From a virus, in the IMG/VR virus record IMGVR_UViG_3300030450_001442, positions 1 to 28,110 of that record: a stretch of DNA of 28,110 nucleotides; one strand, given 5' to 3'. Of the stretch, positions 1-28,110 are shown in pieces; the first letter of the stretch is position 1, and every line of letters starts with the position of its first letter. Under the pieces are notes generated by a model. It ran no database searches. It was not told the origin of the DNA and saw nothing but the letters and a program-made list of their open reading frames with translations. The position numbers and the translations under genes were made by a program.

Positions 1-606
1 TGCCCAGACCAACTTTCTAAGTTGTTTGGCAACAATGACAGGGATTTCGTGAGTAGTGCGGCAAACGCATCATTCATGGATGCACAGATAGATTATGGGA
101 GCGGCTATTTAGCAGCAGATGCTAGACCATTAACCTTAACTCTGTTAAACAGCATGCTAAGGCAACTAAGAGAAGCAGGCGGAAGCCCCAAGGTTATCTT
201 AACTGGATATGATACTATTCAGCATCTAGGTGACCTATTACAAAGCCAAGAGAGGTTCTTAGACCGAAAGGAGATTATCCCTACTCATGGCGGCGTTAGG
301 GGAGTAAAGGGTTCCGAGGTAGGATTCAGAGTAGCGACCTACTACGACATACCCTTGATTCCATGCAAGGACATGCCTAAGACCGGTAATGGTTCTAACA
401 AGTTAAGCGACATGCTTATCTTAGATACCGACCATATCTGGTTATCAGTTATGAAGCCAACCCAATACTTTGAAGATGGTATTGACAACGGTAACCCCTT
501 TGGTGTTGGAACGCTAGGAAACCAAGCAATGTATAGAACCATTGCTGAAACTGGTTGTTCTTTCTTCTTAGGACAAGGTAAGATAACGAACATAACGAGT
601 GCTTGA
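1..606 (+). CDS. Major capsid protein (HK97 fold), C-terminal part, 5' end outside window
   Basis: The reading frame is open from the first base (it begins CPDQLSKLFG), so the gene starts upstream; about 201 codons are visible, ending in TGA at 604-606. The protein has the look of the C-terminal half of an HK97-type capsid subunit: a central segment that builds the A-domain, then a stretch near the end reading LILDTDHIWLSVMKPTQYFE, which is the usual 'value at a defined residue, then PTxYFE' strand pattern of such proteins in archaeal and some bacterial tailed viruses. The downstream order (small virion genes, adaptor, terminator, tail tube) also fits. GC is higher here than in the accessory genes (27 of 60 bases in 481-540). 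The call rests on pattern and gene order, not on a search; another head protein is possible but less likely. Confidence 0.72.
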   Translation, partial: CPDQLSKLFGNNDRDFVSSAANASFMDAQIDYGSGYLAADARPLTLTLLNSMLRQLREAGGSPKVILTGYDTIQHLGDLLQSQERFLDRKEIIPTHGGVRGVKGSEVGFRVATYYDIPLIPCKDMPKTGNGSNKLSDMLILDTDHIWLSVMKPTQYFEDGIDNGNPFGVGTLGNQAMYRTIAETGCSFFLGQGKITNITSA

Positions 607-617
607 GGTGTTAAAGG

Positions 618-1202
618 ATGGTAAACGTAGTTACAATTTTGGCAGACCATAAAGGTATGACTACTCCTAGAGTAACAGGAGATGAGTATTATGTGGATGC
701 TAAGGTGAACATAACCGATTATCGGTTTACCGATACTACGGGGATACAGCCAACCGGTGCTTTTACAGCAGCAACAAACAAGTTTGTAAGAGCCTCCGGT
801 GATGCTTTAAGCACTTTAACGACAGGACAGTTAGTATCTATTGCTAATGCAGATGAAAGTGGAAACAACGAATCAGCAGTTAGAGTAACATCTGTTGATG
901 GAAATACCATGTTTTTGGGTTCAGTTACCACAGACGATGCATCTGATGAAGTAGATATACTGCCAACGTATGAAGTGCTAAAAGCATCTTCTTTTGGTTT
1001 AAGCACAATAAATGCTTTAGAGGTATTAGGAAGCGAGTCTTTGACTCTAAAACTATTACCTGTATTGGACTCTAGTGGAGACAATCTATTAGGGAACACT
1101 TCTGCAATGGAAGTAGCATTAACCGCTATAGCAAACGGTGCGAATCAAGCCGCAAATGTTGATGGTGGAATGTTCTTAGTAAGAGTTTACGGTAATCTTT
1201 GA
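618..1202 (+). CDS. Putative capsid decoration or minor head protein
   Basis: This 194-residue protein begins 11 bases after the capsid gene. A GAGGTG ribosome site (605-610) overlaps the capsid stop codon, so translation may be coupled. The protein is rich in Thr, Ser, Ala and Asn, has no signal peptide or membrane segment, and looks mainly beta-structured. Residues about 50-115 read like a small beta-barrel module (a 'tGqLVsI...sAVRVTSVDGNTMFLGS' pattern) similar in style to modules in the tail proteins of the same virus. Position directly after a capsid gene is typical of decoration or cement proteins. I do not recognise the family, so the role is inferred from position and composition. 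Confidence 0.5.
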   Translation: MVNVVTILADHKGMTTPRVTGDEYYVDAKVNITDYRFTDTTGIQPTGAFTAATNKFVRASGDALSTLTTGQLVSIANADESGNNESAVRVTSVDGNTMFLGSVTTDDASDEVDILPTYEVLKASSFGLSTINALEVLGSESLTLKLLPVLDSSGDNLLGNTSAMEVALTAIANGANQAANVDGGMFLVRVYGNL

Positions 1203-1221
1203 TACCGTATAATGTGGCCTT

Positions 1222-1241
1222 TGGCCCCCTTCGGGGGGTCA
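1222..1241 (+). other. RNA hairpin with C(UUCG)G tetraloop
   Basis: Between the stop at 1202 and the next start at 1268 the sequence TGGCCCCC-TTCG-GGGGGTCA can fold into an 8-bp stem (one G-U pair) closed by a UUCG tetraloop, an exceptionally stable RNA loop. It is a GC-rich island in AT-rich sequence. No T-run follows, so it is unlikely to be a classic terminator. An mRNA processing or stability element that sets expression of capsid genes relative to downstream genes is more plausible. Confidence 0.6.
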
Positions 1242-1257
1242 TTGGCTACTACAATAA

Positions 1258-1263
1258 AGGTGA
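1258..1263 (+). promoter_or_regulatory. Ribosome binding site AGGTGA fixing the start at 1268
   Basis: AGGTGA is followed by a 4-base spacer and ATG. The same AGGTGA-N4-start arrangement occurs before 2156 and 13053, and before the AUA at 10930. It argues against the longer in-frame version starting at the TTG at 1199, which would also translate through the UUCG hairpin. Confidence 0.75.
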
Positions 1264-1267
1264 TATA

Positions 1268-1732
1268 ATGGCAAAATTAACATTCACTCCTGTTTATCGT
1301 AGAGATAAAAGGAGACATAAAATATTATTAAAGGGTTTCAAGGTAAGACCAGGAGAAACCGTAGATATACCTGCTAAATATGCACTAACCTATTATGGGG
1401 ATAAAAATTACAAGGTTGTGTGGGATAAAGCAGATAAAGAAGAACTTTTAAAACTTGAAGATAATAAGTTTAAAAGATTAGAAAATGAATTTGGCGAGCA
1501 GGGGTCAAAAGACATTGTTGAGAAATTAATTCCAGGGCCGAAGAAAAAGGCCTTTACAAAGAAAATAATAAAGGAGGCGGTTAAACCAATAGTTCAGAAA
1601 CCCGCCCCTAAAAAGAAAGTAGAGAAGAAAGAGCCAAAGAAAGAAGAGTTGAAACCTCCGATTGAAAAGAAGAAACCTGCTAAGAAAGCAGCACCAAAGG
1701 CTAAGAAACCCATAAAGGATTCCGAACTTTAA
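1268..1732 (+). CDS. Small head-region protein with lysine-rich, histone-H1-like C-terminal tail
   Basis: This 154-residue protein has two parts. Residues 1-55 form a compact domain with the pattern 'FtPvYrr...LkGfkvrPGEtvdIPakyA', a style seen in short proteins encoded next to capsid genes of tailed viruses. Residues about 90-150 are almost wholly Lys, Pro, Ala and Glu, with runs such as APKKKVEKKEPKKEELKPP and AKKAAPKAKKP, closely resembling the disordered tail of histone H1. Such a tail would bind nucleic acid or a negatively charged capsid interior. The start is the ATG at 1268 because of its AGGTGA site. The specific function is unknown; DNA condensation or capsid lining is inference. 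Confidence 0.6.
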   Translation: MAKLTFTPVYRRDKRRHKILLKGFKVRPGETVDIPAKYALTYYGDKNYKVVWDKADKEELLKLEDNKFKRLENEFGEQGSKDIVEKLIPGPKKKAFTKKIIKEAVKPIVQKPAPKKKVEKKEPKKEELKPPIEKKKPAKKAAPKAKKPIKDSEL

Positions 1733-1760
1733 TAAGGGAACCGTGTTTAGGACAAACCAA

Positions 1761-1767
1761 GAGGAGG
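1761..1767 (+). promoter_or_regulatory. Strong ribosome binding site GAGGAGG fixing the start at 1776
   Basis: GAGGAGG lies 8 bases before the ATG at 1776 and is the strongest anti-16S match in this part of the window. It rules against the longer reading from the GTG at 1743, which would translate the site itself. The strength suggests a highly expressed virion protein. Confidence 0.8.
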
Positions 1768-1775
1768 AATTGAAA

Positions 1776-2147
1776 ATGACTTCGGGAGCAGCAACAACCA
1801 AAACACATGTATTTTTAGTACACACTGGTTCTCCGGCAAATGACCAAACGATAAATTCATTTGCTGGTAGCCAAGCGGTGCAGTTAATAACAGGTAAGGC
1901 AAGACTACTTTCATTAAAGGTAAGTAATAATCAAACAACTGCAATGGATGTTAGATTTTATGACGGTGCAGGCGGTACTACTGGTAGTGCTTTTAATGGA
2001 AAATTAATCCATAAAGTACATATTGGGGCTGTAAGAGAAAATCTAGACTTTGATATGCATGGGGCCATCGTAAGTGATGGATTATATGTTCTAGTTAGTG
2101 GGGCAGGAACCAAAGTAAACGTTTCAGTTTCTGCACAATATAACTAG
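1776..2147 (+). CDS. Small beta-rich virion protein, putative decoration protein
   Basis: This protein has 123 residues. No membrane segment or signal is visible. The alternation of hydrophobic and polar residues, with elements such as 'ARLLSLKVSNNQTTAMDVRFYD' compressed into strands and a final 'DGLYVLVSGAGTKVNVSVSAQ', is typical of single-domain beta-sandwich virion proteins in which the last strands read 'GLyVxVSGa..vxVsv'. The very strong ribosome site predicts abundant product, consistent with a decoration or surface protein. It precedes the membrane-protein block by 8 bases, its stop overlapping that gene's ribosome site (AGGTGA at 2146-2151). The family is not recognised with certainty. 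Confidence 0.5.
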   Translation: MTSGAATTKTHVFLVHTGSPANDQTINSFAGSQAVQLITGKARLLSLKVSNNQTTAMDVRFYDGAGGTTGSAFNGKLIHKVHIGAVRENLDFDMHGAIVSDGLYVLVSGAGTKVNVSVSAQYN

Positions 2148-2155
2148 GTGAAATA

Positions 2156-2554
2156 ATGCCAGCATTAGGAAAAGACACAAAATTAGTAATGACTATACTG
2201 TTCGTTGGAGCAGTAAGCGGCGTAAACGTATTTTTTTACGCTGAGTATGGGAATCTCTTAGCATTTTCTCATTATGCACACGCAACCGTGTTCTCATTGA
2301 TGACCATTGGTGGAATACTTGTAATGAAGGCGGTCTTCGACCTTGCCTTAAATGACTATATTGAAATGAGCCTTTTAGATAGGCGAATTGGAGCCTACTG
2401 GACAAGGAGAGCGCGTGATGAACAACAAAGAGAAAGGGTTAGACAAAGCCTACAACAGTATAATCAACAATGGGGATATACTACCCCACAACCAGATACT
2501 GTTGTAACGCCAGTTAAGAAGCAGCCTTCTTTCTTAGCAGAAATTGAACAGTAA
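2156..2554 (+). CDS. Small membrane protein with two transmembrane helices
   Basis: This protein has 132 residues. Two hydrophobic helices are visible at about residues 9-29 (VMTILFVGAVSGVNVFFY) and 40-62 (HATVFSLMTIGGILVMKAVF). They are followed by a positively charged, probably helical cytoplasmic region (DRRIGAYWTRRARDEQQRERVRQ) and a flexible Q/P-rich tail. The positive-inside rule places the C-terminal part in the cytoplasm. It is the first of three consecutive genes encoding two membrane proteins and a GTPase. A holin-like role is conceivable from size and topology, but genes for lysis are seldom placed between capsid and connector genes, and the long soluble tail suggests a partner-binding role. 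The function is unknown. Confidence 0.6.
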   Translation: MPALGKDTKLVMTILFVGAVSGVNVFFYAEYGNLLAFSHYAHATVFSLMTIGGILVMKAVFDLALNDYIEMSLLDRRIGAYWTRRARDEQQRERVRQSLQQYNQQWGYTTPQPDTVVTPVKKQPSFLAEIEQ

Positions 2555-2562
2555 GTGTAAAT

Positions 2563-2787
2563 ATGTTGGAAGCAATAGCATTTGGAATGGATGAAACAGC
2601 CTTAGCATACGACATGCAAAGGGCGCATTCAGCCGATGTATGGTTTTTAAGAGCAAGATTTTATTTTTGGGGATTTATAGGATGTTTAGTCAGTTTTACT
2701 ATCGGTCAATTAATGGCTGCTTCTGGCATAAACACATTAACAATAGCATGGGAGGGTCTTTGGGACTTCGTACATCATTTAGTATGA
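2563..2787 (+). CDS. Small single-pass membrane protein
   Basis: This 74-residue protein starts 8 bases after the preceding stop. Residues about 1-28 are polar to amphipathic (with DETALAYDMQRAHSADV). A hydrophobic helix follows at about 30-52 (ARFYFWGFIGCLVSFTIGQLM), and then a short amphipathic, tryptophan-containing C-terminus (TIAWEGLWDFVHHLV). There is no cleavable signal. With the two-helix protein upstream and the GTPase 10 bases downstream it looks like part of a three-gene membrane cassette. The function is unknown; holin, membrane anchor for the GTPase, or membrane-remodelling partner are all possible. Confidence 0.55.
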   Translation: MLEAIAFGMDETALAYDMQRAHSADVWFLRARFYFWGFIGCLVSFTIGQLMAASGINTLTIAWEGLWDFVHHLV

Positions 2788-2797
2788 GGTATGTATA

Positions 2798-3466
2798 ATG
2801 TCAGTAATGACGGGATTTGTAATTCTTGTTGTTGAACAGATAGGACTATTGTGGAAGAAAATAAACCCTCACCCTTTTGGAATATATGGTGCTACACAAG
2901 TAGGAAAAACAACATTACACCACCAATTAAGAACAAGAGGAGATGTTCCAGAAATACAACAAAGAACAGTAGGTAGAGAACGGGCCACTAGAAAAACAAT
3001 TAAAATAGATGGAGATATACATACAATACGAACATCTGATATTGGAGGGGAAAGTCTATATTGGGGAGATTGGCTTCAGGATATGAAATCAAGAAAAGTA
3101 AAATACATAATATTTATGATAGATGACAGACATTTAGCCAAACATATAGATATAGAACAACAATTATGCTGGAAATTTTTAACAGATTGTATCATTTCAC
3201 CTTATTGGGATTTAGTAAATAAAAGACAAAGAAAAGGCAGAAAAGACTATCCAATAGCAGTAGGAATCTGGGCAAATAAATTTGATTTATGGAAAGATAA
3301 ATACCCATATGATGATATAATGAAACACCCAATATTTGATACATTTCAAGATGGTATGCAAAAATTAAATGATAAAGGAATACCATGTCATAAATATATA
3401 GTAAGTGCAAAATCAGATTCAGAAATGGTATACCGAGGAGTCACAACAATGATAGAGGATTATTAA
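2798..3466 (+). CDS. Ras/Arf-like small GTPase with hydrophobic N-terminal helix
   Basis: This 222-residue P-loop GTPase shows the full motif set in order. G1 is G31-ATQV-G36-K37-T38 (GxxxxGKT), binding phosphates. G2 is a threonine in the 57-67 region (T57, T64 or T67). G3 is D81-I-G83-G84, the Arf-style 'DxGG' switch II. G4 is N160-K-F-D163 for guanine specificity. G5 is S203-A-K205. G4 and G5 make GTP rather than ATP the likely nucleotide. Residues 3-19 form a hydrophobic helix that could tether the protein to membrane, as in Arf proteins or the SRP-receptor beta subunit. It follows two membrane-protein genes. The conserved catalytic Gln after DxGG is replaced by Glu85, so intrinsic hydrolysis may be slow. 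The gene is markedly AT-rich (14 G/C in 3361-3420). Its role in a virus is unknown. Confidence 0.8.
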   Translation: MSVMTGFVILVVEQIGLLWKKINPHPFGIYGATQVGKTTLHHQLRTRGDVPEIQQRTVGRERATRKTIKIDGDIHTIRTSDIGGESLYWGDWLQDMKSRKVKYIIFMIDDRHLAKHIDIEQQLCWKFLTDCIISPYWDLVNKRQRKGRKDYPIAVGIWANKFDLWKDKYPYDDIMKHPIFDTFQDGMQKLNDKGIPCHKYIVSAKSDSEMVYRGVTTMIEDY

Positions 3467-3540
3467 TGCCAACAAAAAGAGTTTTCAATATAAATTGCTC
3501 GCAAGGAGTAATGTGTCAATGCAAGGAGTGTAAAGAATGA
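3466..3540 (+). CDS. 24-residue cysteine-rich microprotein, putative zinc-binding
   Basis: This is a very short frame wedged exactly between two genes. Its ATG shares one base with the GTPase stop (TAATG, 3464-3468) and its TGA overlaps the next ATG (ATGA, 3537-3540). It encodes 24 residues with four cysteines, C11, C17, C19 and C22 (C-x5-C-x-C-x2-C), enough to bind one zinc ion. A GAGG element at 3455-3458 lies 7 bases before the start, and an AAGGAG in its own end serves the next gene. The perfect coupling at both ends and the clustered cysteines argue for a real gene; it could otherwise be a translational bridge with no functional peptide. Confidence 0.5.
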   Translation: MPTKRVFNINCSQGVMCQCKECKE

Positions 3541-4205
3541 GTATGCAATACCAACCACCAAGTTTAATTGGAGCACAAAGCGCGGCTGTGGGGAACGCGT
3601 TTTTACCACCAATGAAGTATGCAAGAGCAGCAGGGTCTGTTATGCAATATGATTATAAGAGTAGTAAACCAAAGAAGCAAGTTAAGGAAATGATTAATAT
3701 TTTATGGCCTGAAAGAAAGTCTTTTTTGAAGATACCTTATGGATATAAATTCAATATACAGGATAGATGTGTAGTATGTGGAACTCATAAGGTTTGGGAG
3801 GCAGGTGACCCAATGAGACCAACAATACCCCTTCACAAAGTTAGAAAGGGTTATCCAATGAGAGGGACTTATTGTGAGAAGCATGCACAATTACATAAAC
3901 AATATGAGATGTTAGAGCAACAAAGAATAGCCGAAGAACACGGCCTTTCTTTTAGTGCATACATACCTACACCCAAAGTACCTAAAATCTTAGAATCTGC
4001 ACCGCTAACTTCATTAAGGCAATCCGATATTGAGAGTTTGGCGGCTAGTGGCTGGACAATTAAACCTCCACAAATGGCCGTAGAAACACCAGAAGATGAA
4101 TTGTTTAGATTAACAATGGAAAGTCACGCAAACAATAATAGAATAATTAAGTTGATGACAGAAGGAACACCAGTTCCACAAATAGTAGAAGAAGAGGTAG
4201 AATAA
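3537..4205 (+). CDS. Unrecognised protein with split CCCH zinc-finger-like site
   Basis: This protein has 222 residues. Residues 1-40 are low-complexity and Ala/Pro/Gln-rich. A central basic region carries C78-x2-C81 with H84 nearby, and after 31 residues C113-x2-H116, a plausible zinc site. A helical, charged segment follows (QLHKQYEMLEQQRIAEEHG), and the end is very acidic (EEEVE). AAGGAG (3522-3527) lies 9 bases before the start, and the start codon overlaps the stop of the four-cysteine microprotein, so expression is probably coupled to it. No family is recognised. A nucleic-acid or protein binding role in assembly would fit a zinc module within a late operon, but that is inference. Confidence 0.55.
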   Translation: MSMQYQPPSLIGAQSAAVGNAFLPPMKYARAAGSVMQYDYKSSKPKKQVKEMINILWPERKSFLKIPYGYKFNIQDRCVVCGTHKVWEAGDPMRPTIPLHKVRKGYPMRGTYCEKHAQLHKQYEMLEQQRIAEEHGLSFSAYIPTPKVPKILESAPLTSLRQSDIESLAASGWTIKPPQMAVETPEDELFRLTMESHANNNRIIKLMTEGTPVPQIVEEEVE

Positions 4206-4206
4206 T

Positions 4207-4935
4207 ATGGGAGTATTTGGAACAAGTAACTCAAGTATTGCACAACAAATAGATGCACAAGGGGCGGCTCAATTTAAAGCCACCAACAATTTATTAACAT
4301 TACAGACTAATCATGTAGAAGAGTTCTTTGAGTATCATGGTGAAGGATTTTTAATGGCATTAGATAAATTAGTAGAAGATTCTGTAGAACGAGTAGTAGC
4401 AAAAATGCTTAGTTCATTAAAGTTAACTCAAGGTTCTAGTGGAGAAATGGTTGTTCATCCTGATTGTACCGCTACATTTAATGCAATAACCGATGCTAAC
4501 ATTCAATTAGATGTACAGGCTGTATTAGCAGCCGCAGTTAATACTGAAGTAGTAGCCCAGAGAAAGATGGCTAAACAACAGTATTTAGAAACACAAGGCT
4601 ATGCACAAGCATCAATGCAACAAACACAACCGCAAGCGATGCCTCAATCATATACACCACAAGGCGCAAACATGCCTAATGCTGGCGGTTTACAACCATC
4701 ACAAATTTCGGGTGGTAATCCAATGGTTCAGGCTAATAACGTTGCAATGCAACAACAACAAGCATTTAACAATCCATCAGGCTTCCCTGTGACTCCTGCT
4801 GGATATGATACTATGGGGAACGCTTACTGGATAGACCCAATGACAGGCCAACCCTCTTATACGCCCCCTGGGAGTGGCTTAGGTTTAGGAAAGATGATTT
4901 CTAAAGGGGCTGCATGGGCGGCTTGGTTAGCATGA
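4207..4935 (+). CDS. Unrecognised Q/P-rich protein with helical N-terminal domain
   Basis: This 242-residue protein starts one base after the preceding stop. Residues about 5-125 look helical (VEEFFEYHGEGFLMALDKLVEDSVERVV, with further Ala-rich segments) and contain one isolated Cys. Residues about 130-215 are low-complexity and rich in Gln, Pro, Asn, Met and Gly, consistent with a flexible linker. The end is a short glycine then Ala/Trp-rich amphipathic stretch (GKMISKGAAWAAWLA) that could associate with membrane or a partner. Its place after the zinc-like protein suggests the same complex or pathway. The function is unknown; a scaffold or virion linker protein is a guess. Confidence 0.5.
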   Translation: MGVFGTSNSSIAQQIDAQGAAQFKATNNLLTLQTNHVEEFFEYHGEGFLMALDKLVEDSVERVVAKMLSSLKLTQGSSGEMVVHPDCTATFNAITDANIQLDVQAVLAAAVNTEVVAQRKMAKQQYLETQGYAQASMQQTQPQAMPQSYTPQGANMPNAGGLQPSQISGGNPMVQANNVAMQQQQAFNNPSGFPVTPAGYDTMGNAYWIDPMTGQPSYTPPGSGLGLGKMISKGAAWAAWLA

Positions 4936-4944
4936 GTGATTTGA

Positions 4945-6735
4945 ATGACTATTACCATACCTGACGATATTAGGTATAATGGCAGAAGTTATGATATTGG
5001 TGAAGTAATAGAACTTGAAGAATCAATGATGGGTTCCCAACCGGAACATCATCCTTTATTCAAGTTAATGTTACAATACTTAGCATCGCCTTTTAGTGAT
5101 AACGATTATGATAGAGTAGAAGATGTTTTATTACATTTTTTAAATCCTTCATTTTTAACACAACTATCTGAAAGAGATAGTGATGTTATTTTCGATGAAG
5201 AAGAATATAAAAGACATGTTGACTATGCATGGAAAAAACTTCAAGGATTACAGGTGGATAAATTAGTTCATTTATTGATGGATTATGTTGGTAATAAAGA
5301 CCAATTAAAAATGGTATTAAACCAGGGTTTATTAGACGAAGGAAAGAACACAATAGTAAGTGAAATTAATACTGAATTAGGAACAGACCACATACTTTCT
5401 GCACACACAAAAGGAATTGAAAGTAAAAAGATATTTCAAGCAGCAGATAAAGGTAAGAGATATGACCCTGCATTAGATTTGATAAATGATATGTTAGGGG
5501 ATACAGAAGAAGACGGTTTGAAACAAAGTGAATATGTTACTGTAGAAATAACAAAGCAAAAAAACAAAATACAATTACCTAAAACACGTAAAAAGGTATC
5601 AGTAGTGGAACAATTATATACAATTAAGATAGACTTTGAAGCACTATTTCATAAATTATTTGAGAACGAAGGCATTTTACCTATTTCAAAAAGAGGAAAA
5701 GACCCCCCAACATTTAGTCATAGAAGTTCCTTTAAAGTTAAAAAAGCAATAAATAAGTATCAACCTCATTCTGAATATCCTATTACAGAGGCTGATAAAA
5801 AGATGTTAAAAAGGATTCATCTTAAACAGGCCTGGAACGAGTTACACGATGAAGGAGTCTCTGTTGAAGAGTATGACCCTAAAAAAGATATATTATCTCA
5901 AGAGGCCGGTGGCTTTTTAGAAGATGTTAAATATATTGGTGGTCAATTACTTGATGCAGACTTAATGACAGAAACAAAGTTAGATAAAGTATTAGAAGAG
6001 GGTAAAATATTTAGTAAATTAAAGTTTGATGACTTAGATATAATGCTAGTAAATAAAATTATACGGTGGAAAAAAACACAAGAACTTCGCCCAAATGAAT
6101 TTGAGTTAGATATATTAGAATTACAATCTAATAAAAGAACAAAGCGCATATTTGATACTAATAGACGAAGAACCCAACCTATAATACATGCACCAGAAAA
6201 TAGTCCTAATGGACATAAAAGATTTTTTATAGATGATAGTTGGAACTCACCAGATGGTATTAAGTTAGATTTAAAAAATGCAGCATCTCATTCTAGAGCA
6301 ATTAAAAACAGTTTAGATGATGTACTAATTCCTAATAAAGTGGGAATACTACAAATTGAATTATCTACAGTCCATCCCTCTGATAGCGAAAGACAAGATA
6401 GGCTACGATTAATACAAGAAGAAGACGATGAAGACATAGTTGAAAATTCTAAATATTTACTAAATAAAATATACGATGTATTCTATTTTGACGCAATATC
6501 TTATCACATAACCGATGAATTTGAATTTAGAGATTGGACTGAAAGAAGCCCAGAAGGTAAAGGAAGATGGGACCAACAAAAGAAATTAAGGTTTAAACAG
6601 CCAAAGGCATCTGGCGGGGGTTTAGCAGGTAAAACACAGACTGGTGGACAACCAACAAATGTAAATGTTAAAACAAATACTATTCTATATTATATTAAAA
6701 GGCAGATGGCAAATTTACAAAGGGTGTTAACATGA
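4945..6735 (+). CDS. Large unrecognised, highly charged protein of the head-connector region
   Basis: This protein has 596 residues with no signal, membrane segment or cysteine motif. The N-terminal half is acidic and largely helical (segments such as DYDRVEDVLLHFLNPSFL and YKRHVDYAWKKLQGLQVDKL). The middle is rich in Lys and Glu, and around residues 405-500 there is a mixed region that includes a strongly acidic QEEDDEDIVEN stretch. The end is Gly/Lys/Gln-rich and basic. It overlaps the next gene by 4 bases (ATGA at 6732-6735), so it is translated with the adaptor. The size and place between capsid and adaptor genes suggest a virion or assembly protein. I do not recognise it and find no catalytic motif. 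Confidence 0.5.
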   Translation: MTITIPDDIRYNGRSYDIGEVIELEESMMGSQPEHHPLFKLMLQYLASPFSDNDYDRVEDVLLHFLNPSFLTQLSERDSDVIFDEEEYKRHVDYAWKKLQGLQVDKLVHLLMDYVGNKDQLKMVLNQGLLDEGKNTIVSEINTELGTDHILSAHTKGIESKKIFQAADKGKRYDPALDLINDMLGDTEEDGLKQSEYVTVEITKQKNKIQLPKTRKKVSVVEQLYTIKIDFEALFHKLFENEGILPISKRGKDPPTFSHRSSFKVKKAINKYQPHSEYPITEADKKMLKRIHLKQAWNELHDEGVSVEEYDPKKDILSQEAGGFLEDVKYIGGQLLDADLMTETKLDKVLEEGKIFSKLKFDDLDIMLVNKIIRWKKTQELRPNEFELDILELQSNKRTKRIFDTNRRRTQPIIHAPENSPNGHKRFFIDDSWNSPDGIKLDLKNAASHSRAIKNSLDDVLIPNKVGILQIELSTVHPSDSERQDRLRLIQEEDDEDIVENSKYLLNKIYDVFYFDAISYHITDEFEFRDWTERSPEGKGRWDQQKKLRFKQPKASGGGLAGKTQTGGQPTNVNVKTNTILYYIKRQMANLQRVLT

Positions 6736-7841
6736 GTAAGATAAGTAAGAGTGATTATGTAGTAGGGGCAGCAGCAAATTATGAGACTGGTATAGGATAT
6801 TATACTAAGCATGGTGATGTTTCTGATTTATTACAATGTGGTGCATTTACGGCTAATACCACACCAGATATAGCCGCCATTGGTAGCATTATTAGAAGAG
6901 TTGAGGGTAAAATTGATGATAAGTTAAAGGTTTCTTTCAGACCAGAAATTATAGAAAAGGAAATCCATGATTTTGATATGTCTAGAATGGGTGCTTATCC
7001 TGTTCAAGCATGGAAAGATTATGTAGGTTTTATACAATTAAATAGTGAAAAGATTAGTAAAATTCTTAGACTAGAAGTATATCAAGGCAGTTCATATGTT
7101 GACATGGCTTCTGCTTCTTGTATATATACACCACAAACAGCCATTCAACCGCCTTTAGGTGATGGTTCGGCTGGATATAAAATAAAACTTCAAGTAGGGG
7201 ATACTAATGTATGGATGCTTGAAGATAACTCACATACTGGTTTCTTTGACCAATTCGGACAAAAAACAACAGTATTAGAAATTTGCGCAGCAATTAATGA
7301 AGTATTTCCTTCTAAGACCGCACCATTTACTGGTGCTACGGTTGCAAAATCTATACCCATTACAACAGGCGGCAGAAAAATTTCTGATTTTTTCTATGCT
7401 TGCCCAAATGAGGCGGGAACTGGCGTTTATATTTCTTCTAAATTACCATCTGATGCAGGAACCATCTGTAAATTAACTGAATATATTGGTGGAGTAGCAC
7501 AAACCCCGATTAATTTTACTGATAATGAATCTGGCGGGAGAACTGAAGAGTTTTGGACTTTATCAGATGAAGGGAAGTTATTTTTTAGAACAGAATACCC
7601 CCATAATCACAAACATTCGGTGCGTATTACTTATGTTAGAGGTAGTTCAAAGGTTCCAGCAGCCATTCACGAAGCAACCACTAAATTAGTAGCCGCAGAA
7701 GTGTTAGTAACTGATGACAATACTATCTTAATTGCAGAAACTGGTTCTAATATTGACTTGGCTAAAAAGCACGAAATTTTAACTACTGAGGCTAATGCTA
7801 TTCTTGAAGGTAAAAGAAACCTTGTACATTTAATAGATTGA
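6732..7841 (+). CDS. Head-tail adaptor (connector) protein
   Basis: This protein has 369 residues. The N-terminal part shows the usual head-tail adaptor layout: 'DVSDLLQcGaFTANTTPdiaaIgsIIRRVEGKIDDklkvsfRP', a helical bundle in which a Thr-rich turn leads to a helix with an Asp pair and a final Arg. The C-terminal part (AIHEATTKLVAAEVLVTDDN, then a last long helix) matches the end of such adaptors. Residues about 140-270 form an inserted beta-rich domain that lengthens the protein well beyond the roughly 100-200 residues usual for the family. Adaptors bind the portal ring and prepare it for the tail. The neighbouring terminator and tail-tube genes support the call; family membership is inferred from pattern. 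Confidence 0.65.
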   Translation: MSKISKSDYVVGAAANYETGIGYYTKHGDVSDLLQCGAFTANTTPDIAAIGSIIRRVEGKIDDKLKVSFRPEIIEKEIHDFDMSRMGAYPVQAWKDYVGFIQLNSEKISKILRLEVYQGSSYVDMASASCIYTPQTAIQPPLGDGSAGYKIKLQVGDTNVWMLEDNSHTGFFDQFGQKTTVLEICAAINEVFPSKTAPFTGATVAKSIPITTGGRKISDFFYACPNEAGTGVYISSKLPSDAGTICKLTEYIGGVAQTPINFTDNESGGRTEEFWTLSDEGKLFFRTEYPHNHKHSVRITYVRGSSKVPAAIHEATTKLVAAEVLVTDDNTILIAETGSNIDLAKKHEILTTEANAILEGKRNLVHLID

Positions 7842-7845
7842 TAAC

Positions 7846-8067
7846 ATGAAGAAAGAAATTTTAAAGCAGGAATTGCTTAGAAACACTCGCGAAATGGAAT
7901 TACGTATGTTAGAAAGAGGGAAATCAGAAGAAGTATTAGGTATTCCATCTTCAAGAAAGTTAACTGAACAATTCATAGAAGAAGCAGCAGAAGAGATTAT
8001 GGAAACATATATCGCAAAGCGTCTTGAAGATGAGATTAACAAATCGGTGGCTGATGCACTTGGTTGA
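7846..8067 (+). CDS. Small helical protein of the neck region, unknown
   Basis: This 73-residue protein is made almost entirely of charged, probably helical sequence (MKKEILKQELLRNTREMELR, then EEAAEEIMETYIAKRLEDE). It starts 4 bases after the adaptor stop and overlaps the next gene by 14 bases, so it is part of the same translational chain. Its position between adaptor and terminator is where head-closure or stopper proteins are often encoded, but its small size and all-helical look do not match a stopper beta-barrel. The function is unknown. Confidence 0.5.
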   Translation: MKKEILKQELLRNTREMELRMLERGKSEEVLGIPSSRKLTEQFIEEAAEEIMETYIAKRLEDEINKSVADALG

Positions 8068-8566
8068 TGAAGTAACCTTTGTTCTTAAGTTATTAGAAGA
8101 TAATTGGACAGCACATCTTGCGGCTGGTATAGTTGAACATAAGCCCGGTGCTGATAACATAAATTTTATTGATGTTAGGTCTATTGAACCCAATAAGGGA
8201 CGAAGAGTAGATGCCGATGAAAAGGCGGTAATTATAGTTTATGAAGAGAGTAGCAGCATTACCCATCCTACAATTGATTGGGGGGTTAGAAATGAAGAAT
8301 ATTCTTTTACTATTCATTTGAGAGTATTACATCAAAAAGATTGGGGTGACCTAACATTTTCAAGAGTGAGGCTACAAAGTTTATATCAGATTGTGCGTAG
8401 CATCATAGAGAAGAAGGGGCTACGTCCTAAAGTTGTTGTAAATAGCAATACTTACACAGCCGATTTAATTGAAATTACTGGCAGAAGTGAGGCTAATGAT
8501 AGAGGTAAGCGTTTATTAGGTTATAAGTTGTCAGTTACCATGAAAAGGTTCGGGAGAACCACATAG
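8054..8566 (+). CDS. Putative tail terminator / tail completion protein
   Basis: This protein has 170 residues from the ATG at 8054. Earlier in-frame starts exist at TTG 8024 and ATG 8030, but GGTG at 8046-8049 favours 8054. The protein begins with a helix ending 'LLEDNW', continues into strands ('AVIIVYEESSS', 'EYSFTIHLRVLHQ'), then a helix (RLQSLYQIVRSIIEKKG) and final strands ('LLGYKLSVTMKRF'). This alpha-beta order is that of tail terminators and related neck proteins, which cap the tail tube and join it to the head. It lies just before the tail-tube gene, the usual place. A minor neck protein is the alternative. Confidence 0.55.
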   Translation: MHLVDEVTFVLKLLEDNWTAHLAAGIVEHKPGADNINFIDVRSIEPNKGRRVDADEKAVIIVYEESSSITHPTIDWGVRNEEYSFTIHLRVLHQKDWGDLTFSRVRLQSLYQIVRSIIEKKGLRPKVVVNSNTYTADLIEITGRSEANDRGKRLLGYKLSVTMKRFGRTT

Positions 8567-8579
8567 TTTGTTTGTTTGG
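8566..8579 (+). repeat. TTTG tandem tract before tail-tube gene, shared with 10331-10340
   Basis: GTTTGTTTGTTTGG sits between the terminator stop and the ribosome site of the tail-tube gene. A very similar GTTTGTTTGT occurs at 10331-10340 before the chaperone gene. They are the only two such tracts I see upstream of genes here. The role is unknown; an unstructured U/G-rich leader or chance are both possible. Confidence 0.4.
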
Positions 8580-8588
8580 TGAAAGAAA

Positions 8589-10154
8589 ATGGTGTTAAAT
8601 GAAGTATATACAGGAGCAGGGTTATCAGCAACGCTGATACCAGAAATAGATTTAGAGTTATCTGAGTTAGTAGGAACCACAAATAACTCAATAAAAAAGA
8701 TAAGTTTGTCAGCGAATACAGACGCTGGTAAAAAGATTTTAACGTGGACAGCAGGTGCTAATACTACATTAGTAACTGATTTGTATAAGGGTTGCATGGC
8801 AACAGTAGGAAGATATGCAGATGACTCTGCTACATTACTAGATACTGTTACTTTAATGATTAAATCTAACACTGCTAACACCATTACCTTTAACCAAAAA
8901 CTTTCAGACACACATACTGATGATTTTACTTGTAAGATATTAGCGTTTGGTGCACCATGCCCACACCCTAGAGCAGACACAGCAAAGCCTACACTAAATG
9001 CTGATAATTGGTTAGGATTAGTTAATACAATTACCCCACCAACTGTAGATGCAGAAATGAAACAATTAAACATGGCTCTCGGTGGAACACGTAATTTTAA
9101 TTACCAATACAAGGGTAGTGAAACTGTAGGAAATGCATCAATAGATGTATCTCTTAACAATGGTTCTTGGTTGTATTATGCATTGGGTGGAATGACATAT
9201 TTACATGCTGGCACTGAAATATTAACAAATGAAACCCTTGCTCTAAATTTAGACAATAAGCAAGACCAAGCCTACGGTTTAGCATCTGCTGGTTCAACCA
9301 TATACAAAGTAAATGGTGGTATAGCATGGCCTCCATTACCTGCATCTGCAACAGCAGGAAATTATAAAAGAATAAAAGGATATACAAACTACACATTTAG
9401 TGAAAACGATTCAGGAGATTTACCTTCCTTTGCATTAGAAGTAACTGCTGAAAAACATAATGTAACTTATGGAACACAAGATACAACTGATGATAAGAGA
9501 AAACACTTCAGTAAAATATATACTGGAATGCAAGTAAATACTCTTACATTAAACTTTGAAGAAGGACAAGAAGTAAAGGCTACTATTGATGCTGTATGTA
9601 GAACAGTACACGATGCAGAAGAAGCATATATTCCTAGAAGAAATATACAAAACCATGACAATCTTTTTAATAGAAAGGCATTAACCGGACAGACTAAAAC
9701 AGGTGATGACACTAAACCATATATGTATTCAGATGGTTCAGTAAAAATGTTTGGGCAAACTCTTGCTAGAGTAAAAAGTGGTTCAATTACCATTGTAAAT
9801 AACTTAACTCCACAGCGTTACATTGGTAACTACGATAGAACAATTGCTTCTGCACATGTTGCAGGACAAAGAACATACGAAGTTCAACTAAATATGTTAA
9901 TTGTAGACAACACAATGTGGGCTGAACTAAGAAAACAAAATGAAACTGATTCTACTGTTGGAGATATTGAAATAGAATTTGAGAAGGATGGTAACGCAAA
10001 TGATAAGATAGTGTTAACATTAAAGGATTATCTTACTACTGCGGTTGACATTCCATTCCCAGATGATAAAGGCCCACTTGAGGTTTCTCTTACTGCACAG
10101 GCTCGGACATTTGGGACATGCACCTATACAGGAAAGTGGGTTATACAGGGGTAA
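8589..10154 (+). CDS. Major tail (tube) protein
   Basis: This protein has 521 residues, soluble and beta-rich, with a GGTGA ribosome site 6 bases before the ATG. The N-terminal part ('GAGLSATLIPEIDLEL') and the core strands ('NFNYQYKGSETVGNASIDVSL', 'FALEVTAEKH', 'KIYTGMQVNTLTLNFEEGQ', 'VKATIDAVCR', 'DIEIEFEK', then a final 'GTCTYTGKWVIQG') follow the layout of long tail-tube proteins, with a last strand carrying 'tGkwvi'. Residues about 36-115 look like an extra inserted small barrel. The gene lies between terminator and tail chaperones, exactly where the tube gene is expected. The subunit polymerises into the tube around the tape measure. Confidence 0.75.
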   Translation: MVLNEVYTGAGLSATLIPEIDLELSELVGTTNNSIKKISLSANTDAGKKILTWTAGANTTLVTDLYKGCMATVGRYADDSATLLDTVTLMIKSNTANTITFNQKLSDTHTDDFTCKILAFGAPCPHPRADTAKPTLNADNWLGLVNTITPPTVDAEMKQLNMALGGTRNFNYQYKGSETVGNASIDVSLNNGSWLYYALGGMTYLHAGTEILTNETLALNLDNKQDQAYGLASAGSTIYKVNGGIAWPPLPASATAGNYKRIKGYTNYTFSENDSGDLPSFALEVTAEKHNVTYGTQDTTDDKRKHFSKIYTGMQVNTLTLNFEEGQEVKATIDAVCRTVHDAEEAYIPRRNIQNHDNLFNRKALTGQTKTGDDTKPYMYSDGSVKMFGQTLARVKSGSITIVNNLTPQRYIGNYDRTIASAHVAGQRTYEVQLNMLIVDNTMWAELRKQNETDSTVGDIEIEFEKDGNANDKIVLTLKDYLTTAVDIPFPDDKGPLEVSLTAQARTFGTCTYTGKWVIQG

Positions 10155-10162
10155 ACACCCCT
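10147..10162 (+). other. Hairpin spanning the tail-tube stop codon
   Basis: AGGGGT-AAAC-ACCCCT can form a 6-bp stem with a 4-base loop, and the UAA stop (10152-10154) lies at the top of it. A short T-run (10190-10194) follows 28 bases later. It may mark a processed or terminated 3' end for abundant tail-tube mRNA, or affect termination of translation. Confidence 0.45.
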
Positions 10163-10363
10163 TAAAACGTAAAGATATGATAATAAAACTTTTTCTGGAC
10201 GGGTGGTGGCTAAAATCAAGAGAACATTTCAACCGAGGCGGGTCTATCCGCATTTCGGGGGTCGGAAATCGGCCATTTTACGGGGGATAAAAAGGTAGAT
10301 TGTTGCATTTAATATTCCACTAACAAGTAAGTTTGTTTGTTAGTATAAATTGTAGGTGGAAAA
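10155..10363 (+). other. 209-base structured gap between tail-tube and chaperone genes
   Basis: This is the only gap over 70 bases in the window. It holds an unusual GC-rich patch (about 10226-10287), a bulged 8-bp hairpin (10248-10272), an 8-bp hairpin ACTAACAA/TTGTTAGT (10319-10344) and a ribosome site (AGGTGG, 10353-10358) for the next gene. A 37-codon frame runs from ATG 10177 to 10290 but lacks a good ribosome site. The structure suggests an mRNA boundary or leader that separates tail-tube from chaperone expression. No archaeal promoter at a proper distance is evident. Confidence 0.5.
10319..10344 (+). other. Hairpin in leader of the chaperone gene
   Basis: Perfect 8-bp arms ACTAACAA (10319-10326) and TTGTTAGT (10337-10344) enclose a 10-base loop; the 3' arm includes part of the TTTG tract. 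It ends 19 bases before the chaperone ATG and just before its ribosome site, where it could modulate initiation, or act as a dyad operator in DNA. Confidence 0.45.
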
Positions 10364-10717
10364 ATGGAAAAAATAGTAAGTGACAAGAATAGGCTGTTTG
10401 CAGCCGTAGAGACAAAGTGTCATCATCTGAAAGTTGATGATAAATCAGATGATATATTGAAGGTGTGGATAAAAGAACCCACATGGCTTCAAGTAGAACA
10501 AGCGTTATCTAGTATAATGAAGATGGACGCACAGAATGGAATGGAGTTAGACCTGAACGCAATGTATAAGTTCATGGCAGAAAACTTCGTTGAAAAAACA
10601 GAACCTAGTCTTAGTGGTTTAGAACTACTAAGATTATCTCCGTATATCGGAGCGCAGTTAAAGGAAATACTGCCTAATCCGTTTATGGATATATTAGGGG
10701 ATGATATGGGAAACTAG
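10364..10717 (+). CDS. Tail assembly chaperone, upstream frame (lambda gpG-like)
   Basis: This 117-residue, mainly helical protein ends in TAG at 10715-10717. It has the size, helical character and position (between tail tube and tape measure) of gpG-type chaperones, which coat the tape measure while the tube polymerises. Elements such as 'KEPTWLQVEQALSSIMKMD' and 'ELLRLSPYIGAQLKEILPNP' fit the family's pattern. The last codons, GGA AAC, are part of a GGGAAAC slippery heptamer directly before the stop. Most ribosomes would stop here, making the short form; a minority would shift to make the longer product. AGGTGG precedes the start. Confidence 0.75.
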   Translation: MEKIVSDKNRLFAAVETKCHHLKVDDKSDDILKVWIKEPTWLQVEQALSSIMKMDAQNGMELDLNAMYKFMAENFVEKTEPSLSGLELLRLSPYIGAQLKEILPNPFMDILGDDMGN

Positions 10718-10920
10718 AATATCGAAGGGCTTTTAAAGGAGGTAAAGTGAAACCAAAGGTTGCGCTAAAAATAGCATTGTATACCTATTGTGTTACATTT
10801 TCAGTTGACCCAGTAATAGCCTATCAAACACCAAGTAAAATTATTATGGAAATGCTAACGATACATGGTGAAGCAAAACGACACGAAGCAAATGAAATAG
10901 ATAATGCATTAAAGCGTTGA
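10364..10920 (+). CDS. Tail assembly chaperone, frameshifted long form (lambda gpGT-like)
   Basis: The predicted product joins 10364-10714 to 10714-10920 by a -1 shift at GGGAAAC: base 10714 is read twice, the tRNAs re-pair on GGG and AAA, and translation continues LEYRRAFKGGKVKPKV... to TGA at 10918. The fusion has 117 + 68 = 185 residues. In lambda the equivalent long form is made in minor amount and recruits tape measure and tube subunits; both forms leave before the virion is finished. The -1 frame opens at 10705, just upstream of the slip site, which is what a genuine shift requires. The alternative is separate translation of the downstream frame from GTG 10747. Confidence 0.7.
10708..10714 (+). 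promoter_or_regulatory. -1 ribosomal frameshift heptamer GGGAAAC
   Basis: The bases read G GGA AAC in the zero frame, an exact X-XXY-YYZ heptamer, immediately followed by the TAG stop of the upstream chaperone. Lambda uses GGGAAAG at the equivalent place. After the shift the codons are GGG AAA CTA. I see no strong downstream stem in the next 20 bases. Confidence 0.75.
10747..10920 (+). CDS. Tail chaperone downstream frame (T part), possible independent start
   Basis: This 57-residue reading from GTG 10747 is preceded by AAAGGAGGT (10735-10743), a very strong ribosome site with a short spacer. The sequence ends with the typical T-domain features: a short 'YcvtFsvdPviAY' motif, then a helix and 'IHGEAKRHEANEIDNALKR'. 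The same segment is also the C-terminus of the frameshift product. The strong site so close to the GTG suggests the T part may also be made on its own, unlike lambda. Its stop, TGA at 10918-10920, is in the same frame as the tape measure that follows. Confidence 0.5.
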   Translation: MKPKVALKIALYTYCVTFSVDPVIAYQTPSKIIMEMLTIHGEAKRHEANEIDNALKR

Positions 10921-10925
10921 GGTGA
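10920..10925 (+). promoter_or_regulatory. Ribosome binding site AGGTGA before an AUA start
   Basis: AGGTGA overlaps the chaperone stop (TGA 10918-10920) and is followed, after a 4-base spacer, by ATA at 10930. The identical AGGTGA-N4 arrangement precedes ATG at 1268, 2156 and 13053, so the ATA stands exactly where a start codon belongs. Confidence 0.6.
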
Positions 10926-10929
10926 GAAT

Positions 10930-12312
10930 ATAGCATCACAATTAGAGCGTTTAAGTTCTCAAATAGATTCAGTTGACAATGCGATGAGTGGCGCATTACG
11001 TAGATTCGGTGAATTAGGTAAAGCCGGAAATAAACAATGGACGCTCTTTGCTAGACTCACATCTGGTTCTTGGCTTTGGAGATTTCAGGCCCGACTAAGG
11101 GCTATATCTAACATTGTCGAATTAATGACTGATGCCCAAGCAAAGGCTAATAAGGAAATGTTAGAAAGCATTAAAATACGTAATGACTTAGCAGATGCAT
11201 TAAAAGATTCAGAACTGGGATATAGAAAAGCAGAAACCGCCTTAAGAAAATTAAGAGAAGGAGAATGGACAGAAGACTATGTTAAAGGATTAAAAGAAAT
11301 TAGAGAGGACGATGTAATTAAAGCGATGATTGAGGAGTATGATTCTTTAGAAGAAGCATTAGAAAAAACAAGTAATATGTATCAAACTTTAAACAAAAAT
11401 GCTACAAAGGCCCAAGATTTAAGTAAAAAAGGAGTCTTTAAATATTACTCAGAAAAATTTACTGAAGGGTTTACGAAAGAAACTTCAATTAAAGGAATAA
11501 AAGAACGGATGGGTAAAATCTATAGTAAAATTAAACCTTTTGACATTGTTGATACTGGTAGAAAAGATGCGATGGGTAGACAAGTTCATGATATACAAGC
11601 AAATAAAAATAGTATATTTACTAAAGCAGCCAAATTCTTTATGTCAGGATTTAAAATGCTTCCAAAATTGGCTGCGGGGTTATTGAGAGGATTGATGACT
11701 TTTTCAATATATGGCATGCTTTTAGTAATAGGATTATTAGTAGTAGTGTCACTTGCTAAAAAAATACCAGGAGTATTTAAAAAGGTAAATGATGAATTTA
11801 AGATATTTAGTCTTGTGTTTATAATAATAAAAGAATCTCTTATAATGATTCTTAAGGGTGTTTGGAAATTAGGTAAAGCAATTTGGGAAGGAAGATTTTT
11901 AGATGCCATTTGGATTTTCTTGAGTGAAATAATGTATGGGTTAGCAACATTAGGTATGGGTATTTTAATAGGTATTACAGCAGCATTAGCAACCTTAGCG
12001 GTTAGTATTATATCGGGTATTGGACGGTTACTTTGGAATTTAACTCTTGGAAAACTATTTTCAAGTGGGGGTGTTTCACAGGGCGGTATGGCTCTTGTTG
12101 GCGAAAAAGGCCCAGAATTAGTTAGTTTACCAGCAGGTGCAAGAGTTACTTCTAATGCTAATTCAAGAGGTATGGGAGGAAATACAATCAACGTACATGT
12201 AAATGGGCGTGTTGGTGCTTCTGATGCTGAAATAAGAGACATAGCAAATAAGGTAGCAAGAGAGATTAACATTAGAATGAATAGACAAGGTACAATAGCA
12301 ATGGGTGGTTAG
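10930..12312 (+). CDS. Tail tape-measure protein, probable AUA start
   Basis: This protein has about 460 residues from ATA 10930 (442 from the first in-frame ATG, 10984, which has no ribosome site). Order: an N-terminal coiled coil (ASQLERLSSQIDSVDNAM); a long charged helical region to about residue 250; three hydrophobic segments (about 255-280, 296-312 and 333-365); and the classic tape-measure C-terminal motif at about 387-403, 'ALVGEKGPELVSLPAGARV'. Tape measures set tail length at roughly 0.15 nm per residue, which predicts a tail near 70 nm, short for a siphovirus. The hydrophobic segments may enter the host membrane at genome delivery. It lies directly after the chaperones, as is usual. 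Confidence 0.85.
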   Translation: MASQLERLSSQIDSVDNAMSGALRRFGELGKAGNKQWTLFARLTSGSWLWRFQARLRAISNIVELMTDAQAKANKEMLESIKIRNDLADALKDSELGYRKAETALRKLREGEWTEDYVKGLKEIREDDVIKAMIEEYDSLEEALEKTSNMYQTLNKNATKAQDLSKKGVFKYYSEKFTEGFTKETSIKGIKERMGKIYSKIKPFDIVDTGRKDAMGRQVHDIQANKNSIFTKAAKFFMSGFKMLPKLAAGLLRGLMTFSIYGMLLVIGLLVVVSLAKKIPGVFKKVNDEFKIFSLVFIIIKESLIMILKGVWKLGKAIWEGRFLDAIWIFLSEIMYGLATLGMGILIGITAALATLAVSIISGIGRLLWNLTLGKLFSSGGVSQGGMALVGEKGPELVSLPAGARVTSNANSRGMGGNTINVHVNGRVGASDAEIRDIANKVAREINIRMNRQGTIAMGG

Positions 12313-13044
12313 ATGGTAGACTATGGAAATTTAACAAACGGATACAAAAATTATGTTATGTTAGAGTTAGCAAGAAGGGCAGCAGATGGTTCTAAAACTG
12401 GTGACCTAGAGGAGAACAGGATAGGTTTATTATGCACTCAATTAGATATTAATACTAATAAACAATCTCTCCCTGTACCTATCCCATTTTCTGGTGTTAT
12501 CTCTGGTGAGTCTACCACTGTAGCATTAGATGCAGGCATGGCCTCAAAGAGTGTTAGTTTAAGTGGAATAATATTAGACCAAGAAATTAAAAAGCAAAAT
12601 AAACATGGTGTCCAAGTTACTAAAACATTAACAGCATTTGAAATAGGACAATTAATACATTCCTATGTTGATTCTTCTTTCTTACATGAAGACCAAAACT
12701 TATCTAAATTAATTGTTTTAATGCCTAGTAGGGTAGATACTGATTTTATCTATCATAGCGGTGTTGATGAAAATACACCATTAGAGGAGTGTCCTCTAAT
12801 TCCTTTTACTTGGGCTAATCGTGACTATGATATACCACAAACTAAATCGGGAACTAAACTATCTTTTGGTGGAACACCCTGGCCCGAAATCATTGCAAAT
12901 GACGCGGAGATTCCGGGTCTTACTGGATTTATTCAAGACTTTTCATGCTCGTTTAATGGTGCAGAATTACCATCAATAACATTTAGTATGACGTTTACAC
13001 AGGCATCTACAGCAATATCAGACTTTATTAATGCAGGATTTTAG
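12313..13044 (+). CDS. Tail-tip protein, putative distal tail protein
   Basis: This 243-residue protein starts immediately after the tape-measure stop (TAG then ATG, with GGTGG upstream). The sequence is beta-rich, with 'IPFSGVISGESTTVALDAG', then a segment 'SLSGIILDQEIKK' and a C-terminal half ending 'GLTGFIQDFSCSFNGAELPSITFSMTFTQAS'. The pattern of a domain that describes a ring ('sVsLsGiI' followed by positions and field strength-like strands) resembles the first protein after the tape measure in many siphoviruses, which forms the ring joining tube and tip. The identification rests mainly on position; the family is not certain. Confidence 0.5.
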   Translation: MVDYGNLTNGYKNYVMLELARRAADGSKTGDLEENRIGLLCTQLDINTNKQSLPVPIPFSGVISGESTTVALDAGMASKSVSLSGIILDQEIKKQNKHGVQVTKTLTAFEIGQLIHSYVDSSFLHEDQNLSKLIVLMPSRVDTDFIYHSGVDENTPLEECPLIPFTWANRDYDIPQTKSGTKLSFGGTPWPEIIANDAEIPGLTGFIQDFSCSFNGAELPSITFSMTFTQASTAISDFINAGF

Positions 13045-13052
13045 GTGACAAA

Positions 13053-15710
13053 ATGCCCGGAGTATATGTGGGGGATACAAAGGCATTAGTTTTTCCTATG
13101 CTATGCGATGGTTATTTGAAGCAGACTTATGCTGATTATAACGAGGCCGCATCAGAAGTAGATGCTAGAGGTGGCCCTTGGGGTTTAGAGTCTTTTACAT
13201 TAGAGGCCATTATTACACCATATGATGTAAATGGTTATGGGAGTTGGACTACGGCTGATAGAGGTAATTTAAATTCGGTACGAACCCCACCAAGTTTAGG
13301 AGATAGCACATCTAATCCAGAAACATATCAAAGTTATGATTATTTTACTACTAATAGATTATCACATAAGATGATGATTTATTACAATACTAAATTTCAA
13401 TTATATTTAGAAAATCAAGCAGCCTCTAATAACAATAGACCTGCTGAATATAGATTGGTTGCAGAGTTTGCTGATGGTTCTGCTCCAGTTAGAACTGATG
13501 TATTATTAAACGGTTCTAATAGATTAAATAATTTTTCAGACTCTACTAGTTATTACACAGGTACGGCTAGTAACTTAAGGCAAATAGCAACGAATGCTCA
13601 AAATGCGTTGCCACATAATACTCTTTCATTTGATAGCACTTCTTGGGGCAATCAAATAGATATTATAGCAGCAACTGCTAGTGGTAGTGTTACTTTTTCA
13701 GGTACTCCACAATCATATTATCCTGCTCAAAATGCTACTGCAAAAATAATTGCTGCTAATAATTCGTTTAGTGTTGATACTTTACCAACAGCAGGTACGG
13801 GTTCTATTAAATTTGGTGCAAATCCAGATTCAACTACAAGTTCAGATGCAAATGAATATATACAGGTTGTAAGTGAAGATGGCAATACAACCACTAAATG
13901 GTATGCTATTACAGGTGCTACTAATGGTGCGCCTATACAATCACAAGGTTATCCAGCAGGCTCAAGGTCTTATGATAGGAAAGGAGATGCTGAATTAACT
14001 TGTTCACAATTTGTTGCTGCTGTTAATCTAGTAAATTCTGGTTGGGCTGGAACAGTAACAGGTGGGCCAGAACCTAGCAACCAAGTAAATCCTCCCGCTA
14101 TTGTTGCTACCTTTACGGCAAACATAAATAATCCAACAGGTGGAACATTAACTAAAGGTTCTGCTATGCCTGCCGGTATAGAAATAACTCAAATGGCAAA
14201 TGGTGTAGCAGAAAGTATTGTAACGCATAATTATCTTACTATTACAACTGGTGGTAGTGCTAAATTATATCATCCTTATCCAAATGCTTCTACTGTTACT
14301 ATTGGAACTTCAGTAAGTAGAACTGATAGTAATAGCACAATAACAGTATACCCATTTAAAAAAGGAAGTAACGCAACAAATACATTGCAATCATTACAGG
14401 CGGCTATTAATCATAGTAATGGGAATACACAAGTAACTGCTACTACTGGTACTGGTTCTCCTCCTAATACAAAATTAACTGTTGATGCAACAGGCACAGC
14501 AGGAAATGCTTATACAGTTACTAAAACTAATATGAGCCATATCACATTAGAGGATTTTGATGATGGGGAAAATGTTAATGAGATTACCAATGTTATTACT
14601 CTTGAAGATAGTGATGGCACAACTACTAAGTTTTTAGCAGCACATAAAACTAAATCAACGAATGCAACAAGTTCGACTATTACTTATGGTGGAAACACTT
14701 ATGTTATTTATAGAGTAGCAGATGGAACAGGTACTAGAGATAATTTAACTACTGCTATTAATAGTGTTAGTGCGTTAGATATAACCGCATCAAACGATGG
14801 TGGTAATGGTAATAAAGTTAATTTGGTACAAGGTACATCTGGGGCTGCTGGCAATACTACTATTACAGAAAATGTTACCAATGTTACTAAAGTAACTTTT
14901 GCTGGTGGAGTTACTGCTGTTACACCAGATAAATATATACAAATTATTAGTGCTGATGGTGCAGTAACTGTTAAATTTAAAGCATCAAATTTAGGTTCTC
15001 AATCTACTGGTGCTACTGGTAGTGGCTATACTTATTTCCAAATAGGTTCTAGTACAACTCAGGCTGCTTCCAATTTAATAACTGCAATTAATGGAAGTGC
15101 ATTATCATCTAAATTAACAGCATCTAGTCCTAGTAGTAATCATGAAGTAAAAATACAAATTGCTACTTCTGGTGGTAGTCAATCAACAACAGATGATTAT
15201 AGCAATGTTACTACAGATAACTCTTGGACAACAGATTCAAATCAAAAAGTTATAACCGGAGTTACAACAACTAATTTAGGTGTTGGTGAAGAAATATATA
15301 ATGCTTCTAATGAATTAATAGGTACAGTTGCGAGTAGAGATAGTGCTTCACAGATTACATTGGTGTCTAATCCTATCGCTACAACAGGTACGGTTTTATA
15401 TGCTTCACACCCAAGAGAAGCGTTGTATTTAGAAAACACGTATAAAATTTCTTGTTGTGTATCTAAGACGGGAGATATTAAACTTTATCTAAATAACCGA
15501 TTAGTCAAAGAACAAAAAATTACATTTACACCAAGGTTTAAATTTGATACTACTGATTGTTTTATTGGGCAAAACGGTAGTAATAAAAACACACAGTTCT
15601 TTGGAGAATTATATGAGATGGCAATGTATACAAGACAAGAACCAACATTAAATTATACTTCGCTTTCTCCTGGTTATTCAGATATAGTGTTCTATTATAG
15701 GTGGGATTAA
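13053..15710 (+). CDS. LamG-like tail-tip protein with a split domain and inserted repeats
   Basis: This 885-residue protein has an AGGTGA-N4-ATG start. Residues about 45-125 ('WGLESFTLEAIITPYDVNGYG', then 'HKMMIYYNTKFQLYLEN') are the first strands of a laminin-G/concanavalin-like sandwich. Residues about 785-885 ('TGDIKLYLNNRLVKEQ', 'DCFIGQNG', 'FFGELYEMAMYTRQ') are its last strands. Between them lie about 640 residues of degenerate tandem domains beginning near residues 131, 267, 392, 515 and 627, plus a small barrel at 732-772. LamG domains in tail proteins commonly bind carbohydrates, so a host-surface or structural tip role is likely. Composition is very rich in Thr, Ser, Asn and Gly. 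The next gene begins one base after the stop. Confidence 0.65.
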   Translation: MPGVYVGDTKALVFPMLCDGYLKQTYADYNEAASEVDARGGPWGLESFTLEAIITPYDVNGYGSWTTADRGNLNSVRTPPSLGDSTSNPETYQSYDYFTTNRLSHKMMIYYNTKFQLYLENQAASNNNRPAEYRLVAEFADGSAPVRTDVLLNGSNRLNNFSDSTSYYTGTASNLRQIATNAQNALPHNTLSFDSTSWGNQIDIIAATASGSVTFSGTPQSYYPAQNATAKIIAANNSFSVDTLPTAGTGSIKFGANPDSTTSSDANEYIQVVSEDGNTTTKWYAITGATNGAPIQSQGYPAGSRSYDRKGDAELTCSQFVAAVNLVNSGWAGTVTGGPEPSNQVNPPAIVATFTANINNPTGGTLTKGSAMPAGIEITQMANGVAESIVTHNYLTITTGGSAKLYHPYPNASTVTIGTSVSRTDSNSTITVYPFKKGSNATNTLQSLQAAINHSNGNTQVTATTGTGSPPNTKLTVDATGTAGNAYTVTKTNMSHITLEDFDDGENVNEITNVITLEDSDGTTTKFLAAHKTKSTNATSSTITYGGNTYVIYRVADGTGTRDNLTTAINSVSALDITASNDGGNGNKVNLVQGTSGAAGNTTITENVTNVTKVTFAGGVTAVTPDKYIQIISADGAVTVKFKASNLGSQSTGATGSGYTYFQIGSSTTQAASNLITAINGSALSSKLTASSPSSNHEVKIQIATSGGSQSTTDDYSNVTTDNSWTTDSNQKVITGVTTTNLGVGEEIYNASNELIGTVASRDSASQITLVSNPIATTGTVLYASHPREALYLENTYKISCCVSKTGDIKLYLNNRLVKEQKITFTPRFKFDTTDCFIGQNGSNKNTQFFGELYEMAMYTRQEPTLNYTSLSPGYSDIVFYYRWD
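13444..15290 (+). repeat. Five degenerate tandem domains within the LamG-like protein
   Basis: Each unit is about 110-135 residues and starts with a strand pair such as 'YIQVVSEDGNTTTKWYA', 'YIQIISADGAVTVKFKA' or 'VITLEDSDGTTTKFLAA'. A helix with 'NLxxAIN' follows (clearest in units 4 and 5), and then a 'vtaTsspxNxvtlvq...G' strand region. Units are diverged at DNA level, so this is old domain duplication rather than a recent DNA repeat. Boundaries are approximate. Confidence 0.6.
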
Positions 15711-15711
15711 T

Positions 15712-18700
15712 ATGGCAGAGAATTATTATTATGTTTTGAATACTGGGAAAACTCAAAGTGAAACTTTAAATTATACTTATGCTCAAAAAGGCAACGCATT
15801 TCCTACAGTTGCTTTTTATGAAACCCCAGTTAATCCTATAATCAAAAACCCAGGGATTCCTTCTTCTGGTAACTTTGCTGGCATAGATAATCTTTCAGCC
15901 AACTTTTATGAGATTAGAAAAGCACCTTATGATTTAATGAGCAATGGTAATATTCTTAATGCAGAACCTAAAATATCTGGTAATAGTGATACGGGTCTGG
16001 TTAATAGAATACACCCTGCTGGTTATTCTGATACTGCTACAGATGCTAACCATATTTCTAAACATGCTTCTAATTTACAAGATACTAAGTCTAATAGAGT
16101 TAGATTAAAGGATACTGTTTCTGGTACTTCGGCTGTTGGTAGTGCTGGTTTAGGAATGGATTTAGAAGAATATGATTATTTTATTTTAATAAACCCAGAG
16201 ATTACAGGAAACGATGGAACATTATCTATTAGACCCCACTTTGCAAAGGTAACAAAAATCATTCAATACGATACTTATGGTGATGGTATAGAATTTTCTC
16301 CTAAATATCCATCAGACTTGCCTATAGATACTAAATTTGAACTTTATGTTGGCCCTCATGTTACTAATACAAATGTGGTTGCGGTTTCTTATGGGTTAAG
16401 AGGAAACACATCTTCTTCCTCCTCCCCTATATCAGATAAATATGATGTTAGCAATGTTGTAAGTAGACCTACATGGTATTTTTATGAAGATAGATTAGAT
16501 ACAAAAGACCAATTAAATTACGGCACAAAATATCAATTAACCAGTTGTAGGTTTTATAAGAATTGGACTTCTTTTGGAGGTACTGCTAGTCAAACTTCAG
16601 ATGGTAAATATCATAGTACCTCAACAATTAATTCTTCTGTGTTAAACAATTCTGATTATCAAGGACACAGTATTTGGATGGATGTAAGTGGTGTTAAAAA
16701 GTATGTAGGTAATTTAGTAACAGCACATGCATCGACACCTACATTAGATGATATTAAAGAAGATATACCAACAGCATTAGAAGGTGCATTAACAATATAT
16801 TATGGTAGGGATATTTGTCAAAGTGTCTTTTTAACTGAACCTGATTTCGGAACATTGATAACCGATTTAGGGCCAAAAAATCTAGATGCTACATTAGTAG
16901 ATAACATAAAAGAAAAGGATAGAACAAAATATGATTATGATAACAATAGTACCTTTTCGCCTGACCCTTCAGTATGGCGTATGATAAATAGAAATGCTCA
17001 AAGAAACTCATATGATAGAATGGTAACTCATGCTAATTGGTTTAATTATACAGATTACACCCATGCTCATGCTGATATGACTGGGCCAGTTAGACACCTT
17101 CATTATAAAAGTGCTGATTTAAAGAACAATATATTAACTACTGTTATAGATACTTCTGTAAATTATCCAAGAAATAAAGCAACACAAATAGCAAGAGCAA
17201 AAACTCTAGACCAAACTGGAACACAGTTCTTAAAATTAAAAGAAGACGCTTCATTTAAGATAAGAAATTCTATCTTTACTGGGGTCTTAGGTGAGTATAA
17301 ATTACCTTATACAGTAACTAGTAATTCTGCATCTGGGTATAAAATTATATTAAATCAAATACCAGAAGGGTTTGATTGTAGAAATGATTCTTTAATTAAG
17401 TCAGGAGATTCCATTAGAGTTGATACTAACTACTACATGGTCTCTGCAATTGCTGCCCCTGATATATCATATAGAACTCAAACGCTTACCGTAAACAAAG
17501 TAAGAGGCACAAAGGATAATGTATATAGTAACATGTCATCAATGGTAACATTTGATAAAGCAAATGCCTATGTTGCTTCTTGGAATGGTGGGTTGATTTC
17601 AAATACACCAATGGATACAGAAGTAGTATATGCTTCAAATGCATTTAAAAGATTAACAATGAACGGTAATACTGTATCTAAATCTAGTTCTTCACTTTAT
17701 AATAATAAACTAGTATTATTATCTGGGGAGTTTATAGGATTAGATATACCAATTGATTATGGTGATTCAGAAACTAAGTATCTAAAGTTACAGGATTCTG
17801 ATAAAGAATTATATATCCCAACAGGAACTTCTGCTACATATAAACCGTCTTTTATGCATTATTTATCTGGTAATTATGCTATAGATGAAGAGATATTTAG
17901 AGGTAATGTAGAAGACACAGTGGCTAAAAATAATAAAGGATTAGTCACCTATGAGATTACAGGTAGAGATAAATTGGCTAAGTTACTAAATAATACTGTC
18001 AATAAGAATTTAAACTATACAAATGATATTATTTATTCTTCTTTAAACCCAATGTTTTTATCATCAGAAACAATTAGTATTGCTGTTAGTGGTAGTTTTA
18101 GTGCAGGTGTTACTACCTTTACAAGTACCGATGCTTCTTCTTTAGCAAAGTATGATTTAATTTTTAAATCCGACATGACATTAATAGGAGAAGTTCATGG
18201 TGTTTCTGGTAATACAGTAACATTAAGAGATGGTGCATTAGCAGGTAATGGTAGTTCTAATACACCTGTTAAAGCAGTAAGTTTAACTAATACTACTACT
18301 AATAAATTTTATCAAACTGCTGTTAAAGCCTTAAATGTAAATCCATTAGCAAGTTCTAATGCAACTGACTTAGTTTCTGCAAGCGATAAAGGCCTTGTTT
18401 TCATTGATGGTGAAGAGTTGATATATGATGCAAACAGAAATCAATCTACTTTATCGTTGCCATATACTTCTGCTACGGGTAGTTATAGAGAGGACGGTTC
18501 TTTAGGTTATCACATTTCTAGCGTGAAGGGATTAAAAAGCAAAGATTCTAAATTTGCATTTAAACTTGGAAATGAAGATAATCCAATACCTACAGAATCT
18601 AGTAAAATAATTTCGTCTTCTCATAATTATTATACAATTGTAAATAAAATAGAAAAGGAAGGTGAACCAACCACATTAACAGTTGCACCGACTATGCCCA

Positions 18701-21700
18701 TTGTGTTAGCAAGTATTGAAACGAATACATCTGATACTAGATTTACAGATAGCAATTCTTATTTATACTTCTTAAATAATAATATACCAAAAGCAGGGTT
18801 CCTTCATAAATTAAAAAATACTCATGGTGGATATAACTATCTATCTTCTGGAATTTTTAAGTACCAAGACCTTCAAACATTTACACCAGGAAGTTTGAGC
18901 CAAACGTCTGTAAATTCTATTTATAATGATTTAGGAAATTTAAGCATGTCTGCGGCTGCACCGTCTTATTGTATTAGACCAGATGGTGCGTCACTATCAC
19001 CAACATTATTATTAACAAATAACACCACTCCAATAGAAGGTAGTAATATAATTGATTCAGATTATAATGCACACTATCAAACCGCTACTGGTAATTATTT
19101 GTATAAACTTTCAGACAATTCTGCTTTAACACCACCAGAAAGTTCAGTTAGAGACCTTGTTCTAGAAGAAACACTTAATGAGGGTAATTTACAAATACAA
19201 ACATGGGGAGCAAGCAGTGGCTCTGCTGCCCTTAGATTTAGTGCAATATCTGATTTACAAAATCAAGATACTAGGATTAAAAATTATGAGTTGATGGCTT
19301 TAGGAGATTTATACCCTGAGTCTAAATTAAGACACAATCATTTAGGATTCTCTAGTAAAAGTTTAACTTCATATGGAATGTTATTAGAATCAGATTCACA
19401 AGATGGTGCCTCTATTAGTCATGCTAATTATCAAGGAACAAGTAGTGAAGCACTAATGAAAGAAAGCAATTATCAAACTGGTCAGATTTCATCTAGTTCT
19501 GTTAATAGTGATGGTATTAAGAGATGGGGTGTTATGAGATTAGTAGAAGCAACATATGATTGGCACTTTAATCCTGTTGATGCTGAAAATATGCCAGCCA
19601 CTAGCAAAATACCAGAAATTGCTAACTTTAAATATCAGAGGTTTAAAACACCAACAGAACCAGATACTAGTAATATAACTTATTGTGATATAGATGAGGA
19701 TGAGGGAACAATACAATTCAAAACTAGTACGGCCTCTTCTGGTAATAATAAAACTATTACCGTACAACCTAATGATATGTTATATAGCGCGGCATCTGGT
19801 CATTTATTAGCAGTATATAAGGGGCAACAAGTTTCATTACATGGTTCTTCAGATAGTAGTAATTGGACAAGCGGCAACTGGATGTTATTTAATACAGGAG
19901 TAAATGCTAAAGTGTATGTATTAAGACAGGAATATAAATTAACAGGCGGTACGAGTGTACTTCACAAACTACCAGGAATGATGGACTTTAATCTATATGC
20001 AACTACTAATGATGGGTTTAATGATTTAGCGGAAAACCCGATTAAGTTTACAAATGTAATACTAGCAAGAGAACCAATTGATAAATCATACTTTGATTAT
20101 AATATTTTAACTGGAGATGAGGATAATCCTACTACTTTAACATTAGACCCACAGAATATTTTCATACCATTAGTTTCAGGTGTTAGAAGAAATAATGATA
20201 ATACTGATAAAAAGTATTATGCTATTTCTGCATTCCACGATACAGAACAATGGGAAAATAGTAGAGACCATTGGGATAGTTATACTCCTCCTAATTATCA
20301 CCATACCTCTAGAGTTCTAAGCGCATTATGTTTAGAAACATTTGATAGTACGAGTAGTCTAAATAATCAGACACATAAGGCACAAAACTTCTTAATGGGA
20401 ACAGGGCATTTATATGATAATTGCGTTGCTGTCTTTAAGGATATTAAGAATAGTTTATCTGACATGAGTTATGATTTAGGAATTACAAGTGCTCCTTTAG
20501 ATTGTGCTACAAATGCTGACTATAATACGTTTGACCCCCATACTGCTAATTCTGAAATAGACCAACATGGGCCTAATATTATGATAAAAAGAAAAGGAAA
20601 GAATGCTGCATTTGTGGGCACAAGAACTAAACAAAGGATTTTATCAAATGAAGAAAGTAGAAGCCCTGCTACTAGAACAACACACCACCAAGACAATCAA
20701 GTTGATACAGGAGTAATGTTTAGTGCGCAAATGTTTGTTAAGCCTGGGTTTGATTTAACAGGATTATCTACAAATACATTAGGAACATTAGGCGTTCAAC
20801 GTAATGCTAATTCAAACCAATTAACATTCCAAATGAATGATGCATCAAAACATAATTGGTTGTCCTTTGTAAATAATTTAGAAGGATATTATATTGTTGG
20901 CACTAGATTAGAAGTTGGTGCTTTACCAAATGATATTAGCACTACACTAAATGACAGTTCTGTAAATGCTACTGATACTACTATAACATTAACATCTACT
21001 GCACATTTACCTTCAAGTGGTACTGTTAAAATTTGGGGTTATTATTCTTATGTTGTTTCTGGCAATTCGGTGGGGCCTTTATATGATTGGGAACACATAA
21101 GTTATACAAGTATTAATGGCAATAATATACAGGGATGTAAAAGAAATGTAAATAATAAAACGGTTACTACTGGTGGTGTCACATATGATGTATCTTGGAG
21201 TCATGCAAATGCTAGTAAGGTAGTAACTGAGTCTGGATTTGTAAAAGAAGGTGCTCCCACTTTTATTTCTAGAATTACCGCACATACAGCAGGTTCTTCA
21301 ACTGATGCAGGAGCAGGAAGCGACTCAAGGTCACAACATGTATTAACTTTAGATAAAGCAATTAATATAAATACATATGGCTCTCAGTATAAATTAATGA
21401 GAATAGCAGAAAAAACCTTTGACGACACCCCAGATTATATTGATTTACATTCCATGTTTGATACAGGACTACAGTATGATATAGAAACTTCTAATCTATT
21501 AAGTGGTGGTTCTGGAACTACAAATCAATATAGTGAAAATATATATTCAATGTATTTACCTCTTGAGATAGATACTTCTAATGCTAGTGATTCACATAAA
21601 GCGTACACATATATTGATAGAAGAGATATTGATAATACTATGGCTCTATTTTCAAATGGACAAACTTATGACTGTTATGTAACAGACGGTGTTAACTCAC

Positions 21701-22989
21701 AACATACTCCAATTACGGCTAGTATTACCGATACATCAAAACTGAAAAGAATTAGATTAAAATATAGCGGTAAACTTACTGGTAATGGAGTCGTTTCGTT
21801 TGGTGAAACCTTTACATTAGAAACCCAAACAAAAATAAAAGGAGACCCTACTAAATTATATTTAGGTTCTACAATATCAATTGGTACTGATGCTAGTACA
21901 GCAATAAATGATTTACTAACAGAAAACAATTTAGTATTAAGTAATGATGATAAAAATATAACATATACAGGCAATATAGTTGCAAGTGTTAGTAGTGCTA
22001 CTATAACCCTTGCTGCTAATGCTGCGGGATTATCTCCTAATGATTTTATATACAACCAAGATGGAAAGTTTATAGGACAAATCGCTTCTATTAGTAATGC
22101 AAACGTAGTAATTAATAGTATGGATGGTGATGGAACATATGATATGTATTACAGACCAGTTGCAGAAGATGAAATTGTTACATATTCTAAGAAACCATTT
22201 ATTTTGAACACTAACTTTACAGAAAGTAAAGTATTCGATGCTTTGAATTTCTTGGGGGCCAAATCAGGATTAGAATTTACTTTGGTAGATAATAAAATTA
22301 AAGTTCAAGATGCTAATAATTATGAAAGCAAAAGAAAGTTTTCATTAACTTACGCAGATGGTAATAATTTAATAGGGGTTGAAAACAATGAGTCTTTATT
22401 TGATAAAGCAAATAAGGTTGTAGTGGTAGGAGACAATGTTAAAGCCACAGTAGATATGTCTGATACAGATGACCCTAAAGTAATAACATATGTTGATGGT
22501 AACATTAAACATGCCAAAGAAGCAAAGGTTAAAGCAGAACAATTATTAGAAGTGCATAACACGCCTGCAAAAAAGATTACATTAAAAATGCAAATGAAAG
22601 GATATGAATTAATGAAGCCTGGTGACTTAATATCTTTAAGTTTCCCAAATCATAATGTACCAGCAGATGATTATATTGTATATGAAATTGGCAATGCTAT
22701 GGCAAGTATAGCAGAAGTTACAGTTGGTACTTATAATAAAACAATAGCAGAACGTTTAACTGAGATGCATTCTTCACAACAAAGGGATTCTATTAATATT
22801 CTAACAAAAGACACAGTAGTAGAGTTAACCTCAAAGGTAGCATTTGATATGGTTGAAATAGATGAACAATCACTTTCATATACTATCACCACCCCTGCCG
22901 GTTCAGTCATAGGATACTCTACAAACGTGAATTATACAAACACGCTAGGTGGAGATGAAACAACGGAAACAACGGAGTTACCAGTATGA
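15712..22989 (+). CDS. Giant tail hub / baseplate protein with very large central insertion
   Basis: This protein has 2425 residues. The first hub half ends at about residues 735-765 with 'RGNVEDTVAKNN', then 'LVTYEITGRDKLAKLLNNTV', the pattern of gp27/gpD-type tail hubs. The second half resumes near 2173 ('VFDALNFLGAKSGLEFTLVDNKIKV', 'FDKANKVVVVGDNV', 'MKGYELMKPGDLISLSFPN'), again typical of the hub. Between them lie about 1400 inserted residues, rich in Asn, Ser and Thr, with two related small barrels (about 791-839 and 2088-2135). A module at about 1754-1815 reads 'LPSSGTVKIW...EHISYTSINGNNIQGCKR'. Hubs cap the tail tube and hold fibres. No lytic or peptidase motif is evident. It overlaps the next gene by 4 bases (ATGA). 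Confidence 0.7.
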   Translation: MAENYYYVLNTGKTQSETLNYTYAQKGNAFPTVAFYETPVNPIIKNPGIPSSGNFAGIDNLSANFYEIRKAPYDLMSNGNILNAEPKISGNSDTGLVNRIHPAGYSDTATDANHISKHASNLQDTKSNRVRLKDTVSGTSAVGSAGLGMDLEEYDYFILINPEITGNDGTLSIRPHFAKVTKIIQYDTYGDGIEFSPKYPSDLPIDTKFELYVGPHVTNTNVVAVSYGLRGNTSSSSSPISDKYDVSNVVSRPTWYFYEDRLDTKDQLNYGTKYQLTSCRFYKNWTSFGGTASQTSDGKYHSTSTINSSVLNNSDYQGHSIWMDVSGVKKYVGNLVTAHASTPTLDDIKEDIPTALEGALTIYYGRDICQSVFLTEPDFGTLITDLGPKNLDATLVDNIKEKDRTKYDYDNNSTFSPDPSVWRMINRNAQRNSYDRMVTHANWFNYTDYTHAHADMTGPVRHLHYKSADLKNNILTTVIDTSVNYPRNKATQIARAKTLDQTGTQFLKLKEDASFKIRNSIFTGVLGEYKLPYTVTSNSASGYKIILNQIPEGFDCRNDSLIKSGDSIRVDTNYYMVSAIAAPDISYRTQTLTVNKVRGTKDNVYSNMSSMVTFDKANAYVASWNGGLISNTPMDTEVVYASNAFKRLTMNGNTVSKSSSSLYNNKLVLLSGEFIGLDIPIDYGDSETKYLKLQDSDKELYIPTGTSATYKPSFMHYLSGNYAIDEEIFRGNVEDTVAKNNKGLVTYEITGRDKLAKLLNNTVNKNLNYTNDIIYSSLNPMFLSSETISIAVSGSFSAGVTTFTSTDASSLAKYDLIFKSDMTLIGEVHGVSGNTVTLRDGALAGNGSSNTPVKAVSLTNTTTNKFYQTAVKALNVNPLASSNATDLVSASDKGLVFIDGEELIYDANRNQSTLSLPYTSATGSYREDGSLGYHISSVKGLKSKDSKFAFKLGNEDNPIPTESSKIISSSHNYYTIVNKIEKEGEPTTLTVAPTMPIVLASIETNTSDTRFTDSNSYLYFLNNNIPKAGFLHKLKNTHGGYNYLSSGIFKYQDLQTFTPGSLSQTSVNSIYNDLGNLSMSAAAPSYCIRPDGASLSPTLLLTNNTTPIEGSNIIDSDYNAHYQTATGNYLYKLSDNSALTPPESSVRDLVLEETLNEGNLQIQTWGASSGSAALRFSAISDLQNQDTRIKNYELMALGDLYPESKLRHNHLGFSSKSLTSYGMLLESDSQDGASISHANYQGTSSEALMKESNYQTGQISSSSVNSDGIKRWGVMRLVEATYDWHFNPVDAENMPATSKIPEIANFKYQRFKTPTEPDTSNITYCDIDEDEGTIQFKTSTASSGNNKTITVQPNDMLYSAASGHLLAVYKGQQVSLHGSSDSSNWTSGNWMLFNTGVNAKVYVLRQEYKLTGGTSVLHKLPGMMDFNLYATTNDGFNDLAENPIKFTNVILAREPIDKSYFDYNILTGDEDNPTTLTLDPQNIFIPLVSGVRRNNDNTDKKYYAISAFHDTEQWENSRDHWDSYTPPNYHHTSRVLSALCLETFDSTSSLNNQTHKAQNFLMGTGHLYDNCVAVFKDIKNSLSDMSYDLGITSAPLDCATNADYNTFDPHTANSEIDQHGPNIMIKRKGKNAAFVGTRTKQRILSNEESRSPATRTTHHQDNQVDTGVMFSAQMFVKPGFDLTGLSTNTLGTLGVQRNANSNQLTFQMNDASKHNWLSFVNNLEGYYIVGTRLEVGALPNDISTTLNDSSVNATDTTITLTSTAHLPSSGTVKIWGYYSYVVSGNSVGPLYDWEHISYTSINGNNIQGCKRNVNNKTVTTGGVTYDVSWSHANASKVVTESGFVKEGAPTFISRITAHTAGSSTDAGAGSDSRSQHVLTLDKAININTYGSQYKLMRIAEKTFDDTPDYIDLHSMFDTGLQYDIETSNLLSGGSGTTNQYSENIYSMYLPLEIDTSNASDSHKAYTYIDRRDIDNTMALFSNGQTYDCYVTDGVNSQHTPITASITDTSKLKRIRLKYSGKLTGNGVVSFGETFTLETQTKIKGDPTKLYLGSTISIGTDASTAINDLLTENNLVLSNDDKNITYTGNIVASVSSATITLAANAAGLSPNDFIYNQDGKFIGQIASISNANVVINSMDGDGTYDMYYRPVAEDEIVTYSKKPFILNTNFTESKVFDALNFLGAKSGLEFTLVDNKIKVQDANNYESKRKFSLTYADGNNLIGVENNESLFDKANKVVVVGDNVKATVDMSDTDDPKVITYVDGNIKHAKEAKVKAEQLLEVHNTPAKKITLKMQMKGYELMKPGDLISLSFPNHNVPADDYIVYEIGNAMASIAEVTVGTYNKTIAERLTEMHSSQQRDSINILTKDTVVELTSKVAFDMVEIDEQSLSYTITTPAGSVIGYSTNVNYTNTLGGDETTETTELPV

Positions 22990-23363
22990 TAGTAGATGCA
23001 GGCAAAAAGGCAGTATTAGATTTAGCGATTGCCGCTAACCAATTTAAATATCTTGATTTTGGAGATGGTGGTGATGATACCTCAACCTCTCAAACTACAT
23101 TAGATAGAAGTATTCTAACTTCTTCGGGGTCTACACAAATCGCAGATAATAGTTATAAAAGACTCATATCACCGACTAGAGTAGGTAATACACTAATATA
23201 TGAAATCACATTAACTGGCGCAGAACTGGCTTCTAATGTCATATCAGAGTTAGGTGTGTTTAACAATGCAGGCACGATGTTATCGCGGGTGAACTTTAAA
23301 CCCATCGGCCCCCTCGCCTCTAATGAAACAATTAGTTTCACCTTTCGATTGGAGGTAGCATAA
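22986..23363 (+). CDS. Small baseplate / fibre-attachment protein
   Basis: This 125-residue protein overlaps the hub gene by 4 bases and the fibre gene by one base (TAATG). The N-terminus, 'MIVDAGKKAVLDLAIA...FKYLDFGDG', and the later 'ITLTGAELASNVISELGVFNNAGTML' followed by 'NETISFTFRLEV', match a pattern widespread at the N-termini of phage tail-collar fibres and in small baseplate proteins (an 'ELGVFn..GtmlsRv' strand pair closed by 'isFtfrl'). It probably links the hub to the long fibre. Strict coupling to both neighbours supports equal production. Confidence 0.65.
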   Translation: MIVDAGKKAVLDLAIAANQFKYLDFGDGGDDTSTSQTTLDRSILTSSGSTQIADNSYKRLISPTRVGNTLIYEITLTGAELASNVISELGVFNNAGTMLSRVNFKPIGPLASNETISFTFRLEVA

Positions 23364-26300
23364 TGCCAGTCAATAATCCTAATTTCATTAGTTCGCTGGC
23401 TACCGCTATTACAGGTAGCGATGCTACAAATGACAATGATAGACTAAAAGATGGAACAGACACATTAAATGCAAATTTAATCAATGCTCTAAATATAGCC
23501 ACGTCAGGTTCATTTGTTGCTAGTGGTGGAAACATCACAATGTCTGCTGGTAGCAATAATACTATATTTGCTATATCAGAAATAAAATATTTCCGTGACG
23601 GTAAATATCTTACAATGGCTGCACTTAGCAGTAATAATGAGCCAGACTGGGATGTTAACAGTAACTATGATTGGTTTGGTTTAATTGTTATTGCAGACGG
23701 TTCTGAATCTGGTGAAGGTGGTTCTGAGGTTATTAAGTTTAGAGGTAGTAGTACGTTAGGTGCAACCTTTGTTGATGGTGCAACTCCTAAGAATGGTGAT
23801 ATACCACTTGCCGCAGTTCATATTTCAAAGAGTTCTACTAATACTGCAACCAATAGAAAGATTCAGTTCTTAGGAATGGGTAAAGTTAATTCAGAATTTA
23901 CTGCGGTAGATGATGGAGATGTTAGATTAACTATTAATAAAGGTGGAACTTTAACCCATAGACCCAGTAGCACAGATTACACTATAACGCTTCCTTCTGC
24001 TACAGGAACACTTGCATTAACAAGCCAATTATATACTCATCCTAATCATAGTGGGGATGTAACTTCTAGTGGAGATGGTGCTACAACTATTGCTAATGAT
24101 GCAGTAACCTATGCTAAGATGCAGAATGTTTCAGCAACAAATAGAATACTTGGAAGGGATTCATCTGGTGCAGGCATAATAGAAGAAATTACTCCTGCTA
24201 ACTTAAGAACAATGATTAACGTAGAAGATGGTTCACAGGCTACAAGTACAGCACATGTTAAAACTGCTCTTGGCGCAGCAATGTCAAGTAATGCTTTAAC
24301 CATTGGAGATAGTAATACAGATGTTTCTATTCCAGGTGATTTAACAGTAACAGGAACTGTAACAACAAATAACGTAGAAACTGTTAGTACCAGTAGCGGT
24401 GTCATTTTTGAAGGTGATGCGGCTGATAATCACGAAATTCTGTTAAAGGCTGGAACTGTATCAGCAGATAGAACAATAACATTACCAAATGTAACTGGAA
24501 CCGTAGCACTTACTTCTAGCGATATAACTGGAAATGCAGCCACTGCTACTGTATTAGAAACTGCGAGAACTATTAACGGTGTATCATTTAATGGTGCTTC
24601 TAATATAACTGTTACAGCAGCAGCCGGAACATTAACTGGTAATACATTAAAGAGCACAGTAACAGGTTCTTCCTTAACAAGTGTTGGAACAATAGGTACA
24701 GGAACATGGCAAGGAACAGCCGTTGCTGATTCTTACATTTCTTCTGCTGCTACTTGGAATGCTAAACTACCAACCATTGATAGCCATGATGCAGAAACTA
24801 CAATTGATATTGCTAATGATAAACTATTAATGCATGACAATTCTGCAAGCGGTACTAAAGAACATAAGATTAGTATTGCTGATATGTTAGGAAAAATCAC
24901 TTCATCTCAATTAGCAGGCTCTGGAAAGGTATGGGCTACGTTACCTGCTAGTGGTGCAGAAGTCAATCAAAATACATTTACTACAGTTGCAGTTTCAGGA
25001 CAAACTGACATTGTAGCAGATGGTAAAACCGATACATTAACATTAGCGCAGGGCGGTGCTACTACAATTACTTCTGCCGCAGGTAGCGATACAATAACTA
25101 TTTCTTCTGCCAATACAACTTATTCAGCAGGAAGTGGTATTGCTTTATCTGGAACTACATTTAGTGTTGCTGCTGGTAATGGTCTTACTCAAACCGCATC
25201 TGGGTTATCATTAGTAGACCCAGCAACATTAAGCGAATTAACAGAAGATACAGACAACGTTTCTGATAAATTTTTATTATGGGATGAAAGTGCAAGTCTT
25301 TGGAAATACATGACTATTAACAACTTAGAAGATGCTGTTGGAACATATACTGCTGGAACTGGTTTAAGTGTATCAAGTAATGAATTTAGCCATGATTCAC
25401 ATACAGGAGAAGTTACTGGTTCTACTGCTTTAACTGTTGCAGACGATGTTATTGATGAAGCAAATTTAAAGGTTTCAAATTCTGGTTCTAATGGACAATT
25501 CCTATCTAAACAATCTGGTGATACAGGTGGATTAACTTGGGCTACACCTACTGATACAAACACACAACTTTCAACAGAACAGGTGCAAGACATAGTAGGT
25601 GCTATGTTTAGTAGCAATACAGAAACAAGAATCGCTGCTACTTATGAAGACGGCGATGGAACAATTGATTTAGTTGTAGATGATATGACAGCAAACACTC
25701 AATTATCAACAGAACAGGTTCAAGACATTGTAGGAGCAATGTTCACATCTAATACAGAAACTAGAATAGCAGCAACTTATGAGGATGGAGATGGAACCAT
25801 TGACTTAGTTGTTGATGACATGACCGCAGATACTAACACTCAATTATCTACTGAAGCCGTTCAAGATATTGTTGGGGCTATGTTTAGTGGCAATACAGAA
25901 ACAAATATTACTGCAACTTATCAGGATTCAGATGGAACAATAGACCTTGTTGGCTCCGTTACAGGTTTAACTGATATTGTTTCAGATACCTCCCCACAAT
26001 TGGGTGGAAATTTAGACTTAGTGACTCATCATATTACTACAACAAGCAATAGAAATATAGACTTAAAACCTCATGGCACAGGTAATGTAAGAATATTTGA
26101 TGCTGACGTAAGTTTCCCTTCAAACCCAAGCCCCGGAAAACTTAGTGTAATACATGATGGTGATGATGGGCCAACATTGTTACTAAGTGACGGTGATAAT
26201 GGTAGCGGTTCTGGGCCTAATATGTTATTTTACCGTGATACGTCTTCACCAGCAGATGATGATATTCTAGGAAAAATAAGTTTCCAAAGCACAACAAGTA

Positions 26301-28110
26301 ATGGGACTTATAAAACATATACTGAAATAAAGAATACAATAGAAGATGTAACTGATGGCACGACTGATGCAATAATGGCATTAAGAACTCAGAAGAACGG
26401 TACACTAACAGATATGTTAACTATTAGTGGTGAAAACAATTTAGTTAAAGTTCATGGTAATTTTGAGGTTACAGGAACACAAACCATTGTTGATACCGTA
26501 ACAATGAATGCTGCTAATGCAATAGTGTTTGAAGGTGCTACTGCTGATGCGTATGAAACTACATTAACTATTACAGACCCAACGGCTGATAGAACAATTA
26601 CTTTACCTAATGCTACTGGTACTGTTGCTTTAACCAGCCAATTAACTGGTGCTGGATTAAGCGCAGAAGAAATTCAAGATATAGTAGGCGCAATGTTTAC
26701 CTCTAATACCGAAACAAATACTGCTGTAACTTATCAAGACAGCGATGGAACAATTGATGTTGTTACAACCCTTGACGGTGCGCCACTTTCAACAGAAGCA
26801 GTTCAAGATATAGTAGGTGCTATGTTCTCAAGTAACACCGAAACTAATATTACTGCTACCTATCAAGATTCTGATGGAACAATTGATTTAGTTTCTACTG
26901 ATACGAATACTGATACAACCTATTCAGCAGGTACAGGTCTTGATTTATCTTCAACTACCTTTAGTGTAGATATGTCAGAACTAATTTCCAATGCAGGTAA
27001 TAATAAAGTATTGACCGCTAAATCTTCATCTAGCACTACCGTTCAAGCAGAAGGAAACCTACTGTTTGATGGAACAAATTTAGGTATAGGAACTACTCCT
27101 GAATATGCAGTAGATGTTGCAGGTTCTCTTAGAATACTACCTACAATTTCTTCTCATGCTGGAACTGCTATTAGAATAGGGCCACAAGATAACGACATTG
27201 ATGTAACATTATTAAGAGTTGACGGTAATGGTGGTGGTGCTGGTTCAGGAAACTCCGGTGAATCGGATGATTCTAACTATGGTTTCTCAATGAAGTATAT
27301 GGGGTCTGGAACCGGAACCGCAAATAGATATGCTCTATTTATGGATAACGAAGCAGGTACTGCTTTTGAAGCAATGACTATCTTACAAGATGGTAAAACC
27401 GGAATAGGTACTTCAACTCCTAGTACCGAATTACAAATTGCTTCAGCAGGTTCTCCTACATTAAGGGTGGGAACAACTGCTTCTAGTGGCGCACAAGCGA
27501 ATATCCTTCTTCATGGTGCTAGAAACGCAGATAACACAGTAGGGCAAATTACCTTCTCTAACAATGACAATAGCGGAACAAACACAGGGACATACAATGC
27601 CGCTAAAATTGTCGCTTACGATGATGGTGGCGATAAAGCAGGTGGTTTGAAGTTCCAAACTGTTCCTTCGGGTTCTTCTACTACCTTATCAACAAGAATG
27701 AACATAACAGAAAGTGGTAAAATAGGAATAGGCACAGATGCGCCTACAGGAACTCTATCCATTCAATCAAGTGGACATGACATGATTCACTTGAATAGGA
27801 CTGTTGACAATGAAGGATATGGAATGGGTATAATTGGTAGAGCAGGAAACGATACATCCACAACTGCCGCACATGAGTATGCTGGAATCTTCTTCCAGAT
27901 AGAAGACCATACAGACGGTGCGGAAAAAGGCAGTATTGCATTTAATACTTCAACTGGTGGAACTGCGGCAGATAGTGGTAGCACTCATGCTATGCAGATT
28001 ACAAGTGATAACAAGGTTGGAATAGGTACTTCAACACCACAATGGGATTTGTCTGTTCCCGGCGATGTGGCTATTGGTTGGTATAATAACTTTACAGGAA
28101 CAAATACCGC
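23363..28110 (+). CDS. Long tail fibre / receptor-binding protein, 3' end outside window
   Basis: The frame is open from ATG 23363 to the last base, at least 1582 codons. It starts with a globular N-terminal part (about residues 1-190, containing 'YDWFGLIVIADG' and 'IPLAAVHISKSS'). Long fibrous sequence follows, rich in Thr, Ser, Asn, Gly and Ala: three copies of 'TITLPxxTGTxALTS' (23979-24030, 24470-24520, 26590-26640), five copies of a 'VQDIVGAMF' unit, and at least four 'GIGTxxP' units at the end. This order is typical of marine tailed-virus fibres, which often end in a self-cleaving S74 chaperone domain; that end would lie beyond the window. It is the probable host-recognition fibre. Confidence 0.8.
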   Translation, partial: MPVNNPNFISSLATAITGSDATNDNDRLKDGTDTLNANLINALNIATSGSFVASGGNITMSAGSNNTIFAISEIKYFRDGKYLTMAALSSNNEPDWDVNSNYDWFGLIVIADGSESGEGGSEVIKFRGSSTLGATFVDGATPKNGDIPLAAVHISKSSTNTATNRKIQFLGMGKVNSEFTAVDDGDVRLTINKGGTLTHRPSSTDYTITLPSATGTLALTSQLYTHPNHSGDVTSSGDGATTIANDAVTYAKMQNVSATNRILGRDSSGAGIIEEITPANLRTMINVEDGSQATSTAHVKTALGAAMSSNALTIGDSNTDVSIPGDLTVTGTVTTNNVETVSTSSGVIFEGDAADNHEILLKAGTVSADRTITLPNVTGTVALTSSDITGNAATATVLETARTINGVSFNGASNITVTAAAGTLTGNTLKSTVTGSSLTSVGTIGTGTWQGTAVADSYISSAATWNAKLPTIDSHDAETTIDIANDKLLMHDNSASGTKEHKISIADMLGKITSSQLAGSGKVWATLPASGAEVNQNTFTTVAVSGQTDIVADGKTDTLTLAQGGATTITSAAGSDTITISSANTTYSAGSGIALSGTTFSVAAGNGLTQTASGLSLVDPATLSELTEDTDNVSDKFLLWDESASLWKYMTINNLEDAVGTYTAGTGLSVSSNEFSHDSHTGEVTGSTALTVADDVIDEANLKVSNSGSNGQFLSKQSGDTGGLTWATPTDTNTQLSTEQVQDIVGAMFSSNTETRIAATYEDGDGTIDLVVDDMTANTQLSTEQVQDIVGAMFTSNTETRIAATYEDGDGTIDLVVDDMTADTNTQLSTEAVQDIVGAMFSGNTETNITATYQDSDGTIDLVGSVTGLTDIVSDTSPQLGGNLDLVTHHITTTSNRNIDLKPHGTGNVRIFDADVSFPSNPSPGKLSVIHDGDDGPTLLLSDGDNGSGSGPNMLFYRDTSSPADDDILGKISFQSTTSNGTYKTYTEIKNTIEDVTDGTTDAIMALRTQKNGTLTDMLTISGENNLVKVHGNFEVTGTQTIVDTVTMNAANAIVFEGATADAYETTLTITDPTADRTITLPNATGTVALTSQLTGAGLSAEEIQDIVGAMFTSNTETNTAVTYQDSDGTIDVVTTLDGAPLSTEAVQDIVGAMFSSNTETNITATYQDSDGTIDLVSTDTNTDTTYSAGTGLDLSSTTFSVDMSELISNAGNNKVLTAKSSSSTTVQAEGNLLFDGTNLGIGTTPEYAVDVAGSLRILPTISSHAGTAIRIGPQDNDIDVTLLRVDGNGGGAGSGNSGESDDSNYGFSMKYMGSGTGTANRYALFMDNEAGTAFEAMTILQDGKTGIGTSTPSTELQIASAGSPTLRVGTTASSGAQANILLHGARNADNTVGQITFSNNDNSGTNTGTYNAAKIVAYDDGGDKAGGLKFQTVPSGSSTTLSTRMNITESGKIGIGTDAPTGTLSIQSSGHDMIHLNRTVDNEGYGMGIIGRAGNDTSTTAAHEYAGIFFQIEDHTDGAEKGSIAFNTSTGGTAADSGSTHAMQITSDNKVGIGTSTPQWDLSVPGDVAIGWYNNFTGTNT
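25565..25960 (+). repeat. Three tandem 'VQDIVGAMF' fibre repeats
   Basis: There are three units of about 45 residues each, beginning LSTEQVQDIVGAMF or LSTEAVQDIVGAMF (25565, 25700, 25841) and continuing 'NTETxIxATYxDxDGTIDLV'. Units 1 and 2 differ at only two amino acids over 44 codons but at 19 synonymous codons. Confidence 0.85.
26654..26895 (+). repeat. Two further 'VQDIVGAMF' fibre repeats
   Basis: Units 4 (from 26654, starting LSAEEIQDIVGAMF) and 5 (from about 26786, starting LSTEAVQDIVGAMF) are about 40 residues each, and resemble unit 3 more than units 1 and 2 in having 'YQDSDGTID'. They are separated from the first three by about 690 bases of other fibre sequence. Confidence 0.85.
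27084..28054 (+). repeat. 'GIGTxxP' fibre repeats
   Basis: GIGT followed by a Pro-containing turn and a 'xLxV' strand recurs at 27084, 27401, 27724 and 28019, so units are about 98-108 residues long. In known fibres these units form a beta-helical shaft close to the C-terminal tip. Confidence 0.8.

Follow-up and report, generated by a model that had tools for sequence, protein, structure and literature searches.

A Ras-superfamily GTPase encoded with two small membrane proteins in the head operon of putative magroviruses

In the late operon of a tailed virus whose lineage matches Magrovirales, we identified a divergent Ras-superfamily GTPase encoded next to two small membrane proteins, M132 and M74 (the three genes are referred to below as the triad). 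The window, i.e. the whole stretch of DNA that was analyzed, is an IMG/VR virus record of 28,110 bases. Because the GTPase never occurs apart from the two membrane proteins, a step at the host membrane that the virus itself runs seems indicated. We tentatively propose that a GTP-switched membrane machine (the GTPase, M132 and M74, perhaps tuned by the adjacent gene product g3537) is obligatory in the late cycle of magroviruses, serving either exit of a budding or pore type or membrane-docked assembly.

Of the archaeal viruses reported from the surface ocean, magroviruses rank among the most abundant and, to our knowledge, none has been cultured. We found no description of a GTPase in the literature on magroviruses, Poseidoniales viruses and Marine Group II viral genomes (an annotation in a supplement is possible), and no GTP-switched membrane machine described for any tailed virus. 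As far as the literature was searched, the Ras-superfamily switch is therefore in a setting without earlier description. With this finding, Ras-like GTPases encoded by viruses, until now seen in giant viruses that infect eukaryotes, are also recorded from tailed viruses of prokaryotes. It stands alongside the recent discovery of small-GTPase vesicle budding in euryarchaea, and provides a concrete and testable candidate for host exit of marine archaeal tailed viruses, a largely unknown step.

Gene order and conservation of the triad

Based on the open reading frames and their profile matches, the first ~23 kb of the window (from position 1) form one apparent late operon, in the order MCP C-terminus, small head genes, triad, g3537, g4207, g4945, g6732, tail tube (Phage_tube_2 match, 2.4e-21) and large tail genes. 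The head module includes the following features:

1..606, + strand: major capsid protein (MCP), C-terminal part, SU10/HK97-like, start of the head module (Pfam SU10_MCP 1.4e-6, PHROG major head protein 3.3e-10)
1743..2147, + strand: g1743, conserved head-module gene without assigned function, always immediately upstream of the triad (149/149 loci)
2156..2554, + strand: M132, membrane protein of 132 aa, two helices hydrophobic and C-terminal tail charged (KD19 maximum 2.0)
2563..2787, + strand: M74, membrane protein of 74 aa with one hydrophobic helix (hydropathy), preceded by a conserved RAHSAD motif
2798..3466, + strand: Ras-superfamily GTPase of 222 aa with an N-terminal membrane-associated helix (motifs, AlphaFold2, Foldseek, sub-threshold Pfam matches)
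3537..4205, + strand: g3537, conserved neighbor with a zinc-finger-like CxxC...CxxH site (invariant at residues 78, 81, 113, 116)
4207..4935, + strand: g4207, conserved neighbor without assigned function (149/149 loci)

The ORF list places the three triad genes exactly where the sequence-only reading had put them, with spacings of 8-10 bases. That reading had also described them as lying between capsid and connector genes. The capsid side of this description holds, the MCP gene ending at position 606; the term connector is no more than plausible for g6732, on account of its homology to HVTV-2 gp126 and HCTV-16 gp121, genes of unnamed function located upstream of the tail tube.

Relatives number at least 369 in IMG/VR. 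The order MCP-g1743-M132-M74-GTPase-g3537-g4207 is kept in all 149 loci with enough flanking sequence; in 17 loci, M74 and the GTPase are separated by additional ORFs. To avoid circularity, loci were also recruited by the capsid protein; M132, M74 and the GTPase were present in 49 of 49 further loci with at least 4.5 kb downstream, although some of these are contigs already in the first set, cut anew with the capsid gene at the center. Thus the co-occurrence of the three genes, on which the sequence-only reading had made itself dependent, was found throughout. Since the context is conserved in 149/149 and 49/49 loci, chance is excluded. Among 16 long contigs recruited by PolB, the GTPase and the MCP were both present in 6 and both missing in 10, an identical pattern of presence and absence. 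As judged from sequence comparison, the triad genes are intact and under strong purifying selection (dN/dS of ~0.02-0.27 for M132, M74 and the GTPase, in pairs where it was computable).

A tblastn search of INPHARED gave no match to the GTPase at E<=0.1, and its absence from deposited phage genomes at this threshold agrees with the earlier statement that such genes are not standard in tailed viruses. A scan of 84,980 prokaryote genomes returned only two contigs of one MAG, in GTDB (L094 and L095; NZMJ01, labelled Maricaulis sp. IN14). Both carry the same virus gene order, so that these contigs of a bacterial MAG are apparently viral (magrovirus) contamination, and a cellular origin was rejected. 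In Druskaviridae, four small genes lie between the capsid gene and the g6732 homologue, and none of them matched M132, M74, the GTPase, g3537 or g4207 in the stretches examined; the block therefore appears particular to the marine lineage. An HVTV-anchored alignment of capsid proteins yielded shared patterns too sparse for a scan.

Hydropathy analysis placed hydrophobic segments at residues ~10-28 and 44-62 of M132 and at residues ~33-57 of M74. The maximum of the Kyte-Doolittle plot (19-residue window) exceeds 1.3 in 100% of M132 homologues (184/184), 99% of M74 homologues, 87% of GTPase homologues and 0% of g3537 homologues. The GTPase was thus correctly credited with a hydrophobic N-terminal helix of its own, residues 1-19 being hydrophobic. 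Membrane helices are missing from g1743, g3537 and g4207 in most or all homologues. M132 is further characterized by the conserved motifs T-L-MT-LFVG and K-FD...IE..LL.R. On the structural strand of the window and of the long relative G002, the triad provides the main proteins with hydrophobic segments; the only others are a large tape-measure-like ORF, with one segment in mid-protein, and a 649-aa ORF, with a borderline one. On that strand of genome G006, two more short ORFs (55 and 77 aa) are hydrophobic as well. The neighboring g3537 adjoins the GTPase in 149/149 loci and has an invariant site formed by C78, C81, C113 and H116, suggesting a possible regulator or zinc-dependent structural protein. 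A tiny Cys-rich ORF (~19-30 aa) lies between the GTPase and g3537 at 3467-3538 of the window, where it overlaps both; a search with the pattern NCSMxxxCxCxECxE found it in 27/184 loci (e.g., L004, L010, L015, L022, L094, L098, L101).

Motifs and fold of the GTPase

The alignment of 156 distinct homologues was used to locate the nucleotide-binding motifs, which are listed below together with the N-terminal helix:

2801..2863, + strand: N-terminal hydrophobic helix, residues 2-22 (hydropathy segment 1-19), with S2, M4, G6, F7 and E13 invariant
2888..2914, + strand: G1 / P-loop GATQVGKTT (GATxVGKTT in relatives)
3038..3052, + strand: G3 motif DIGGE
3275..3286, + strand: G4 motif NKFD, guanine specificity
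3404..3412, + strand: G5 motif SAK

The alignment indicates an intact guanine-nucleotide site. Residues G31, G36, K37, T38, T39, T57, D81, G83, G84, N160, K161, D163, S203, A204 and K205 are invariant, one homologue with a missing N-terminus excepted, and the patterns GxxxxGK[ST] (G1), switch-I Thr (T57), DxxG, NKxD and SAK are all present and invariant or nearly so; they cover the G1, DIGG, NKFD and SAK motifs that had been picked out from the single sequence. The position of the Ras catalytic Gln, after DxxG, is occupied by Glu in 140/156 homologues and by Gln in 16/156. Ser2 is found in 153/153 homologues that reach this residue, hence the GTPase has no Arf-type N-myristoyl glycine. The conservation moment of the N-terminal helix, calculated to detect one-face conservation, was not above that of shuffles (0.52 of shuffles reach it), and for this reason we make no claim about helix packing.

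It is the fold and the motifs, rather than any curated profile, that mark the GTPase as a divergent member of the Ras superfamily. The window protein scored 20.8 bits against MMR_HSR1 (Pfam cut-off 21.9) and 19.6 bits against the NCBIfam profile small_GTP (cut-off 42.5), with further sub-threshold matches to the Pfam profiles SRPRB, Roc and Ras; Arf was absent among its Pfam matches at E<=1. Among 30 aligned members of the family, MMR_HSR1 was matched by 30, SRPRB by 28 and Arf by 11 at E<=0.05 (best Arf match 7.5e-4).

Two AlphaFold2 models were built, the first, poor in the P-loop region, from a 30-sequence alignment and the second from a 68-sequence alignment (pLDDT 72.9, pTM 0.74). Both have the Ras topology (beta1-P-alpha1-beta2-beta3-alpha2-beta4-alpha3-beta5-alpha4-beta6-alpha5), and the top Foldseek matches of both are Ras/Rab/Arf/G-alpha GTPases with E of ~1e-5 to 1e-8. 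For the deeper model, 1,230 PDB entries were matched at E<=0.001, the best being Rab5c, Rab33, Rab6B, Arl8b and Asgard Arf (E in the 1e-7 class); Rab5c (E 9e-8) had the highest TM-score normalized by target length, 0.72. In BFVD, 52 entries were matched at E<=0.001; nearly all of the best 50 are GTPases of Ras/Rab/Ran type from giant viruses of eukaryotes, and no tailed-virus protein is named among these 50. A PDB search with the single sequence produced chromodomain noise only.

On these models the predicted Ras-superfamily fold is secure. The comparison with kinases and packaging ATPases, set beforehand as decisive for the GTPase assignment, came out on the side of Ras/Rab/Arf proteins. A P-loop NTPase of another type could be suspected from weak matches to the ATPase_2 and guanylate-kinase profiles, but this identity is hardly credible in view of the invariant NKxD and SAK motifs in 156 homologues and the GTPase matches of both models, and it was rejected on motifs and fold. 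No subfamily can be named from the models, because Foldseek ranks Rab, Arl8, Asgard Arf and Ras together. Of the earlier label Arf-style, the DxGG motif stands; membership of the Arf family was rejected on the invariant Ser2 and the missed profile cut-offs, and the mixed structural ranking is also against the label. The Roadblock/LC7 partner typical of an MglA-type bacterial GTPase was looked for as well, and the neighboring genes had no such Pfam match at E<=1.

Virus lineage and related systems

The long relatives have genomes of 92-103 kb with two oppositely oriented gene blocks. They encode a PolB split into N- and C-terminal parts, a TFIIB zinc domain protein (TFB), RFC, ERCC4, ATP-dependent DNA ligases and a pyrimidine-dimer glycosylase, as well as portal, protease and capsid genes. 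Full-length homologues of the capsid protein match only archaeal viruses in INPHARED, with Druskaviridae as the best matches. The published traits of Magrovirales include a 90-110 kb genome, PolB, TFB, RFC, ATP ligase, ERCC4, a Druskaviridae-related MCP and modules on opposite strands (PMC10768690, PMC12999244, PMC10160649). This set was found in the relatives G002 and G006, the 28-kb window itself being without it, and no reference magrovirus was among the INPHARED search matches. The lineage of the window virus thus matches Magrovirales as assigned by genome traits against published descriptions. The hosts are almost certainly marine archaea, presumed to be Poseidoniales (MGII archaea). Relative to the Magrovirales families Aoguangviridae and Apasviridae, genome size, split PolB, TFB, RFC, ERCC4 and oppositely oriented modules are shared, whereas the descriptions available make no mention of the GTPase, M132 or M74.

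Two PolB-bearing contigs, G016 (L311) and G025 (L361), of 79 and 75 kb, have neither capsid protein nor GTPase and resemble the 'group D' magroviruses, which were reported without structural genes. In the head operon at L090, the gene immediately before that of the prohead protease (L090:25-1818) codes for a protein that contains a domain of ATP-dependent DNA ligases (4.8e-32). A lipid phosphatase domain of the PAP2 type, and thus another possible membrane-acting gene, is present in three of the seven long genomes (G002:93391-93657, G007:53879-54145, G008:12216-12479).

We compared the viral GTPase with four types of known systems. Euryarchaea such as Haloferax bud vesicles by means of ArvA, a small GTPase that has a hydrophobic helix at its N-terminus; the ArvA operon includes a zinc-ribbon protein whose loss raises budding (PMC10927574). 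The viral cassette shares with ArvA-ArvB-ArvC (OapABC), as described there for ArvA, a membrane-associating small GTPase with such a helix and an operon containing a zinc-binding protein, and both GTPases are best described by Pfam PF01926/Arf-type profiles. In contrast, the viral partners are two transmembrane proteins, the location is a virus head operon, and the zinc-finger-like site of g3537 differs from the ArvC zinc ribbon. In the window and seven long relatives, ArvB (PF09846) was found in 0/8 records at E<=1 and ArvC (PF09845) in none above cut-off, with weak matches elsewhere in three genomes; direct membership of the Arv system was rejected on these two results. Rab/Ras/Arf small GTPases, including Asgard GerdArfR1 (PDB 8oum), share the fold and the G1-G5 motifs; the viral protein differs from them in its low identity (only 12-20% over the aligned fold), mostly Glu for the catalytic Gln, the N-terminal hydrophobic helix and an insertion after alpha3. 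The Rab/Ras GTPases of giant viruses (mimivirus 5xc5, pithoviruses, klosneuviruses) are likewise virus-encoded members of the Ras superfamily, but belong to viruses of eukaryotes with unrelated genomes and operons. SRP receptor beta (SRPRB) is also a membrane-anchored Ras-like GTPase, weakly matched by 28/30 members; the match is below cut-off, and no SRP-receptor alpha-type partner was seen in the viral operon.

Possible roles in the late cycle

We place virion release first, as a tentative reading with somewhat less than an even chance. The GTPase, M132 and M74 would be made late, together with the capsid proteins, and the N-terminal helix of the GTPase would hold it to the inner side of the host membrane, next to M132 and M74, which may form a complex with it as its platform or effectors. 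Binding of GTP would switch the GTPase on, and local remodeling or opening of the membrane would then allow assembled virions to leave, a mode of action likened to that of ArvA; g3537, the zinc-finger neighbor, may regulate the GTPase. Release was given this place for three reasons: (i) the triad represents the main membrane-type proteins of the structural strand in the window and G002; (ii) no known lysis family occurs among 67 ORFs of G002, with no endolysin or holin family among their Pfam matches at E<=1e-5; and (iii) euryarchaeal vesicle budding is driven by a small GTPase with an N-terminal helix and an operon zinc-ribbon protein (PMC10927574). The Ras fold, the intact motifs, the constant triad order (149/149 and 49/49) and the identical GTPase and MCP distribution in the 16 PolB-recruited contigs are also in its favor. 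Against it, a location between the capsid and the downstream head and tail genes is more usual for virion or assembly proteins, the window and seven long relatives have no ArvB homologue and, in three of them, ArvC matches that are below cut-off and elsewhere, and the missing lysis gene may only reflect an unrecognized one. Membrane-based assembly comes close to release in likelihood; entry and host interference are less likely.

For membrane-based head assembly, the GTPase with M132 and M74 would dock procapsids or head-completion proteins to the cytoplasmic membrane, and GTP hydrolysis would time maturation or head-tail joining. This possibility, to which we give a rather low probability, is consistent with the strict position of the triad within the head module, near the co-conserved MCP, g1743, g3537 and g4207, and with the presence or absence of the GTPase following that of the MCP. 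However, head assembly in tailed phages does not normally involve a GTPase. Druskaviridae, moreover, have the MCP and a g6732 homologue in common with these viruses, yet the triad profiles matched nothing in the stretch between the two; the head plan can therefore do without the triad.

The triad might instead be carried in the virion for entry, as a membrane complex admitting DNA into the next cell. The late head operon fits this role, and other late proteins carry a shared N-terminal tag resembling a packaging signal, which makes virion cargo plausible; the tag is absent from M132, M74 and the GTPase, however, and the tape-measure-like ORF has its own hydrophobic segment, making this alternative improbable. 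Slightly less probable still is host interference, in which a decoy GTPase would block one of the host's GTPase pathways, for example that of the SRP receptor or that of vesiculation. The weak SRPRB and Arf profile matches would suit such a decoy, but the GTPase is always accompanied by the two membrane partners and the capsid gene, and the invariance of its catalytic and switch motifs, the Glu/Gln position apart, speaks for a working switch and against an inactive decoy.

The tag, M(S/T/N)WxxILK, is present on many late proteins of these viruses that are otherwise apparently unrelated, including those at L085, L086 (genome G006), L089, L093 (genome G002), L129, L158, L178 and L183. Among 13,401 ORFs (redundant loci), 98 carry it in their first 12 residues, whereas 1.6 would be expected from its internal frequency. 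Two whole genomes contain 17 tagged ORFs, all on the structural strand and none on the replication strand. The tag is a candidate leader for capsid packaging or for targeting, similar in kind to the capsid targeting sequence of T4. It was noticed through the tagged extra ORFs in the 17 loci with insertions between M74 and the GTPase (e.g., L158:7056-7996, L208:7157-7992, L129:7445-7993). By eye, one of the inserted ORFs resembles a minimal nucleotidyltransferase (GSxxxxxxxDID) and another resembles an ADP-ribosyltransferase-like fold.
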